DNA of 64,000 nt, from positions 1-64,000 of the forward strand of contig NZ_JANAVO010000001.1 in NCBI RefSeq assembly GCF_024213555.1, given 5' to 3'. The notes beneath the pieces were generated by a model. The model was not told the DNA's origin. It saw only the letters and a list, made by a program, of their open reading frames with translations, and made no database searches. The first letter of the stretch is position 1. Each line of letters opens with the position of its first letter. The stretch comes from Allokutzneria sp. A3M-2-11 16. Lineage in GTDB: Bacteria; Actinomycetota; Actinomycetes; Mycobacteriales; Pseudonocardiaceae. The translations under genes were made by a program, and so were the position numbers. Of the stretch, positions 1 through 64,000 are shown piece by piece.

Positions 1-144
1 ACCGACGGCCAGCCCCGCACCCTCGACGAGATCGGCCAGGTCTACGGCGTGACGCGCGAACGCATCCGCCAGATCGAGTCCAAGACCATGTCCAAGCTGC
101 GCCACCCGTCCCGGTCGCAGGTGCTGCGCGACTACCTCGACTAG
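1..144 (+). CDS. sigA: Principal sigma factor, C-terminal end (5' truncated by window)
   Basis: The open frame runs from base 1 to a TAG at 142-144 and encodes the last 47 residues of a primary sigma-70 factor. It contains the region 4.2 helix-turn-helix that reads the -35 element: the segment [20 protein letters not shown], then [17 protein letters not shown]. This tail is characteristic of actinobacterial SigA/HrdB housekeeping sigma factors. The rest of the gene lies upstream of the window. A strong intrinsic terminator follows 14 bases after the stop. The DUF7455 gene further right is a usual neighbour of sigA in actinobacteria, which supports the call. Confidence 0.95.
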
Positions 145-157
145 AGGTCGTCTTCGA

Positions 158-195
158 CGAAGGCCCGCCCCGCTTCGTGGGGCGGGCCTTCGTTT
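158..195 (+). terminator. Intrinsic terminator of sigA
   Basis: A perfect 14-bp stem (158-171 paired with 179-192) with a 7-base loop is followed by TTT. It lies just after the sigA stop codon. The end of the opposing gene is at 200, so it may work in both directions. Confidence 0.85.
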
Positions 196-199
196 GTGT

Positions 200-811
200 T
201 CAGGACGCGCGCACGCTCCACGGCCCGCTTGAGCGAACCTGGAGCAGAACCGGCCCGCGCAGCTCCACCGTGCCCGCGAACGCGCCGATCCGATTGACCG
301 ACAGGTTCACCCGGCCGGTGGCCAACTCCACGGCGTGCACCACGAAGTTGCCGCCGCCGGAGTGCGTCACCGCCGCCGAGCGCACCGGTCGCGTCAGGAA
401 CACCACGTCGTCGCCAGCCCCCGCCGCGTGATCCGCGCGCACCCCGGCGAGATCGGTGCCGCCCACGGTCAGCGTCCACCGCCCCGTCGCGGTCACCGCC
501 AGCGTCGTGGTCCTGCCACCGGCGTGCAGGTCGAACCACCGCTTTCCCCGGTACGGGCCGATCTCGTTGACCAGCAAGCCTTCCTGGCCGTCCGAGCGCA
601 GCACGACGTTGCCCGTGCACTGTGGACAGTCGAACTGGACGACGCCGACGCCGGGCTCCTTGGCGATGCCCACCTCGGCGGTCCCTTCGCCGTGGAACAC
701 CGCCGGAGCGCCCGGGCCGACCGCGAGGTGCGGTGGCTCGCCCCCGCGCACCGAAGAGCTGAGCAGGACGAGCGCGAGGGCGGCGATGCCGATCACCAAG
801 GGCTTGCGCAC
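200..811 (-). CDS. Secreted hypothetical protein with two similar halves
   Basis: This encodes about 203 residues when started at the GTG at 811, which is preceded by a good ribosome site (GAGGGAGG). The frame stays open to 907 but without a comparable site. The N-terminus ([19 protein letters not shown]) is a classical signal peptide, so the product is probably exported. Two halves resemble each other: one has [17 protein letters not shown] then GRWTLTV, the other [15 protein letters not shown] then GPWSVRA. This suggests a duplicated small beta-rich domain. The first half carries a CPQC pair. I do not recognise a named family and no function can be assigned. Confidence 0.7.
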
Positions 812-910
812 GGCGGCCTCCCTCGCTCGGGTCAACCCACCGATGGTGCGCCACCCCGCACCGATCCGCGCGCCGGCGTTATCCCCAGGTGACCCCACCG
901 CCACCACTTC

Positions 911-1024
911 GCGCTGAACGGGTCATTCAGGCACTTGGGACTCCCTGAACGACCCGTTCAGGGCCACCAACGCCCCCAACGACCCGTTCGGGGCGCTCAA
1001 CGCCCTCAACGGGTCGTTCAGGGC
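911..1024. repeat. Family A palindromes, four tandem copies
   Basis: Four copies of a roughly 21-bp palindrome lie in this gap, at about 911-931, 943-963, 973-993 and 1002-1024. The cleanest is 943-963 (core CCTGAACGACCCGTTCAGG). They are separated by short spacers such as CCAACGCC. The last copy contains the stop codon of the adjacent pseudogene (CCC TGA). The same family recurs at 22.5 kb, 49.9-50.2 kb and 52.6 kb. Confidence 0.85.
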
Positions 1025-1415
1025 GAAAACGTCGGAGGGGTGGGGAGTTCGCGGTCGGATGCGGCGATGGGGACGTCGTTGATGCTCGCCTCGCGGGTGC
1101 GCATGAGGCCGTCGGCGTCGAACTCCCACATCTCGTTGCCGTGGCTGCGCCACCACTGCCCGTCACGGCGATGCGGTCGTCGGAGAACGCCCACAACTCC
1201 TTGCGCAGCCGGTACTCCCGCTCCTTCGTCCACTTGCGACGGAGGAAGGCGCGGATCTCCTCGCGGCCGGTGAGGAACTCGGAGCGGTTGCGCCAGCGGG
1301 AATCGGGTGTGTAGGCCAGCGCGACCCGATCGGGGTCCCTGGTGTTCCAGGCGTCCTCGGCGGCCTGCACCTTCGCGAGCGCGGTCTCGCGGGTGAACGG
1401 GGGCACCAGCGCCAT
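1018..1415 (-). pseudogene. Frameshifted DUF1348 / NTF2-like (SnoaL-type) protein
   Basis: The ATG at 1415 follows a good site (AAGGAGG). The first part ([20 protein letters not shown] through [16 protein letters not shown] to DDRIAV) is a clear DUF1348 protein. The second part ([20 protein letters not shown], then [11 protein letters not shown]) is in another frame. Intact homologues carry about nine residues of the type RFEYEWHDD between IAV and GQWW. Here these are missing and the frame shifts at about 1163-1166, consistent with a deletion of about 25 bases. The gene therefore appears inactive unless the base calls are wrong. Its stop codon lies inside a family A palindrome. It sits divergently from a TetR gene, a common arrangement for this family. 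Confidence 0.8.
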
Positions 1416-1437
1416 GACTTCCTCCTTGCCGAACAAC

Positions 1438-1481
1438 GGAGAACGTGCGTTCTCCAAGTACTGTAGAGAACGTTCGTTCTC
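1438..1481. promoter_or_regulatory. Two palindromic operators between the DUF1348 remnant and tetR
   Basis: There are two near-identical boxes: GGAGAACGTGCGTTCTCC at 1438-1455 (perfect palindrome) and GAGAACGTTCGTTCTC at 1466-1481. Their centres are 27 bp apart. They occupy the short divergent promoter region, typical of sites bound by the product of the adjacent TetR gene for autorepression and control of the divergent gene. Confidence 0.75.
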
Positions 1482-1496
1482 CACGGAAGGGGCGCG

Positions 1497-2042
1497 GTGG
1501 ACACCGAGGAAGCGGGGGCTCGGCTGCTGGCGGCGGCCGAGCGGTTGTTCTACGAGCGGGGCATCCAGGCGGTCGGCATCGACGAGGTGCGCGGGGCGGC
1601 CGGGGTCTCGCTGAAGCGGCTGTACCAGTGCTTCCGGTCCAAAGAGGACTTGGTCGCGGCCTACCTGCGCGCTCGCGACGAGCGGTGGCGGGCCGAACTC
1701 GCCGCGCACGTCGACGAAGGGCGCAGGACGCCACGCGGGCGGGTGCTCGCGGTCTTCGACTGGCTGGCGGAATGGTTCGCCGGGGAGGACTTCCACGGCT
1801 GCGCGTTCATCAACGCGCACGGCGAGATGAACTCTTCGGCGGTGGCCGAAGTCGTACGGGAGCACAAGGACGCAGTGCTGGCGTATCTGCGCGAACTCGC
1901 CGAACACGCCGCCCCCAAGCGCGGGCGGGTGCTCGGCGATCAGTTGCTGCTGCTGGTGGACGGGGCGATCGTGGTCGCGGGAGTCCAGCGCGACCCGGAC
2001 GCGGCCAAACGCGCCAAGCAGGTTGCCGCCGGACTGCTGTAG
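1497..2042 (+). CDS. TetR/AcrR family transcriptional regulator
   Basis: This encodes 181 residues from a GTG at 1497 preceded by GGAAGGGG. The N-terminal helix-turn-helix domain is typical: [20 protein letters not shown], then [20 protein letters not shown] at about residues 12-52. The remainder is the helical ligand-binding and dimerisation domain ([20 protein letters not shown]). It probably binds the two palindromes just upstream and represses itself and the divergent DUF1348 gene. That target is now broken, so the regulator may have lost its original output. The ligand is unknown. Confidence 0.9.
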
Positions 2043-2052
2043 TCCGACGGGC

Positions 2053-2250
2053 CTAGTCCTTGAACGACCCGTCCGAGCGACGTCGGTGGTTCCCCAGAAT
2101 GTGCCCACATTGTGGGCAGTGCCTGCGCAGTGCGCGCTTGAGCACGTAGAGCACCCCGATCGTGATGACGTAGCAGAACACCGCGAAACACCACTTGACC
2201 AGACGCACCAGCGCCGCGTCGGTGCACGTGCGACAGTCCCGGCAAGCCAC
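2053..2250 (-). CDS. Small zinc-ribbon-like membrane protein
   Basis: This encodes 65 residues from a GTG at 2250 with GGAAGGGAG upstream. The N-terminus has CRDCRTC, a single hydrophobic segment follows ([18 protein letters not shown]), and the C-terminus has CPQCGH. The two cysteine pairs flanking one membrane segment could bind a metal. The gene converges on tetR with a 10-base gap. Its last codons overlap a sequence resembling half of a family A repeat (TTGAACGACCCGT). Similar miniproteins are seen in related actinobacteria, but no function is known to me. Confidence 0.6.
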
Positions 2251-2723
2251 AGGCGGCTCCCTTCCTCACCTCGACCGTGCCAGGAACGCCGGTGGGTGAA
2301 ATCGGGGTTTACCCCTGGTCCTCCTCGGACTACAACCCGGGAAACCACTGTGGACAGCGGGGCCGCGGCGTGGCAAAGATGAGATGACGAGCGCGGGAGC
2401 GACAGGAGGTGGTGCGTCGTGTCGGTCACGATTCGGCCACGTACCAACGCTTACCGTGAGCGTCGCCGGAGTCCGCGGTGGGCTTCGGCGTCAAGTGGAT
2501 CAATGAAAAGACGCGGTTCGGCCACGGGCCGTGTTGGGCTCTGCGACATCTGGGTAAATCAGGCGTGACGGGTGTCGCTGGCGGTACGGGAACACCGGCG
2601 GCGTGCCGAACGTCTGTAAGAGTGGAGCTGGCGAGCACCGCGATCCCGCAAGGGTCCCGGTGGTCGCAGCTGGATCAACGGGTACCGGAATCCCTCCGGT
2701 ACCGGGACGAGGGGAGACCCGAA
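2251..2723. other. Gene-free stretch with a 5' leader hairpin
   Basis: No convincing gene is seen over about 470 bases. A frame open from 2478 runs into the DUF7455 gene, but its upstream part has no coding character. A perfect 9-bp hairpin lies at 2681-2703 (GGTACCGGA, 5-base loop, TCCGGTACC), 20 bases before the DUF7455 start and just ahead of its ribosome site. Confidence 0.6.
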
Positions 2724-2903
2724 ATGCCTGGAACACTCACCCGCCCCGAGCTGACCGCTGCCGACCGCTGCGACCGCTGCGGGGCCGCTGCCCAAGTCCG
2801 CGCTGTTCTCGCCTCCGGCGGTGAACTGCTGTTCTGCGGGCACCACGCCCGCGAGCACGAGACGAAGCTGCGTGAGCTCGCCGCGCAGATCGTCCAAGGC
2901 TGA
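2724..2903 (+). CDS. DUF7455 family small protein
   Basis: This encodes 59 residues from an ATG at 2724, with AGGGGA at a suitable distance. The sequence RCDRCGAAAQVRAVLASGGE and LLFCGHHAREHETKLRE contains CxxC and CxHH elements suggesting a small zinc-binding fold. It matches a short actinobacterial family usually encoded next to sigA. Role unknown. A strong hairpin terminator follows. Confidence 0.8.
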   Translation: MPGTLTRPELTAADRCDRCGAAAQVRAVLASGGELLFCGHHAREHETKLRELAAQIVQG

Positions 2904-2944
2904 CTCGGCTGATCGAGGATTGACCAACCTGACAGCCCACGACA

Positions 2945-2986
2945 ACGGGCGGGGATCCGGTTTCCGGATCTCCGCCCGTCGGCTTT
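2945..2986 (+). terminator. Intrinsic terminator after the DUF7455 gene
   Basis: A 16-bp stem with one G-T wobble (2945-2960 with 2964-2979) and a 3-base loop is followed by GGCTTTT. It lies between convergent genes. Confidence 0.85.
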
Positions 2987-3037
2987 TCCGGGGTGGTTCA
3001 GCTCGGAGCGAACACGACACGCCCGGGGTGACCGCGT

Positions 3038-4255
3038 TCAGCTGACGGCGAACACGCGCTCGAAGGCGAGTTCCGCGGCCCCGACGAGGGCGGCGTCCCC
3101 GGCCAGCGCCGAGGTGGCCAGCCGCACCGAACCGGCGGCCCGGCCGACCAGGCTCCTGCGCCGCACCTCGGTGGTGACCGAGGAGACCACGGCGGGCGGC
3201 AGCACCGCGAGCAGCCCGCCGAGCACGACCAGCTCGGGCGCCAGCAGGTTCAGCACGTTGGTCAGCCCGAGGGTCAGCCACTCCGCGAACCCGGCCAGCC
3301 GGTGCAGCGACAGCTCGGCGTCGGCGGCCAGCGAACGCAGCTCCGCGACGATCATCGGCCGGGGCGTGCCCGCGGGCAGGTTCAGCGCCCGGCACAGCGC
3401 GTCCTCGCCGATCTCGGTCTCCAGGCAGCCGCGGCAGCCGCAGTAGCACTGCCGCCCGGCCGGGTTGACCACCATGTGGCCCAGTTCGCCGACGTAGCCG
3501 CCGCTGCCGCGCAGCGAGACCCCGCCGAGGATCACCCCGCCGCCGACGCCCACGTCGGCGGAGAGGAACACGACGTCCTGGGCGGTGCGGGCCACTCCCC
3601 TGGTGTGCTCGGCCAGCGCGCCGAGGTCGGCGTCGTTGCCGATGTCCACCGGCAGGGTCAGCGCGTCGCCGAGCAGCGAGCCGAAGGGAACGCCGGTCCA
3701 GTGCAGGTTCGGGGCCTCGTGCACCAGCCCGTCGGAGCGGCGCACCACCCCGGGCACCGACACCCCGGCCCGCGTCGGTTCGCAGCCCAGCTCGTCGACC
3801 AGGTCCACCCGGGCGCGGCAGACCTCGTCGACCACGTCCCGCGGGGTGCCCTGGCCGCGGCGCAACGTCCAGCTGCGCACGCCGAGCAACCGCCCGCCGA
3901 CCCCGGCGAGGGCGACCGAGACCTGCTCCACCCCGACGTCCACCGCGAGCACCGGCACCGCCTCGGCCTGCGGCAGCACCAGCAGCGAGGGGCGGCCCGC
4001 GCCGTGGCGGTGGGTGGGGACCTCCTCGGAGACCACGCCCACCGCGCTCAGCTCGTCGACCAGCGCCTTGATGGTGCTGCGGTTGAGGCCCAGCTCGGCG
4101 GCCAGCTCGGCGCGCGTGGCCGGGCCGTCCAGGTGCAGCCTGCGCAGCAGGGCCGCGCGGTTGTGCCTGCGGACCTCGTCCGGCCTCGTTCCCGCTGTCG
4201 GTGTGACGGCCCCGCCCTCCTTCGTGTCACTCCCCCCGGGTGGGACCCGTGCCAC
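3038..4255 (-). CDS. ROK family transcriptional regulator (XylR/NagC type)
   Basis: This encodes 405 residues. An N-terminal winged helix-turn-helix (RRHNRAALLRRLHLDGPATR, AELGLNRSTIKALVDELSAV, about residues 28-75) precedes a ROK sugar-kinase-like domain. That domain has DVGVGGGVILGG and the zinc-binding motif CYCGCRGCLETE. ROK regulators of this type usually repress sugar-uptake genes until a sugar binds. It is the last gene of the sugar ABC operon, 3 bases after the permease stop, so it probably controls that operon. The GTG at 4255 has no good ribosome site. A strong AAGGAGG lies inside codons 12-13 with no usable start after it, so translation may depend on coupling. Confidence 0.85.
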   Translation of the reverse strand: MARVPPGGSDTKEGGAVTPTAGTRPDEVRRHNRAALLRRLHLDGPATRAELAAELGLNRSTIKALVDELSAVGVVSEEVPTHRHGAGRPSLLVLPQAEAVPVLAVDVGVEQVSVALAGVGGRLLGVRSWTLRRGQGTPRDVVDEVCRARVDLVDELGCEPTRAGVSVPGVVRRSDGLVHEAPNLHWTGVPFGSLLGDALTLPVDIGNDADLGALAEHTRGVARTAQDVVFLSADVGVGGGVILGGVSLRGSGGYVGELGHMVVNPAGRQCYCGCRGCLETEIGEDALCRALNLPAGTPRPMIVAELRSLAADAELSLHRLAGFAEWLTLGLTNVLNLLAPELVVLGGLLAVLPPAVVSSVTTEVRRRSLVGRAAGSVRLATSALAGDAALVGAAELAFERVFAVS

Positions 4256-4258
4256 GCG

Positions 4259-5722
4259 TCAGCGCACGCCCGCCGCTGCCGAGCGGCGGCGTGACAACGC
4301 GTCCACGCTCGCGGCGAGCAGCAGCACCAGACCGGTGACGATCGAGACCACCGCGGCGGGCTCACCGAGCAGGCGCAGGCCGTTCTCGATGGTCGCGATC
4401 ACGGCTCCACCGACGATCGCGTCCCGCACTCGGCCCTTGCCGCCGAACAACGAGGTGCCACCGATGACCGCCGCGCCGACCGCGAACAGCAGCGTGTTGC
4501 CGCCACCCGCCTGGGGGTCCACGGATCCGACCTTAGAGGACAGGATGATCGCGCCGATTGCCGCCACGGTCGAACAGATGACGAACACGCTCATCCGGAC
4601 CTTGGTGACGTCGATGCCCGCGCGCCTGGCCGCCTCCGCGTTGCCGCCCACCGCGTACACGTGCCTGCCGTAGCGCGTGCGGTCGAGCACGAAGGTGCCC
4701 AGCACCAGCAGTCCGAGCACGATCGGCACCACGTACGGGACGCCCTGGATCACCACGGCCTCGTTCGGGCTGCGGTTGAGGTTGAGCGCGTAGGTGGCCA
4801 CGGCGCCGAGCACGACGATGACGCCGACCTTGGTGCCGACCAGCGCGGTGGGCTGGACGACCAGGCCGCGCTTGAGCCTGCCGAAGTGCCTGCCGAGGAC
4901 CACGGCCGCGTACCCGGCCCCCGCCAAGACGAACAGCAGCCAGCTGCCCAGGGGCGACAGGTTGCCGTTGGCGACGTTGAACAGCACCTCGTCGTTCACC
5001 GCGAGCGTGCCGCCCTCACCGATGTAGAGCAGCACAACGCCTTGCCACGCGAGGAAGAGCGCGAGCGTCACGACGAAGGACGGGATGCCGACCTTGGCGA
5101 CGAGGAACCCGGTGAGGCAGCCGATCGCGGTGCCGATGCACAGCGCCAGCAGCATCTCCAGCCACGGGTTGGCGGGCAGGCCGATCAGCATCAGCACCAG
5201 GGCGAGCACCGGCGGGATCGCGGCGACGTGGAGCTTGGTCAGCACCGCCATGCCCGCGCTGAGCGCCATCGCGACCAGGGTGAGGTAGAAGACCCACGAG
5301 CCCATGCCGCCGAGCAGGTTGCCGTCCACCTTGAGGTGCAGCGCCCACACCGCGGCGGTGACCCCGGAGGCGGTGCCCGCGGACAGGTCGATCTCGCCGA
5401 GCAGCAGCACGTAGACCAGGCCCATGCCGATCACCGTGATGCCCGCGCCCTGGGTGAGCAGGTTCGCGATGTTGCCCAGCGTCAGGAACTGCGGCGAGAG
5501 CACGGTGAACACGGTGAACAGCACGACCAGGCCGCCCAGCGCGGGCAGCGCGCCGAGCTGGCCGCCGGAGAGCCTGGCGAAGTAGTCGCCGATCGCCTGG
5601 CGGACACCGCGCTGGGCGGTGTCGATGCCGAAGTCGGCGACCGCTGTCGATCCCTGGGCTGCGGATCCCTGAGCGGTCGAACCAGGCGCAGCGGCCCGGG
5701 TCCCGGCGGGGGTCTCGGTCAT
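4259..5722 (-). CDS. Sugar ABC transporter permease (XylH-like)
   Basis: This encodes 487 residues from the ATG at 5722 with AAGGACT upstream. The frame is open further upstream into a family B repeat, but that part is not coding-like. A low-complexity cytoplasmic start rich in G, S, T, A and Q is followed by many membrane helices of the BPD_transp_2 type, including GMGLVYVLLLGEIDLSAGTA and VGGNAEAARRAGIDVTKVRM, the loop that contacts the ATPase. The length fits XylH-type permeases of high-GC bacteria. It forms an importer with the two upstream genes. Confidence 0.9.
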   Translation of the reverse strand: MTETPAGTRAAAPGSTAQGSAAQGSTAVADFGIDTAQRGVRQAIGDYFARLSGGQLGALPALGGLVVLFTVFTVLSPQFLTLGNIANLLTQGAGITVIGMGLVYVLLLGEIDLSAGTASGVTAAVWALHLKVDGNLLGGMGSWVFYLTLVAMALSAGMAVLTKLHVAAIPPVLALVLMLIGLPANPWLEMLLALCIGTAIGCLTGFLVAKVGIPSFVVTLALFLAWQGVVLLYIGEGGTLAVNDEVLFNVANGNLSPLGSWLLFVLAGAGYAAVVLGRHFGRLKRGLVVQPTALVGTKVGVIVVLGAVATYALNLNRSPNEAVVIQGVPYVVPIVLGLLVLGTFVLDRTRYGRHVYAVGGNAEAARRAGIDVTKVRMSVFVICSTVAAIGAIILSSKVGSVDPQAGGGNTLLFAVGAAVIGGTSLFGGKGRVRDAIVGGAVIATIENGLRLLGEPAAVVSIVTGLVLLLAASVDALSRRRSAAAGVR

Positions 5723-5771
5723 CACGAAGTCCTTGCTAGGCGAGGTCGGCGGCGACGGCGACGGTCGGGCG

Positions 5772-5890
5772 GTCTTCAAGTACGGCGCACCTCCGCCCCG
5801 GAGGTCTTCAACCGCGCCCAACCCCCGGCGCCACGGTGGGTGTGCGGCGGTTTGCGATCGCTGGGGGTGGGGTCGGGGGTACTTGAAGAC
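5772..5890. repeat. Family B compound inverted repeat, copy 1
   Basis: GTCTTCAAGTAC at 5772-5783 is mirrored by GTACTTGAAGAC at 5879-5890. A degenerate inner inverted repeat lies between (AACCGCGCCCAACC against GGTGGGTGTGCGGCGGTT). It sits between two genes of the same operon, in a gap of about 300 bases (5723-6019) that otherwise contains only GC-rich filler. It is the only copy seen here that is not between convergent genes. Confidence 0.85.
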
Positions 5891-6019
5891 CGGGGGACCC
5901 CTGCCAGCGGAGTGCGGCGGTGGCCGGGCGGTGGCGGGTTCGGGGCGGATGGGCTTCGGGTCGCCGAGGTGGGGCGGCGGGGGGGTGAGGCGGCGGGGGT
6001 GGAGCGACGGGTGGGTGGG

Positions 6020-6793
6020 CTAGACGGTGGCGGTTTCGGGGGCGGGGATGCCGAGGTCGCCGGAGCGGCCCGCGGTGATCAGCTCGACGACCTGGGCGCG
6101 CGAGGTGTCGGCGGTGGGGACCTCGGCGGCCATGCGGCCCAGGTAGAGCGCGGCGACGGTGTCGGCGACCTCGAACACGTCGTTCATGTTGTGGCTGATC
6201 AGCACCACGCCGAGGCCGTTGTCGGCGAGGCGGCGGACGAGGTCCAGCACCTGCCGGGTCTGGGCGACGCCGAGCGCGGCGGTGGGCTCGTCGAGCAGCA
6301 CCACGCGGCTGTCCCAGAGCACCGCCTTGGCGATGGCCACGGTCTGCCGCTGGCCGCCGGAGAGCGAGGCGACCGAGGTGCGCACCGACTTCACCGTGCG
6401 CACGGACAGGTCGGCCAGCACCTTGCGTGCGGCCTCCTCCATCCCCGCGTCGTCCAGGGTGAGGCCGCGCAGGCGCTCCCGGCCGAGGAACATGTTGTCG
6501 ACGATGTCGAGGTTGTCGCACAGCGCGAGGTCCTGGTAGACGACCTCGATGCCGAGCGCGGCGGCGTCGCGGGGGCTGCCGACGGTGACCGGCTCGCCGT
6601 CGAAGAGCAGTTCGCCGGAGTCGGTCGGGTGGATGCCCGCGATGCACTTGACCAGCGTGGACTTGCCCGCGCCGTTGTCGCCGACGAGCGCGGTGACCTC
6701 GCCGGGGCGGACGGTGAAGTCCACGTCGTGCAGCACGTGCACCGGGCCGAAGCTCTTGTTCACCCCGCGCAGCTCCAGGATGGGCTGACTCAC
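6020..6793 (-). CDS. Sugar ABC transporter ATP-binding protein
   Basis: This encodes 257 residues, a single ATPase domain. It shows Walker A GDNGAGKST, signature LSGGQRQTVAIAKA, Walker B VVLLDEPTAALG and the switch histidine region VVLISHNMNDVFEVAD. E. coli XylG and RbsA carry two fused domains. Single-domain ATPases of about 260 residues are the usual form in actinobacterial operons of this kind. It powers uptake together with the permease and binding protein. Confidence 0.92.
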   Translation of the reverse strand: MSQPILELRGVNKSFGPVHVLHDVDFTVRPGEVTALVGDNGAGKSTLVKCIAGIHPTDSGELLFDGEPVTVGSPRDAAALGIEVVYQDLALCDNLDIVDNMFLGRERLRGLTLDDAGMEEAARKVLADLSVRTVKSVRTSVASLSGGQRQTVAIAKAVLWDSRVVLLDEPTAALGVAQTRQVLDLVRRLADNGLGVVLISHNMNDVFEVADTVAALYLGRMAAEVPTADTSRAQVVELITAGRSGDLGIPAPETATV

Positions 6794-6826
6794 GGGTCCT
6801 CCAAAGGGTCGAAGAAGGCGATGCCG

Positions 6827-6860
6827 GTGGTGGGGCGGGCGGTCGGCGCCGCCCCACCAC
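6827..6860 (-). terminator. Intercistronic hairpin between binding protein and ATPase genes
   Basis: A perfect 12-bp stem (6827-6838 with 6849-6860) with a 10-base loop lies directly after the binding-protein gene. Such hairpins typically stabilise the 3' end of the binding-protein message or partly terminate transcription, so that binding protein is made in excess. Confidence 0.65.
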
Positions 6861-6866
6861 GGCTGC

Positions 6867-7994
6867 TTACTTGGTGATCCCGGCCTGCTTGCACTTCTCG
6901 GCGACGTCGCCCTTGCAGACGTCGGCGATCTTGACGAAGCCGGAGTCGGTGGCCTTCTTGACGTTGTCCTTGGTGATCAGCTCGGGCGTGAGCAGGACGG
7001 ACTTCACGTCGCGGTTGCCCTTGGGGTCGCGCTCGGTGGCCGTGGCCAGCCGGTTGGCGGCCTCCTTGTCGTTCTTGGCCAGTGCGATCGCCAGTTGCGC
7101 GGCCGCGTTGGCCTCCTGGTCGATCGGCTTGAGCACGGTCATGCACTGCTCGCCGCGCAGGATCGCGGCGAGGCCGTCCTCAGTGGCGTCCTGGCCGGTG
7201 ACCGGGACCTGACCGGCCAGCCCCGCCTTCTTCAGCGCGGTGATCACCGCGCCCGCCAGGCCGTCGTTGGCCGCGAGCACGCCGTCGACCTTGCCGCCGT
7301 TGGCGGTGAGCAGCTGCTGGAAGGTGGTGTTGCCGAGCTGGTTGTCCCACTTGGCGATCGCCTGGTCGCCCGCGAGCTTGAACTCACCGGAGTCGTACTT
7401 CGGCTTGAGCACGCTCAGCGCGCCGTTCTTGAACAGCGTGGCGTTGTTGTCCTCTGGCCCGCCGTTGATCTGGATGATCTGCGGGTTCGCCTTGCCCTTG
7501 AGGCAGTCCGCCAGGCCCTGGCCCTGGAGCTGGCCGACCTTGGTGTTGTTGAAGGAGACGTAGTAGTCGGCGCTGCCGCCCAGGCTCAGCCGGTCGTAGT
7601 CGATCACCGGGATGGCCGCGGTCTTGGCCTTGCGCTCGATCGCCGCGCCGCTCTCGTCGCTCAGGTTGGTGATCATCAGGACCTTCACGCCCTGGCTGAT
7701 CATCGAGTCGGCGATGGTGCTGAACTTGCCGGTGTCGCCCTCGGCGTTCTGGATGATCGGCTCGATGCCCGCGGCGCGCAGCGCCTTGTCCAGCAGCGGC
7801 CGGTCGAAGCTCTCCCAGCGGGCCGAGGACTTGGTGTCCGGCAGGATCACGCCGACCTTGATGCCGGTCCCGCCAGGGGCGGCGCCGGTCTGCTGGTTGC
7901 CCGTACCCGGGTTGGCGCTGTTGTTGCCGCAGGCCGCCAGGACGAGGGCCAGGCCCGACCCCGCGGCGAGCAGGGCAAGCGTGTTGCTGCGCAT
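6867..7994 (-). CDS. Sugar ABC transporter substrate-binding lipoprotein (XylF-like)
   Basis: This encodes 375 residues from the ATG at 7994 with GGAAGGGATG upstream. A lipoprotein signal peptide (LALVLAAC) places the lipidated cysteine at residue 22. The mature part is a periplasmic-binding-protein-like sugar receptor (GIKVGVILPDTKSSARWESF, SADYYVSFNNTKVGQLQG, VLAANDGLAGAVITALKKAG, GQDATEDGLAAILRGEQ) closest in character to xylose-binding XylF. It is the first gene of a four-gene operon (binding protein, ATPase, permease, ROK regulator). The exact sugar cannot be read from sequence. Confidence 0.9.
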   Translation of the reverse strand: MRSNTLALLAAGSGLALVLAACGNNSANPGTGNQQTGAAPGGTGIKVGVILPDTKSSARWESFDRPLLDKALRAAGIEPIIQNAEGDTGKFSTIADSMISQGVKVLMITNLSDESGAAIERKAKTAAIPVIDYDRLSLGGSADYYVSFNNTKVGQLQGQGLADCLKGKANPQIIQINGGPEDNNATLFKNGALSVLKPKYDSGEFKLAGDQAIAKWDNQLGNTTFQQLLTANGGKVDGVLAANDGLAGAVITALKKAGLAGQVPVTGQDATEDGLAAILRGEQCMTVLKPIDQEANAAAQLAIALAKNDKEAANRLATATERDPKGNRDVKSVLLTPELITKDNVKKATDSGFVKIADVCKGDVAEKCKQAGITK

Positions 7995-8044
7995 CGGCCC
8001 ATCCCTTCCGTTACGCACCGCGTCGACACACGGCAGTGGGAAAT

Positions 8045-8104
8045 GTTGTGCGCGACAACGTATCCCCCGTTCGTGTGCGTTCGGAAGGATTGTGAATCGA
8101 TTCA
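8045..8104. promoter_or_regulatory. Palindromes upstream of the sugar ABC operon
   Basis: Two inverted repeats lie 50-110 bases before the binding-protein start: GTTGT-GCGCG-ACAAC at 8045-8059 and the perfect 12-mer TGAATCGATTCA at 8093-8104. Either could be the operator for the ROK regulator encoded at the end of the operon. Confidence 0.4.
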
Positions 8105-8196
8105 GAGTGGTGTAGACAACACGCTTTCGCCACGGCGAGGTCACCGGGACATCACGCGCGACAGGGGAAAGCGAAGGATTTTGATCTTTTACAGAC

Positions 8197-8232
8197 CCGC
8201 AGGTGAGCGCCGGTGAGAGCGCTCACCTGCGG
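8197..8232 (-). terminator. Hairpin after the secreted protein gene
   Basis: A perfect 14-bp inverted repeat, CCGCAGGTGAGCGC with GCGCTCACCTGCGG, has an 8-base loop. It lies just beyond the end of the gene at 8260. There is no clear T tract, as is common in actinobacteria. Confidence 0.65.
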
Positions 8233-8259
8233 CGTTGCGCTTCGGTGTCGACCGAAGAA

Positions 8260-8913
8260 CTACCCGGCGGTGAAGCCGAGGTGATCGACCTGGGCCTTCG
8301 TCAGGTCACCGGTGCCGAGCATGACCATCGGGGCGGGCTCGCACTTCTGCCCCTGCACCTGGCAGGACCAGTCCTTGACGGCGGCCACCTCGCGGCCGTC
8401 GACGAGCAGCCGGAGCTGGGTGCCCTTGCCCTCGACCCGGTAGGAGTGCACGCGGTCGGTGGTGTTCATCGGCAGGTTGATCACCCGGTCCACCGTCTTG
8501 AGGCAGATCAGGTCCTTGTTGAGGCCGAGGATGGTCGGCGCGGCGCCGTCGGAGGCCACCAGGCCCACCTGGCCGCCGTGGCCGACCAGCTCCTTGGCGC
8601 AGGCGGGCGCGTTCGGCGTCGCGGGGTCGACCCGGAGCTTCGTGTGCACGGCCCAGCCGCGCGCGTTGCTGACCGACAGCCACGGCGAGCCCGCGGCGAT
8701 GGTCAGCTGCGTGCGCTCGTCAAGGTTGATCATGCCGTCCTTGACGACCGGCTCGGCCGGGTTCTCGTGCCGCAGTTCCCAGCCGGTGTACGGCGGGGCG
8801 GCGGAGAAGTCCAGGTCGGCCGAGGCGGGGGCGGCGAACGCGGGCGGCGCGGCCGCGGTGAGCGCGGCGGCGATGGTCACGCCGAGCGCCGCACCCAGAC
8901 GAGTGAGGTTCAT
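8260..8913 (-). CDS. Secreted hypothetical protein, lectin/glucanase-like fold suspected
   Basis: This encodes 217 residues from the ATG at 8913. A signal peptide is clear (LGVTIAAALTAAAPPAFAAP, cleavage after AFA). The mature part reads like a beta-sandwich laminin-G/concanavalin A-like domain: GWELRHENPAEPVVKDGMIN, SPWLSVSNARGWAVHTKLRV, then VHSYRVEGKGTQLRLLVDGR, a pattern seen in LamG/DUF1080-type sugar-binding modules. Two cysteine pairs (PACAKEL/LICLKT and SCQVQGQKCEP) could form disulfides. It diverges from the lipoprotein gene at 9113. The fold is inferred from pattern and no function is assigned. Confidence 0.65.
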   Translation of the reverse strand: MNLTRLGAALGVTIAAALTAAAPPAFAAPASADLDFSAAPPYTGWELRHENPAEPVVKDGMINLDERTQLTIAAGSPWLSVSNARGWAVHTKLRVDPATPNAPACAKELVGHGGQVGLVASDGAAPTILGLNKDLICLKTVDRVINLPMNTTDRVHSYRVEGKGTQLRLLVDGREVAAVKDWSCQVQGQKCEPAPMVMLGTGDLTKAQVDHLGFTAG

Positions 8914-9112
8914 GGCACTCGACCGTGGCCCTACCCGACGTTGCGCTCAAGGGCAGATCAGAAGCTTTCCATTTGGACGCACCCTTTCACCCGAAAGGTC
9001 CTCGTGATGGCGAGGTGATCACCGGATGTCGCCGGAGTTTGTGTGCGCGGCGTGTGGTGGCGGGCGGAATGCTGCCGAGCCTCACACCCCACCGACCGCC
9101 GAAAGAAGCGAG

Positions 9113-9508
9113 ATGCGCGCATTGTTCGCCGCCACCGGGCTGGTGACGGCAGCCCTGACCCTGACCGGCTGCTCCGGTTCCACCACGGCCGCCGAGCCGC
9201 CCGCCCCCTCCGCCCCGGCGACCCCCGCCGCGGCGAAGGCGGACGAGGCCGTGTTCGAGGTGACCGGCTCCGGCAGCGCCAAGGTCTCCTACCGGGACAA
9301 GGCGCAGGGCAAGCACGAGGAGAAGGTCCAGCTCCCCTGGAGCAAGTCCTTCCCCATCACCTCCCGCGACTACCTGTTCGTCACCGTGAGCGGCACGCCC
9401 GGCGAGGCGGTCGCCTGCCGGGCGACGGTCGGTGGCAAGGAAGTCAGCAAGAAGTCCGCGGAGAAGGGCTCGCTCCCGGTGATCCAGTGCACAGCGACCA
9501 CGCCCTGA
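9113..9508 (+). CDS. Small lipoprotein, MmpS-like
   Basis: This encodes 131 residues. The lipobox LTLTGC is followed by a proline/alanine-rich linker. A compact beta-rich domain follows: VFEVTGSGSAKVSYRDKAQG, then LPWSKSFPITSRDYLFVTVS and AVACRATVGGKEV. This pattern resembles MmpS/transport-accessory small secreted proteins of actinobacteria. A frame is open upstream from 9026, but the ATG at 9113 gives the proper signal peptide. The membrane protein gene at 9542 follows 33 bases later and is probably cotranscribed. Confidence 0.75.
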   Translation: MRALFAATGLVTAALTLTGCSGSTTAAEPPAPSAPATPAAAKADEAVFEVTGSGSAKVSYRDKAQGKHEEKVQLPWSKSFPITSRDYLFVTVSGTPGEAVACRATVGGKEVSKKSAEKGSLPVIQCTATTP

Positions 9509-9541
9509 CCCCCTCTTAAGACCGCAAGGAGCACTTTTCCC

Positions 9542-10051
9542 ATGAGCACCACCATCGTCACCACGGGGAAGCGGCCCGGCACGCTGACCGCCATGCTCGC
9601 CGCAGTGGCCGTCGGCGCGATCGCCGCGATCATCTCCGCGATCCACACCTACGGCAGCGGCAAGGAACTCGCCCGCGAGATCTTCGCCAAGGAGCTCGGG
9701 CAGGAGGCTGACGGCCTGGCCAAGAGCCTGATGGGCAGCCTCTACGAGACGCAGGTCGCCAGCGCGTACGAGACGCTGTCCGCGCGGGCCGGGTTCGGCC
9801 TGTTCTTCGCGATCGGGCTGATCCTGTTCGGCCTGCTCGCCAGGAACGCCGCCACCTGGGCGCGCGTCCTGATCACCCTCTTCGCCGTCTTCGGCGCGCT
9901 GGCCCAGGTCATGACCCTGGGCGACCCGGGTTCGCCCAGCCTGCTCAGCGGGCTCAGTGCGGTCTCGATGGCGGCATGGCTGGCGGCGGCGGTGCTGTGC
10001 TGGCTGCCCGGGAACAACCGCTTTGCCAAGGCGCACAAGGCGATGCGGTAA
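9542..10051 (+). CDS. Four-helix integral membrane protein, unknown function
   Basis: This encodes 169 residues from an ATG at 9542 with AAGGAG upstream. Four hydrophobic helices are apparent (about residues 18-36, 84-103, 106-125 and 137-158). A polar extracytoplasmic loop lies between the first two (SGKELAREIFAKELGQEADG). The C-terminus is basic. It is not a family I can name. It lies downstream of the MmpS-like lipoprotein, so both may belong to one envelope function. Confidence 0.7.
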   Translation: MSTTIVTTGKRPGTLTAMLAAVAVGAIAAIISAIHTYGSGKELAREIFAKELGQEADGLAKSLMGSLYETQVASAYETLSARAGFGLFFAIGLILFGLLARNAATWARVLITLFAVFGALAQVMTLGDPGSPSLLSGLSAVSMAAWLAAAVLCWLPGNNRFAKAHKAMR

Positions 10052-10063
10052 CCAACCCGGCGA

Positions 10064-10095
10064 CGGCGGGGTGGGCGGACCGGCTCACCCCGCCG
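10064..10095. terminator. Hairpin between convergent genes
   Basis: CGGCGGGGTG at 10064-10073 pairs with CACCCCGCCG at 10086-10095 across a 12-base loop. The right arm lies within the last codons of the SARP gene. Confidence 0.6.
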
Positions 10096-13000
10096 GTGCA
10101 CCGGCCAGTGCGAGCGCCGCAGCCATCATCGACTCGGCCATCCGGTCGGCGGGCCCGCCTTCCCGGTCGGCCTCGGCTCGCACCGCGTCCGCCGCGGCCT
10201 GCTCACCGCGCGCCTCATGGCCCACCGCGAGTAGCCGCAGAGTGGCCACCCGCTGCCGCACGAGCCCCATCTCCGCGAAGGTCTCCGAACAGCGGCGCAG
10301 CGCGGCGACCGCCTCGTCGAGCCGACCGTCGCCGATCATGGCCGCGGCCAGGTCCCGCTCGGTGATCGCGCTCAGCCGGTGCTCGCTGAGCTCCTCCGCC
10401 ATGCGCGCGCTGGCGCCGAGCAGGTCGACGGCCTCGGCGCGCCGCCCCAGCCGCGCGCACACCAGCGCCAGCTCTCGCAGCATGATCGCCACCGGCCCCC
10501 GGTCACCGAGTTCCTGGTACCCCGCAAGGGATTCGCGGTACGCGGCGTCCGCGCTCGGCAGATCGCCGACGGTGATCTGGATCTGGCCGAGGGCGTGCAG
10601 CACGGGCGCGATCACCCGCACCTCGCCGGTCTGCCGGGCCAGCGCCAACGCGTCCTGCGTGACCTCGCGCGAGTCCTCGATCCGGCCGAGCCGCAGCAGC
10701 CCGGCGGCCAGCGTCCGCAGCGCCTCGATCTCGTCGTTGCGGTCACCCGAGGCGTGGAAGACCTCCCGCGCCCACGTGACGTGCTTGACCGCGTCCTCCT
10801 CCGCTCCCTGCTCCATCAGCAGGTAGGCGTTGGTGGCTCGCGCACACGCCGCCGCGTGCTGGTCCCCGAGTTCCTCGAACACCTCACCGCAGCGTTGGAA
10901 CACGGCGCTGGCCTTGGCGTAGTACCCACGCCCCGCGTCCAGCATCGCGAGCAGGTGCTCCGCGATCGTGGTCGTCCGCGTGTCACCCGCCGCCAGGGCC
11001 GCGTCGCGCACCGCGCCCTGGACCCGCGCCAGGTCGTCCCAGTGCTTCTCGCCCCACTGGAACGGGTGCAGGCGGATCGCGAGCTGGACGGCCAGGTCGA
11101 GCAGGTCCGCGCGGGCGTCGTGGCAGGCGGTCCGCACCAACGCGACCAGGTTCGCCCGCTCCGCGACCAGCCAGGCCACCGGGTCGGCGAGCAGCCGATC
11201 GATATCGGCCCTCGGCAACGACGGCGGCGGCACGGGCGTCGCCAGTCGCGGTGTCAGGGAGTACCGCGGAGTGCCGCGGACGGCTTCGTCGACGAGGCCG
11301 AGGGCGGTGACCAGTACGCGGCGAAACGCGGCGAGCACCGCGTCGTCGTCCTCCTCGTCCCGCGCGCGCTCCCCGGCGTAGACGGCGAGCAGGTCGTGCA
11401 GCCGGTAGCGGGGCTCCCCCGTGGCGTCCTGGCCGAGCGGCTGGAGCAGGTTCGCCTCGACCAGCTCCTCGGTCGCGCCCGCCGCGTCCTCGGTGTCCAG
11501 CAACGCGGCGAGCGACCACTCCGCCCTGCCACCGTCGCCGAAGCTGCCAAGCAAGCGAAAAGCCTTGCGCGCCAACGGACTCAGCGCCCGATAGCTCAGC
11601 TCGACGCTGGCCCGCACCGCGAGGTCGCTGACCGCGAGCTCGTCCAGCCGCCTGCTCTCGTCGTCCAGCCGGTCGGCCAGCACGCCGAGCCGCAGGTAGG
11701 GGCGGGACGCCAGCCTGGTGCCCGCGATGCGCAGGGCGAGCGGCAGGTTGTCGCAGGAGGCGGTGATCCGGTCCGCCGCCGCGGGCTCCGCGCGCACCCG
11801 CTCCGGGCCGACCACGCCTTCCAGGAGGGCGATGGCCTCAGCGTCGGTGAGCGCGCCGACCGGGACCGAGAACGCGCCCGGCAGGCCGCTGAGCCGCGAG
11901 CGGCTGGTCACGATCACCGCGCAGCCGGGTGTCCCCGGGAGCAGCGGACCGATCTGCGCGGGCTTCTCGGCGTCGTCGAGCACCACCAGCAGCCGCCGGT
12001 CGGCGACCTTGGCGCGGAACGCGGCTGAGCGGGCGTGGACGTCCTCGGGGAGCGCGGGCCCGGCGACACCCAGGGTCCTGAGGAGTTCGGCGAGCACGTC
12101 GCCCGGATCTCGCGGTCTGCCGGAAGCGCCCGCGAGGTGCGCGAACAGTTGCCCGTCCGGAAACGCGGTGCGCAGCCGGTGGGCCACGTGCACCGCGAGC
12201 GCGGTCTTGCCGGTCCCGGGGTTGCCGGTGACCACCGCGAGCGGAACCGTCGGCCGGGCCTCGCTGAGCAGCGCGACCAGGTCCGCCACCGCCTCCGCGC
12301 GCCCGGTGAAGTCGGCGATCTCGGGCGGCAGCTGGCAGATCGGCGTGGCGGCGCGGACCACCACCGGGGCGGACGCCGGGGCTTCACCGCGCAGCACGGC
12401 TTCGTGCAGCTCACGCAGCTCGGACCCGGGCTCGACGCCGAGCTCGTCGATCAGGACCGTCCTGGCCTCGTGGTAGGCGGCGAGCGCGTCGTCCCGCCTG
12501 CCCGCCCGCCACAGCGCGGTGATGTGCTGGGCGCGGAACCGCTCGCGGAGCGGGTGTTCGACGACCAGCGCCCGCGTCCGCGCCACCAGGCCGCCCTGCG
12601 CCCCGCTCGCCAGCTCGGCGTCGGCCAGTCCCTCCAGCGCGGCGAGCCGTTCCTCCTCCAACGCGGCGATCTGCGGCTCCAGCGCGGGCACCCGGAGATC
12701 GGCGAGCGGGCGTTCCCGCCACAGCCCGAGCGCCTCGCGGTAGTGCTGGGCGGTGGCGGGGTCCTCGGCCGCGCCCGCCCGCGCGGCCCGCAGCGCCTCG
12801 GTGAACTCGATCAGGTCCAGCTCGGCGGTGCCGAGGAACAGCCCGTACCGGCCGTCGCTGTGCTCCAGCCGCACCCCGGCGAGGCGTTCCCGCAGCCGCG
12901 AGAAGTAGGTGTGCAGGTTGGAGACGTACGAGGCGGGCGGAGCGCCCTCCCACACCGCGTCCACCAGCTGGTCGGTCCGGACCCGGCGGCCCGCGTTGAA

Positions 13001-13105
13001 CAGCAGGACGGCGAGCAGCGTGCGCTGGTGCGCGCTGCGCAGGGGCACCGGTGCGCCACCGGCCGAGGTCACCTGGAGCGGGCCAAGCACGCCGAACCTG
13101 ATCAC
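10085..13105 (-). CDS. AfsR/SARP-type regulator with NB-ARC and TPR domains
   Basis: This encodes 1006 residues from a GTG at 13105 (GAGGAG upstream). Domains in order: an OmpR-type winged-helix DNA-binding domain (FGVLGPLQV through RTDQLVDAVWEGAPP, about 1-95); a BTAD domain (to about 250, ending VLIDELGVEPGSELRELHEA); an NB-ARC ATPase with P-loop VVTGNPGTGKTALA and VVLDDAEKPAQI; then a long TPR array to the C-terminus (for example TNAYLLMEQGAEEDAVKHVT). Large SARPs of this architecture act as nucleotide-responsive activators of secondary metabolism. No biosynthetic cluster lies immediately beside it, so its target is unclear. Confidence 0.92.
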   Translation of the reverse strand: MIRFGVLGPLQVTSAGGAPVPLRSAHQRTLLAVLLFNAGRRVRTDQLVDAVWEGAPPASYVSNLHTYFSRLRERLAGVRLEHSDGRYGLFLGTAELDLIEFTEALRAARAGAAEDPATAQHYREALGLWRERPLADLRVPALEPQIAALEEERLAALEGLADAELASGAQGGLVARTRALVVEHPLRERFRAQHITALWRAGRRDDALAAYHEARTVLIDELGVEPGSELRELHEAVLRGEAPASAPVVVRAATPICQLPPEIADFTGRAEAVADLVALLSEARPTVPLAVVTGNPGTGKTALAVHVAHRLRTAFPDGQLFAHLAGASGRPRDPGDVLAELLRTLGVAGPALPEDVHARSAAFRAKVADRRLLVVLDDAEKPAQIGPLLPGTPGCAVIVTSRSRLSGLPGAFSVPVGALTDAEAIALLEGVVGPERVRAEPAAADRITASCDNLPLALRIAGTRLASRPYLRLGVLADRLDDESRRLDELAVSDLAVRASVELSYRALSPLARKAFRLLGSFGDGGRAEWSLAALLDTEDAAGATEELVEANLLQPLGQDATGEPRYRLHDLLAVYAGERARDEEDDDAVLAAFRRVLVTALGLVDEAVRGTPRYSLTPRLATPVPPPSLPRADIDRLLADPVAWLVAERANLVALVRTACHDARADLLDLAVQLAIRLHPFQWGEKHWDDLARVQGAVRDAALAAGDTRTTTIAEHLLAMLDAGRGYYAKASAVFQRCGEVFEELGDQHAAACARATNAYLLMEQGAEEDAVKHVTWAREVFHASGDRNDEIEALRTLAAGLLRLGRIEDSREVTQDALALARQTGEVRVIAPVLHALGQIQITVGDLPSADAAYRESLAGYQELGDRGPVAIMLRELALVCARLGRRAEAVDLLGASARMAEELSEHRLSAITERDLAAAMIGDGRLDEAVAALRRCSETFAEMGLVRQRVATLRLLAVGHEARGEQAAADAVRAEADREGGPADRMAESMMAAALALAGAPAG

Positions 13106-13193
13106 CCTCGCTCCTCGCTCACGGCGGCGAGGTTAACCTCCAACCAACTAGGGAGGCAAAGTAGTGATCTAGTTACCAGTCGAGCTTGTCGCG

Positions 13194-14936
13194 CTACCAG
13201 GAACGGAGGGTGGCGATGCGCTCCTCCAGGTGCTCCATCGAGGCCATCGGGGTCGGCGGGCCACCGCACTGCTTGCGCAGCTCGGAGTGGATCATGCCGT
13301 GCGGTTTGCGGGTCCGGTGGTGGTGCAGCGCGACCAGGGTGTTGAGCTCCTTGCGCAGCGCGGTGATCCGCTCCTGGACCGACAGCGAGCGGGGGGCGGG
13401 CGCGGGCTCCTGAGCGGCCTTGGTCTTGCGCTTCTGCGCGGCGTTGGCCAGCTGCTGTTGCTGCCGCTGCCGGAGCAGGTCGCGCACCTGGTCGGGGGCG
13501 AGCAACCCGGGCAGGCCCAGGTACTCCTGCTCCTCGTCGGTGCCCGCCATGGCGGCGGTGCCGAAGGAGGAGCCGTCGTAGATCACCTGGTCCAGCTCGG
13601 CGGAGGCGCCCAGCGAGGTGAACGCCTTCTCCTCCTCGCCGAGCTCGTCCTGCTGCTGGTTGGCCTGGGCGAGCAGCTCGTCCTCCCAGCCCTCCTTCTC
13701 CCGGTGCGGCTTGCCGAGCACGTGGTCGCGCTCGGCCTCCAGCTGGCTGGCCAGCTCCAGCAGCACGGGCACGCTGGGCAGGAAGACGTTGGCCGTCTCG
13801 CCCGCGCGGCGGGCGCGCACGAAGCGGCCGATGGCCTGGGCGAAGAACAGCGGGGTCGAGGCGCTGGTGGCGTAGACGCCCACGGCGAGGCGGGGCACGT
13901 CGACGCCCTCGGAGACCATCCGGACCGCGACCATCCACTCATCGCCGCAGTCGGCGAACTCCTTGATCCGCCCCGACGCCTTCGGATCGTCGGAGAGCAC
14001 CACGGTCGGCGGCTTGCCGGTGATCATCTCCAGCAGCCGGGCGTAGGCCTTGGCGTTCTCGTGGTCGGTGGCGATCACCAGGCCGCCGGCGTCCGGCACA
14101 CCGCCGTTGCGCAGCTGGGTCAGCCGGATGTGCGCGGCCTTGAGCACGGCGGGCATCCACTCGCCGTTCGGGTCCAGCGCGGTGCGCCACGCCCGCGCGG
14201 TCTGCTCGGCGTCCAGCGGCTCGCCGAGGCGGGCGCTGAACTCCTCACCCGCGTTGTTGCGCCAGGTCGCCTCACCGGAGTACGCCATGAAGATCACCGG
14301 CCGGACCACGCCGTCGCGCAGCGCGTCGGAGTAGCCGTAGGAGTGGTCGGCGCGGCTGCGCTCGAACCCGGCGGCGTCCGGCTCGTAGGTGATGAACGGG
14401 ATCGGGGTGTCGTCGCTGCGGAACGGGGTTCCGGTCAGCGCGAGCCTGCGCACCGCCGGGGTGCACGCCTCGCGGACGGCGTCGCCCCAGGACTTCGCGT
14501 CGCCCGCGTGGTGCACCTCGTCCAGGATGACCAGCGTCTTCCGGTTCTCCGTGCGCACGCGGTGCAGCGTGGGGTGGGCGGCGATCTGCGCGTAGGTGAC
14601 CGCGACGCCGTGGTAGTCCCGCGAGGTGGTGCCCGCGCCGTTGCGGAAGTTGGAGTCGATCGCGATGCCGACCTCCGCCGCCGCCGCGGCCCACTGGTGC
14701 TTGAGGTGCTCGGTCGGGGTCACGATGGTGATCGCCTCGACAGTGCGGTCGGCCAGCAGCTCCGCCGCGACCCGCAGCCCGAAGGTCGTCTTGCCCGCGC
14801 CCGGCGTCGCCACCGCGAGGTAGTCCTGCGGACGCGCCGTCAGGTACTTGGTGAGCGCGCGCCGCTGCCATGCACGCAGCGGCCGGAACTCTGCGGTGGT
14901 AAGGCGTTCCGCGACGGTCGAGTCGGTTACGGTCAC
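13194..14936 (-). CDS. DEAD/DEAH box helicase (SF2)
   Basis: This encodes 580 residues from the GTG at 14936. Upstream in-frame codons to 14996 lack a better site. It shows SF2 motifs: RPLRAWQRRALTKYL (Q-like motif), motif I ATPGAGKTT, motif II DEVHH, motif III LTGTPFRSDD and motif VI QAIGRFVRARR. The C-terminal part is a charged, glutamine-rich coiled region (LRQRQQQQLANAAQKRKTKA). Helicases of this type are conserved near sigA in actinobacteria and are usually linked loosely to DNA repair. The substrate is unknown. Confidence 0.88.
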   Translation of the reverse strand: MTVTDSTVAERLTTAEFRPLRAWQRRALTKYLTARPQDYLAVATPGAGKTTFGLRVAAELLADRTVEAITIVTPTEHLKHQWAAAAAEVGIAIDSNFRNGAGTTSRDYHGVAVTYAQIAAHPTLHRVRTENRKTLVILDEVHHAGDAKSWGDAVREACTPAVRRLALTGTPFRSDDTPIPFITYEPDAAGFERSRADHSYGYSDALRDGVVRPVIFMAYSGEATWRNNAGEEFSARLGEPLDAEQTARAWRTALDPNGEWMPAVLKAAHIRLTQLRNGGVPDAGGLVIATDHENAKAYARLLEMITGKPPTVVLSDDPKASGRIKEFADCGDEWMVAVRMVSEGVDVPRLAVGVYATSASTPLFFAQAIGRFVRARRAGETANVFLPSVPVLLELASQLEAERDHVLGKPHREKEGWEDELLAQANQQQDELGEEEKAFTSLGASAELDQVIYDGSSFGTAAMAGTDEEQEYLGLPGLLAPDQVRDLLRQRQQQQLANAAQKRKTKAAQEPAPAPRSLSVQERITALRKELNTLVALHHHRTRKPHGMIHSELRKQCGGPPTPMASMEHLEERIATLRSW

Positions 14937-15161
14937 CTGCTGTCCGTTCCTTTCGCCCCGCGCCTGCGAACATGCGAATGCCCTCTGCTCGCGCAAGCGA
15001 TGAGGGCGCCAGGAAGCCTACATCGGCGACCGGGGTGCGGCGGACCGGAACGAGGTCTGGATCGCGAGAAAGCGATCCGCGACACTCCGATGATGCTCGA
15101 TCCCGCAGGCAGATCTTCGGCACTACCCAGCCCTGTGATGCCGGTGTGAGGCGGATGCAGC

Positions 15162-16277
15162 ATGCTGGGGCCTGACATGAACGCGCCCGTCGAAAACCAG
15201 CCCGCCGACGCCGCCGAGCGCCCGGGGCAGCGGCGCGGTCTGCGGCGGCTGTTGTCGCTGATGATGAGCAAGGCGTGGCAGGACAACATCTTCTCCGAGG
15301 CCGCCGAGGCCGCGTTCTGGCAGACGCTCTCGCTGCCGCCGCTGCTGCTCGGCCTGCTCGGCAGCATCGGCTACGTCGCGGAGTGGTTCGGCACCGAGGT
15401 GGTCCGCGCGGTGCACGAGCGGATCCTCGCCTTCACCGGGAAGATCTTCACGCCGGAGGTGGTCGACGGGATCATCGGCCCGACCGTGCAGGAGATGCTG
15501 ACCAAGGGCCAGGGCGCGCTCGTGTCGATGGGCTTCCTGATCTCGCTGTGGGCGGGGTCCTCGGCGACGGCGTCGTTCATCGACGCGATCACCGTGGCGC
15601 ACGAGCAGTACGGGGTGCGCAACATCGTCTGGCAGCGCATCCTCGCGCTGCTGCTCTACCTGGTCACCCTGGTGCTGTTGATCATCGGCCTGCCGCTGCT
15701 GGCGCTCGGCCCGGAGTGGCTGCCGACGCTGTTCCCGATCACCTGGCAGCCCACGGTCGAGGACCTGGTCGGCCGGTTCTACTACCCGGGGACGGCCGCG
15801 ATCCTGGTGCTCGCGCTGACCACGCTGTACAAGCTCGCGCTGCCCAGGAAGCTGCCGTGGCACCGCGGGCTGCCCGGGGCGATCCTGGCGATGGTGTTCT
15901 TCCTGGTGTCCGCGACCGGGTTGCGGCTCTACATCAGCTCGATCAGCGGCACCGGCTTCACCTACGGCGCGCTGGCCACCCCGATCGCGTTCCTGCTCTT
16001 CGCGTTCTTCATCGGCCTGGCGATCGTGCTCGGCGCGCACCTGAACAACGCCATCCAGCAGCTGTGGCCGGCGAAGATGACCGGCCGGGAGCGGCGCAAG
16101 TGGCGGCGGCTGGAAATGGACCGGGCCGCCCAGAAGCTGCGAGCCGACGCCGAGCACACCCAACGCGCCGAGGACGAGTCCGGCGCCCTCGAAGCACGCC
16201 GCCTGACCCGCGACCTCCCCCCGGTCTCCTCCCCCGCCGACACGCACGCCACCGAACCCGTGCACCGCAAAACCTGA
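15162..16277 (+). CDS. YihY/BrkB family inner-membrane protein
   Basis: This encodes 371 residues (an alternative ATG at 15177 gives 366). The signature of the family is clear: FSEAAEAAFWQTLSLPPLLL near the start, six predicted helices, GMPGAIL-like LPWHRGLPGAILAMVFFLVS and SGTGFTYGALATPIAFLLFA. It ends in a charged cytoplasmic tail (TGRERRKWRRLEMDRAAQKL). Family members were long mislabelled ribonuclease BN; no biochemical role is established. It converges on the GT9 gene with a family C repeat between them. Confidence 0.85.
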   Translation: MLGPDMNAPVENQPADAAERPGQRRGLRRLLSLMMSKAWQDNIFSEAAEAAFWQTLSLPPLLLGLLGSIGYVAEWFGTEVVRAVHERILAFTGKIFTPEVVDGIIGPTVQEMLTKGQGALVSMGFLISLWAGSSATASFIDAITVAHEQYGVRNIVWQRILALLLYLVTLVLLIIGLPLLALGPEWLPTLFPITWQPTVEDLVGRFYYPGTAAILVLALTTLYKLALPRKLPWHRGLPGAILAMVFFLVSATGLRLYISSISGTGFTYGALATPIAFLLFAFFIGLAIVLGAHLNNAIQQLWPAKMTGRERRKWRRLEMDRAAQKLRADAEHTQRAEDESGALEARRLTRDLPPVSSPADTHATEPVHRKT

Positions 16278-16295
16278 CACCCCCTGCCACTTTTT

Positions 16296-16358
16296 CCCGT
16301 TTCGTACTCTTAACGGGAATGAGAGCGCTCTCTTCGCAGGCTATGAGTACGAAACGGG
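16296..16358. repeat. Family C inverted repeat, copy 1
   Basis: CCCGTTTCGTACTC at 16296-16309 is mirrored at 16345-16358 (GAGTACGAAACGGG). A perfect 12-bp palindrome GAGAGCGCTCTC sits in the centre (16321-16332). It lies between two convergent genes. The second copy is at 34.6 kb. Confidence 0.88.
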
Positions 16359-16418
16359 GAACTGACCACCGCGCGTGAGTGGAGTGGGGCGCGGAGGCGG
16401 TGTGGGCGTAGGGGGATT

Positions 16419-17531
16419 CTAGTTGGTCAGGGGGAGTGAAGGGGTGGTGTGGAGCAGGGCTCGTGCGGCGGAGGCCAGGTCGGCGGGGGCGATGTCGAGG
16501 CACGAGACGGTTCCGCGGACCAGGCGGGCGCGGACGAGCCGCGGGCGGGTGTCGTCGGCGCGGTCCGCTCCGCCATAGGCGATCGCCACCGGAGTTCCCA
16601 CCGCCTCGGCCAGGTGCATGGGCCCGGAATCGTTGCCCACCAGCACTTCCGCGCGGGCGATCACGGCGGCGAGGACCGCGACGCTCACCGGCTCCAGTGT
16701 GCGTACCCCGGGGTGCCGGGCGCGCGAGACCACCTCGGCGATCAGGTCGCGTTCCCGGGGTGAACCCGTGACGAGCACGGGAAGACCGCTGTCCGCGAGC
16801 ATCGCCGCGGTGGTGGCGAAACCCGTTGCGGAGTAACGAAGCTCGTCGCGCGTGCACCCGGGGGTCAGCAATGCGAACGGCGCGGTCCGGCCCGCGAGCG
16901 CGACGTCCGCGGCGGCCCGCGAGCGCTCCGGGATGTCGACGTGGACCACGGCGCCCTTCGCGGGAACTCCCAGTCCGTGCAACAGGTGCAGGGCGCGGTC
17001 GACCTGGTGCACCGGTCCCTCCGGGGGCCGGACGCAGTGGGAGGCAACGACTCCCCCGCTCTCGGCGGAGTGCACGGCCCGGACGCCGATGCCCGCGAGC
17101 AGCCCCGCGTGCGCCGCGGCCCAGGGCGACTGCGTGGCGGAGGTGAACACGATCATGGCGTCATAGCCGCGATTCGCCAACGAACCGATCAAGGCCTGCT
17201 CCTGCCAGGCGCACCGGCGGACGTCCACGGCGGCGGTGGCGGAGCGGTCGTACCAGGACGGCGTCCCCACCACCACGCCGTCGAGCGTGGCGACGAGCTC
17301 CCGCGCGGCGGCCCCGCTCGGCGAGGTCAGCAGGTCGAGCCTGCTGTGCGGCGCCGCGGCCCGCAACGCGCGCAGAGCGGGGGTGAGCATCAACGCGTCA
17401 CCAAGATTGCCCGGCCGTACAACCAGAATCCTGCCGAAGTCCGTCCAGTCCACGTGGGACTGAACCTTTGTGATCGCTTGGGCCGCCGCGGCCGCGGGGC
17501 GCGGCGCCGGCATGTGGAAGGTGGCGGACAC
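16419..17531 (-). CDS. Glycosyltransferase family 9 (heptosyltransferase-like)
   Basis: This encodes 370 residues from a GTG at 17531 with AGAGGTGA upstream. N-terminal ILVVRPGNLGDALMLTPALR is the hallmark of GT9, followed by SRLDLLTSPSGAAA. The C-terminal nucleotide-sugar domain has FALLTPGC, LPVLVTGSPRERDLI and the signature VLVGNDSGPMHLAEAVGTPV. Gram-positive actinobacteria make no LPS, so the acceptor is probably another glycoconjugate or a natural product. It diverges from the STAS-domain gene. Confidence 0.88.
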   Translation of the reverse strand: MSATFHMPAPRPAAAAAQAITKVQSHVDWTDFGRILVVRPGNLGDALMLTPALRALRAAAPHSRLDLLTSPSGAAARELVATLDGVVVGTPSWYDRSATAAVDVRRCAWQEQALIGSLANRGYDAMIVFTSATQSPWAAAHAGLLAGIGVRAVHSAESGGVVASHCVRPPEGPVHQVDRALHLLHGLGVPAKGAVVHVDIPERSRAAADVALAGRTAPFALLTPGCTRDELRYSATGFATTAAMLADSGLPVLVTGSPRERDLIAEVVSRARHPGVRTLEPVSVAVLAAVIARAEVLVGNDSGPMHLAEAVGTPVAIAYGGADRADDTRPRLVRARLVRGTVSCLDIAPADLASAARALLHTTPSLPLTN

Positions 17532-17809
17532 GGTTCACCTCTTGGGCGAGATGGGTGCGTGCGGGAGGCACACGCTCCCTTCAATGCCCGTTCCGCCCCC
17601 GGTCAAACCGATGCGATACCCCGTACGGAGGCACGCTGGTTGTGTGCCGCGACGGAGGTCTCTACGGTGGGAGGAACAGCGGTTGACAGACAGCCGCGGT
17701 CGGAGGGGCCGTGCGCCCATCCCCAAGGCCGATGGCGGACGCGTGCGACGTGAGAGACCCCCATCGCCGTATCCCTTTCCGTCCCATCGGCCCTGACGGA
17801 GGAGGCAAC
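17532..17809. other. Divergent promoter region
   Basis: The 278-base gap separates the GT9 and STAS genes. A TTGACA hexamer lies at 17683-17688 on the plus strand, but no convincing -10 follows. No gene, repeat or strong hairpin is seen. Confidence 0.4.
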
Positions 17810-18232
17810 GTGACCGAGAACCGCATCCATTCCGTGAACGGCGCGGAGACACTGCTCCCCGGCCTTCCGGAGCCCGGCGTGCCGCAGGCGGACCAGCTGA
17901 TCGAGCTGTCCGTGCGCAGACCGGCGACGGGCGTGGTGGTGCTCGGCGTCAGCGGTGAGATCGACATGTTCACCACCCCGTTGCTGCGCAGCGCGCTCGA
18001 CGAGCAGCTGACCGCGAAGAACGACCGGATCGTGCTGGACCTGAGCCAGGTGAGCTTCCTCGGTTCCAGCGGCCTCGCGGTGCTGGTGGACTGCCTGCAC
18101 CTGGCCGAGGACAACGGCGTCGGCTTCTGCCTCGTCAGCTCGACGCGTTCCGTCGAACGGCCGCTGAAGGTCACCGGTCTAGGTGACGTCTTCAGTACTT
18201 TTCCCAGCGTGAGTGCCGCATTGGCGGCCTGA
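17810..18232 (+). CDS. STAS-domain anti-sigma factor antagonist (RsbV-like)
   Basis: This encodes 140 residues from the GTG at 17810, chosen because GGAGGAGG precedes it at ideal spacing. After a variable first 35 residues there is a STAS domain: VVVLGVSGEIDMFTTPLLRS, then IVLDLSQVSFLGSSGLAVLV. The phosphorylatable serine lies in FLGSSGLAVL. In partner switching the unphosphorylated protein captures an anti-sigma kinase and frees a sigma factor. The likely partners are the kinase at 21278 and the fusion protein at 19615. Confidence 0.9.
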   Translation: MTENRIHSVNGAETLLPGLPEPGVPQADQLIELSVRRPATGVVVLGVSGEIDMFTTPLLRSALDEQLTAKNDRIVLDLSQVSFLGSSGLAVLVDCLHLAEDNGVGFCLVSSTRSVERPLKVTGLGDVFSTFPSVSAALAA

Positions 18233-18322
18233 TCCCGCATCATCGGGTTTGAACGCGAACAGGCTTGGAAACACGAAAATACGCACCGTCCGCTCAGCCC
18301 CCCGCGGCGGTGCCCATGATCG

Positions 18323-18348
18323 GGCCGACCGTCTACGGACGGTCGGCC
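18323..18348. terminator. Bidirectional hairpin between convergent genes
   Basis: A perfect 11-bp stem, GGCCGACCGTC with GACGGTCGGCC, has the tetraloop TACG. It lies between the STAS gene and the opposing glycosyltransferase gene, with no T tract. Confidence 0.7.
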
Positions 18349-18391
18349 TGTCCACTCCCCGAGTGTTCCCCGCGAGTGCCGCCGTAAACAC

Positions 18392-19618
18392 TCACACGAA
18401 TTCGGCGACCGCCTGGCGGTAGAGCCGCACGGTGTCCTCGGCGACGCGGTCCCAGGAGTACCTGGCGCGCACCCGGTCGCGGCCCGCCGCGCCATAGGAC
18501 TGCGCGGTCACCGGGTCGGCGAGCACGTGCGCGAGCACCTTCGCCAGTGCCTCGGGGTCCTCCGGGGGCACGAGCCGCCCCGTGACGCCGTCGATCACCA
18601 GGTCCGCCAGCACCCCGACCTCGCTCGCCACCACGGCGGTCTCGCACGCCATGGCCGCCGACACGGTGAGGCCGAAGGGTTCCTCGGCCGGGCAGCACAC
18701 CAGCGCGTCGGCCGAGCGCAGCAGGGCGGGCAGCTCGCCGTCGGGCAGCGGGCCCGTCAGGTGGAACCGGTCCGCGACGCCCTCGGCGCGGGCCAAGGCG
18801 AACAGCCGCCGCGCCTCCGGACCTGTCCTCATACCGCCGACGAGCACCAGTTCGGTCTCCGGCAACGCCCGCAGCGCGTGGATCACGGTGTCGAAACCCT
18901 TGTGCGGCACCAGGTCTCCGACGCACACCAAACGGTGCGCCGCGCCGCGCTCTGCGACGGGGCCGTCCGGGGTGAAGTGCTCCGGATCGACTCCGCACGG
19001 CACGATGGAGATCATCGAGCGCGGGATGCCGCGCCGGATCAGCTCGTCCGCCTCGACGGAGCTGGTCGCGGCGACGCGCACGGCCTCGCGGCCGACCAGC
19101 CGTTCCAGCTTCGAGCGCTGGGCGGGGACTCCGGTGTCCGTAGGCGCGCTGAGCGCCTGGAATGTTTGCACCACAGGCACTTTCGCCTCGCGCGCGGCCA
19201 GCGCGGCGGCGATCCCGGCCGACCAGTAGTGCGCGTGCACCACGTCGGGCCTGCGCCGGGTCCACTGCGCGGCGAGGTGGCTGCCGAACTCGCCGAGGTG
19301 TTCGACGACGTCGTCGGGGGCGAGCTCGCGCGGGGGTCCCGCGGGCAGGCGCACGACGGTCAGGCGGGCCGCGACCTTGGTCACCGGCTCCTGCTTCGGA
19401 TCGTCGGCGCGGACATAGACGGTGACGGTGTGCCCGGCCTTGGCCATGCTCGTGGCGAGGGCCGCGACGTGCGATCCGGCCGAGTGCAGCGCGGGCGGCG
19501 CGTCCGGCCCGTCGTGGCCGGGCGGTCCGTCGTCGAGGGAGACCAGCGCGACGCGCAGCGGCGGCAGCTCGGCCTCGTCGGTGGGGGTGGTCGGCTTGTG
19601 CGTGTCGGGGGAGATCAT
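18392..19618 (-). CDS. Glycosyltransferase family 4
   Basis: This encodes 408 residues. The N-terminal acceptor domain has SHVAALATSMAKAGHTVTVY and PDVVHAHYWSAGIAAALAAR. The C-terminal GT-B donor domain has SIVPCGVDPEHFTP, RLVCVGDLVPHKGFDTVIHA and the catalytic-region EEPFGLTVSAAMACETAVVA. The pattern matches the MshA/sucrose-phosphate-synthase-like branch of GT4. Its ATG overlaps the stop of the upstream pseudophosphatase fusion gene (ATGA), so it is translationally coupled to a stress-signalling protein. Substrate unknown. Confidence 0.9.
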   Translation of the reverse strand: MISPDTHKPTTPTDEAELPPLRVALVSLDDGPPGHDGPDAPPALHSAGSHVAALATSMAKAGHTVTVYVRADDPKQEPVTKVAARLTVVRLPAGPPRELAPDDVVEHLGEFGSHLAAQWTRRRPDVVHAHYWSAGIAAALAAREAKVPVVQTFQALSAPTDTGVPAQRSKLERLVGREAVRVAATSSVEADELIRRGIPRSMISIVPCGVDPEHFTPDGPVAERGAAHRLVCVGDLVPHKGFDTVIHALRALPETELVLVGGMRTGPEARRLFALARAEGVADRFHLTGPLPDGELPALLRSADALVCCPAEEPFGLTVSAAMACETAVVASEVGVLADLVIDGVTGRLVPPEDPEALAKVLAHVLADPVTAQSYGAAGRDRVRARYSWDRVAEDTVRLYRQAVAEFV

Positions 19619-21102
19619 GTGGTGGACTCCAGTGCATCGGTCACGAGGGCGATCCGGTGCAGACCGGCTGTCGCGAGGGCATCGCGCACGGGGCTGGGTT
19701 CCGGGGCGGCGAGCACCAGCGGCCTGCCCGCGGCCGCCGCGGCGTCGGCGACCGAGAACAGGGCCAGCACCAAGCCCTCGACGTCACGACCGGCGCCGGA
19801 GAGGTCGAGCTGGAGCGGGAACACGCCGCCCCTCGCCGCGGTGAGCAGGCCACGGCGGACCGCGGGCGCGCTGGCCGCCGGGAACTCCCCGGAGACCTCG
19901 ACGCGCACCACCTCACCCGTCTTGGTGACCCGCAGCTCGTACCCGCCGGGATCGCTGCGCCCGTCGCCCGGGGCCCGGCTCGGCCGCTTGCACAGGGTGA
20001 TCACGGTGCCGTGTTCGCCCCGGTGCACCAGGACCTCGTCCATCGACTCGCGCATGATCAGCAGGCCGCGGCCCCGGCTGTGGTCGGCGATCGGCGGGTA
20101 CCGCCAGCGGCCGTTGTCGGAGACGGTGACCCGGATCGCTCCGCCGCCGCCCGCCTCCGCCGTGACGGTGACCAGCCCGCCGTCGCGGCCACCGTGGTAG
20201 CCGTGCTCGACGGAGTTGGCCGCGGCCTCGCCGACCGCGAGCACGAAGGCGAACGTGTCCTCTTTGGACACTCCGGAGGCGGCGAGCCAGGCGGCCAGCT
20301 CCCTGCGCAGCACGGAGAGCTGCCCCGGTTCGGCCGGGACGCTGAGGGCGAACGGTCCGCCCGGCCGTCCGGAGGGGGTGAAGGCGAAGGCCACCACGTC
20401 CCCGGCGTCGGGCAGGGACCAGGACGTCCCGGTGAGCCGGTCGCACAGCGCGCGCGGGTCGGGTCCGCGGTCGGCGACGATCGACGCGGTGACCCGCTCC
20501 AGTCCGGGGTGGCACCGCGCCAGCTCCATGGAGTACTGCAAGACGGTTTCCCGCAGTCCCACGGTCTCCACCGTCTCCCGGCCCAGGTCCAGGTATCCCG
20601 TCGCCAACGGGCCACCCCGGCTGCCGATGAGCTGGCGGACCCCACCGGAGTCGGTGATCACCAGCACTCCGGGGTGCCCGGCCGCGGCGCAGCGCAGGCT
20701 CCTCGTCGCGGGCTCGAAAACGGCGAGGCACAGCGTGGTTCCCGCGGCTTCGGGGGCGTACCCGGCGTAGCGGTGCAACGCGAGCATGGTCTCGGCGGGA
20801 CCCCGTCCTTGGAGGAGCTGCGTCGTCAGCGCGCCCCGTAACCGCTCGACGACGGCGGCGGCCACCTCCTCGGTCGGCTGCCGCGGGACCTGGCCGATGA
20901 CCAGGGCGATCCGGTCGTCCAGCGGGAGCACGTCGTGCCAGTCCCGCCCCGGCGTCACCCGCCCGGGGCGAAGCCCTTTGGCGAGTCGCATTCCAGCCGG
21001 ATCGGGCTGTTCGAGGGCCTGCCGCGCGAACTCCGTGGCTGTCACCACGCCGATTCGCTGACCGGGGCGGTCGGTGGCTCCACGTCCATCGGTCCACTCC
21101 AT
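19615..21102 (-). CDS. Degenerate SpoIIE-type phosphatase / HATPase / STAS-like fusion
   Basis: This encodes 495 residues from the ATG at 21102 (weak ribosome site; GTG codons about 18 codons in are alternatives). Residues about 45-245 match a SpoIIE/RsbU PP2C domain (GRDWHDVLPLDDRIALVIGQ, FEPATRSLRCAAAGHPGVLV). Residues about 250-375 are an RsbW-type ATPase (VGEAAANSVEHGYHGG, VSDNGRW, GRGLLIMRESMDEV). The last 100 resemble a STAS domain (VVRVEVSGEFPAASAPAVRR, PLQLDLSGAGRDVEG). Metal-binding aspartates seem lost: the usual GDVxGHG reads GQVPRQP at residue 71, and the usual YTDG reads YSME at about 190. It is therefore probably a scaffold or sensor rather than an active phosphatase. Confidence 0.8.
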   Translation of the reverse strand: MEWTDGRGATDRPGQRIGVVTATEFARQALEQPDPAGMRLAKGLRPGRVTPGRDWHDVLPLDDRIALVIGQVPRQPTEEVAAAVVERLRGALTTQLLQGRGPAETMLALHRYAGYAPEAAGTTLCLAVFEPATRSLRCAAAGHPGVLVITDSGGVRQLIGSRGGPLATGYLDLGRETVETVGLRETVLQYSMELARCHPGLERVTASIVADRGPDPRALCDRLTGTSWSLPDAGDVVAFAFTPSGRPGGPFALSVPAEPGQLSVLRRELAAWLAASGVSKEDTFAFVLAVGEAAANSVEHGYHGGRDGGLVTVTAEAGGGGAIRVTVSDNGRWRYPPIADHSRGRGLLIMRESMDEVLVHRGEHGTVITLCKRPSRAPGDGRSDPGGYELRVTKTGEVVRVEVSGEFPAASAPAVRRGLLTAARGGVFPLQLDLSGAGRDVEGLVLALFSVADAAAAAGRPLVLAAPEPSPVRDALATAGLHRIALVTDALESTT

Positions 21103-21159
21103 GCTCGTGTACGGCGATCTGCGGTGGCTGGCTTCCCGTGAAAGGGGGTGACAAAACCA

Positions 21160-21186
21160 GGTGTCGAGGTCGCCCTTATTGGGTAG
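21160..21186 (+). promoter_or_regulatory. Candidate SigF/SigB-type promoter of the rsbW-sigF operon
   Basis: GGTGT at 21160-21164, a 16-base spacer and GGGTAG at 21181-21186 resemble the actinobacterial stress-sigma consensus GGTTT-N15/17-GGGTA. It lies about 90 bases before the anti-sigma gene and would give autoregulation by SigF. Pattern match only. Confidence 0.45.
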
Positions 21187-21277
21187 TAAGCCGGGGACGG
21201 TGGGCGTCCCGGCAGTCGGGCAGGATCTAGGAGCCCTAGCCGTGCCCCGCCACCCACGACCGACCACGAGGTGCAGA

Positions 21278-21718
21278 GTGACCGTGTCTCCTTCCGAGCC
21301 CGCGATGGCCGAACCGACCTTCGCACCCGCGCCCATCGAGGTGCGGGTCAGCGCCAACGCGGCTCACCTGTCCGTCGTCCGCGCGGTGGCCGCGGACCTG
21401 GCGATGCGGGAGGACTTCGATCTCGACTCCATCGCCGACCTGAAGCTGGCCGTGGACGAGGCCTGCTCCACCCTGATCGGCGTCGCCACCCGCGGTGCCG
21501 CGCTGAGCTGCCGGTTCAGCCCCAGCGCCGGACGCGTCGTCGTCGACGTCAGCGTCCTGGCCGACGAGCCGCACGAACCCAAGCAGGACACCTTCGGCTG
21601 GCGGGTGCTGAGCACGCTCGCCGACGAGGTGACCGCGTCGACCACACCCGCGGACAGCGGCAAACACCTCGTGCGGATCGAGCTGTCCAAGGCGAGTGGG
21701 ACGGTGGTAGGCGCGTGA
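21278..21718 (+). CDS. Anti-sigma regulatory factor, RsbW-like serine kinase
   Basis: This encodes 146 residues from the GTG at 21278 (GAGGTG upstream). It is an HATPase_c domain of the RsbW type: VSANAAHLSVVRAVAADLAM, then the N-box region DLKLAVDEACSTLIGVATRG and FGWRVLSTLADEVTAS. It lacks the fully canonical glycine-rich G2 box, as in the Mycobacterium RsbW/UsfX group. Its stop overlaps the sigF start (GTGA). This is the standard arrangement in which the kinase sequesters the sigma factor until a STAS protein releases it. Confidence 0.88.
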   Translation: MTVSPSEPAMAEPTFAPAPIEVRVSANAAHLSVVRAVAADLAMREDFDLDSIADLKLAVDEACSTLIGVATRGAALSCRFSPSAGRVVVDVSVLADEPHEPKQDTFGWRVLSTLADEVTASTTPADSGKHLVRIELSKASGTVVGA

Positions 21719-22494
21719 GTTCACAGGCGGAGCAGACCAAGGGCGGGTACGAGCAGTACGCGCCGGTGTTCGCCGAGCTCGCCGCGCTGGACCCCGACGA
21801 CCCCGCGCGCTCGGAGCTCCGGGACAAGCTGGTCACCGGGCACCTGCCGGTCGCCAAGCACATCGCCCGCCGGTTCGCCAACCGCGGCGAGAACCAGGAG
21901 GACCTGGCCCAGGTCGCCACGCTCGGGCTGATCAACGCGGTCGACCGGTTCGACCCGGAGCGCGGCGTGGACTTCCTGTCCTTCGCGGTGCCGACGATCA
22001 TGGGCGAGGTGCGCAGGCACTTCCGGGACACCAGCTGGGCGGTCCGGGTGCCGCGGCGGCTCAAGGAGATGCACCTGTCGATCAGCGCGGCGGTCGGTGA
22101 ACTGTCGCAGCGGATGGGCCGGGCGCCGACGCCGAGCGAGATCGCCACGCACCTCGGCGTCTCCCGCGAGGAGGTCTTCGAGGGCCTTGAGGCGACCAAC
22201 GCCTACCGCAGCGCGTCACTGGACGACATGCTGCTCGGCGAGAACGACGGGGTATCCCTCGGCGACGCGCTCGGCGAGGAGGATGAGGGCATGGCCGACG
22301 TGGAGCGGCGCGAGTCCTTGCAGCCGCTGCTCGAACGCCTGCCCGAGCGCGAGCGGACGATCGTGGTGCTGCGGTTCTTCGGCAACATGACGCAGACCCA
22401 GATCGCCGACCGCGTCGGCATCTCGCAGATGCACGTGTCCCGGCTGCTGTCGCGAACCCTGGCCAAGCTCCGCGACGCCCTCGACGAGGAGTAG
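21715..22494 (+). CDS. sigF: Stress-response RNA polymerase sigma factor SigF/SigB
   Basis: This encodes 259 residues from the GTG overlapping the anti-sigma stop. Region 2 is clear (HLPVAKHIARRFANRGENQE, LAQVATLGLINAVDRFDPER, FLSFAVPTIMGEVRRHFRDT), region 3 follows (MGRAPTPSEIATHLGVSREE) and region 4 closes the protein (LPERERTIVVLRFFGNMTQT, QIADRVGISQMHVSRLLSRT). This is a group 3 sigma-70 of the SigF/SigB/WhiG class. It is controlled by the coupled anti-sigma kinase. Three family A palindromes follow the gene. Confidence 0.93.
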   Translation: MSSQAEQTKGGYEQYAPVFAELAALDPDDPARSELRDKLVTGHLPVAKHIARRFANRGENQEDLAQVATLGLINAVDRFDPERGVDFLSFAVPTIMGEVRRHFRDTSWAVRVPRRLKEMHLSISAAVGELSQRMGRAPTPSEIATHLGVSREEVFEGLEATNAYRSASLDDMLLGENDGVSLGDALGEEDEGMADVERRESLQPLLERLPERERTIVVLRFFGNMTQTQIADRVGISQMHVSRLLSRTLAKLRDALDEE

Positions 22495-22536
22495 CCGCCC
22501 CGCCTCCGCCAATGTCGCGTTTGGTGCGTTTGAGTG

Positions 22537-22617
22537 CCCTGAATGAGTCATTGAGGGAGTTAGACGCCCTGAATGAGTCATTCAGGGCGTTCAAGTACCC
22601 CAATGACTCATTCAGGG
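22537..22617. repeat. Family A palindromes, three copies
   Basis: Copies lie at 22537-22557 (one arm altered), 22567-22587 (perfect, core CCTGAATGAGTCATTCAGG) and 22598-22617 (left arm degraded). The last spacer contains TTCAAGTACC, as in family B termini. They lie between the convergent sigF and dacB genes. Confidence 0.88.
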
Positions 22618-22631
22618 CTTAAGCGGTGGGG

Positions 22632-24179
22632 TCAGCAGGTGCGGGTCCAGGTGCACTCGAGGTCGGTGTGCGGGTTCGGGGTGCCCGCGGAGCGCGGCGC
22701 GGGGATCGGGAGGGATCGGTCGGCGGCGCCGCGGTAGTTGGCCAGGCGCACGACGATCGCGTCCTCGATGCCGGACGGCTTCGCGGTGAGGTAGTTGTTC
22801 ATCAGCGACGCGAACACCAGCTTCTCGCCGTTGGCCGCGGTCACGTAGCCGGAAAGGCCGGTCACCGAGGTCAGCGAGCCGGTCTTCGCGTGCACGTTGC
22901 CCTCGGCGGGCGTGCCCTTCATGCGGTTGCGCAGCGTTCCGCCGACCATGCGGTCGGGCTTGCCCGCGATGGGCAGGGACTCGTACCACGCGGCGAACCA
23001 CGGCTTGCTCTGCGCGGACACCAGCAGGTTGCCCAGCTGCTCGGCGGTGATGAGGTCGAACCTGGACAGCCCGGAGCCGTCGACCATGCGGTAGGCGTTG
23101 GCGGGCATGCCCATGCCTGCGAGCTTCTGGGACATCACCTCGAGGCCCGCGGCCCACGTGCCCTGGTTCTTCTCCTTGCGCCCCATGGCCTTCACCAGGG
23201 CCTCGGCGTGCATGTTGTTGGACAGCTTCATGAACGGCACGATCAGCTCGGCCAGCGTCATGGAGCTGTGCGTGGCGACGGCCTTCGCACCCGCGGGGGT
23301 GGCACCGCGGCCGACGTCCTTGCGGATGACGTTGATTCCCTTGGCCGCCAAGGCTTTCGTGAACACGTCAGTGGTGTAGGCGGTGGGGTCGTCGACCGTG
23401 GAGTAGTCCTCGGCGGGTGCCGCGACCGTGCCGGTGACGACGATCTTGGAGCCGCCGTGCTCGCGCTCGACCGAGAGGGAGTTCGGGGTGCCCGGCGCGG
23501 CGGAGACGGTGCGGTTGTCGACGGTGACCACGCTCGTCGCGGGGCTGAGCCGGATCTGCGCGGGCTTGCCGACCGCGCCCGGTTGTGCTTGCACGAGAAC
23601 GGTTCCCGCGTCGAAGTCGGCGTTGGGCGCGAGGGTCAGCGCGGAGATCTGCGCGCTGTAGTAGTAGGGCTCGTCGTCCCACGCCCACCCGGTGCCGAGC
23701 CGCACGCTGTCGAACCAGCTGTCGTCGGCGACCACGCGGCCGGTGACCACCTTGATCCCGGCGCGGGCGAGCTGGTCGGCGAGCGAGTTGAGGTCGGCCT
23801 CGCGCAGGGTGGGGTCGCCGGTGCCGCGCAGGTGGAGGTCGCCGAGGAGCACACCGCCCGCGGTCCGCGCGCTGGTCAGCACCTCCGTGGTGAAGCGGTG
23901 GCCCGCGCCGAGGGTCTCCAGCGCGGCGGCGGAGGACAGCAGCTTGCCGTTGGAGGCGGGGTTGAGCCTGCCGGTGGCGCCCCGGCTGTAGAGCACCTCG
24001 CCGCCCGCCGCCTTGCGCACCACCAGGCCGAAGTGCGCCCCGTTGAGCGCGGGCGCCGCGAGGATGCGGTCGAGGTCCTGGCGGAGCGCGTCCTGCCCGG
24101 TCGGTTCACCCTGGGCCGAACCGCTGACCAGGCCGACCAGAAGCACCGCGACCACGCCGGAAGTGAATCGCCAACGCAT
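22632..24179 (-). CDS. dacB: D-alanyl-D-alanine carboxypeptidase/endopeptidase (PBP4, class C)
   Basis: This encodes 515 residues from the ATG at 24179 with AGGAGG upstream. A signal peptide (FTSGVVAVLLVGLVSGSAQG) precedes a peptidase S13 domain. The active-site serine is S76 in PASNGK (SxxK), the second motif is SNN in KLSNNMHAEALVKAMG, and the third is KTG in VHAKTGSLTSVTGLSGYV. The long insertion between SxxK and SxN is typical of class C PBPs. It trims or hydrolyses peptide cross-links in peptidoglycan outside the membrane. Confidence 0.93.
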   Translation of the reverse strand: MRWRFTSGVVAVLLVGLVSGSAQGEPTGQDALRQDLDRILAAPALNGAHFGLVVRKAAGGEVLYSRGATGRLNPASNGKLLSSAAALETLGAGHRFTTEVLTSARTAGGVLLGDLHLRGTGDPTLREADLNSLADQLARAGIKVVTGRVVADDSWFDSVRLGTGWAWDDEPYYYSAQISALTLAPNADFDAGTVLVQAQPGAVGKPAQIRLSPATSVVTVDNRTVSAAPGTPNSLSVEREHGGSKIVVTGTVAAPAEDYSTVDDPTAYTTDVFTKALAAKGINVIRKDVGRGATPAGAKAVATHSSMTLAELIVPFMKLSNNMHAEALVKAMGRKEKNQGTWAAGLEVMSQKLAGMGMPANAYRMVDGSGLSRFDLITAEQLGNLLVSAQSKPWFAAWYESLPIAGKPDRMVGGTLRNRMKGTPAEGNVHAKTGSLTSVTGLSGYVTAANGEKLVFASLMNNYLTAKPSGIEDAIVVRLANYRGAADRSLPIPAPRSAGTPNPHTDLECTWTRTC

Positions 24180-24220
24180 TACGCCTCCTGTGATGTGAGG
24201 AGGCGACGGTACTAGGCGAA

Positions 24221-24258
24221 GGCGGTGTTCACTGCATCCGAATGCAGTGAACACCGCC
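24221..24258 (-). terminator. Strong terminator after the chitinase gene
   Basis: A perfect 17-bp stem (24221-24237 with 24242-24258) has a 4-base loop. It lies 16 bases beyond the chitinase stop and upstream of dacB. Confidence 0.85.
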
Positions 24259-24274
24259 GGTGCTTGATAACGAA

Positions 24275-26563
24275 TCAGCAAGCGCCGAGGGACTCCCAAA
24301 CGCCCCATTGGCCGGTGCTGCCCGGCTCCTCGCCCTTCGTCCACCACTTCGCGCGCCACCGCTGCCCGACGACGTGCGAGACGGTGTTACCGCCGCCGTA
24401 CTCCTTCGCGCGGTCCCACGGCGCGTCAGCGCACAAGGGCGGCTTGGAAGAAGTAGTCGTCGGTGGCGGAGTCGTACTGCCACCTCGCGCGTAGTCCTGC
24501 GAAATCCCGTATGTCTTGCCGCCGAACGTGATCGTGTAGTTCGACGGCCCGGAGATCGGCAGCTGGTAGCTCAGCGCCACGTCCGCGGTGGCGCCGGGGG
24601 CGAGGTTCTGCCAGCTCGGCAGCTTCATCGACACGCGGTGGAAGTCGCCCTTGAGCCCGCCGATGTTGTTCGGCCCGGTGTGGTCGCTGCGGATGATCGA
24701 CAGCGTCCAGCCGGACTGCTGCGCCATGCTCGGCGGCGCGGTGGTCGGGTAGTCGAACTGCAGCTCCGCCCCGCCCGGGATGGTCTGCGCCGAGGAGTTG
24801 GTGATCCGCATCTTCGGGCTGATCGGATAGTTGTTGTCGCCCAAGGGGAACTCGACGAAGTCGACCTTGACGTCGAGCCGCTCCGCCGGGGACGCCCGCG
24901 GCGACTTCTTGTTGCCGTACGGCCCGGCCGCGGCGAACTTCTGCTTGATCGTGTTGGTCAGCGTGGTGCCGATGTAGTTCTCGCCCTTCGCCGCGTTCCA
25001 CGCGTAGTCACCGGCCAGCTCCCAGATCATGATGCCGCCGATGCCCTTGTTCGCGACGTAGTCCGCCTTGGCTCCGATCGAGCGTTCGTCCTCTGTGGAC
25101 AGGAAAACCTTCTTGTCGTTGTTCCACAGCCAGGGCGCGGTGAGGGTGCTGTCGTAGTGCGAGGTGTAGGTTCCGGTCAGCCGGTCCTCGGGGTCGGTCG
25201 CCGGGTCGAGGCCGTACTGCCCGATGTAGCTTCCCGCGATGCCGCGCTCCAGGTTTTTCGTGTGCCACAACGGGTTGGAGCCCGCCCCGAGTTCTCGACC
25301 GTTCTCCTTGTCGTGCCAGATGTTGTCGATACCCCGCGCTCCGTCACCGCAGGCGGTCAGACCTTGCGGGCAGTTGGTGCCGACCGCGGTCCCCCACAAA
25401 CCGTTGGTGCCACCGACCACGTTGCGATGACCACGGCTGTAGAACGGAACGCCGATGTTGATCCGTCCACTTTGGACTCCGCCACGGAAGTAGTGGTAGG
25501 CCCAGTCGGTGTTGAGGTAACCGATCCCGCCGTACTGGGGCGCTCCGTAGACACCGCCCGCGGCGAGCTCGGCGTCCTTGCCGTCGTCGTAGAGCGAGGC
25601 GTTGGGGCCGACGAACTTGTTCCAGGCTCCGTGCAGGTCGTAGGACATGATGTTGACGTAGTCGAGGTACTGCGTGGCCTGCGAAACCTCCATGCCGCGC
25701 AACAGCCAACCCGACGCGGGCGCGGCCACGGTCAGCATGTAGTACTTGCCGTCAGTCACCGCGGCGGCGTCCAGCTTCTCCCGCAACGTCTTCATCAGCA
25801 CCTGGTAGCTGCGGTTGAGCCCGGCACGGCGTGCGTTGGCCAACTGGAAGTCCAGGGGATTGCCCGCGTCCTTGTTGGAGGTCGGGTACTCGTAGTCGAT
25901 GTCGACGCCGTTGAAGCCGTAGGTGCGCAGGAACTGCACGGTGGAGTCGGCGAAAGCGTTGATACCAGCGGTGTTCACGCTGTTGTCGGCGTTCGTGGTC
26001 ATCGAGTAGAAGCCGCCGCTGTCGACGCGGTCACCGGCTTCGTTGATGTAGCCGCCCGTCTCCGCCCAGCCACCGACGGAGATCAGCGTCTTCACGGCGG
26101 GGTTCTGCTTCTTGTACTTCGTCAGCAGGTTGAAGTGGCCCTTGTACGGCAGCGTCGGGTCCAGCTCCGCGCCCGCGACGCCGGGCCATTCCATGCCGGT
26201 CGCCGGGTTGTTGGCGTTCTGCGCGCCGACAGAAATCCGGTTCTGCTCGTTGACGTGTGCGAAGGCGTAGTTGATGTGCGTGAGGTTGTTCCACGGGATG
26301 TTGTTGACCAGATAGGCGGGCTGGTTGTTCTTGCCGTGCCGCCATCCCGTGAAGTAGCCGATGACGCGCCGATCGGCGCCCATCTTCTCGCGCCCCTCGG
26401 TGTCGTAGTTCAGGCAGTACGGCGTGTCCACGCCACCGGTGCGGTACAGGCCATCGGGACGGCAGTCCTCGTTCAGCGCGGAAGCGGGAGAATTCCCCAC
26501 TGCCACAAGCAATCCGGACAACAGCGCGACCACGGCTGCGCCAACCGCAGTTCTCCGAGCCAC
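24275..26563 (-). CDS. Secreted GH18 chitinase with C-terminal chitin-binding domain
   Basis: This encodes 762 residues from a GTG at 26563 (GGAGGTGA upstream). After a signal peptide (AVVALLSGLLVAVGNSPASA) comes a GH18 TIM barrel: RVIGYFTGWRHGKNNQPAYL, VKTLISVGGW, and catalytic GFNGVDIDYEYP with the DxDxE glutamate. A middle beta-sandwich module follows (DVKVDFVEFPLGDNNYPISP, about 530-690). A Pro/Thr linker leads to a CBM5/12 chitin-binding domain (PWDRAKEYGGGNTVSHVVGQ, WRAKWWTKGEEPG, WGVWESLGAC). It degrades chitin outside the cell. The GlxA-type regulator lies just upstream on the same strand. Confidence 0.94.
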   Translation of the reverse strand: MARRTAVGAAVVALLSGLLVAVGNSPASALNEDCRPDGLYRTGGVDTPYCLNYDTEGREKMGADRRVIGYFTGWRHGKNNQPAYLVNNIPWNNLTHINYAFAHVNEQNRISVGAQNANNPATGMEWPGVAGAELDPTLPYKGHFNLLTKYKKQNPAVKTLISVGGWAETGGYINEAGDRVDSGGFYSMTTNADNSVNTAGINAFADSTVQFLRTYGFNGVDIDYEYPTSNKDAGNPLDFQLANARRAGLNRSYQVLMKTLREKLDAAAVTDGKYYMLTVAAPASGWLLRGMEVSQATQYLDYVNIMSYDLHGAWNKFVGPNASLYDDGKDAELAAGGVYGAPQYGGIGYLNTDWAYHYFRGGVQSGRINIGVPFYSRGHRNVVGGTNGLWGTAVGTNCPQGLTACGDGARGIDNIWHDKENGRELGAGSNPLWHTKNLERGIAGSYIGQYGLDPATDPEDRLTGTYTSHYDSTLTAPWLWNNDKKVFLSTEDERSIGAKADYVANKGIGGIMIWELAGDYAWNAAKGENYIGTTLTNTIKQKFAAAGPYGNKKSPRASPAERLDVKVDFVEFPLGDNNYPISPKMRITNSSAQTIPGGAELQFDYPTTAPPSMAQQSGWTLSIIRSDHTGPNNIGGLKGDFHRVSMKLPSWQNLAPGATADVALSYQLPISGPSNYTITFGGKTYGISQDYARGGSTTPPPTTTSSKPPLCADAPWDRAKEYGGGNTVSHVVGQRWRAKWWTKGEEPGSTGQWGVWESLGAC

Positions 26564-26636
26564 GAATCACCTCCATTGGTGTCGTGGCGGCGGAGGTGGT
26601 GCTGGCGAGGACCGTAAGCGGCCCCGGCCGACTCCG

Positions 26637-27665
26637 TCAATAGGTCTGGACCACTTGTGACCGGGCGGCGGAATGGTTGCCTGCCAACGGATCAGCGCCG
26701 ATCCCCGTGGTCCGGAACCGGCCGCGGTAGGCCACCGGGGGCACACCGAGCACCCGGATGAAGGCCCGGCGCATCGTCTCCGCGGTGCCGAAACCGCAGA
26801 GCCGCGCGATGTTCTCCACCCCGTCTTCGCCGTTCTCCAACAGCCCTCGCGCCGCCTCGACGCGCGTCTGCTCGACGAACTGCGCGGGACTGATCCCCAT
26901 CTCGCGACTGAACAGCCTGGTGAAGTGCCGGACGCTGAGCATCGCCCGCGCGGCCATGGCGGGCACCGAGTGGTCCTGCCCCGGCGTGAGCGCGACGGCG
27001 TCGAGGACCTTGCGCAGCGGGGTGTCACAGGTGACCGGGAGCTGAGCGCCGGCGCTGAACTGCGACTGCCCACCGGGACGCTGCAGGAACACCACCAGGG
27101 ACCTCGCGACGCGGCGCGCGGTCTCGGGCCCCATGTCGCGCTCCACCAACGCCAGCGCCAGGTCGATGCCCGCCGTCACCCCCGCCGACGTGGCGACCGG
27201 CCCGTCCCACTCGAAGATCGAGTCCGGCTGGACGACGACCTTGGGGTGCGACGCGGCGAGGCGCTCGCACCAGCTCCAGTGCGTGGTGGCGCGCCTGCCG
27301 TCGAGCAGCCCGGACGCGGCCAGCAGCAACGCGCCCGTGCACACCGACACCACGCGGCGCGCGCGGCGGGCGACACGGCGGACCTGCGCGGCCTGTTCGG
27401 TGCGCACGAACGGCTCCCGCCCGGAGCCACGGACAACGGAGCCGGTCACGACGAGGGTGTCGATCTCCCCGTCCACCTCCTCGATGGCGAGGTCGACGCG
27501 CAACCGGACACCGGCCGTGGTGCACACGTCCCGCCCGCCCGGTGAGGCGAGCCGGACCTGGTACGGCCCGCCGTAGCGCGCCGCGACTGTGAACACCTCC
27601 GTGACACCGGCCGCGTCGAGCAGCGGCACCCCGTCCTCGACCAATACGACGATCTTTCCAAGCAC
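26637..27665 (-). CDS. GlxA/FtrA-type AraC regulator with DJ-1/PfpI domain
   Basis: This encodes about 342 residues from the GTG at 27665; a TTG at 27698 would add 11. The N-terminal DJ-1/PfpI-like domain has KIVVLVEDGVPLLDAAGVTE, the nucleophile-elbow region VVSVCTGALLLAASGLLDGR and RRATTHWSWCERLA. The C-terminal AraC domain has two helix-turn-helices (ARAMLSVRHFTRLFSREMGI, ENIARLCGFGTAETMRRAFI). Family members often sense metabolites derived from amino acids or amines. It diverges from the secreted hydrolase gene and lies upstream of the chitinase gene. The target is unknown. Confidence 0.9.
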   Translation of the reverse strand: MLGKIVVLVEDGVPLLDAAGVTEVFTVAARYGGPYQVRLASPGGRDVCTTAGVRLRVDLAIEEVDGEIDTLVVTGSVVRGSGREPFVRTEQAAQVRRVARRARRVVSVCTGALLLAASGLLDGRRATTHWSWCERLAASHPKVVVQPDSIFEWDGPVATSAGVTAGIDLALALVERDMGPETARRVARSLVVFLQRPGGQSQFSAGAQLPVTCDTPLRKVLDAVALTPGQDHSVPAMAARAMLSVRHFTRLFSREMGISPAQFVEQTRVEAARGLLENGEDGVENIARLCGFGTAETMRRAFIRVLGVPPVAYRGRFRTTGIGADPLAGNHSAARSQVVQTY

Positions 27666-27803
27666 GGTGACCAGCCTGTCCGCTTCCGCCCGCGCCAACG
27701 CAGAGGGACATCCCCGATATTTCCCTGAGATGACCCCGGGAAGCCCGTTTCGTCCTGATCACCCGCGCAATGCTGGGCCGACCCGATCGGAAGGAATCGC
27801 ATC

Positions 27804-29198
27804 GTGAGAAGGACCGGAGCGGCCGTGCTCGCATTCGGCGTGGCACTCACCGCGGTGCCCGCGACCGCGACCGCGACCGCCGCACCTGCCCTGGACTGGA
27901 AGCGCTGTGCCGAGGACAGCACGTCCCAGTGCTCGGCGCTGACTGTGCCGCTGGACTGGGCGAACTCCAGCGGGAAGATCGAACTGGCGGTCTCCCGCGC
28001 CCCCGCGCGCGACCCCGGACGGCGGCTCGGCGTGCTGATGTTCAACCCCGGCGGCCCTGGCGCGGGTACCGCGGAGACAGTGGCGAAATGGGCTTCGACA
28101 TCCTTCCCCGCCGAGATCCTGGATCGATTCGACGTGATCGGACTCGATTTCCGGGGCACCGGGAGAACCACGCCGGTCCAGTGCGCTCTGCCCGCGCATG
28201 ATCCCCTTGCCGACCGCTTTCCCACGACAGCGCGGGGTGTGGCGCACTTGGCCAAGTCCAACGCGGCGTTCGCGGAGTCCTGCGTCGCCAAGACCGGCCC
28301 GGCGATGGCCCACCTCGACACCGCGACCATCGCGCGCGACATGGACGCGTTGCGGGAAGCGTTGGGCGAGAAGCAGATCAGCTACCTCGGCATCTCCTAC
28401 GGCACCATGCTCGGCCAGGCGTACGCCGAGCTCTTCCCGCACCGGCTGCGCGCGCTGGTGCTCGACGGGGTCGTCGACCGCTCGCTGTCGACCGCGCAGA
28501 TGTTGAGGGACAACGCCGAAGCGACCCAGGACGGCTGGGCGTACTTCGTTGACTGGTGCGCCCGCGAGGTTTCCTGTGCGCTGCACGGAAAAGACGCGCG
28601 GCAGGTGCTGCGTGAGGTGATCGCGCGTGCCGAAAGCGGCGAGCTGAAGGCGGGCAACAGGAACGTGACCGCACGCGAGGTGCAGGCGAGCGTGACGGGC
28701 TCGATGAACCTCGCGGGCCTCCTGCCCAAGCTGGCGCAGGGCTTGCTCGCCGCATCGACCGGCGACGGCTCCCAGGTCAGCGAGGGCATGTTCAGCTCGC
28801 CGATCTACCCCTCGTACCGGTCGATCATCTGCCAGGACGTGCCCGCGCGGTTCGACGTGCCCACGGCGGTGCGCGAATCGCGTGCCCTGAACCCGGAACT
28901 CGGCGGGTACTCGGAGTTCTGGGACATCGCCTCCGGCTGCCTCGGTTGGACGCAGCCCGTGCGGTGGAGCCCGCACCCCTGGCGCACCGCTCCCCCGTCG
29001 ACCCTGCTGGTCTCCGGGGAGCACGACGTGGCGACGCCGCGCGAGTGGGCGGAGAACGTGCGCCGGCAGATCCCGGGCAGCCACCTGGTGACGTGGAAGG
29101 GTTTCGGGCACGCGTCCTGGAGCGCCAACAACCGCTGCGCCCACCTGGCGATCAGGAACTACCTGCTGTCCCTGGCCGCGCCCGCCGCGCAGTGCTGA
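27804..29198 (+). CDS. Secreted alpha/beta hydrolase, tripeptidyl aminopeptidase-like
   Basis: This encodes 464 residues from a GTG at 27804 with GGAAGGAAT upstream. It has a signal peptide (VLAFGVALTAVPATATATAA) and the SlpD/SlpE/Tap-type fold. The oxyanion region is GVLMFNPGGPGAGTAE, with DVIGLDFRGTGRTTPV next. The nucleophile elbow is GISYGT, the acid region is LLVSGEHDVATP and the histidine region is WKGFGHASWS. Paired cysteines (SQCSALTVPLDW) fit extracellular folding. Family members remove N-terminal tripeptides or hydrolyse esters outside the cell. Confidence 0.9.
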   Translation: MRRTGAAVLAFGVALTAVPATATATAAPALDWKRCAEDSTSQCSALTVPLDWANSSGKIELAVSRAPARDPGRRLGVLMFNPGGPGAGTAETVAKWASTSFPAEILDRFDVIGLDFRGTGRTTPVQCALPAHDPLADRFPTTARGVAHLAKSNAAFAESCVAKTGPAMAHLDTATIARDMDALREALGEKQISYLGISYGTMLGQAYAELFPHRLRALVLDGVVDRSLSTAQMLRDNAEATQDGWAYFVDWCAREVSCALHGKDARQVLREVIARAESGELKAGNRNVTAREVQASVTGSMNLAGLLPKLAQGLLAASTGDGSQVSEGMFSSPIYPSYRSIICQDVPARFDVPTAVRESRALNPELGGYSEFWDIASGCLGWTQPVRWSPHPWRTAPPSTLLVSGEHDVATPREWAENVRRQIPGSHLVTWKGFGHASWSANNRCAHLAIRNYLLSLAAPAAQC

Positions 29199-29255
29199 TC
29201 ACCGACACTGAATCATCGGGCGCAGACCGGCACCACTGACCGCCGTAGTGTGCCG

Positions 29256-29367
29256 GTCTTCAAGTACGCCCCACCCCCTCCCCAGAGGTCTCAAACCGCC
29301 CCCAACCCCTGCCGAGGTTGGGGGCGGTTTTCGGTGATCGTTTGCGGGGTTCGTAGTACTTGAAGAC
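29256..29367. repeat. Family B compound inverted repeat, copy 2
   Basis: The outer 12-bp ends GTCTTCAAGTAC (29256-29267) and GTACTTGAAGAC (29356-29367) enclose a perfect inner 15-bp hairpin. Its arms are AAACCGCCCCCAACC at 29293-29307 and the complement at 29316-29330, followed by TTTT. It lies between convergent genes. Confidence 0.9.
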
Positions 29368-29398
29368 GTCCGAACCCGGCTGGGAGGTGAGGCGCCGG

Positions 29399-30334
29399 TC
29401 AGCGGCGGACCGGGCGGAGCAGGCCCTCCTGGACCACGGTCGCGATGAGGCTGCCGTCCCTGGCGAAGAAGCGGCCGTTGGCCAGGCCGCGCCCGCCGGA
29501 GGCGCTGGGCGACTCCGAGTCGTAGAGGACCCACTCGTCGGCCCGGAACGGGCGGTGGAACCACATCGCGTGGTCCAGGCTCGCGCCGATGACATCGCCC
29601 CAGTACACGCCGTGCCGCGCCAGGACCGAGTCCAGCAGGGTCATGTCCGACATGTACGCCAGCAGGCACACGTGCAGCAGGTTCTCGTCCGGTACCCGGC
29701 CGTCCGCCTTCATCCACACCTGGCTGCGGGCGGGACCGGGCTCCCCGGTCAGCCACGGCGGGGTGGTCACGTGCCGGATCTCGATCGGCCTCGGCAGCTT
29801 GGCCCACGGACCGAGCTTGTCCTTGTACGGCTGGACGAACTCGCCGTAGGTCGGCAGCGAGTCGGGGTCCGGCACCTCCGGCATCTCGTCGCCGTGGTCC
29901 AGCCCCTCCTCGGCGAGCTGGAACGACGCCGACAACGCGAAGATCGCCTTGCCGTGCTGCACGGCCACCACGCGGCGGGTGGTGAACGAGCGGCCGTCCC
30001 GGATGCGGTCCACCTCGTAGACGATCGGGACGCTCGGGTCCCCCGCGCGGATGAAGTAGGAGTGCAGCGAGTGCACCCCGCGCTCCGCGGGCACGGTGCG
30101 GCCCGCGGCGACCAGGGCCTGACCGGCCACCTGGCCGCCGAAGACGCGCACCGGCGAAGCCTCGGGGCTGACCCCGCGGAAGATGTTCTCCTCGATCCGC
30201 TCCAGGTCCAGCAGCGCGACCAGGCGGTCGAGCACGGGCTGGCCGTGCGGGACGCCGTCGGCGGCCAGCGGGACCGGGACGGTGGAGGAGGTCCCCGCGG
30301 GGTCCGCCGCCGCGGCTCTGGCGACTTCGGTCAC
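29399..30334 (-). CDS. tesB: Acyl-CoA thioesterase II
   Basis: This encodes 311 residues from a GTG at 30334 (TGAGGAG upstream). It is a double hot-dog TesB protein: LLDLERIEENIFRGVSPEAS, VFGGQVAGQALVAAGRTVPA, VHSLHSYFIRAGDPSVPIVY and, in the second hot-dog, GVYWGDVIGASLDHAMWFHR and GLANGRFFARDGSLIATVVQ. It hydrolyses acyl-CoA to free acid and CoA in the cytoplasm. It lies 18 bases after the pyruvate kinase gene and is probably cotranscribed. Confidence 0.93.
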   Translation of the reverse strand: MTEVARAAAADPAGTSSTVPVPLAADGVPHGQPVLDRLVALLDLERIEENIFRGVSPEASPVRVFGGQVAGQALVAAGRTVPAERGVHSLHSYFIRAGDPSVPIVYEVDRIRDGRSFTTRRVVAVQHGKAIFALSASFQLAEEGLDHGDEMPEVPDPDSLPTYGEFVQPYKDKLGPWAKLPRPIEIRHVTTPPWLTGEPGPARSQVWMKADGRVPDENLLHVCLLAYMSDMTLLDSVLARHGVYWGDVIGASLDHAMWFHRPFRADEWVLYDSESPSASGGRGLANGRFFARDGSLIATVVQEGLLRPVRR

Positions 30335-30352
30335 GGGGAGCTCCTCAGGGGG

Positions 30353-31786
30353 TCAGGCGTGGTCTTCTTCACCCAGACGGTGTACCCGGATGAGGTTAGT
30401 CGAGCCCACGGTCCCCGGCGGCGAGCCTGCGACGATCACCACAAGGTCGCCCGGCTGGTAGCGGCCGGTCATCGCCAGCATCGAGTGGTCGACCTGCTGG
30501 ATCATCTGGTCGGTCGAGCCGACCTCGGGCACCAGGAAGGTCTCCACGCCCCAGCTCATCGCGAGCTGGCTGCGCACCTCCGCCTCCGGGGTGAACGCCA
30601 GCAGCGGCAGCGAGGTGTGCAGCCGGGCCAGCCTGCGCACCGTGTCACCGGACTGGGTGAAGGCGACCAGGGCCTTGGCGTTGAGCCGCTCGCCGATGTC
30701 GCGGGCGGCGTAGGAGATCACGCCGCGCTTGGTCCTGGGCACGTGCGACAGCGGCGGCACGGCGTCCGGGGTGATCTCGGTTTCGGCCACCTCGACGATC
30801 CGGCTCATCGTCTTGACCACGTCGATCGGGTAGCGGCCCACGCTGGTCTCACCGGAGAGCATCACCGCGTCGGTGCCGTCGAGCACGGCGTTGGCCACGT
30901 CGGAGGCCTCGGCGCGGGTCGGCCGGGAGTTGCCGATCATCGACTCCAGCATCTGGGTCGCCACGATCACCGGCTTGGCGTTCTCGCGGGCGATCTGGAT
31001 GGCCCGCTTCTGCACCACCGGCACGTACTCCAGCGGCAGCTCCACGCCCAGGTCACCGCGGGCGACCATGATCCCGTCGAAGGCCAGCACGATGGCTTCG
31101 AGGTTGTCGACGGCCTCGGGCTTCTCCAGCTTGGCGACCACCGGCAGCCTGCCGTTGCCCACCCGGTCCATCACCTGGTGCACCAGGTCGATGTCGGCGG
31201 GCGAGCGGACGAAGGACAGCGCGATGATGTCCACCCGCAGGCTCAGCGCGAACTCGAGGTCCTCGATGTCCTTCTCGGACAGGGCCGGGACGGAGACGTC
31301 CATCCCCGGCAGCGACAGGCCCTTGTTGTCGCTGACCTTGCCGCCCTCGGTCACGTCGCAGACCACGTCGGAACCCTCGACGGTCACCACGGTCAGCCCG
31401 ACGTTGCCGTCGTCGACCAGCATCCGGTCGCCCGGCTTGGCGTCGTTGGCCAGGCCCTTGTAGGTGGTGGAGACCCGGTCGTGGGTGCCGGGCACGTCCT
31501 CGACGGTGATCCGCACGCGGTCACCGGTCTCCCACATCACCGGTCCGTTGGCGAACCGGCCGAGGCGGATCTTGGGGCCCTGCAGGTCGGCCAGGATGCC
31601 CACCGCGCGGCCCGAGGAGTCCGCGGCCTGGCGGACCATGTCGTAGACCTGCTTGTGGTCGGCGTGGCTACCGTGGCTGAAGTTCAGCCGGGCCACGTCC
31701 ATGCCGGCTTCGACCAGGTCACGGAGCTTTTCCGGGGTCGCGGTCGCCGGACCGAGGGTACAAACGATCTTCGCACGTCGGCTCAC
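30353..31786 (-). CDS. pyk: Pyruvate kinase
   Basis: This encodes 477 residues from the GTG at 31786. The family is unmistakable: RRAKIVCTLGPATATPEKLR at the start, MDVARLNFSHGSHADHKQ, the ADP/phosphoenolpyruvate-site segment VVAKLEKPEAVDNLEAI, GIMVARGDLGVELPLE, and TQMLESMIGNSRPTRAEASD. The C-terminal domain is also present (NAKALVAFTQSGDTVRRLAR). It converts phosphoenolpyruvate and ADP to pyruvate and ATP. The length is normal. Confidence 0.97.
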   Translation of the reverse strand: MSRRAKIVCTLGPATATPEKLRDLVEAGMDVARLNFSHGSHADHKQVYDMVRQAADSSGRAVGILADLQGPKIRLGRFANGPVMWETGDRVRITVEDVPGTHDRVSTTYKGLANDAKPGDRMLVDDGNVGLTVVTVEGSDVVCDVTEGGKVSDNKGLSLPGMDVSVPALSEKDIEDLEFALSLRVDIIALSFVRSPADIDLVHQVMDRVGNGRLPVVAKLEKPEAVDNLEAIVLAFDGIMVARGDLGVELPLEYVPVVQKRAIQIARENAKPVIVATQMLESMIGNSRPTRAEASDVANAVLDGTDAVMLSGETSVGRYPIDVVKTMSRIVEVAETEITPDAVPPLSHVPRTKRGVISYAARDIGERLNAKALVAFTQSGDTVRRLARLHTSLPLLAFTPEAEVRSQLAMSWGVETFLVPEVGSTDQMIQQVDHSMLAMTGRYQPGDLVVIVAGSPPGTVGSTNLIRVHRLGEEDHA

Positions 31787-31847
31787 GTCCGAGGAGCCTA
31801 GACCCGATCGCTGTACCGATACCGCACACCGGGCCAGGATCTTTGTC

Positions 31848-32228
31848 GTGAGCCTTCGTGTTCTGCCCTTCGTCACCGCGGTGTTGCTCAGCGTAGTCAT
31901 CCTGTTCATGCCGGGATCCGGCGTCCCGCTGGCGCCGCCGGGCGTGGACAAGGTCGTGCACTTCGGGCTCTTCGGCCTGCTCGCGGTGACCGGCCTGATC
32001 GCCCGGCTGCGGCTGATCCCGCTGGCCATCGGCCTGGTCCTGTACGCCGTGGCCTCGGAGATCCTCCAGGCGACGCTGCCGATCGACCGGACCTTCGAGG
32101 TGGTGGACGTCCTCACCGACTGGGCCGGGCTGGCGGTGGGGACGCTGCTGCACGCGTGGGCCAGCTCGGCGCGGGGCCGTCAGCGGCGGCGCCGGTACCT
32201 CAGGCGCCCGGCCGACGAGGAAGCCTGA
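31848..32228 (+). CDS. VanZ-like membrane protein
   Basis: This encodes 126 residues from a GTG at 31848; the frame upstream overlaps pyk in antisense and is not coding. Three or four membrane helices and the VanZ hallmark are visible: GVDKVVHFGLFGLLAVTGLI, ASEILQATLPIDRTFEVVDV and LTDWAGLAVGTLLH. The tail is strongly basic. VanZ-like proteins in non-resistant actinobacteria are common and of unknown role. It diverges from pyk. Confidence 0.82.
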   Translation: MSLRVLPFVTAVLLSVVILFMPGSGVPLAPPGVDKVVHFGLFGLLAVTGLIARLRLIPLAIGLVLYAVASEILQATLPIDRTFEVVDVLTDWAGLAVGTLLHAWASSARGRQRRRRYLRRPADEEA

Positions 32229-32294
32229 GCACTTCCACCCGACCGGGTGGTCTTTTCGGCCCCTCCGGAAATCTCACCCCAAGCGGGTTGACCG

Positions 32295-32413
32295 GTCTTC
32301 AAGTACCCCCGACCCCGGCCCCCACGACCGCAAACGACACCCAACCCCGGAGGGCGACGGAGGTTGGGGGCGGTTTGCGACGGCTGAGACGGGGGTCGGT
32401 GGTACTTGAAGAC
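32295..32413. repeat. Family B compound inverted repeat, copy 3
   Basis: GTCTTCAAGTAC at 32295-32306 and GTACTTGAAGAC at 32402-32413 extend to about 22 paired bases with one mismatch (through CCGACCCC). The inner part holds CCCAACC opposed to GGTTGGGGGCGGTTT, as in copy 2. It lies between convergent genes. Confidence 0.9.
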
Positions 32414-32444
32414 GCACCAACCACGGCGTGGGTGTGGCGGGTCG

Positions 32445-33101
32445 CTAGAAGCGGGTCTCGCTGACGCCGATGTGGTCGGCGGCCCACTCGTTGACGCCGA
32501 CCAGCTCGCGCCACGCCTTGCGCACGCGGTCGAGGCAACCGGGCTCGTGCAGCACGTCGTCCGGCTCCCACTCGCGCACCACGTAGATCGAGCGGTGTTT
32601 GAGCAGCTCGATGCGCGGGTGGTCGGCGTCGAAACCCCTCGGGCGGGTCTTGAGGCGGTCGCCCCTGACCTCCCAGCCCTTCCGCTCCAGCTTGCGCAGC
32701 AGCTGCCGGAAGACCTCGCCCCTGCGGTCATCGCCGACCGCGGTGCGGTAGCGCGCGAGCTGGTCGGAGGCCATCGCGAACGAGCCGCCGCCAACGAGCA
32801 GGCCCGCCGGGCTGATCTGCACGTAGAAGGCCCCGCCGCCGCGCCCCTGCTCGACCACGCCGCCGCAGTGGGTCTTGTAGGGCGTCTTGTCCTTGCTGAA
32901 GCGGACGTCGCGGTACGGCCGGAAGACCTTGCCGGGCCCGAACTCCGGCTCCAGCTCGGCCAGCAGCGCCTCCATCGGGGCGCGCACGTCCTCGTCGTAG
33001 GTCTGCTTGTTGTCCGTCCAGAAGGCCTTGGAGTTGTCCGCCTCCAGGTCGTCGAAGAAGTCGATCGCGTGTTCGCCGAACCCGCCGAAACCCATGGTCA
33101 T
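32445..33101 (-). CDS. DUF2461 (TIGR02453) family protein
   Basis: This encodes 218 residues from the ATG at 33101; another ATG lies two codons later. The family signature is strong: IDFFDDLEADNSKAFWTDNK, then FRPYRDVRFSKDKTPYKTHC, GGAFYVQISPAGLLVGGGSF and REWEPDDVLHEPG. The family is widespread but has no established function. It diverges from the BNR-repeat gene with an 84-base shared promoter region. Confidence 0.88.
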   Translation of the reverse strand: MTMGFGGFGEHAIDFFDDLEADNSKAFWTDNKQTYDEDVRAPMEALLAELEPEFGPGKVFRPYRDVRFSKDKTPYKTHCGGVVEQGRGGGAFYVQISPAGLLVGGGSFAMASDQLARYRTAVGDDRRGEVFRQLLRKLERKGWEVRGDRLKTRPRGFDADHPRIELLKHRSIYVVREWEPDDVLHEPGCLDRVRKAWRELVGVNEWAADHIGVSETRF

Positions 33102-33185
33102 CGACGCTACCGGGTGACTGTCAGGGGTCCGGCGTAGCGTCCCGCAGTGACCTGGATCACGCATTTCGATATTCGGAGGTTTGTG

Positions 33186-34268
33186 ATGGTTCTGCTGGCG
33201 ATCGGCACCCGCAAGGGTCTGTGGCTGGCCAGGAGCGCGGACGGCAGGGCGAGCTGGACCCTCAGCGGCCCGCACCACCCGATGACGGCCGTCTACTCAG
33301 TGGCGATCGACACCCGCCGCGGCAGTCCCCGGCTGCTCGCCGGTCTGCACAGCGAGCACTTCGGCCCCAGCGTGATGACCAGCGACGACCTCGGTGGGAG
33401 CTGGCAGGAGCCCGATCACGCCCCGGTCGCCTTCCCCGAGGACACCGGCACCTCGCTCGGCCAGGTGTGGCAGATCGCGCCGGGACCGCGGTCGCAGCCG
33501 GAGGTCGTCTACGCCGGGGTCGAGCCCTCCGCGCTGTTCCGCTCCGCCGACGGCGGCCGCACCTACGAGCTGGTCCGGGCGCTGTGGGACCACCCGCACC
33601 GCGCCGACTGGACCCCGGGCTTCGGCGGCCAGGCGATCCACTCCGTGCTGCCGCACCCGGAGAACCCCGACGAGGTCACGGTGGCGATGTCCACCGGCGG
33701 CGTCTACAAGACCACGGACGGCGGGCGGAGCTGGGCGGCCAGCAACAGCGGCATCAGCGCCTACTTCATGCCCGACCCCGACCCCGAGTTCGGCCAGTGC
33801 GTTCACAAGATCGCCCAGCACCCGGACCGGCCCGAGAGGTTCTTCGCGCAGAACCACCACGGCGTCTACCGCAGCGACGACGGCGCGCGGACGTGGCAGT
33901 CCATCGCGGAGGGCCTGCCGAGCGACTTCGGCTTCCCGATGGTGGTGCACCCGCACAGGCCCGAGGTGATCTACACGTTCCCGCTGACCGCCGACGCGCT
34001 GCGGTTCCCGCCGGACGGCAAGTGCCGCGTGTACCGCAGCGAGGACGGCGGCGGGTCGTGGACCGCGCTCACCGCGGGCCTGCCGGAGGACGGGTTCTGG
34101 ACGGCGGTGCTGCGCGACGCGATGTGCGTGGACGACGCCGACCCCGCGGGCGTGTACTTCGGCTCCCGCACGGGCGAGGTCTACGGCAGCGCCGACGAGG
34201 GCGACTCGTGGTCGCTGATCGCCCAGCACCTGCCCGACGTGCTGTGCGTCCGCGCCGCGTCGGTCTAG
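33186..34268 (+). CDS. BNR/Asp-box repeat beta-propeller protein
   Basis: This encodes 360 residues from an ATG at 33186 with CGGAGG upstream. At least five Asp-box repeats of the form SxDxGxTW are visible: SADGGRTYE, TTDGGRSWA, SDDGARTWQ, SEDGGGSWT and SADEGDSWS. This indicates a sialidase-like or VPS10-like propeller. The N-terminus MVLLAIGTRKGLWLARSADG has no signal peptide, so the protein is probably cytoplasmic. Catalytic sialidase residues are not evident. It is followed 9 bases later by a MoaD/ThiS gene, so the two products may act together. Confidence 0.85.
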   Translation: MVLLAIGTRKGLWLARSADGRASWTLSGPHHPMTAVYSVAIDTRRGSPRLLAGLHSEHFGPSVMTSDDLGGSWQEPDHAPVAFPEDTGTSLGQVWQIAPGPRSQPEVVYAGVEPSALFRSADGGRTYELVRALWDHPHRADWTPGFGGQAIHSVLPHPENPDEVTVAMSTGGVYKTTDGGRSWAASNSGISAYFMPDPDPEFGQCVHKIAQHPDRPERFFAQNHHGVYRSDDGARTWQSIAEGLPSDFGFPMVVHPHRPEVIYTFPLTADALRFPPDGKCRVYRSEDGGGSWTALTAGLPEDGFWTAVLRDAMCVDDADPAGVYFGSRTGEVYGSADEGDSWSLIAQHLPDVLCVRAASV

Positions 34269-34277
34269 GGGGTCGCG

Positions 34278-34562
34278 ATGCACGTCACCGTGTTGCTGCC
34301 GGGGGTGCTGCGCTCAGCGGCCGACGGCACGCCCAAGTTCGAGCTGGAGATGACCGCGCCCGCGACCCTCGGCGACGTCCTGGACGTGATCGCGGGCCGC
34401 TACCCGTTGCTGGAGCGGCGTTTGCGGGACGAGCAGCGCCGGCTGCGGCGGTACGTGAACTTCTTCGTCGACGGCGAGGAGTGCCGCCGCCTGGCCGGGG
34501 CCGACACCGTGCTCGCCGAGGGCGCCGAGATCCAGATCATCCCGTCCGTAGCGGGCGGCTGA
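34278..34562 (+). CDS. MoaD/ThiS-type sulfur-carrier protein
   Basis: This encodes 94 residues with a ubiquitin-like beta-grasp pattern (VTVLLPGVLR, LGDVLDVIAGRYPLLERRLR, RYVNFFVDGEECR, GAEIQIIPSVAGG). It ends in the diglycine that is thiocarboxylated in sulfur carriers. It is not in a molybdopterin or thiamine operon; its partner is the BNR-propeller gene just upstream. The stop is followed at once by a family C repeat. Confidence 0.88.
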   Translation: MHVTVLLPGVLRSAADGTPKFELEMTAPATLGDVLDVIAGRYPLLERRLRDEQRRLRRYVNFFVDGEECRRLAGADTVLAEGAEIQIIPSVAGG

Positions 34563-34586
34563 CCCTCACATTGGTCCAGGCCAATC

Positions 34587-34647
34587 CCGTTTCGTACTCA
34601 TAGCCGGAGATGGAGCGCTCCCAAACCCGGCTATGAGTACGAAACGG
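34587..34647. repeat. Family C inverted repeat, copy 2
   Basis: A perfect 21-bp inverted repeat pairs 34587-34607 with 34627-34647, starting CCGTTTCGTACTCATAGCC. A central GGAGCGCTCC palindrome lies at 34612-34621. The right arm supplies the last codons and stop (TAG) of the acyltransferase gene. It lies between convergent genes. Confidence 0.92.
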
Positions 34648-35527
34648 AAGAGGGGGTGAGGTCGCGCGGGGTGATGAGGCGCTTCTCGGGGATGAAGGGC
34701 CTCGGGTCGGCGGCGGGGCAGGCCGCGGGGCTCGGCGTGGCTGAGCGGTCGATGGCGGCCTTGGCGGAGCGGCACAGTGCGGCGCGCGAGCGGTAGCGGG
34801 ACGGGTCGAGGACCGGGAGCGCGCGCACGTGCACTTCGAGTCCGCGGATCGCGGCGATGGCGCGCACGTTGTCCAGCAAGGTCTGCCCGCTGAGGAAAGC
34901 GGCGGAGGAGGTGGCGCGACCGCCGCGCAGGCGGTGCTCGATCAGCGTGGGGCGGACGGGGACACCGGCGCGCAGTGCGGCTTCGAAGACCGCGGGGGTG
35001 AAGGCACCGCCGGGAGAGCTGCACCGGCGGACGCCCTCGGGGAAGGCGCCGACGGGCAAGCCCGTGCGCAGGGCAGAGGTGATCTCGGCGATGGTGTCCG
35101 GCAGCGCGCGGGGCCGCGAGCGATCCAGGAAGATCGTCCCGCCGCCGCTGAGCAGCCTGCCGAGGAAACCGGTGGCCGTCCGCGCATCGGCAACCAGGTG
35201 AATCGGTTGCTGCACAAGCAAAGCGGCCCCGTCCAGCCAGGAGAGGTGGTTCGCCACCAACAGCGCGGCGCCACCTCGGGGTCCGGTGTGCACGACGCGG
35301 ACGCCGAGCGCGCGCAGCAGCAACCCCGACAGCCGCCGGAGCTCCCGGACGCGGCGGCGCGGGCTGAACAGGGGCAGGAGGACGGCCAACGGCACCGCGA
35401 GCAGGAGCACGGAGAACACCGATCCGAGGCGGACAACCCGCCGCGCCAAGGGAACGGCCGGTGTCTCGCTCGCGTCCGGCAAGCAGTCGGAGGGGCAGTG
35501 GGCTGGGTATCCGGGTGAGGTCTTCAC
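34631..35527 (-). CDS. PlsC-type 1-acylglycerol-3-phosphate acyltransferase-like protein
   Basis: This encodes 298 residues from a GTG at 35527. A membrane segment (LGSVFSVLLLAVPLAVLLPL) is followed by acyltransferase motifs: NHLSWLDG (the H-x4-D motif), GTIFLDRSRP and AFPEGVRR. It may make phosphatidic acid or acylate another glycolipid. It lies 111 bases downstream of the GT87 gene on the same strand, so it could be the last gene of the isonitrile-glycosyltransferase operon. The final five residues (SVSYS) and stop are encoded by a family C repeat arm, suggesting the original C-terminus was altered by the element. Confidence 0.82.
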   Translation of the reverse strand: MKTSPGYPAHCPSDCLPDASETPAVPLARRVVRLGSVFSVLLLAVPLAVLLPLFSPRRRVRELRRLSGLLLRALGVRVVHTGPRGGAALLVANHLSWLDGAALLVQQPIHLVADARTATGFLGRLLSGGGTIFLDRSRPRALPDTIAEITSALRTGLPVGAFPEGVRRCSSPGGAFTPAVFEAALRAGVPVRPTLIEHRLRGGRATSSAAFLSGQTLLDNVRAIAAIRGLEVHVRALPVLDPSRYRSRAALCRSAKAAIDRSATPSPAACPAADPRPFIPEKRLITPRDLTPSSVSYS

Positions 35528-35638
35528 TGGTCTGCATCCACAATCGAGGTCGACGGCAATGCAGGTGTGGATCTTGCACCAGTGCGTCCGGGTCGACGCG
35601 AGGGGGTCCCGTAGTCGTTTGCTGCCAAGGGAAACCGG

Positions 35639-36880
35639 CTACGGCTCGACTACCTGCAACGGCGCACCGCCGCGAGTGCCGAGACGACGCCAGACCCAGA
35701 GCAGGGTTGCGCCGAAGAGGAACACGTACACGTTGGTGTAGACGTTGCCGAGGCCGCCCCACTCCGGGGCGCCGATCACACCGAGCGCGGGGATGTCCAT
35801 GCGGTGCCCCGTGAAGAAATGCATGGGCCACGAGAACGTCACCACGGCGAGGAGACTCAGCACTGCGATGTGCACTCGGCTGCTCCGCCACCAGTGCGCG
35901 GCGACGATCGCGAGCGGCACGAACCACACCCAGTGATGGCTCCACGAGATCGGCGACACCACGGCCCCGGTCATTCCGACGAGGGTGAAGGCCAGCAGCA
36001 TCTCCCCACGCCGCTGTGCGAGCACCGCCAGGGAGAACCCGGCCAGCACGGCGAGCAGCGCGAAGCCCAGCCACAGCACCGTGGGCGGCTCGTCCATTGT
36101 GAACAGTCGAGCGAGCAGGCCGTTGAGCGACTGGTTCATCGGGCTCGCGACTTCGCCGACGCGCTCGGCTTGGAGGAAGGTGCCGCTCCAGTACCGCAGC
36201 GCGTTGCCCGGCGTCACCGCGAGGCTGATCGCTACCGTGGCCAGGAATGTGCCGACCGCGACAAGAGCCGCCTTGTAGCGCCGCGTGACCAGGAAGTAGA
36301 TGACGAAGATGGCGGGCGTGATCTTGATACCGGCGGCGAGCCCGACCGCCAGACCGAGCCACACATCCGTGCGCTTGTGCAGCCCGAACAACAGGATCAC
36401 TAGCAGCACCAGGTTGATCTGACCGAGGTGCATCGTCCACGAAACCGGCTCCACCCAGAACAGCAACGCGGTCAGCCCCAGGGTGAGGCGACGCAGATCC
36501 CGGTCCGGCGCATAGCCCATGATCCGCAACGACAGCCAGACCGCGCAGGCCAGGAGCGCGGTGTTCACGGGGAACACCAACAGCTTCCACAGCCACAGCG
36601 GGCCGAGCACCATCGGCGCGAACAGCAACGTGGAGAACGGCGGGTAGGTGTAGGAGAACATCCCACCGGCGATCTTGGCTTCGTAGAGCGGCGAGCCTTC
36701 CACCAGCGCCCGCGCTCCGGCCTCGTAGACGGTGAGGTCGAGGAAGTCGGACATGATCACAAAGCCGGTGACGGCCCAGTGCAGCACGGAAATGGCGATG
36801 AACGCGGGGACCGTCACCACCGCGATCCACACCGCGTTGCGGGACACCCACGCCAACGGCTTCGGCGGGACAGGGCTCAT
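35639..36880 (-). CDS. Polytopic GT87-type (DUF2029) mannosyltransferase-like protein
   Basis: This encodes 413 residues from the ATG at 36880 (CGGAGG upstream), overlapping the stop of the GT39 gene (ATGA). About ten membrane helices are present. The family pattern is clear: SDFLDLTVYEAGARALVEGS and SYTYPPFSTLLFAPMVLGPL near the start, then HLGQINLVLLVILLFGLHKR and WLGLAVGLAAGIKITPAIFV. GT87 enzymes such as PimE transfer a sugar from a polyprenyl-phosphate donor outside the membrane. The acceptor here is unknown; the operon position suggests the isonitrile product or a lipid linked to it. Confidence 0.85.
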   Translation of the reverse strand: MSPVPPKPLAWVSRNAVWIAVVTVPAFIAISVLHWAVTGFVIMSDFLDLTVYEAGARALVEGSPLYEAKIAGGMFSYTYPPFSTLLFAPMVLGPLWLWKLLVFPVNTALLACAVWLSLRIMGYAPDRDLRRLTLGLTALLFWVEPVSWTMHLGQINLVLLVILLFGLHKRTDVWLGLAVGLAAGIKITPAIFVIYFLVTRRYKAALVAVGTFLATVAISLAVTPGNALRYWSGTFLQAERVGEVASPMNQSLNGLLARLFTMDEPPTVLWLGFALLAVLAGFSLAVLAQRRGEMLLAFTLVGMTGAVVSPISWSHHWVWFVPLAIVAAHWWRSSRVHIAVLSLLAVVTFSWPMHFFTGHRMDIPALGVIGAPEWGGLGNVYTNVYVFLFGATLLWVWRRLGTRGGAPLQVVEP

Positions 36881-38670
36881 CTTGCGCCTCCGGGGCGGCA
36901 ATCGAACAACAGCTCCGGGTGTCCCGGCGGCCCTGAGGGACCGGACGCGCCCTGGTAGTCGGCGACGGGCACGGGAGCGCAGTTCTTCGCCACCCACTCC
37001 TGCCGCTCGATCGACGTGCCTCCGCCCATGCCGCCGTGGAACCCACCGATGAGCACGTGCCGGACCTGCCCGGACCGCACCAGCTCCTGAAGCTCCACAA
37101 TGGACGGAACGGCGGCCGCACCGGTGAAGCCGCCCATGGGCAGCACGCTGTACCCGGCACGCAGGTAGGGCGCGGCGGTGTTCGCGGTTGGAACGGCGAA
37201 CATGTAGCGCTCGCGCGTGTGGTTCTGCTTCACATACTGCAGCACGCCGACGTTCGGAGTGACCATGTTCATGTCCCCCATCCCCGGCGGGAAAGGCATG
37301 TCCGGGGGCATTCCGTGCATGGCGGCCATTCCCGAGTCAGACAGAGCACTTCCTTGCCCCGCAACAGGGTTCAATGACGTCAAACCGTCGAGGACCTTCC
37401 CGGAAGCCATCACGGTGAACACCGCGGGGCCCGCCAACACCGCTGCGACTGCCACCGCGGGCAACCGCGCCACGAGCGCGACAGCCACACCCACCGCGAT
37501 CACGATCCCGAGCCACACCAAGTCTTCTCGGGTGCACAACACCACCGCCCAGGCACCCGTTCCGACGATCCCCACCCACGTGTTGAGGTGAAACGCGTAG
37601 GCGGCCAACGCCGCGACGGCCGGAGCCAAAGCCGCGGTGTAGTAGGGGTGAATGCCCGGCGCGGCGGAGAAAAGAACCGCGTGCGTCAGCAGCCACGTTC
37701 CCCACATGATCACACCCGCACGCTCAAAGTCCTTGCGCGGGAAGGACTTGCGGACAACCAGACCGAGAATGACGGCGATCAGGGCCAACGGGAGGAGCCA
37801 GCTGATCTGAACGCCGATCTCGGAGTTGAACAGGCGGAACGGGCCTGCCGCACCGCCGAAGTCCGCGAGGAAGCTGCTCACCTGGTCCGTCGCGGCGGTG
37901 CCGTGCGAGAAACGACCGAAGCCATTGTACAGCAACGCCATCTCCCACACGGAGTTGTTGGTGCTGCCGTCGACGTACGGACGATCCGCGGCCGGGGTCA
38001 ACGCAACCGCTATGAGCCACAAGGAACTGACCGCGAGCGCGAGCACCCCCGCGACCGCAGTCCGGGCGAGGCGGGACACCAAGCCTCCTGGAGCGGCGAC
38101 CAGGTAAGCGATTCCCAGTGCGGGCAGGACCAGGAACGCCTGCGTCATCTTCATCTGGAAGCCGACGCCGATCCACACCGCCGCGATCAGCAGCTGCGGC
38201 CAGCGCCCGCCCTTGATCGCCTTCGACGTGGCCAATGCCGCGCAAACCATGCACAGCACCAGGAACGTGTCGGGGATGTTCACCCGCGCCAGCACCACGG
38301 TGATCGGCGTCAAGGCGAACACGGCTGCGGCGATGAGCCCCGCACGCGTGCCGATCCAGAGCCGCACAGCCGAGTACAGCACCGGAACCGTTGCCGCTGC
38401 CGCAAGGGCTTGGGGCAGCAGGACGGCCCAGGCGTGGAAGCCGAACACGCGCACCGACAACGCCTGCATCCACAGCGCGCCCGGAACCTTGTCCACCGAG
38501 ATCGTCCCGGCCGGATCGAAGGCACCGTAGAAGAACGCGTGCCAGCTCTCGCTCATCGAGCGAACACCGACCGTGTAGTAGTAATGCGGTTCGACTCGGC
38601 CGAAAGCCCAGAAGGCCAACAGGAAAGTCGCAGCGGTGAGGCCCAATACGGCCAGGGAACGAGTTTTCAC
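36877..38670 (-). CDS. Polytopic GT39-type glycosyltransferase (ArnT/PMT-like)
   Basis: This encodes 597 residues from a GTG at 38670, overlapping the isnB stop by 4 bases. GT-C fold: VEPHYYYTVGVRSMSESWHA and FDPAGTISVDKVPGALWMQA in the first loop, then VLARVNIPDTFLVLCMVCAA and about a dozen helices. The extracytoplasmic C-terminal part has an unusual methionine-rich stretch (GMAAMHGMPPDMPFPPGMGD, then MNMV). It ends in a soluble domain (YMFAVPTANTAAPYLRAGYS, VLIGGFHGGMGGG). Enzymes of this family use polyprenyl-phosphate sugars. Tight coupling to isnB implies a role in the same pathway. Third-position GC looks lower than in neighbours (not computed). Confidence 0.87.
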   Translation of the reverse strand: MKTRSLAVLGLTAATFLLAFWAFGRVEPHYYYTVGVRSMSESWHAFFYGAFDPAGTISVDKVPGALWMQALSVRVFGFHAWAVLLPQALAAAATVPVLYSAVRLWIGTRAGLIAAAVFALTPITVVLARVNIPDTFLVLCMVCAALATSKAIKGGRWPQLLIAAVWIGVGFQMKMTQAFLVLPALGIAYLVAAPGGLVSRLARTAVAGVLALAVSSLWLIAVALTPAADRPYVDGSTNNSVWEMALLYNGFGRFSHGTAATDQVSSFLADFGGAAGPFRLFNSEIGVQISWLLPLALIAVILGLVVRKSFPRKDFERAGVIMWGTWLLTHAVLFSAAPGIHPYYTAALAPAVAALAAYAFHLNTWVGIVGTGAWAVVLCTREDLVWLGIVIAVGVAVALVARLPAVAVAAVLAGPAVFTVMASGKVLDGLTSLNPVAGQGSALSDSGMAAMHGMPPDMPFPPGMGDMNMVTPNVGVLQYVKQNHTRERYMFAVPTANTAAPYLRAGYSVLPMGGFTGAAAVPSIVELQELVRSGQVRHVLIGGFHGGMGGGTSIERQEWVAKNCAPVPVADYQGASGPSGPPGHPELLFDCRPGGAR

Positions 38671-39497
38671 AGCGCGGGGTTCCTGAAGGGCGGGTCGCCG
38701 AGCACGTGCACGCGGCGCAGGTGGCGGGGCGCGCGGTGGGTGAAAGCCTCACGACCGTGCAACAGCGTGTAGTTGTCGGTGATCACCAGATCGCCGTCGA
38801 CCCAGTTGTGCGCGTAGTAGTGGCGCGGGTCGTAGAGCGCCTTCTGGAGTTCTTCAAGCAGCGCATGAACATCCTCGCTGGCCACGCCGTCGAAGCTGTG
38901 GCTCGGCCGGTTGAGGAACGCCGAATCGTCGGCGAGCGGCGGCTCGTTGTACCGCATCGTCGGCACGCCCGTGGTCGGATGCGGTACCACCAAAGGAGAA
39001 ACCGCCTTCCCTCCGTAGTGGACCTTGTTCTGGATGCGGTAGGTCACGGTGATGTCGCGCCACCGCTCGACCGTCGCGGGGTCGGCGGATGCGAGCACAG
39101 CGCTGGAGTCGCTGAACGTGGTGCGGCCACCGTTGCCCGCGCCTGGCGCGCTGACGCACTGGAAGACCTGGAACTCCGGGATCATCGGCTTGTACATGCC
39201 GTCCCAGTGCAGCGGGACGTAGCTGTGGTCGAAGATGTGGTCGGTCGGCGCGTCGGTCTCGACCAGTTCGAGCACGGCGCCGAAGGGCCACATCATGACC
39301 TCGCCGAGGGTGCCGCACCACGCGGTCAGGTCCTCGGCGTTGGTGAAGTCGCGGAACCCGCGCAACACGAGGATGTGGTGCTCCCGGGCGAGCGCGAGCA
39401 AGGCTTCCGGGGCGAGCGTCGTGGGGTTCGTTCCTGGCGCGCCCGCCTGGACGAGCACGCCGAAGGAACCGATTTTCTGTTGCTGTGCAAGGGACAT
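38667..39497 (-). CDS. isnB: Fe(II)/2-oxoglutarate oxygenase of the isonitrile pathway (IsnB/PvcB-like)
   Basis: This encodes 276 residues from the ATG at 39497 with AAGGAAACC upstream. It is a TauD/TfdA-family oxygenase: HHILVLRGFRDFTNAEDLTA, the iron ligands H97 and D99 in VPLHWDG, distal H247 in YTLLHGREAF, and the 2-oxoglutarate arginine region HRAPRHLRRVHV. It starts 11 bases after the isonitrile synthase gene. In PvcB/IsnB systems this enzyme converts the isonitrile of tyrosine or tryptophan to a vinyl isonitrile by decarboxylation and desaturation. The pairing makes the call firm; the exact reaction is inferred. Confidence 0.87.
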   Translation of the reverse strand: MSLAQQQKIGSFGVLVQAGAPGTNPTTLAPEALLALAREHHILVLRGFRDFTNAEDLTAWCGTLGEVMMWPFGAVLELVETDAPTDHIFDHSYVPLHWDGMYKPMIPEFQVFQCVSAPGAGNGGRTTFSDSSAVLASADPATVERWRDITVTYRIQNKVHYGGKAVSPLVVPHPTTGVPTMRYNEPPLADDSAFLNRPSHSFDGVASEDVHALLEELQKALYDPRHYYAHNWVDGDLVITDNYTLLHGREAFTHRAPRHLRRVHVLGDPPFRNPAL

Positions 39498-39508
39498 GAC
39501 GGTTTCCT

Positions 39509-40486
39509 TCAGCCCGTGAGGCGAGACAGGACGTAGTGGCTGGGCCGGCCACCCCGCCGGACGAGGGTGGCGCCGAGCCGTTCGGCGTCGGCCCGCTTGT
39601 GCAGCTCCGGGCGCCCGTCGACCATGACGGTGACGCCGTGCCAGGGGGTGAGCCAGCTGTCCGCCGTCTCCATCAGCAGGATGCCGAGCTTCGCGGAACC
39701 GCACGCCTGCGGGTGAATGGACAGGCGAACGGCGTCGGTGAACCGCTCGGCGAGCAGCGCGCCCCACGCCCGGCTGCGCTGGATGACCCCGTACGCGCGG
39801 CGCCGGGCTTCGCGCAGCGCCGCCGCCCTGCTGCCCGCGTAGTCGGGGCCGAGCTGGTCCTCGAACAGGAACCGCGTCATCCCCCGGTAGATGCTCAGCG
39901 CGTGCCCGCCCGCCTTGACCTCGGCGCGCACCGACTCCACCGGCTCCGCGTAGTGGGTCACCAGGTGCTGACGCATCGCGTCGTGATCGTCGCCCAGGTG
40001 CACGTCGTCGAGGTCGAAGACGTCCAGCCGCTCCGCGCCGATCCGGTCGATCATCGCGAGCAGTTCGCGGCGGTAAGCCGTGACGTCGGAGTCCGGAACG
40101 CCGATCAGGTCACCGAATACGCGCCCGTCGGAACAGATCACGAAGCGCGCGCCGGGCGAGTAGACGCGCTCGATCCGATCGCAGACCGACTGGAGGAACT
40201 CCAGCGCCACGCGTTCGGCCATGTCCGGTAAATGGCTGATCGTCTTCGCGCGGTTCGGCGACTTCGCCGGAAAGGCGGGCAGCACAAGCTGGATTTCCCG
40301 CCCCGCCGCCATCGCGGCCTCGATCTTGCGCAGGTGCGGCGCGGCACAGGCGGCGCAGGGCTCGGGGTGCTCCCCCGGCAGCCGTCGTTGGTAGGCCATG
40401 AGCAGGCGGGCAACGGCGTCGGCCGGGTTGTCGCCGCCGGGTTCCACGGTCGAGACGACCTGGTCCGACAGCACGGAGTTGACCAT
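39509..40486 (-). CDS. isnA: L-tyrosine/L-tryptophan isonitrile synthase (IsnA/PvcA family)
   Basis: This encodes 325 residues from the ATG at 40486, chosen for its GAGGGGGATT ribosome site; the frame is open to 40543. The length is that of PvcA (about 328). Family motifs: LVLPAFPAKSPNRAKT (residues 68-82), FVICSDGRVFGDLIGVPDSD (115-134), FDLDDVHLGDDHDAMR, then SIYRGMTRFLFEDQ and IHPQACGSAKLGILL. Such enzymes condense the amino-acid amine with a carbon of ribulose 5-phosphate to form an isonitrile. It leads an operon with isnB and two glycosyltransferases. Confidence 0.9.
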   Translation of the reverse strand: MVNSVLSDQVVSTVEPGGDNPADAVARLLMAYQRRLPGEHPEPCAACAAPHLRKIEAAMAAGREIQLVLPAFPAKSPNRAKTISHLPDMAERVALEFLQSVCDRIERVYSPGARFVICSDGRVFGDLIGVPDSDVTAYRRELLAMIDRIGAERLDVFDLDDVHLGDDHDAMRQHLVTHYAEPVESVRAEVKAGGHALSIYRGMTRFLFEDQLGPDYAGSRAAALREARRRAYGVIQRSRAWGALLAERFTDAVRLSIHPQACGSAKLGILLMETADSWLTPWHGVTVMVDGRPELHKRADAERLGATLVRRGGRPSHYVLSRLTG

Positions 40487-40563
40487 CCCCGAATCCCCCT
40501 CATATCTCGCCTGCACGGCCGGAGCATCCCAAGGGCGATTCAATGTCGAACAATCTCACTTGC

Positions 40564-40582
40564 GCATAGCTTCGTGCTATGC
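40564..40582. promoter_or_regulatory. Inverted repeat upstream of isnA
   Basis: GCATAGC at 40564-40570, a 5-base spacer and GCTATGC at 40576-40582 form a perfect 7-bp inverted repeat about 80 bases before the isnA start. It is AT-richer than its surroundings. It could be an operator. Confidence 0.4.
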
Positions 40583-40660
40583 CCCTCGGGAAAGCCGGGC
40601 GCGAGGTGGGGTGATTCGAGAAGTCGAAGCGCGCCGGACCAGCCGGACGGCGTACGCCGA

Positions 40661-40691
40661 ACGGCCCCCGGACAGCGTTGTCCGGGGCCGT
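40661..40691 (-). terminator. Hairpin after gltD
   Basis: ACGGCCCCCGGACA at 40661-40674 pairs with TGTCCGGGGCCGT at 40679-40691 with one bulged C. It lies just beyond the gltD stop and separates the gltBD operon from isnA. Confidence 0.7.
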
Positions 40692-40702
40692 GGAAAAAGC
40701 GG

Positions 40703-42200
40703 TTACACCACCGAGAGCGGAATCGCCGTGGGGTGGACCGGAGCGGGCAGGTCGGAGGCGCCGGTGAGGTAGGTGTCCACCGCGTTGGCCACCGAGCGAC
40801 CCTCCGCGATCGCCCACACCACAAGGGAAGCGCCGCGGTGCGCGTCCCCGCAGACGAACACGCCGGGCGTGCTGGTCTGCCAGTCGGTGCCGCAGGACAG
40901 GGTGCCGCGCGGGGACAGCGCCAGCCCGAGGTCGTCGAGCAGCCGCATGTGCTCGACCCCCTCGAAACCGATCGCCAGCAGCGCCAGGTCGCAGGGGATC
41001 TCCTCGATCTCCTCCGACTGCGGCACCACCTGGCGGCGGCCGGAGGCGTCGCGCTCCACCCGGACCTTGCGCAGCCGCACCGCGCGAACCCGGCCGGTCC
41101 CATCGTCCACAAAGGACTCGACCGCGACCGCGTACAGCCGCTCGCCGCCCTCCTCGTGCGCGGCGTAGGAGCGCAGCACCCACGGCCAGGTCGGCCACGG
41201 CGAGCGGTCGTCGTCGCGCGTGGACGGGGGCTGCGGGTACTGGTCGAGCTGGAACACCCGGACCGCGCCCTGGCGGTGCGCCGTGCCGAGGCAGTCCGCC
41301 CCGGTGTCCCCGCCACCGATGATCACGACGTTCTTGCCGGCCGCGTCGATCGGCGTCGGGCCGTCGCCCTCGCAGAACTTGTTGGCGGGCACCAGGTGTT
41401 CCATCGCCAGGTGCACGCCGCGCAGCTGCCTGCCCGGGGTCTCCGGCGTGTCCCGGCCGCGCAGCGCGCCCACCGCGAGCACGACCGCGTCGAACTCCGA
41501 GTGCAGCTTCTCCACCGGCAGGTCGACGCCGACCTCGCAGTTGGTGATGAAGCGGGTGCCTTCCGCGCGCAGCTGGGCCAGTCTGCGGTCGAGGACCTTC
41601 TTCTCCATCTTGAACTCGGGGATGCCGTAGCGGAGCAGGCCGCCGAGCCGGTCGTCCCGCTCGAAGACGGTGACCTCGTGGCCCGCCCTGGTCAGCTGCT
41701 GCGCCGCCGCGAGGCCCGCGGGGCCCGAGCCGACCACGGCCACCTTCTTGCCGGTGGAGACCCCGGAGGGCAGCGTCTCCACCGTGCCGGATTCCCAGGC
41801 CACGTCGGCGATCGCCTGCTCGACGCGCTTGATCGCCACCGCGCCGCCGGAGTCGTGCGAGATCGCCAGCACGCAGGCCGCCTCGCACGGCGCCGGGCAC
41901 AGCCGCCCGGTGAACTCCGGGAAGTTGTTGGTGGCGTGCAAGCGTTCCGCGGCCTGCTCCCAGTCGCCGCGGCGCACCAGGTCGTTCCACTCCGGGATCA
42001 GGTTGCCCAGCGGGCAGCCCGCGGAACCGGAGTGGCAGAACGGGATGCCGCAGTCCATGCACCTGGCCGCCTGGGGGCGGACCTGGTCGTCGCGCTCGGG
42101 CTGCTCGATCGCCTCGTAGACCTCGGCCCAGTCGCCGAGCCGGTCGTCGACCGGGCGCTTGGCACCGTCGGCGCGGCGGTACTTCAGGAAACCGTTCGGG

Positions 42201-42208
<8 letters not shown>
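40703..42208 (-). CDS. gltD: Glutamate synthase, small subunit
   Basis: This encodes 501 residues from the GTG at 42208 (GGAGGCG upstream), overlapping gltB by 8 bases. The N-terminal iron-sulfur region has [20 protein letters not shown] and [10 protein letters not shown]. The FAD-binding fold follows ([20 protein letters not shown]), then an NADPH-binding Rossmann fold ([20 protein letters not shown]). The C-terminal FAD contact is [20 protein letters not shown]. It passes electrons from NADPH to the large subunit for glutamate synthesis. Confidence 0.96.
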
Positions 42209-46757
<4,549 letters not shown>

Positions 46758-46856
46758 GCGCAGACCTCCCTCGTCGTCCTCGTGCAGTCCAAAGTGGGGG
46801 CTGCGGGACGACGGTGGCCCGCTCAAAAGCGCCTGGTATGCCACAGGCAGCATGTT

Positions 46857-46879
46857 TGTTACGGGGACTGTAACAGTCC
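46857..46879. promoter_or_regulatory. Palindrome in the gltB promoter region
   Basis: TGTTAC-N7-GTAACA (46857-46875) overlaps the hairpin GGACTG-TAA-CAGTCC (46865-46879), 100-120 bases before gltB. It resembles, with one extra spacer base, the GTnAC half-sites of actinobacterial GlnR boxes, which would fit nitrogen control. Confidence 0.4.
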
Positions 46880-46984
46880 GGAAATAGCAGGGCACCCTCT
46901 TCTGGGTGGTATCCCACACCCGGGCGTAACGATTCGTGTGGTCGACACGATATAGCGCCCGACGTAGCAGTACGCGCGTCCTGG

Positions 46985-47130
46985 GTTCTGTCCAGGCGGA
47001 ACGCGAGTCTACTGGTAGTTTTCCCCACGCCCGCTCGGTAGCGAAGTCCGGTGCGATCCCGGCGCTGTCCCGCAACTGTGATGGCCTGCTCGTCTCCGAG
47101 CCGGCTGAGCCAGGTCGCCTTCCGCGCGCG
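46985..47130 (+). ncRNA. Cobalamin (B12) riboswitch
   Basis: The core of the cobalamin riboswitch is readable: AAGTCCGGTGCGATCCCGGC, then GCTGTCCCGCAACTGTGATG (47044-47083), then a variable arm and the closing segment GAGCCAGGTCGCC (about 47107-47119). It precedes a binding protein-permease-ATPase operon by about 40 bases. With B12 bound it should shut off expression of the importer. Outer boundaries are approximate. Confidence 0.88.
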
Positions 47131-47169
47131 CTCGACATCCGACACTCCCGCACCGAGGACGTGAGACGA

Positions 47170-48102
47170 GTGCTGTTCCGTCGCCTGACCGCCGCTGTCG
47201 CCATCGCGGCGGCCCTGACCGGCTGCGCCACCCGCCAGCCCGCCCCCTCCCCCGGCACCCCGCCCGCCGCCGACTTCCCGGTGGAGGTGAGCGTCCCCGG
47301 CGGCTCGACCGGGCTGAAGCTGGAGAAGCGGCCGGAGCGGATCATCTCGCTCAACCCGAGCAGCACCGAGGTGCTCTACGCGGTCGGCGCCGGCAAGCAG
47401 GTCGTCGCCGTGGACGACCAGTCCACCTTCCCGGCCGAGGCGCCGAAGACCACGCTCTCCGGCTTCAAGCCGAACCTGGAGGCGATCGCCAACCACAAGC
47501 CGGACCTGGTGCTGGCCTCCAACGACATCGACAACCTGGTCGCCGGGCTCGGGCAGCTGAAGATCCAGGTGCTGCTGGTGCCGCCCGCCAAGACGCTGGA
47601 CGAGGCGTTCACCCAGGTCAGCGCCGTGGGCAAGGCCACAGGGCACGCGGCGGCCGGCGAGGCGCTCGCGCAGCGGATGCGCACCGACATCGACAAGATC
47701 GTGGCCGAGACCCGCAAGTCCGCCAAGCCGCTGAGCTACTACCACGAGCTGGACAACTCGCTGTACAGCGTCAGCTCCAAGACCTTCGTCGGCCACGTCT
47801 ACGCGCGCTTCGGCCTGGTCAACATCGCCGACGACGGGGACAAGAGCGGCAGCGGCTACCCGCAGCTGAGCGCGGAGTACCTGGTCAAGGCCAACCCCGA
47901 CCTGATCTTCCTCGCCGACACCAAGTGCTGCGCGCAGAACGCCCAGAGCGTGGCCGCGCGGCCGGGCTGGCAGACGGTCACCGCGGTCAAGAACAACGGT
48001 GTGATCGCGCTGGACGACGACATCGCCTCCCGCTGGGGTCCGCGCGTGGTGGACCTCGTCCGCACCGTCTCCTCGGCCGTCTCGGCAGCCGCCGCCAAGT
48101 GA
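47170..48102 (+). CDS. btuF: Cobalamin ABC transporter substrate-binding lipoprotein (BtuF-like)
   Basis: This encodes 310 residues from the GTG at 47170; a GTG at 47161 is in frame but sits too close to the GAGGAC site. A lipoprotein signal ([11 protein letters not shown]) leads to a helical-backbone metal/B12 receptor: [60 protein letters not shown] and [17 protein letters not shown]. The riboswitch directly upstream indicates B12 or a corrinoid as the ligand rather than a siderophore. The stop overlaps the permease start (GTGA). Confidence 0.88.
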
Positions 48103-49145
48103 GCGATCCGCGGCCGACCAGGCTCACCTGGCGGCAGGTGGCGGTCGGCTGCGCGCTGCTGGTGGTCGTGGTCGTGGCTTCGGTGCTGCTCGGCGCGATC
48201 GACCTCGGCTGGGGCCGGGTGCTCACCGAGTTCTGGGCGCAGCTGACCGGCGGGGTGTCGCCGCTGTCGGAGCAGGAGGCCGCGATCCTCTGGCAGATCC
48301 GGGTACCCAGGGTGGTGCTCGGCTGCCTGGTCGGCGGGGCGCTCGCGGTCTCCGGCGCCGCCTTCCAGGGCGTGTTCCGCAACCCGCTCGCCGACCCCTA
48401 CCTGCTCGGCGCGGCGGCCGGGGCGGGCCTGGCGGCCACCCTCATGGTCTTCGCGGTCCCCGCCTCCCAGGAGATGGCGCAGGGCTGGTCGATCGGGCCG
48501 CTGCCCCTCGCGGCGTTCCTCGGCGCGATCGGCGGGGTCGGGCTGACCTGGGCGCTCGGCCGCTCCGCTGGCAGCGGCACCGCGACCCTGGTGCTGGCCG
48601 GGGTCGCGGTCGCGTCGTTCCTGACCGCGGTGCAGACCTTCGTCCAGCAGCTCAACGTGGAGAACCTGCGGGTCATCTACAACTGGATGCTCGGCGGGCT
48701 GGGCACCACGGGGTGGAACGAGGTCCTGCTGATCCTGCCGTACGTGGCCGTCTCCTCGGCCGTGCTGTGCGCGAGCGGCCGCCTGATCGACGTGCTCGGC
48801 GTCGGTGACGAGGAAGCCTCGGCCCTGGGGCTGCGACCGGCCCGCGTGCGGCTGCTGGTGCTCGTCGCGGCTTCCCTGGCGACGGCGGCGGCGGTCTCGG
48901 TCAGCGGCCTGATCGGCTTCGTGGGAATCGTTGTGCCCCATGTGATCCGGCTGATGGTGGCGGGCAGCTACCGCGTGCTGGTGCCGCTCTCGCTGATCGG
49001 CGGGGCGATCTTCCTCGCGGCGGCCGACGTCGCCGCGAGGACCGTGATGGCGCCTTCCGAGCTACCCATCGGCGTGATCACCGCGTTCACCGGCGCGCCG
49101 TTCTTCGCCTTCGTGCTGCGGGCGACGCGCAAGGAGCGTGCGTGA
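48099..49145 (+). CDS. btuC: Cobalamin ABC transporter permease (FecCD/BtuC family)
   Basis: This encodes 348 residues from a GTG overlapping the upstream stop. It is a ten-helix FecCD protein: WQIRVPRVVLGCLVGGALAV, SGAAFQGVFRNPLADPYLLG (family signature), GVAVASFLTAVQTFVQQ, YNWMLGGLGTTGWNEV and VSVSGLIGFVGIVVPHVIRL. It forms the dimeric channel that works with the ATPase encoded next. The four-base overlaps on both sides show tight translational coupling. Confidence 0.93.
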   Translation: MSDPRPTRLTWRQVAVGCALLVVVVVASVLLGAIDLGWGRVLTEFWAQLTGGVSPLSEQEAAILWQIRVPRVVLGCLVGGALAVSGAAFQGVFRNPLADPYLLGAAAGAGLAATLMVFAVPASQEMAQGWSIGPLPLAAFLGAIGGVGLTWALGRSAGSGTATLVLAGVAVASFLTAVQTFVQQLNVENLRVIYNWMLGGLGTTGWNEVLLILPYVAVSSAVLCASGRLIDVLGVGDEEASALGLRPARVRLLVLVAASLATAAAVSVSGLIGFVGIVVPHVIRLMVAGSYRVLVPLSLIGGAIFLAAADVAARTVMAPSELPIGVITAFTGAPFFAFVLRATRKERA

Positions 49146-49936
49146 TGGCCGAGCTGGAGCTGCGTTCGGTCTCCGCGGGCTACAAGGACACGATGGTCGT
49201 GCGCGAGGTGACCGCGCGGCTGCCGCGGGGTTCCTGGCTGGCGATCATCGGCCCGAACGGCGCGGGCAAATCCACGCTGCTCAAGGCGATCACCGGAATC
49301 ACCGGCCACAGCGGGGAAATCCTGCTCGACGGCGCGCCCATCTCCGCGATGAGCGCGCGAGAGCGGGCCCGCGCGGTCGGCTACGCGCCGCAGACCCCGG
49401 TGGTGCCCGAGGGGCTCACCGTCACCGACTACGCGCTGCTGGGCCGCACCCCGCACCTCGGCCTGCTGGCCCGCGAGGGCGCCTCCGACCTGGTCATCGT
49501 GCGCGAGGTGCTGGCCCGCCTCGACCTCGACCACCTCGCCGACCGTCCACTGAGGACACTGTCCGGCGGGGAGCGGCAACGTGCCGTGCTGGCAAGGGTT
49601 CTGGCCCAGCAGGCGGGCCTGCTGCTGCTCGACGAGCCCACGACGGGCCTGGACGTCGGGCACGCCCAGGCCCTGCTGGAGCTCGTCGACCGGCTGCGGC
49701 GGGCCGATGGCACCACCGTGGTCAGCACGCTGCACGACCTGACCCTGGCCGCCCAGTACGCCGACGAGCTGATCCTCGTCGACAACGGCGACGTGGTGGC
49801 CGTCGGGCCGCCCGCCGAGGTGCTGACCGCCGAGCGGGTCGCGACGCACTACGGCGCCAAGGTCGCGATCCTCGCCGCCCCGGACGGCACCCCGGTCGTC
49901 ACCCCCGTCCGCGATCCCAGCGCGGTTGTGCCCTGA
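49142..49936 (+). CDS. btuD: Cobalamin ABC transporter ATP-binding protein (BtuD-like)
   Basis: This encodes 264 residues from the GTG at 49142 or the ATG at 49145. Walker A GPNGAGKSTLLKA, signature LSGGERQRAVLARVLAQ, Walker B LLLLDEPTTGLD and the switch histidine STLHDLTLAA are all intact. It energises the importer. The stop codon (TGA at 49934-49936) lies inside a family A palindrome, so the C-terminus ends abruptly at the repeat boundary. Confidence 0.94.
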   Translation: MMAELELRSVSAGYKDTMVVREVTARLPRGSWLAIIGPNGAGKSTLLKAITGITGHSGEILLDGAPISAMSARERARAVGYAPQTPVVPEGLTVTDYALLGRTPHLGLLAREGASDLVIVREVLARLDLDHLADRPLRTLSGGERQRAVLARVLAQQAGLLLLDEPTTGLDVGHAQALLELVDRLRRADGTTVVSTLHDLTLAAQYADELILVDNGDVVAVGPPAEVLTAERVATHYGAKVAILAAPDGTPVVTPVRDPSAVVP

Positions 49937-50178
49937 ACGGGTCGTTCAGGGAATCTAACGCCCCCAACGACCCGTTCAGGGAACCCAACGCCCCGAATGC
50001 GGCATTCACGTTGAGCGGGCGAGGGAGGGTTCGCCCCGCTCGGGGTTGGCCGGTCTTCAAGTACGCCCAACCCCCCTCCGCACGGTCTCAAACCACCCCC
50101 AACCCCCCACGTTTAGGCCCTGAACGAGTCGTTCAGGGAACCCAACGCCCCGAATGCGGCATTCACGTTGAGCGGGCG
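49931..50178. repeat. Composite repeat island (families A and B plus a direct repeat)
   Basis: Family A copies lie at 49931-49951, 49961-49981 and 50118-50138. A half copy of family B (GTCTTCAAGTAC at 50053-50064, followed by TCTCAAACCACCCCCAACC) has no right end. A direct repeat of about 48-58 bases occurs at 49974-50021 and again at 50131-50178, 157 bases apart. It includes CCCCGAATGCGGCATTCACG and the last codons of dctA. The island fills the gap between convergent btuD and dctA. Confidence 0.85.
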
Positions 50179-51509
50179 GGGGCGGGTTCCTCCTCGGCCT
50201 TGTCCGCTCGCATCAGCTCGTCCATGTCCACGATGGACGGATTCGCCAGCACCTCGTTGAGGCGATCGCGATCCAGCGCGTTCTGCCAGCGCGCCACCAC
50301 GAGCGTGGCGACACCGTTGCCGACCAGGTTGGTCAGCGCGCGGGCCTCGGACATGAACCGGTCGATGCCGACGATCAACGCGATGCCCACGACCGGGATG
50401 GTGTCGCCGAACGCCTGCAACGACGCGGCGAGGGTGATCAGCCCGGCGCCGGTGACGCCCGCGGCACCCTTGCTGGAGAGCAACATGAACAGCAGCAGGC
50501 CGATCTGGGTCCAGATCGACAGCTCCACCCCGGTGGCCTGGGCGATGAAGATCGCGCCCATGGTCAGGTAGATGCAGGTGCCGTCCAGGTTGAACGAGTA
50601 GCCGGTCGGGATCGTCAAGCCCACAACGGACTTCTGCGCGCCCGCGGCCTCCATCTTGACCAGCATCCTGGGCAGCACGGCCTCGCTGGAGGAGGTGCCC
50701 AGCACGATCAGCAGCTCGTCCTTGATGAACCGGACGAACTTCAGCACGCTGAACCCGGCGAGCCTGGAGGCGATGCCCAGCACCACGACCACGAAGAGCA
50801 CGCAGGTCGCGTAGAAGGCGATCATCAGGAACGCCAGCCCGGTCAGCACCTTGCTGCCGTACTTGCCGATGGTGAAGGCCATGCCGCCGAACGCGCCGAT
50901 CGGGGCCGCGTACATGACCACCTTGATCACGCCGAACATCACCTTGGCGACGGTGTCCAGCGCGTCGATGACCTTCTTGCCGCGCTCGCCCATGAACGAC
51001 ACGGCGACCGCCACCAGCACGGCGACCACGAGCACCTGGATCAGCTGGCCGGAGGTGAACGCGCCCACGAAGGACTCCGGGACCAGGTGCAGGATGAACC
51101 CGGTGAAGCCCTCGGTGTCCTTGGCCTTGGCGAGGGTGTCCGCGGCCTCACCGGCGTTGATCGGCATGTTCAGGTCGGCGCCCGGCTTGAACACGTTGAC
51201 CACGACCAGGCCGATGACCAGCGCCAGCAACGTCATCGCGGTGAAGTACAGGATCGTCCGCAGCGCCAGCCCGCCCGCCTTGGCCAGGTTGCCCAGCCCG
51301 GCGATGCCCACCACGATCGTGCAGAAGATCGTCGGCGCGATGACCATCTTCACCAGGTTGACGAAGAAGTCCGCGAGCCACTTCATCTCGCTGGCCTGCT
51401 TGGGGAAGACCAGCCCGACGATCACGCCGAGGGCGATCGAGACCAGTACCCAGAAGTACAGGTGCCGATAGATCGGTTTCCGTGTCGATGCTTGACCTGC
51501 GTCGGCCAT
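50163..51509 (-). CDS. dctA: Sodium/proton:dicarboxylate symporter (DctA/GltP family)
   Basis: This encodes 448 residues from an ATG at 51509 with GGAGGGTCG upstream. It is a DAACS transporter: VKMVIAPTIFCTIVVGIAGL, the serine-rich re-entrant loop VLGTSSSEAVLPRMLVKMEA, PTGYSFNLDGTCIYLTMGAI, SSKGAAGVTGAGLITLAASL and LVGNGVATLVVARW. It imports C4-dicarboxylates or acidic amino acids. The 3' end, including the stop, is part of the duplicated repeat sequence. It diverges from the TAXI gene, which may help control it. Confidence 0.94.
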   Translation of the reverse strand: MADAGQASTRKPIYRHLYFWVLVSIALGVIVGLVFPKQASEMKWLADFFVNLVKMVIAPTIFCTIVVGIAGLGNLAKAGGLALRTILYFTAMTLLALVIGLVVVNVFKPGADLNMPINAGEAADTLAKAKDTEGFTGFILHLVPESFVGAFTSGQLIQVLVVAVLVAVAVSFMGERGKKVIDALDTVAKVMFGVIKVVMYAAPIGAFGGMAFTIGKYGSKVLTGLAFLMIAFYATCVLFVVVVLGIASRLAGFSVLKFVRFIKDELLIVLGTSSSEAVLPRMLVKMEAAGAQKSVVGLTIPTGYSFNLDGTCIYLTMGAIFIAQATGVELSIWTQIGLLLFMLLSSKGAAGVTGAGLITLAASLQAFGDTIPVVGIALIVGIDRFMSEARALTNLVGNGVATLVVARWQNALDRDRLNEVLANPSIVDMDELMRADKAEEEPAPARST

Positions 51510-51670
51510 CGACCCTCCTCGGGCTGCGCTGGTGGGGGACGTTGCGCGGAATGTTGACCGTTCGCGAATCGCCAGGACAACGGCCTGGCCCGAAACTTGA
51601 GACTCGTCTGACGTAGCCGCAACGTCCGCGTGATACCGCTTTCACGTTCAAGAGGTACTAACCTCCGGAC

Positions 51671-52603
51671 ATGGTCTCCCGCCAGCTGAGCCGCCGCGCG
51701 CTGATCGCCGCCGCGGGCGCGGGCCTGCTCGCCGGGTGCACCGCGCGCCCCGGCTCCGAGCTGCGGGAGCTCGTGCTGGCGACCGGCCCGGACGGCGCGG
51801 TGTTCCAGAAGATCGGCGGCGCCATCGCCACCCTGCTCGCCAGGGCGTTGCCCGGCGTCACCATCCGGGCCAGGCCGAGCAGCGCCTCGGTGGAGAACCT
51901 GCACCTGCTCAACCGGGGCGAGGCGCAGCTCGCACTGTCCTCTTTGGACGCGATCTCCGAGCACCCCAACACCTCGATACACGGCATCAGCGCGGTCGGC
52001 AGGCTCTACGACAGCTTCCTGCACCTGGTGGTGCCCGCGGGCGGGCCCATCCGCCGGTTCGACGACCTCGCGGGCAAGCGGGTGTCGGTCGGCGCGGGCG
52101 GGTCCGGGACCGAGTTCATCGTCGCCAACCTCCGCCGCGTCACCGGGGCGTCGTTCACGCCCGTGCTGTTCAACCAGCAGGAGTCCGCGCTCGCGCTGGC
52201 CAGGGGTTCGCTGGACGCGTTCTTCACGCTCACCGGCATCCCCACCCCGGCCATCACCGACCTGGAACAGCACACCAACATCCGCCTGGTGCCCCTGGTG
52301 GCTCAGGCCCAGGCCCTCGCGCGGCTGCCCAGCGGCTACTACCTGCCCGCCACCATCCCGGCCACCACCTACGGCGCGATCCCGCCGTGCCCCACCGTCG
52401 TCACCCCGAACCTGTTGCTGGCCAGGGACGACGTGCCCGACGACGTGGTGGAGATCGTGACCCGCACCGTCTTCGTCGAGGCCCCCACGATCGCCGCCGA
52501 CCGCCCCGAAGCCCGGCGCATCAACATCCGCACCGGCATCTCCACGGGCCCCATCCCCCTGCACTCCGGCGCCGCCCGCTGGTTCCGCGCGGTCAAAGGC
52601 TGA
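51671..52603 (+). CDS. TAXI-family solute-binding lipoprotein without TRAP permease
   Basis: This encodes 310 residues. The N-terminus SRRALIAAAGAGLLAGC combines a twin-arginine-like motif and a lipobox (Cys 23). The mature protein is a TAXI (TRAP-associated extracytoplasmic immunogenic) receptor: LVLATGPDGAVFQKIGGAIA, SSASVENLHLLNRGEAQLAL, GKRVSVGAGGSGTEFIVANL and SLDAFFTLTGIPTPAITDLE. No DctQ/DctM-type TRAP permease gene lies nearby. Its neighbours are a histidine kinase, a response regulator and the DctA symporter, so it more likely presents a ligand to the kinase. Confidence 0.9.
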   Translation: MVSRQLSRRALIAAAGAGLLAGCTARPGSELRELVLATGPDGAVFQKIGGAIATLLARALPGVTIRARPSSASVENLHLLNRGEAQLALSSLDAISEHPNTSIHGISAVGRLYDSFLHLVVPAGGPIRRFDDLAGKRVSVGAGGSGTEFIVANLRRVTGASFTPVLFNQQESALALARGSLDAFFTLTGIPTPAITDLEQHTNIRLVPLVAQAQALARLPSGYYLPATIPATTYGAIPPCPTVVTPNLLLARDDVPDDVVEIVTRTVFVEAPTIAADRPEARRINIRTGISTGPIPLHSGAARWFRAVKG

Positions 52604-52617
52604 CCCACCGCTTAAGT

Positions 52618-52637
52618 GCTGAATGAGTCATTCGGGC
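52618..52637. repeat. Family A palindrome between convergent genes
   Basis: A single slightly imperfect copy (GCTGAATGAGTCATTCGGGC) lies in the 37-base gap between the TAXI gene and the histidine kinase gene. Confidence 0.8.
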
Positions 52638-52640
52638 GGG

Positions 52641-54014
52641 TCAGTCGGCGGCGGGGAGGCGGACGACGGCGTCGAGGCCGTGCGGGCCCGGCGAGAGCAG
52701 TTCCAGGTCGCCTCCGGCGGCGGTGACGAGTTCGGCGCAGATCGCCAGCCCGAGCCCGGTGCCCGCGATGTTCTGGTGCCGCGGCGATCGCCAGAACCGG
52801 TCCAGCGCCGCCGCGCGTTCGTCCTCCGGCAGCCCGGTGCCGTCGTCGATCACGTGCAGCTCCACCATGTCGCCGACCCGCTCGGCTCGCACCACGATCT
52901 CGCTGCCCCCGGAGAGCCGAACCGCGTTGCCCACCAACTCGTCCAGCACGCTGCCGAGGCCCCCGGGCGGCTCCAATGCGCGCAACCCCTGCGGGATCTC
53001 CACGTGCAGCTCGATCTCCGCGCGCAGCGCCGACGCCGCCCACGCGGGTTCGTGCGTGGCCACCAAGGCGTCCAGCTCGACCGGCTCCGCCGCGGCCGCG
53101 CTGTCCAGGCGGGTCGCGGCGAGCAGCGCGTCGAGGACGCGACCCATCTCCGCGGCCTCCTCGACGGCGATCTCATATGAGGCGCGAGCGGCGGTGTTCG
53201 ATTCGGACCCGAGGTGCGGTTGCAGGTTCTCCACCGCGAGGCGCAGGCTGGCCAACGGGTTGCGCAGCTGGTGCGAGGCGTCGGCGACGAAGGCGCGCTG
53301 GCGGCGCAGCGCCCGGCCGACCACGTCGACCATGCTGTTGAAGGACACCGCGAGGCGCCGCAGCTCCGGCGGGCCGTCCACGTCCGCCCTGGTGTCGAGC
53401 TTGCCGCTGGCCACCCGCGCGGTCGCCTCATCGAGCTGGTGGATCGGCCGCAGCACCCACCGCGAGATCGGCCAGGCCACCGCGACCAACGCCAGCAACG
53501 GGACCACGCCGACCAGCACCAGCAACCACCAGATCTGGGCGATCTGCGCGCGCAACGGCTCTGTCGAGGACACGGTCACCACCGACGCCACGACCTCGCT
53601 GTCCCGGCCGACCGGCTCGACGACCACCAGCGGCGCCTCCCGCCACGGCCACACGACCTCCGGCGGTTCGGGGCGGTAGCCCGCGAAAGCCAGCTTCAGC
53701 TGCTCGGTGACCGTGGGCGCGGTGAGGTCGAAGTTCTCCCGCGAGGCCAGGATGATCCGTCCGCCGGGCGCGACCAGGGCGGCCGGACTGCTGTACAGCG
53801 CGTCGTAGCGGACCATCTCGTCGCGCAACGCGGTGGTGCGGCCGGAGGAGAGCGCGTTGTCGGCGATCGAGGCGAAGCGGCTGGCGTCGGCGAGGCGGTC
53901 GAGGTACAGCCGCTGCGTCTCACCCTCGGCGACGGCCATCGCCAGTGGGATGCCCATGGCCGCGGCCAGCACGACCAGCAGCGGCACCAGCACGCCGAGC
54001 AGCCTGCGCAGCAC
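52641..54014 (-). CDS. Sensor histidine kinase (TctE-like)
   Basis: This encodes 457 residues from a GTG at 54014. There are two membrane helices (about residues 5-28 and 175-200) around an extracytoplasmic sensor domain, then a HAMP domain (WPISRWVLRPIHQLDEATAR). The H-box is FVADASHQLRNPLASLRLAV, with the phosphorylated histidine in SHQLRNP. The N-box is LDELVGNAVRLSGG and the G-boxes are IDDGTGLPEDE and GTGLGLAICAELV. It starts 3 bases after the response regulator gene. The adjacent TAXI lipoprotein is a likely ligand-presenting partner. Confidence 0.93.
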   Translation of the reverse strand: MLRRLLGVLVPLLVVLAAAMGIPLAMAVAEGETQRLYLDRLADASRFASIADNALSSGRTTALRDEMVRYDALYSSPAALVAPGGRIILASRENFDLTAPTVTEQLKLAFAGYRPEPPEVVWPWREAPLVVVEPVGRDSEVVASVVTVSSTEPLRAQIAQIWWLLVLVGVVPLLALVAVAWPISRWVLRPIHQLDEATARVASGKLDTRADVDGPPELRRLAVSFNSMVDVVGRALRRQRAFVADASHQLRNPLASLRLAVENLQPHLGSESNTAARASYEIAVEEAAEMGRVLDALLAATRLDSAAAAEPVELDALVATHEPAWAASALRAEIELHVEIPQGLRALEPPGGLGSVLDELVGNAVRLSGGSEIVVRAERVGDMVELHVIDDGTGLPEDERAAALDRFWRSPRHQNIAGTGLGLAICAELVTAAGGDLELLSPGPHGLDAVVRLPAAD

Positions 54015-54017
54015 GGC

Positions 54018-54683
54018 TCACCTGGCCAGGCGGTAGCCGACGCCGCGAACGGTCTCGATCCGGACGTGCTCGCCGAGTTTGCCGCGCAGCGTCGCGATGT
54101 GGGTGTCCAGGCTGCGCGAGCGCGCCTCCCAGCTGGTGTGCCACACCTGGTCCAGGATGTGGTCCCGGCTGACCACGCTGCCCGGCCGGGCGACCAGCAG
54201 CGCGAGCACGTCGAACTCCTTGCGGGTCAACAGGATCTGCTCACCGTCCACAGTGGCCAGTCGGGAGGACAGGTCGAGCTTGAGCCTGCCGACCTCGATG
54301 GTCTCGGCGTCGGACTCCGCGCTGGCCCGCGCGGAGCGGGTGCGCCGCAGCACGGCCTCCACCCTGGCCAGCAGCTCCGCGGTGCCGAAGGGTTTGACCA
54401 CGTAGTCGTCCGCGCCGCTGCGCAGTCCGAGGACACGCTCCCGCTCCTCGCCGCGCGCGGTGACCGCGATGATCGCCATGCCCTCGGTCTGCCGCAGCCT
54501 GCGCAGCAGGTCGAGCCCGTCCGCGTCGGGGAGTCCGAGGTCGAGCAGGACCACGTCGGCGTGGCCCGCCTGCAGCGCGGCCGCCGCGGTCGCCACCCGG
54601 TGCACGTCGTAGCCGGCGTGCTGCAACGCGGTGACCAGGCCGCGTGCCACTCGGTCATCGTCCTCGACGACGAGGATGCGCAT
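54018..54683 (-). CDS. OmpR-family response regulator (TctD-like)
   Basis: This encodes 221 residues. The receiver domain has MRILVVEDDDRVARGLVTAL, the phosphoacceptor aspartate in DVVLLDLGLPDADGL, the switch threonine in IAVTARGEE and the lysine in YVVKPFGTAELLAR. The C-terminal winged helix has LTRKEFDVLALLVARPGSVV, then SRSLDTHIATLRGKLG and VRGVGYRLAR. It works with the kinase encoded next. The probable target is the dctA-TAXI divergent promoter 2.5 kb away. Confidence 0.94.
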   Translation of the reverse strand: MRILVVEDDDRVARGLVTALQHAGYDVHRVATAAAALQAGHADVVLLDLGLPDADGLDLLRRLRQTEGMAIIAVTARGEERERVLGLRSGADDYVVKPFGTAELLARVEAVLRRTRSARASAESDAETIEVGRLKLDLSSRLATVDGEQILLTRKEFDVLALLVARPGSVVSRDHILDQVWHTSWEARSRSLDTHIATLRGKLGEHVRIETVRGVGYRLAR

Positions 54684-54694
54684 GAGGACCGATG

Positions 54695-55675
54695 TTAGGT
54701 CGTCTTATCGGTCTTGGTGGGCTCTTCGGCCACCGACTCGGCGGGCTTCTCCTCGGCCGGGGTCTCCGGTGTCCCCTCCGGTTCCGGTTCGGCCCGGAGC
54801 GCGGCCAGGTCCTCGCGCTCACCGCGCTTCTTGGCCAGCACCAGGTAGATCACCGCGCCGACGAAGACGATCACCGAGGTGAACACGTTGATCCGGATGC
54901 CCGCGATCAGCGTGGCGTGGTCCTCGCGCATGATCTCGATCCAGAACCGGCCCGAGGTGTAGCCCGCGACGTAGAGCGCGAACACCCGGCCGTGGCCAAG
55001 GCGGAACCGCCGGTCGGCCCAGACGATCAGCGCGGCCACGCCGAGGTTCCAGAGCAGCTCGTAGAGGAACGTCGGGTGCACCACCGCGATCGGCGTGTGG
55101 TCCATGGCCACGCCGCCGAGCGGGTCCTCCAGGTTGGTGACCGGGTCGATCCTGCGGTAGATCTCCAGGCCCCACGGCAGGTCCGTCGGGCCGCCGTAGA
55201 GCTCCTGGTTGAACCAGTTGCCGAGGCGGCCGATGGCCTGCGCGACCACGATGCCCGGCGCGACCGCGTCGGCGAAGGCGGGCAACGGGATTCCGCGCCT
55301 GCGGCAGGCGATCAGCGCGCCGACCGCGCCGAGCGCGATGGCGCCCCAGATGCCGAGGCCGCCCTGCCAGATCTTCAGCGCGTCCACCGGGTTGCCGCCG
55401 GGGCCGAAGTACTTCGGCCAGTCCGTCGCCACGTGGTAGAGCCGCCCGCCGACGAGCCCGAACGGCACGGCGAAGACCGCGATGTCGGTGACCGCGCCCT
55501 TCTCCCCGCCCCTGGCCACGAAGCGGCGCTCGCCCCAGGCGATGGCCACCACGATGCCCGCGATGATGCAGAGCGCGTAGGCGCGTAGCGGGATCGGGCC
55601 GATGTACCAAACCCCACGGTCGGGGCTGGGGATCGTTGCCAGGATCGCGGAGACCGTTCCAGTCACGCCGCTCAC
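54695..55675 (-). CDS. lgt: Prolipoprotein diacylglyceryl transferase
   Basis: This encodes 326 residues from a GTG at 55675 (another GTG lies three codons later). Lgt signature elements are present: IGPIPLRAYALCIIAGIVVA, GGRLYHVATDW, the motif AQAIGRLGNWFNQELYGGPT, then VHPTFLYELLWNLG and GRFWIEIMREDHA. An acidic proline-rich tail follows, as in other actinobacteria. It adds diacylglycerol to the cysteine of prolipoproteins in the membrane. It is commonly found next to trpA in actinobacteria, as here with a small gene pair inserted. Confidence 0.95.
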   Translation of the reverse strand: MSGVTGTVSAILATIPSPDRGVWYIGPIPLRAYALCIIAGIVVAIAWGERRFVARGGEKGAVTDIAVFAVPFGLVGGRLYHVATDWPKYFGPGGNPVDALKIWQGGLGIWGAIALGAVGALIACRRRGIPLPAFADAVAPGIVVAQAIGRLGNWFNQELYGGPTDLPWGLEIYRRIDPVTNLEDPLGGVAMDHTPIAVVHPTFLYELLWNLGVAALIVWADRRFRLGHGRVFALYVAGYTSGRFWIEIMREDHATLIAGIRINVFTSVIVFVGAVIYLVLAKKRGEREDLAALRAEPEPEGTPETPAEEKPAESVAEEPTKTDKTT

Positions 55676-55690
55676 CGTAGCCGCTGCCCC

Positions 55691-56089
55691 TCAGCCGATG
55701 ACCGTCAGGCCCTCGTGATCGGCGAAGTCGGCGAAGTCTTTCCTGTTCAGGGTCGCCAACGGCGTCTCGTAGGCCAGGCAGCAGGCCGCGATCCACGTAT
55801 CGGCCGCGGGCCGAGGACAGCCTCGCAGAGCGGCGAAAGCGGTGATCTCGCCCCACTTCCTGGCCACCTCCGGGGTCGCGGGCAGCACGGCCACACGGTT
55901 GAGCCACCGCTCCAGCGCGGCCCGGCGCCGGGGTCCCCAGCACCTGAGCTCTTGCCACTTCGTCAACTCGCCGACCGTGACGAAGGTGATCGCCGGACGG
56001 TGGCCCGCCAGCCGCGCCGCCACCGGCCCCGGCAACTCCCCGGTGAGGATCGAGGACACGACACCGGTATCGAGGATGATCGGCTCCAC
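55691..56089 (-). CDS. PIN-domain ribonuclease, VapC-like toxin
   Basis: This encodes 132 residues from a GTG at 56089. It is a PIN domain: IILDTGVVSSILTGE (first acidic residue), ITFVTVGELTKW (conserved glutamate) and RPAADTWIAACCLAYETPLA with NRKDFADFADHEGLTVI (third and fourth acidic residues). It should cleave RNA when not neutralised. The small gene 3 bases upstream is the probable antitoxin. The pair sits between trpA and lgt, interrupting a usually tight arrangement. Confidence 0.88.
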   Translation of the reverse strand: MEPIILDTGVVSSILTGELPGPVAARLAGHRPAITFVTVGELTKWQELRCWGPRRRAALERWLNRVAVLPATPEVARKWGEITAFAALRGCPRPAADTWIAACCLAYETPLATLNRKDFADFADHEGLTVIG

Positions 56090-56092
56090 GGC

Positions 56093-56275
56093 TCAGGCGA
56101 CGTCCTTCCCGCGCTCAATGACGTACCAGTCCAGGAACCGGTACAGCTCCTCGCCGGTCGCGAAGATCTCGCCGTCGGCCAGGTCTCCGGCCGACGCGAT
56201 GGGGTGGACGTCCTTGTCCCGCATCAGGGCTTCCAGCAAGGCCGGACCGTCGAGCACTCCGCATGTCGTCCACAT
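56093..56275 (-). CDS. Probable antitoxin of the VapC-like pair
   Basis: This encodes 60 residues from the ATG at 56275, with a weak ribosome site. The acidic sequence VLDGPALLEALMRDKDVHPI, then DLADGEIFATGEELYRFLDW and ERGKDVA, has no obvious DNA-binding motif. It does not match the common AbrB, RHH or Phd/YefM antitoxins that I would recognise. The 3-base spacing to the PIN gene and the order antitoxin-toxin support the assignment, which is by context only. Confidence 0.65.
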   Translation of the reverse strand: MWTTCGVLDGPALLEALMRDKDVHPIASAGDLADGEIFATGEELYRFLDWYVIERGKDVA

Positions 56276-56397
56276 GGGGCCACTGTCCCGACGGCACCGA
56301 CAGTCTCCGGCCGAATTCCGGCATTGGACGGCTCGTTCAGCCGATCGAAGGGCACTTTGCGCCAGGGGCAACAAGGAAACGCCAGCCCCGCGGAACG

Positions 56398-57189
56398 TCA
56401 GGCGGTGACGGGGGTGCGGTGGGTGGCGGAGGAGAGCTCGGCGGCGAGGGCGCGGACCGCGGCTTCGCCCGAGGAGACGGCGTTGACGAAGGCGGAGCCG
56501 ACGATCACGCCGTCGGCGAACGCGGCGACCTCGGCCGCCTGCGGGCCGGAGCGGACGCCGAGGCCGACGCCGATCGGCAGGGTCGTGTGCTCGCGGGTGC
56601 GCTCGACCAGCTGCGGCGCCTGGCTGCTCACGGCGTCGCGGGCACCGGTGACGCCCATGATCGAGGCGGCGTAGAGGAATCCGCTGCTGGCCGCCGCGGT
56701 CATCGAGATCCGCTCTTCGGTCGACGAAGGCGCCACCAGGAAGACGCGGTCGAGGCCGTGCGCGGTCGAGGCGGCCATCCAGTCCTCGGCCTCGTCCGGG
56801 ATCAGGTCGGGCGTGATCAGCCCGAGCCCACCGGCGGCGGCGAGGTCGCGGGCGAACGCGTCGACGCCGTAGCGGTGCACCGGGTTCCAGTAGGTCATCA
56901 CGACCGCGCGCCCACCGGCTGCGGAGATCGACTCTACCGTGGTGAACAGGTCGCGGACGCGGAAACCGTTGCGCAGCGCGGTGTCCGCTGCGGCCTGGAT
57001 GGTCGGGCCGTCCATCACCGGGTCGGAGAACGGCAGGCCCACCTCGACCAGGTCGCAGCCCGCGTCGAGCATCGCGGCGAGGTACTGCTGGGAGCCCTCC
57101 ACGGTCGGGAAGCCCGCGGGCAGGTAGCCGATCAGCGCCGCGCGGTCGGCGGCCCGGCAGTCGGCGAACATCTGCGTCAAGGACGACAT
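56398..57189 (-). CDS. trpA: Tryptophan synthase alpha chain
   Basis: This encodes 263 residues whose ATG overlaps the trpB stop by one base. Signatures: ALIGYLPAGFPTVEGS, the catalytic glutamate and aspartate in LVEVGLPFSDPVMDGPTIQ, VVMTYWNPVHRYGVDAF, GLITPDLIPDEAEDW and LPIGVGLGVRSGPQAAEVAA. It splits indole-3-glycerol phosphate into indole and glyceraldehyde 3-phosphate and passes indole to TrpB. Confidence 0.97.
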   Translation of the reverse strand: MSSLTQMFADCRAADRAALIGYLPAGFPTVEGSQQYLAAMLDAGCDLVEVGLPFSDPVMDGPTIQAAADTALRNGFRVRDLFTTVESISAAGGRAVVMTYWNPVHRYGVDAFARDLAAAGGLGLITPDLIPDEAEDWMAASTAHGLDRVFLVAPSSTEERISMTAAASSGFLYAASIMGVTGARDAVSSQAPQLVERTREHTTLPIGVGLGVRSGPQAAEVAAFADGVIVGSAFVNAVSSGEAAVRALAAELSSATHRTPVTA

Positions 57190-58412
57190 CAGGCGTTCTC
57201 CCCCACGAGGTCGAAGTAGCGGGCGGCGGTGTCCATGTCCTTGTCACCACGGCCGGAGAGGCACACCAGGATCACGCCATCGGGCCCGAGTTCCTGGCCG
57301 AGCTTCAAGGCACCGGCCAGCGCGTGCGAGGACTCGATCGCCGGGATGATGCCCTCGGTGCGCGAGAGCAGCCGCAGCGCCTCCATGGCCTCCGCGTCGG
57401 TCACCGCGCGGTACTCGGCGCGGCCGATGTCCTTGAGGTAGGAGTGCTCGGGGCCGACGCCGGGGTAGTCCAGGCCCGCGGAGATCGAGTACGCCTCGGT
57501 GATCTGCCCGTCTGAGTCCTGGAGCAGGTACGAGAACGCGCCGTGCAGGATGCCCGGCTCGCCCTCGGTCAGGGTCGCCCCGTGCTCGTCGGTGTCCACG
57601 CCCTTGCCCGCGGGCTCCAGGCCGACCAGCCGCACCGAGGGGTCGTCGAGGAAGCCGTGGAAGATGCCGATCGCGTTGGAGCCGCCGCCGACGCACGCCG
57701 CGACCACGTCGGGCAGCCGGCCAACCTGGTCGAGCATCTGGGCGCGGGCCTCGGCACCGATCACCTTGTGGAAGTTGCGCACCATCATCGGGAACGGGTG
57801 CGGGCCCGCGGCGGTGCCGAGCAGGTAGTGGGTGTCGTCGACGTTGGCCACCCAGTCGCGCAGCGCCTCGTTGATCGCGTCCTTGAGCGTGCGGGAGCCG
57901 GTCTTGACCGGGATGACCTCCGCGCCGAGCAGCTTCATCCGCGCCACGTTGAGCGCCTGCCGCTGGGTGTCGACCTCGCCCATGTAGACCACGCAGTCGA
58001 GGTCGAGCAGCGCGCACGCGGTCGCGGCGGCCACGCCGTGCTGTCCGGCACCGGTCTCGGCGATGACCCGCTTCTTGCCCATCCGCTTGGTCAGCAGCGC
58101 CTGGCCCAGCACGTTGTTGATCTTGTGCGAGCCGGTGTGGTTGAGGTCCTCGCGCTTGAGGAAGATCCGCGCGCCGCCCGCGTGCTCGGCGAACTTCGGC
58201 GCCTCGGTCAGCAGCGAGGGCCGGTTGGCGTACTCGCGGAGCAGCCGCTCGAACTCGGTGACGAAGTCCGGGTCCACCCGCGCCTTGTCGTAGAAGGTGG
58301 CCAGCTCGTCGATCGCGGCCATCAGCGCCTCGGGCATGTACCGGCCGCCGTAGGGTCCGAAGTGCCCGCGATCGTCCGGGCCGTGCTTGTCGCGGTCCTC
58401 GTCGTGGGTCAT
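57189..58412 (-). CDS. trpB: Tryptophan synthase beta chain
   Basis: This encodes 407 residues from an ATG at 58412 with GAGGAGAAG upstream. The sequence is classic Trp[41 protein letters not shown] (with the pyridoxal-phosphate lysine in HTGSHKIN), [18 protein letters not shown], the phosphate-binding [18 protein letters not shown] and [16 protein letters not shown]. It condenses indole with serine. The charged N-terminal extension ([13 protein letters not shown]) is ordinary for actinobacteria. Confidence 0.97.
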
Positions 58413-58426
58413 GGGGGCGCTTCTCC

Positions 58427-59236
58427 TCAGCGGCTCGGGCGGGGGCAGGCGGGGTGCGAGCCCGCGGTCACCAGCTGGGTCACCGCGCCGCGCGGGTTTC
58501 CGCTGGTCACCAGGCCCTCACCGACCAGGACGGCGTCCGCGCCGTAGCCCGCGTAGGTCATCAGGTCGCTGGGGCCGCGCACGCCGGACTCGGCGATCTT
58601 GATGACCTCGCTCGGCAGGCCGGGCGCGATCCGGCCGAAGCAGTCGCGGTCCACCTCCAGCGTGGTCAGGTCGCGGGCGTTGACGCCGATCACCTGGGCG
58701 CCCGCCTCCAGCGCGCGGTCGGCCTCCTCGGCGGTGTGCACCTCGACCAGCGCGGTCATGCCGAGGGACTCCGCGCGGTCCAGCAGCGCCTCCAGCACGT
58801 TCTGCTCCAGGGCCGCCACGATCAGCAGGATCATGTCCGCGCCGTGCGCCCGCGCCTCGTGGATCTGGTACGGGCTGACCATGAAGTCCTTGCGCAGCAA
58901 GGGAACGTCGACCGAGGCGCGGACCGCGTCGAGGTCGGCCAGCGATCCGCCGAAGCGGCGCTCCTCGGTGAGCACGCTGATCACCCGCGCGCCACCGGCC
59001 TCGTAGTCCCTGGCCAGCTCGGCCGGGTCGGCGATGCCCGCGAGATCGCCCTTGGACGGGCTGCGGCGCTTGACCTCCGCGATCACGCCGACCCCGGGCG
59101 CGCGCAGCGCGGCCATCACGTCCCTGGGCGGCGGCGCCTGCGCGGCGAGTTCCTTGATCGCCTCAAGCGGTGTCGCGGCTTCGCGGACGGCCAGGTCGGC
59201 GCGGACACCTTCAAGAATCGACTCCAGGACGTTCAC
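58427..59236 (-). CDS. trpC: Indole-3-glycerol phosphate synthase
   Basis: This encodes 269 residues from the GTG at 59236, preferred over the GTG at 59242 because GGAGGA then has normal spacing. Signatures: [110 protein letters not shown] and [12 protein letters not shown]. It closes the indole ring in tryptophan synthesis. It lies 14 bases upstream of trpB. Confidence 0.96.
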
Positions 59237-59423
59237 GCGCACTCCTCCGCATGATCCGTTCGTCCGGCGCGGCCGTTGCTGGCTCGTCCCGGCGCTCGAA
59301 TCGGTTCGTAGCTGCCGCTCCGACAGGCGACCGTCCCCAGAACGGTGGCCGTGAGGCGTTCATGGATGCTAACTCTCAGGCGGTGCCGCTCCCGGTCTGG
59401 GGTCACCGAATCCGTCCTGGCTG
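59237..59423. other. Gap upstream of trpC
   Basis: This 187-base gap inside the trp cluster shows no leader peptide with tandem Trp codons, no strong hairpin and no repeat. It may hold a separate promoter for trpCBA. Confidence 0.4.
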
Positions 59424-59960
59424 TCAAGGGTCTTTCCGCGCTGTGACCGTGGGATCACTCCCCGAGTCCAACGCCTCCCACACCTCCCGGTCGGGATCGG
59501 CGGCCCTGGCGTTACTCCCGGTGTCGTAACGGGCACCCAGCGCGGGCATCCGCGCCCCGCCGACCAGCACGATCAGCCCGGCCGCGAGCAGCGGTGCCAG
59601 CCCGGCCAGCCCGAGCAGCGGCCCGGCCGCGGTCACCGTCGCCGCGTAGCCGAGCCACAGCGCGATCCCGCCCGCCCCCAGCAGCGCCAGCAGCCCGCCG
59701 ACCACCCGGCGGAGCGCTCCGGCGGTGGCGACGGCCCCGGCGATCCCGGCGAGGCTGAGCAGCGCCAGGGGGATCAGCGCGGGCACCTGGTCGGCGCCGG
59801 TCGGCCGGTCCCGCGCGGCGGCCGGGGACCCGGTCCCGTCGAACCACGGCACCGTCGAAGCCGCCCAGAGCAGCCCCGCCGCGGCGAGCAACAGCAGCAC
59901 GACCGTCCACATGAGACCGCGGGCGGGCCGGACGGCTTGCCCGCCAACGGGCTCAGACAC
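59424..59960 (-). CDS. TIGR02234-type trp-operon membrane protein
   Basis: This encodes 178 residues from the GTG at 59960, overlapping the trpE stop by 8 bases. There are four hydrophobic segments: [60 protein letters not shown] and [20 protein letters not shown]. The WF motif after the first (TVPWFDGTG) is typical of the membrane protein family found in actinobacterial trp operons. The polar tail contains [15 protein letters not shown]. Its function is unknown; conserved placement between trpE and trpC suggests a link to tryptophan. Confidence 0.88.
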
Positions 59961-61503
59961 GACGTTCGACCCCGTCGACGGCCAGCGCCAGGGTGTCGGC
60001 GGTGGCGATCGCCGAGAGCACCGCACGGGCCTTGTTCAGGCACTCCTGGTCCTCGGAGACCGGGTCGGAGTCGGCCACGATGCCCGCCCCGGCCTGCACG
60101 TAGGCCACGCCTTCGCGGACCAGCGCGGTGCGGATGGCGATGGCGGTGTCGGCGTCGCCCGCGAAGTCCAGGTAGCCGACCACGCCGCCGTAGAGGCCGC
60201 GGCGGGTCGGCTCCAGCTCCTCGATCAGCTCCATCGCGCGCGGCTTCGGCGCTCCGGAGAGGGTGCCCGCGGGGAAGCAGGCCGCGACCGCGTCGAAGGC
60301 GGTGCGGTCGTCGGCGAGCTGCCCGGTGACGGTGGAGACGATGTGCATGACGTGGCTGTAGCGCTCGATGCGGAAGAAGTCGACCACCGTGACCGAGCCC
60401 GGCTTGCAGACCCGGCCGAGGTCGTTGCGCGCCAGGTCGACTAGCATCAGGTGCTCGGCGCGCTCCTTCTCGTCGTGCAGCAGGTCCTTCGCCAGCAGCG
60501 AGTCCTCCTCCTCGTCGGCGCCGCGCCAGCGCGTCCCGGCGATCGGGTGCGTGGTCGCCTTGCCGTCGCGGACGGTGACCAGCGCCTCCGGGCTGGAGCC
60601 GACGATCGCGAAGCCGTCGAGGTTGAGCAGGTACATGTACGGGCTGGGGTTGGTGGTGCGCAGGACCCGGTAGATGTCCAGCGGGTCGGCCGCGGTCTCC
60701 AGCTCGAACCGCTGCGAGACGACGACCTGGAACGCCTCGCCCGCGTGGATGGCCTCCTTGGCCTTCTCCACGGCCGCGGTGTAGTCGGCGGTGCTGCGGC
60801 GGCGGGTGAACCGCGGTTCCGGGCGGGAGAACACCGCGGCGCTGGGCGCGGCGGAGGTGCACAGCCGCGCGGTCATGTCATCAAGGCGCGCGACGGCCTC
60901 GTCGTAGGCGGCGTCCACCCGCTCGTCGGTGTCGTCCCAGTTGATCGCGTTGGCGATGAGCGTGATCGTGCCCTCGTGGTGGTCCATCGCGGCGAGGTCC
61001 ATCGCCAGCAGCATCACCAGCTCGGGGATCTCCAGGTCGCTCTCGGCCAGCTCCGGCAGCGCCTCCAGCCTGCGCACCACGTCGTAGCCGAGGTAGCCGA
61101 CCATGCCGCCGGTGAGCGGGGGCATGCCGGGCAGCGCGTCGGTGTGCAGCAGCCGCATGGTCTCGCGCAGCGCCACCAGCGGGTCGCCGTCGCGGGGCAG
61201 GCCGACCGGCGGGGTGCCGGTCCAGGTGGCGTGCCCGTCGACCACGGTCAGCGCGGCCGGGCTGTGGGCGCCCACGAAGGACCAGCGCGACCACGAGCGG
61301 CCGTTCTCGGCGGATTCGAAGAGGAAGGTGCCGGGCCGGGCGGCGCCGAGCTTGCGGTAGACCCCGACCGGGGTCTCGCCGTCGGCGAGCAGTCGCCGCA
61401 CCACCGGGATGACGCGGCGATCCCTGGCTAGTTCACGGAACTCCTCGCGGCTGGGGCTGATCTCCCCCATCGCGGTCCTGCCGGGCGCGAGCACACTGAC
61501 CAT
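59953..61503 (-). CDS. trpE: Anthranilate synthase component I
   Basis: This encodes 516 residues from the ATG at 61503; a second ATG 11 codons in is possible. The N-terminal regulatory domain has [20 protein letters not shown], where an LLESA-type motif binds feedback tryptophan. The chorismate-binding C-terminal domain has [77 protein letters not shown] and [20 protein letters not shown]. It makes anthranilate with a glutamine amidotransferase encoded elsewhere. Confidence 0.96.
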
Positions 61504-61586
61504 GGGGACATTGTGCCTGGTCGTTGACGAGGGCTGTGACCACGGCCCATTATTTCCACAAGCGTTGAATACAGAGGTCAGCCCGC

Positions 61587-62237
61587 GTGCGGGCCGGGAT
61601 GGTGGAGATGAGCGCCGGGACTGAGAGTACTTCACCGCGCAGGCGTGGGCGGCGACCCGCGGGCGAGGACACCCGCCGCGCGCTGCTGGACGCGGCCCGC
61701 AGGTCCTTCGCCGAGCACGGTTTCGCCGGGGCGACGGTGCGCGGGATCGCCGCCGAGGCCGGAGTGGACGCGGCGATGGTGAACCACTGGTTCGGTGGCA
61801 AGGAAGGCTTGTTCGCCAGCGCCATGGAGCTGCCGCTGGACCCGAAGCGGATCAGCGAGATGCTGCTGACCGGGCCACTGGAGGAGATGGGCGAGCGCAT
61901 CGTGCGCACGTTCCTGAGCGTGTGGGACGGCGCGGGCGGCGGGGCGTTCGTGGCGTTGATGCGCAGCGCCTCCAGCAACGAGACCGCGGCGCGGATGTTG
62001 CGGGAGTTCATCTCCAACGTCGTGTTCGGGCCGATCACGCGACGGGTCGGTCCGGACCGCCCGGAGCTGCGCGCCGCGTTGTGCGGCACGCAGATCTCCG
62101 GGCTCGGCATGGTCCGCTACGTGATCAAGCTGGAGCCGTTGGCCTCGGCCGACCACGACACCCTGGCTGCGGCGATCGCCCCGAACCTCCAGCGCTACCT
62201 CACCGGGGACCTGGGCCCTACTTCCACTCCCACTTGA
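61587..62237 (+). CDS. TetR family transcriptional regulator
   Basis: This encodes 216 residues from the GTG at 61587; ATGs at 61599 and 61608 are alternatives. The helix-turn-helix domain is [53 protein letters not shown]. The C-terminal domain matches the TetR_C_17-like group ([34 protein letters not shown]). It diverges from trpE with an 83-base gap and overlaps the convergent papain-inhibitor-like gene by 20 bases. The ligand and targets are unknown. Confidence 0.88.
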
Positions 62238-62604
62238 TGTCGATGTTCCCGCGACTCAGCGGGGCGAGCTCCTTGAATGCCTTTTCGCTCAGGTCGAAGT
62301 GGTTCTTGGAGCAGCCGGGGCACTTGTCCTTCACCTTGACGGTAATCGACTTGCCACCGTAAGTGACCTTGAGCTTCTTCTTGCAGATCGGGTCGTTGTT
62401 CGGATTGCCCGAGCCGAACCACGAGTCGGACACCGCGACCAGCTTCTGCGTCCTGGCATTGATGGGATCTCCGCAGGCCCCCGTGCCGGAGAGGCTGTAG
62501 TAGGTGGCATTCCCGGACTTCGGCGCGGCGAACGCGGGGGCATTGCCGACACCGGCGAACAAGATCGCGCAGACCGCGGCGACAAACGGGGAAGAACGCT
62601 TCAT
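62218..62604 (-). CDS. Secreted double-psi beta-barrel protein, papain-inhibitor-like
   Basis: This encodes 128 residues from the ATG at 62604 (a GTG at 62622 would add six). A signal peptide (SSPFVAAVCAILFAGVGNAP) is followed by a mature domain of about 100 residues: GNATYYSLSGTGACGDPINA, then LVAVSDSWFGSGNPNNDPIC, KVKDKCPGCSKNHFDLSEKA and [19 protein letters not shown]. This closely parallels the Streptomyces papain inhibitor (SPI) and RlpA-like/expansin barrels, with the same two likely disulfides. It may inhibit extracellular cysteine or serine proteases. Its codons look lower in GC than neighbours by eye. Confidence 0.85.
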   Translation of the reverse strand: MKRSSPFVAAVCAILFAGVGNAPAFAAPKSGNATYYSLSGTGACGDPINARTQKLVAVSDSWFGSGNPNNDPICKKKLKVTYGGKSITVKVKDKCPGCSKNHFDLSEKAFKELAPLSRGNIDIKWEWK

Positions 62605-62672
62605 GCGGCCCAGTCTCGCCACCGGGCAGAATTTCGCGAGGCCGAATAACCGTTCTTGAATTAAAGAAAAAG

Positions 62673-63026
62673 CTATTCGGCGGAATCCGAAAGAAGAATG
62701 TCCGTGTCGAAACAGGTTCGCGTTCCGGTGTGGCAGGCCGCGCCTTCCTGATCAACGATGAGCAGCACGGTGTCGCCGTCGCAGTCCAGCCGGACCTCGT
62801 GCACGTGCTGCGTGTGCCCGGAGGTCTCGCCCTTCACCCAGTACTGCTGCCTGCTGCGCGAGTAGTACGTGGCGCGGCGCGTGGTCAGCGTGCGGTGCAG
62901 CGCCTCGTCGTCCATCCACGCCACCATCAGCACCTCACCGGTGCCGCGTTGCTGGGCTACGGCGCTGAACAGGCCGTCGGCGTTGCGCTTCAGCCGCTCG
63001 GCGATCTTCGGGTCGAGTCGGTTCAC
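62673..63026 (-). CDS. hisI: Phosphoribosyl-AMP cyclohydrolase
   Basis: This encodes 117 residues from the GTG at 63026 (GGAGCG upstream), overlapping the upstream membrane gene by 4 bases. Family pattern: [40 protein letters not shown] and the metal site [29 protein letters not shown]. It opens the purine ring in histidine synthesis. The PRA-PH (HisE) activity is encoded elsewhere, as is usual in actinobacteria. Confidence 0.95.
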
Positions 63027-63382
63027 CGTCGCTCCAGGAACTTCCGCATCGGGCCGGTGCTCAGCAGCACCACGGCGTAGACCTGTGCCGCGCCGAGGAC
63101 TCCGGAGAGCACGCGGGCCAGGACCGGCCCGTCGCCGAGGACGATCAGCAGGTGCAGCAGCGCCGCGAAGACCGCGACGGCGATCGCACCCGCCCTGGCG
63201 ATGCCGATGCGGGCGAGGATGCTCCCGGCCGCGACAGCGGAGAGCACGAGCAGCACCAGCGGCGTCATGACCACGTCGGCGCCGCCTTCGGCCGTCCAGC
63301 GCACGATCGCGGCGATGAGGAAGACCAGCTGCGCGCCGACCAGGCAGGCCAGCGTCGCCCACAGTTCGACCGGGCGCTTCAC
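63023..63382 (-). CDS. Small four-helix membrane protein in the his operon
   Basis: This encodes 119 residues from a GTG overlapping the hisF stop (GTGA) and ending with a 4-base overlap on hisI. Four hydrophobic segments fill the chain: [58 protein letters not shown] and [15 protein letters not shown]. Not a family I can name. Overlaps on both sides show it is translated as part of the his operon. Its function is unknown. Confidence 0.75.
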
Positions 63383-64000
63383 CGGACCGTCACCCCGGCC
63401 GCGCGCAGACCGTCTTTGACCTCACCGATCCGCAACTGTCCAAAGTGGAACACGCTGGCGGCGAGGACCGCGTTGGCGCCTGCTTCCACCGCGGGCGGGA
63501 AGTGCTCGACCGCGCCCGCTCCGCCGCTGGCGATCAGCGGCACCGTCACGGCGGCGCGCACGAGCCCCAGCAGCTCCAGGTCGAACCCGGCCTTGGTGCC
63601 GTCGGCGTCCATGGAGTTCAACAGGATCTCGCCGACGCCCAGTTCCTGACCGCGCGCGGCCCATTCCACCGCGCAGATCCCGGTGCCGCGCCTGCCGCCG
63701 TGCGTGGTGACCTCGAAGCCGGACGCGGTGGGCTGCACGCCTTCCGGCACGCGGCGCGCGTCCACGGAGAGCACGACGCACTGGGCACCGAACCGCTGGG
63801 ACGCCTCGCGCAGCAGCTCCGGCCGCGCGATGGCCGCCGTGTTCAGGCTGACCTTGTCGGCGCCCGCGCGCAGCAGCTTGTCGACGTCGTCGACCTCGCG
63901 CACGCCGCCGCCGACCGTGAGCGGGATGAACACCTGTTCCGCGGTGCGGCGCACGACGTCGTAGGTGGTCTCCCGGCTCCCGGAGGAGGCCGTGATGTCC
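63379..64000 (-). CDS. hisF: Imidazole glycerol phosphate synthase, cyclase subunit (5' end outside window)
   Basis: The frame is open from the window edge (64000) to the stop at 63379-63381 and covers the C-terminal four-fifths of HisF. Signatures: [84 protein letters not shown] and [13 protein letters not shown]. It forms the imidazole ring from PRFAR and HisH-derived ammonia. The start lies beyond base 64000. Confidence 0.96.

Follow-up and report, generated by a model that had tools for sequence, protein, structure and literature searches.

Among the described isonitrile systems, the paerucumarin operon (pvcABCD) has pvcC and pvcD as members, and the glycosyltransferase of rhabduscin biosynthesis is a soluble, nucleotide-sugar-dependent enzyme. 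The rhabduscin cluster of Xenorhabdus nematophila contains isnA, isnB and a glycosyltransferase gene and yields an isocyanovinylphenol glycoside (PMC6386379); byelyankacin is also described as an isocyanovinylphenol glycoside (PMC10420840). Membrane-bound tailoring glycosyltransferases are found in other actinobacterial natural-product clusters, where Ram29, MppH/I, Dbv20, Tcp15 and BifP are described as polyprenyl-phosphomannose-dependent enzymes acting outside the membrane; this role is shown by expression for Ram29 and is putative for several others (PMC4635501; PMC13285481), the information on MppH/I coming from PMC4635501.

We analyzed a window of 64,000 nucleotides, i.e., the whole stretch of DNA under study, from a soil actinomycete of the genus Allokutzneria. 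The operon found in it resembles the rhabduscin cluster in that isnA adjoins isnB and a glycosyltransferase gene in one cluster. Unlike the rhabduscin cluster with its one glycosyltransferase, the operon has two membrane GT-C glycosyltransferase genes, the first of which overlaps isnB. Both encoded enzymes differ from the rhabduscin kind by their GT-C families and their TM-like segments, the rhabduscin enzyme being set apart by its general description as soluble. Like the pvc operon, the Allokutzneria operon encodes homologues of PvcA and PvcB, but pvcC and pvcD are absent and glycosyltransferase genes follow instead.

Organization of the operon

The five genes, isnA, isnB, GT39, GT87 and plsC, are all on the minus strand, from 40486 to 34631, as read directly from the sequence. 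The features, with start codons of our own choice, are:

isnA, 39509..40486, minus strand, 325 aa, start ATG: isonitrile synthase of the DIT1_PvcA family
isnB, 38667..39497, minus strand, 276 aa: Fe/2-oxoglutarate desaturase, predicted to be of PIsnB type by marker residues
GT39 (PMT_2 + YkcB_C), 36877..38670, minus strand, 597 aa: integral-membrane GT-C glycosyltransferase
GT87, PimE-like, 35639..36880, minus strand, 413 aa: integral-membrane GT-C glycosyltransferase
PlsC-type acyltransferase, 34631..35527, minus strand, 298 aa: accompanying the operon in Allokutzneria alone, of uncertain role
61-base block, 35519..35579, minus strand: lying between GT87 and plsC and extending across the start of plsC

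The isnA/isnB gap is 11 bases, isnB overlaps GT39 by 4 bases (GTGA), GT39 overlaps GT87 by 4 bases (ATGA) and the GT87/plsC gap is 111 bases. The order, strand, gaps and two overlaps given by an earlier sequence-only reading proved exact when the sequence was read again, and its enzyme identities are borne out, as each of the five proteins scores above its own Pfam cut-off. Its word "fused" is right for adjacent and overlapping genes and wrong for proteins, which are not fused. Pairwise dN/dS values of the five genes within Allokutzneria range from 0.14 to 0.33. Their GC3 values of 0.84-0.91 lie below the average of 41 neighbouring genes (0.941, sd 0.032), which is only suggestive of horizontal transfer.

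Conservation, inheritance and loss

Seven genomes, which belong to three genera, share the order isnA-isnB-GT39-GT87 on the same strand, at chromosomal locations that differ (the window, L040, L041, L045, L046, L049 and L054); these are 7 of the 38 loci with isnA and isnB that were read. The sequence-only reading had made its proposal depend on glycosyltransferase genes accompanying isnAB in relatives, and in these genomes they do. The loci were read over 5.8 to 20.9 kb, and a few of these stretches were cut short by contig ends, so that a distant or cut-off glycosyltransferase gene would be missed. Scans of the host family covered 249 genomes, with at most 8, 5, 7 and 9 candidates scored per genome for isnA, GT39, GT87 and PlsC, respectively. 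A class-wide scan at E 1e-40 detected isnA in 14 genomes out of 394, one of them being the genome of the window; 13 of the 15 loci outside that genome were retrieved. The 4-base overlap is kept in 13 of the 14 isnB/GT39 and GT39/GT87 junctions, the exception being a 1-base overlap between isnB and GT39 in L049; isnB thus overlaps GT39 in all seven loci.

The IsnB copies of the seven clusters form one clade (support 96/94, 41-row tree), as do their GT39 copies (100/100, 27 rows in total, 20 of them background), while the GT87 copies group together (85/84) against 11 background rows; for both glycosyltransferase trees, we picked the background rows from match lists. The IsnA copies of the seven clusters and two block-deleted loci, L043 and L047, do not form one clade (AU test, p 0.0018, on rows thinned to 39 of 67 after an earlier tree had been viewed). 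Because IsnB, GT39 and GT87 each group together and IsnA does not, isnB-GT39-GT87 looks, on these trees, like an inherited unit that evolves as a block. A single inherited unit including isnA is rejected for isnA on the AU result, from which it follows that isnA has been exchanged in some lineage. In L043 and L047, isnB, GT39 and most of GT87 have been lost together (two losses in one genus), and the nearest relatives of these loci (L046 and L045) are intact. Since isnA is retained intact in both without the rest of the operon, it can serve without the glycosyltransferases.

IsnA and IsnB

IsnA scores 251.9 bits against DIT1_PvcA (Pfam cut-off, 26.4) and matches the PvcA structure 3e59 with an E of 4.5e-91. 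Its score against the NCBIfam equivalog for L-tyrosine isonitrile synthase is 322 bits, below the cut-off of 600, so that it is placed in the PvcA/IsnA family with tyrosine specificity left as a prediction.

IsnB scores 157.5 bits against TauD (Pfam), matches the solved structures of PvcB (3eat, E 1.3e-91) and 7tcl (E 4.9e-81), and carries the Fe ligands H, D and H and the carboxylate-binding Arg. Enzymes of the PIsnB type, which are linked to vinyl isonitrile formation, carry K or R at site K107 and N or H at site N188, and single-site changes at these positions did not switch selectivity (PMC9467999). The IsnB of the window has K and N at these sites, where PvcB has L and C, and both markers (K/R and N) are present in all seven copies linked to the glycosyltransferase genes; they are not exclusive to them, being found also in 10 of the 31 other isnA+isnB loci. 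By its marker residues, IsnB is predicted to be a PIsnB-type Fe/2OG desaturase.

GT39 and GT87

GT39 scores 98.6 bits against PMT_2 and 78.1 bits against YkcB_C (Pfam), an architecture shared with YkcB. Searching the solved structures with the GT39 sequence yielded nothing beyond a chance match, so a model was folded. The AlphaFold model (pLDDT 75.6, pTM 0.80) has ArnT (5f15) as its best PDB match by Foldseek (E 1.5e-9, TM 0.59/0.64), and, as modeled, GT39 is of GT-C fold, most like ArnT. A crude hydropathy scan indicates about 10 TM-like segments in both glycosyltransferases. Genes for GT39 enzymes are common, being found in 178 of the 249 host-family genomes at E 1e-60 or better. The seven best GT39 matches in these genomes are all cluster copies beside isnB, after which the score drops from 452 to 415 bits (the 452-bit match being a partial one whose whole frame scores 637). 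In a class-wide scan of 335 genomes, with three candidates scored per genome, GT39 was detected only in the window's genome, which is weak evidence of absence outside the family.

GT87 scores 154.6 bits (Pfam) and matches PimE (9dm5) with an E of 8.3e-34. Nine of the ten PimE positions checked, which were taken from PMC12041525, are kept in the window's GT87 (D55, D58, Y62, Y92, Q163, K195, W319, H321 and H322), and D58, Y62, Y92, Q163, K195, W319 and H322 are present in all seven cluster copies. The remaining position, D160, whose loss is described as largely reducing PimE activity (PMC12041525), is H in the window and either H or Y across all seven cluster copies; D was found in none of the 18 GT87 proteins examined. 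As the 11 background GT87 proteins examined share the conserved residues, these point to a working donor site, not to a special acceptor. GT87 differs from PimE also in its genomic context and in scoring 210.7 bits against the PimE equivalog PRK13375 (cut-off, 413), and is hence called PimE-like, not PimE. The seven best GT87 matches in the 249 host-family genomes are again the cluster copies, followed by a drop from 407 to 348 bits.

Proposed pathway

We propose, with a probability of about 0.55, that the operon directs the biosynthesis of a glycosylated, tyrosine-derived vinyl isonitrile, with glycosylation on the outer face of the membrane. IsnA would convert L-tyrosine to tyrosine isonitrile, from which IsnB would form (E)-4-(2-isocyanovinyl)phenol by desaturation and decarboxylation. 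This small, neutral isocyanovinylphenol may reach the outer leaflet with no need for an exporter. There, GT39 and GT87 would draw on polyprenyl-phosphate sugar donors from the general pool of the host, adding one sugar to the phenol and then another to the sugar already attached; for the PimE-like GT87, mannose would be the most likely donor sugar. The product would be a rhabduscin-like glycoside made by a Ram29-like route. We infer the tyrosine substrate, the product, the donor sugar, the acceptor, the order of transfer and the dispensability of an exporter. The likeness to the Ram29 kind, also membrane GT-C enzymes in natural-product clusters, is one of mechanism only; their aglycones are peptides, unlike the proposed phenol. 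That the enzymes are of membrane, polyprenyl-phosphate-dependent types, as the sequence-only reading had it, agrees with the PimE-like residues of GT87 and the ArnT-like model of GT39; and since both belong to membrane GT-C families of the polyprenyl-phosphate-sugar type, glycosylation outside the membrane is the natural reading.

A real but minor possibility is that GT39 and GT87 glycosylate an envelope acceptor (a lipid, a wall polymer or a protein) and not the isonitrile, and that the operon merely co-expresses both activities, e.g., when a single stress or metal cue induces both. The known relatives in bacteria either have their acceptors in the envelope, as PimE does with PIM4 (PMC12041525), or have no assigned acceptor: that of the YkcB relative and the function of B. 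subtilis YkcBC are given as unknown (PMC8035078). No gene for a donor synthase or an exporter is found in the operon, which counts against the proposed pathway, whereas four of the five YkcB-type GT39 relatives examined (L037 and L095-L097; not L098) adjoin a GT2/GtrA gene; the GT39 of the operon lacks such a partner and adjoins GT87 instead. The survival of isnA without the glycosyltransferases in two genomes also favors an envelope acceptor. Against it, the GT39 and GT87 of the clusters form separate groups that parallel a single IsnB clade, isnB overlaps GT39 wherever the order occurs, and the glycosyltransferase genes were twice lost together with isnB. Moreover, with five candidates scored per genome, the seven best-matching GT39 genes all adjoin isnB, and none of the three that follow (415-411 bits) is near isnA.

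The acyltransferase and the 61-base block

PlsC scores 62.1 bits against Acyltransferase (Pfam), has the motifs HX4D (HLSWLD) at residue 94 and FPEGVR at 162, and scores 53.4 bits against TIGR00530 (AGP acyltransferase), below the cut-off of 102.95. Its gene is beside the operon in all three Allokutzneria genomes examined and in neither of the other two genera. Its nearest match elsewhere in the 249 host-family genomes, with up to nine candidates scored per genome, is 41% identical (172 bits), so that plsC is unlikely to belong to the ancestral flank. Judged by these comparisons, PlsC is an Allokutzneria-specific addition to the operon. Read-through from GT87 into PlsC, for which the 111 bases (37 codons) are in frame in the window, was set aside, as by eye the interval in one relative contains a TAA and is of unequal length.

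The 61-base block has one changed column among the three Allokutzneria genomes, the only ones of the 249 in which it was found. No longer run with one change or none occurs in the operon, although runs within coding sequence extend to 53 bases. A repeated element was rejected because the genome holds no second significant copy (other matches, E 0.1 or more), and an Rfam RNA because none matched the block; two weak mir-4433 matches, regarded as chance, fall on the inverted repeat at 34583-34651. The predicted fold of the block is not unusual (z -1.48, with 16 of 200 shuffles as good), and by eye its outer stem is not kept in relatives. The conserved block over the plsC start may reflect a control of plsC of its own.

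A genuine role of PlsC in the pathway, giving a lipid-anchored isonitrile glycoside in the membrane, is unlikely; this would be an extension of the proposed pathway, and its odds overlap with it. The constant position of plsC after the operon in Allokutzneria, its distinctness from its nearest relatives and its dN/dS of 0.22-0.26, similar to that of neighbouring genes, favor such a role. The absence of plsC from the operon in the other genera and its possible separate control speak against it, as does the general knowledge that the active sites of GT-C enzymes point outward, while acyltransferases of the PlsC type draw on acyl-CoA or acyl-ACP on the cytoplasmic side, at the inner leaflet. The sequence-only reading had counted PlsC as a general part of the pathway and had suggested a lipid conjugate; neither idea is supported, given the restriction to Allokutzneria for the first and, for a conjugate made by PlsC after glycosylation, the side on which such enzymes work. 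Somewhat less likely still is a cell-surface isonitrile glycolipid, in which the phenol would be glycosylated twice outside by GT39-GT87 and, in Allokutzneria, tied to lipid with PlsC to form a metal-binding or enzyme-inhibiting perimeter of the envelope.

Other products of IsnB and chance adjacency

It is very unlikely that the operon tailors another product of IsnB, i.e., an isocyanoacrylate or the indole vinyl isonitrile derived from tryptophan. Such a product would fit the low IsnA score against the tyrosine equivalog and the fact that PvcB is the closest solved structure to IsnB by score (310 bits versus 276 bits for 7tcl), but both published marker positions are of PIsnB type in all seven copies and the indole compound would offer no hydroxyl for O-glycosylation. 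That an isonitrile pair came to lie beside housekeeping membrane glycosyltransferases by chance, as the abundance of GT39 genes might suggest, is rejected: the shared order, the overlaps and the separate groups, seen in three genera at chromosomal locations that differ, contradict it.

Implications

Isonitrile synthesis combined with extracytoplasmic, polyprenyl-phosphate-dependent glycosylation was not found in the open-access literature searched. The claim that no pathway of such composition has been described needs narrowing: membrane polyprenyl-dependent tailoring is already known or proposed, and its coupling to isonitrile synthesis is new. As the enzyme types are known, only this predicted coupling is novel. 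We know of no other isonitrile pathway that uses polyprenyl-phosphate-sugar chemistry, and the glycolipid, if real, would be the first. Among isocyanovinylphenol glycosides, byelyankacin inhibits tyrosinase at 2.1 nM and rhabduscin inhibits insect phenoloxidase at low nanomolar levels (PMC10420840; PMC6386379). The natural block deletions in L043 and L047 are ready-made comparison strains. If the proposed pathway is true, the operon would provide a compact GT-C set with a very small aglycone as its acceptor, which would help in studying how GT-C enzymes choose their acceptors, and its products would be a new class of actinobacterial isonitrile glycosides.

Organization of the operon and its surroundings

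The five genes read from the sequence lie on the minus strand with the positions and spacing described in the sequence-only reading, and each of the identities it assigned is backed by Pfam.

Genes of the operon and the gene upstream of it
40486-39509, minus strand, isnA, isonitrile synthase (Pfam)
39497-38667, minus strand, isnB, Fe/2-oxoglutarate desaturase (Pfam)
38670-36877, minus strand, GT39, GT-C glycosyltransferase (Pfam)
36880-35639, minus strand, GT87, GT-C glycosyltransferase (Pfam)
35527-34631, minus strand, PlsC-type acyltransferase (Pfam)
42208-40703, upstream of isnA, gltD, glutamate-synthase-like (named by eye)

Gaps of 11 and 111 bases separate isnA from isnB and GT87 from plsC, respectively, while isnB shares 4 bases with GT39 (GTGA) and GT39 shares 4 with GT87 (ATGA). 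Upstream of the operon, gltD is preceded by gltB, also glutamate-synthase-like and named by eye; downstream and convergent to the operon are a ThiS-family gene and a gene for a Sortilin/BNR-like protein. A long inverted repeat with arms of ~21 bases (34583-34651, by eye), situated where plsC and the ThiS-family gene converge, is perhaps a two-way terminator and also codes for the final PlsC residues.

The window opens contig 11 (C11) of an 8.8 Mb genome, in which five DIT1_PvcA matches exceed the cut-off, including a partial one (28.1 bits); 0/14 control genomes have such a match. The isnA-family loci of this genome (L001-L005) are at C9:74188, C11:821779, C11:39578, C33:72324 and C41:132658.

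Distribution and inheritance of isnB-GT39-GT87

Searches for isnA covered 249 genomes of the family, 394 of the class and a named genome collection. Genes were read around 67 distinct loci with isnA scores above 150 bits, counting the window; 42 came from the family, 13 from the class and 12 from the named collection. An isnB homologue is found within the stretch read at 38 of them and isnB-GT39-GT87 at seven: the window, L040 and L041 of Allokutzneria, L045, L046 and L054 of a second genus (g17) and L049 of a third (g20). This count leaves out L037 (GT39 ~4 kb from isnA, 281 bits) and L053 (GT87 ~6.5 kb from isnB, 149 bits), whose scores are far lower. GT39 of the cluster group is found in 3/3 Allokutzneria, 3/5 g17 and 1/7 g20 genomes.

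Other layouts were also observed. L036 and L037 have isnAB alongside a FAD monooxygenase-like and a tryptophan-halogenase-like gene, respectively, and L044 (8535-12662) has isnA, two isnB-like genes and then an HpaB-type aromatic hydroxylase gene, another isonitrile cluster layout. Pairs of isnA and isnB also occur in MAGs labelled as Bdellovibrionaceae, Bdellovibrionales and Halobacteriovoraceae (L058, L060, L064, L065 and L067), without GT39 or GT87 in the stretch read.

Phylogenetic analyses placed the seven IsnB copies in one clade (support 96/94), as they did the GT39 copies (100/100), and the GT87 copies in one group (85/84). The Allokutzneria IsnA copies are separate from the others, and a single IsnA clade was rejected (AU p 0.0018) with rows thinned to 39/67 after an earlier tree was inspected and the two block-deleted loci counted within the group. 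The inherited unit therefore looks like isnB-GT39-GT87, with isnA apparently exchanged at least once, in one direction or the other. The block has also changed place, as its flanks differ: in Allokutzneria the operon is flanked by gltD and the ThiS gene, whereas in g17 and g20 isnA adjoins a divergent LysR gene (~52% identical between the two), of which no homologue is found among the window's called genes.

Two g17 genomes have lost the block. The deletion in L043 runs from just past isnA into GT87, leaving a GT87 stub, and that in L047 from just past isnA through nearly all of GT87, of which ~105 bases are left in between. Because the end points are unlike and each genome is sister to a different intact one, the losses were probably independent. 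In contrast to the deleted isnB, GT39 and larger part of GT87, isnA is whole up to its stop in both (L043 9032-9973; L047 8392-9333), so it may serve a function by itself.

Predicted functions of the encoded proteins

IsnB retains the iron-coordinating residues and the arginine that binds the carboxylate. Kim et al. (PMC9467999) use two sites to distinguish vinyl-isonitrile from isocyanoacrylate enzymes; the window IsnB has K and N there, and the seven cluster copies all combine K/R with N. The same residues are found in 10/31 other isnA+isnB loci and are therefore not special to this cluster. The predicted aglycone would be 4-(2-isocyanovinyl)phenol, with one free hydroxyl, which is also the aglycone of rhabduscin and byelyankacin (PMC6386379, PMC10420840). 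As IsnA scores 322 of 600 bits, below the curated tyrosine model, tyrosine is only a presumed substrate.

GT39 possesses PMT_2 and YkcB_C domains and keeps the acidic D52, D60 and D134, each found in at least 19/20 background GT39 proteins; ArnT is the best match of its predicted model (pLDDT 75.6). A GT2/GtrA donor-synthase gene adjoins four of five YkcB-type relatives (L037 and L095-L097, not L098), whereas the cluster GT39 adjoins GT87, which suggests that it uses the cell's general polyprenyl-phosphate-sugar pool. Demonstrated or putative precedents for polyprenyl-dependent tailoring outside the membrane are Ram29, MppH/I, Dbv20, Tcp15 and BifP (PMC4635501, PMC13285481).

GT87 aligns to mycobacterial PimE (structure 9dm5, E 8.3e-34). 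All seven cluster GT87 proteins have PimE residues D58, Y62, Y92, Q163, K195, W319 and H322, which are the catalytic base and six residues with a reported loss effect or phosphate contact (PMC12041525). D55 and H321 are likewise kept, whereas D160 is replaced by H or Y. Since 11 background GT87 proteins keep the same seven residues and also miss D160, the pattern shows a working donor site and says little about the acceptor.

PlsC, with HX4D and FPEGVR motifs, is found in 3/3 Allokutzneria genomes (dN/dS 0.22-0.26); the next-best family matches outside Allokutzneria are 41% identical (249 genomes; at most the best nine candidates scored per genome). PlsC enzymes are active on the inner leaflet, whereas GT-C enzymes are active on the outer one, so acylation by PlsC following glycosylation is hard to picture. 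A 61-base segment (35519-35579) spanning the plsC upstream region and start has one changed column among the three Allokutzneria; no other run of this kind in the operon is as long, and those in coding sequence reach 53 bases. It has no second significant copy in the window's genome and no Rfam match. By eye, it holds two short inverted repeats, ATCCACA/TGTGGAT and CTGCAT/ATGCAG, which exclude each other.

Among the open-access matches listed (titles, abstract starts and some passages), none couples isonitrile genes to polyprenyl-dependent glycosyltransferases. The operon is conserved, compact and directly testable.
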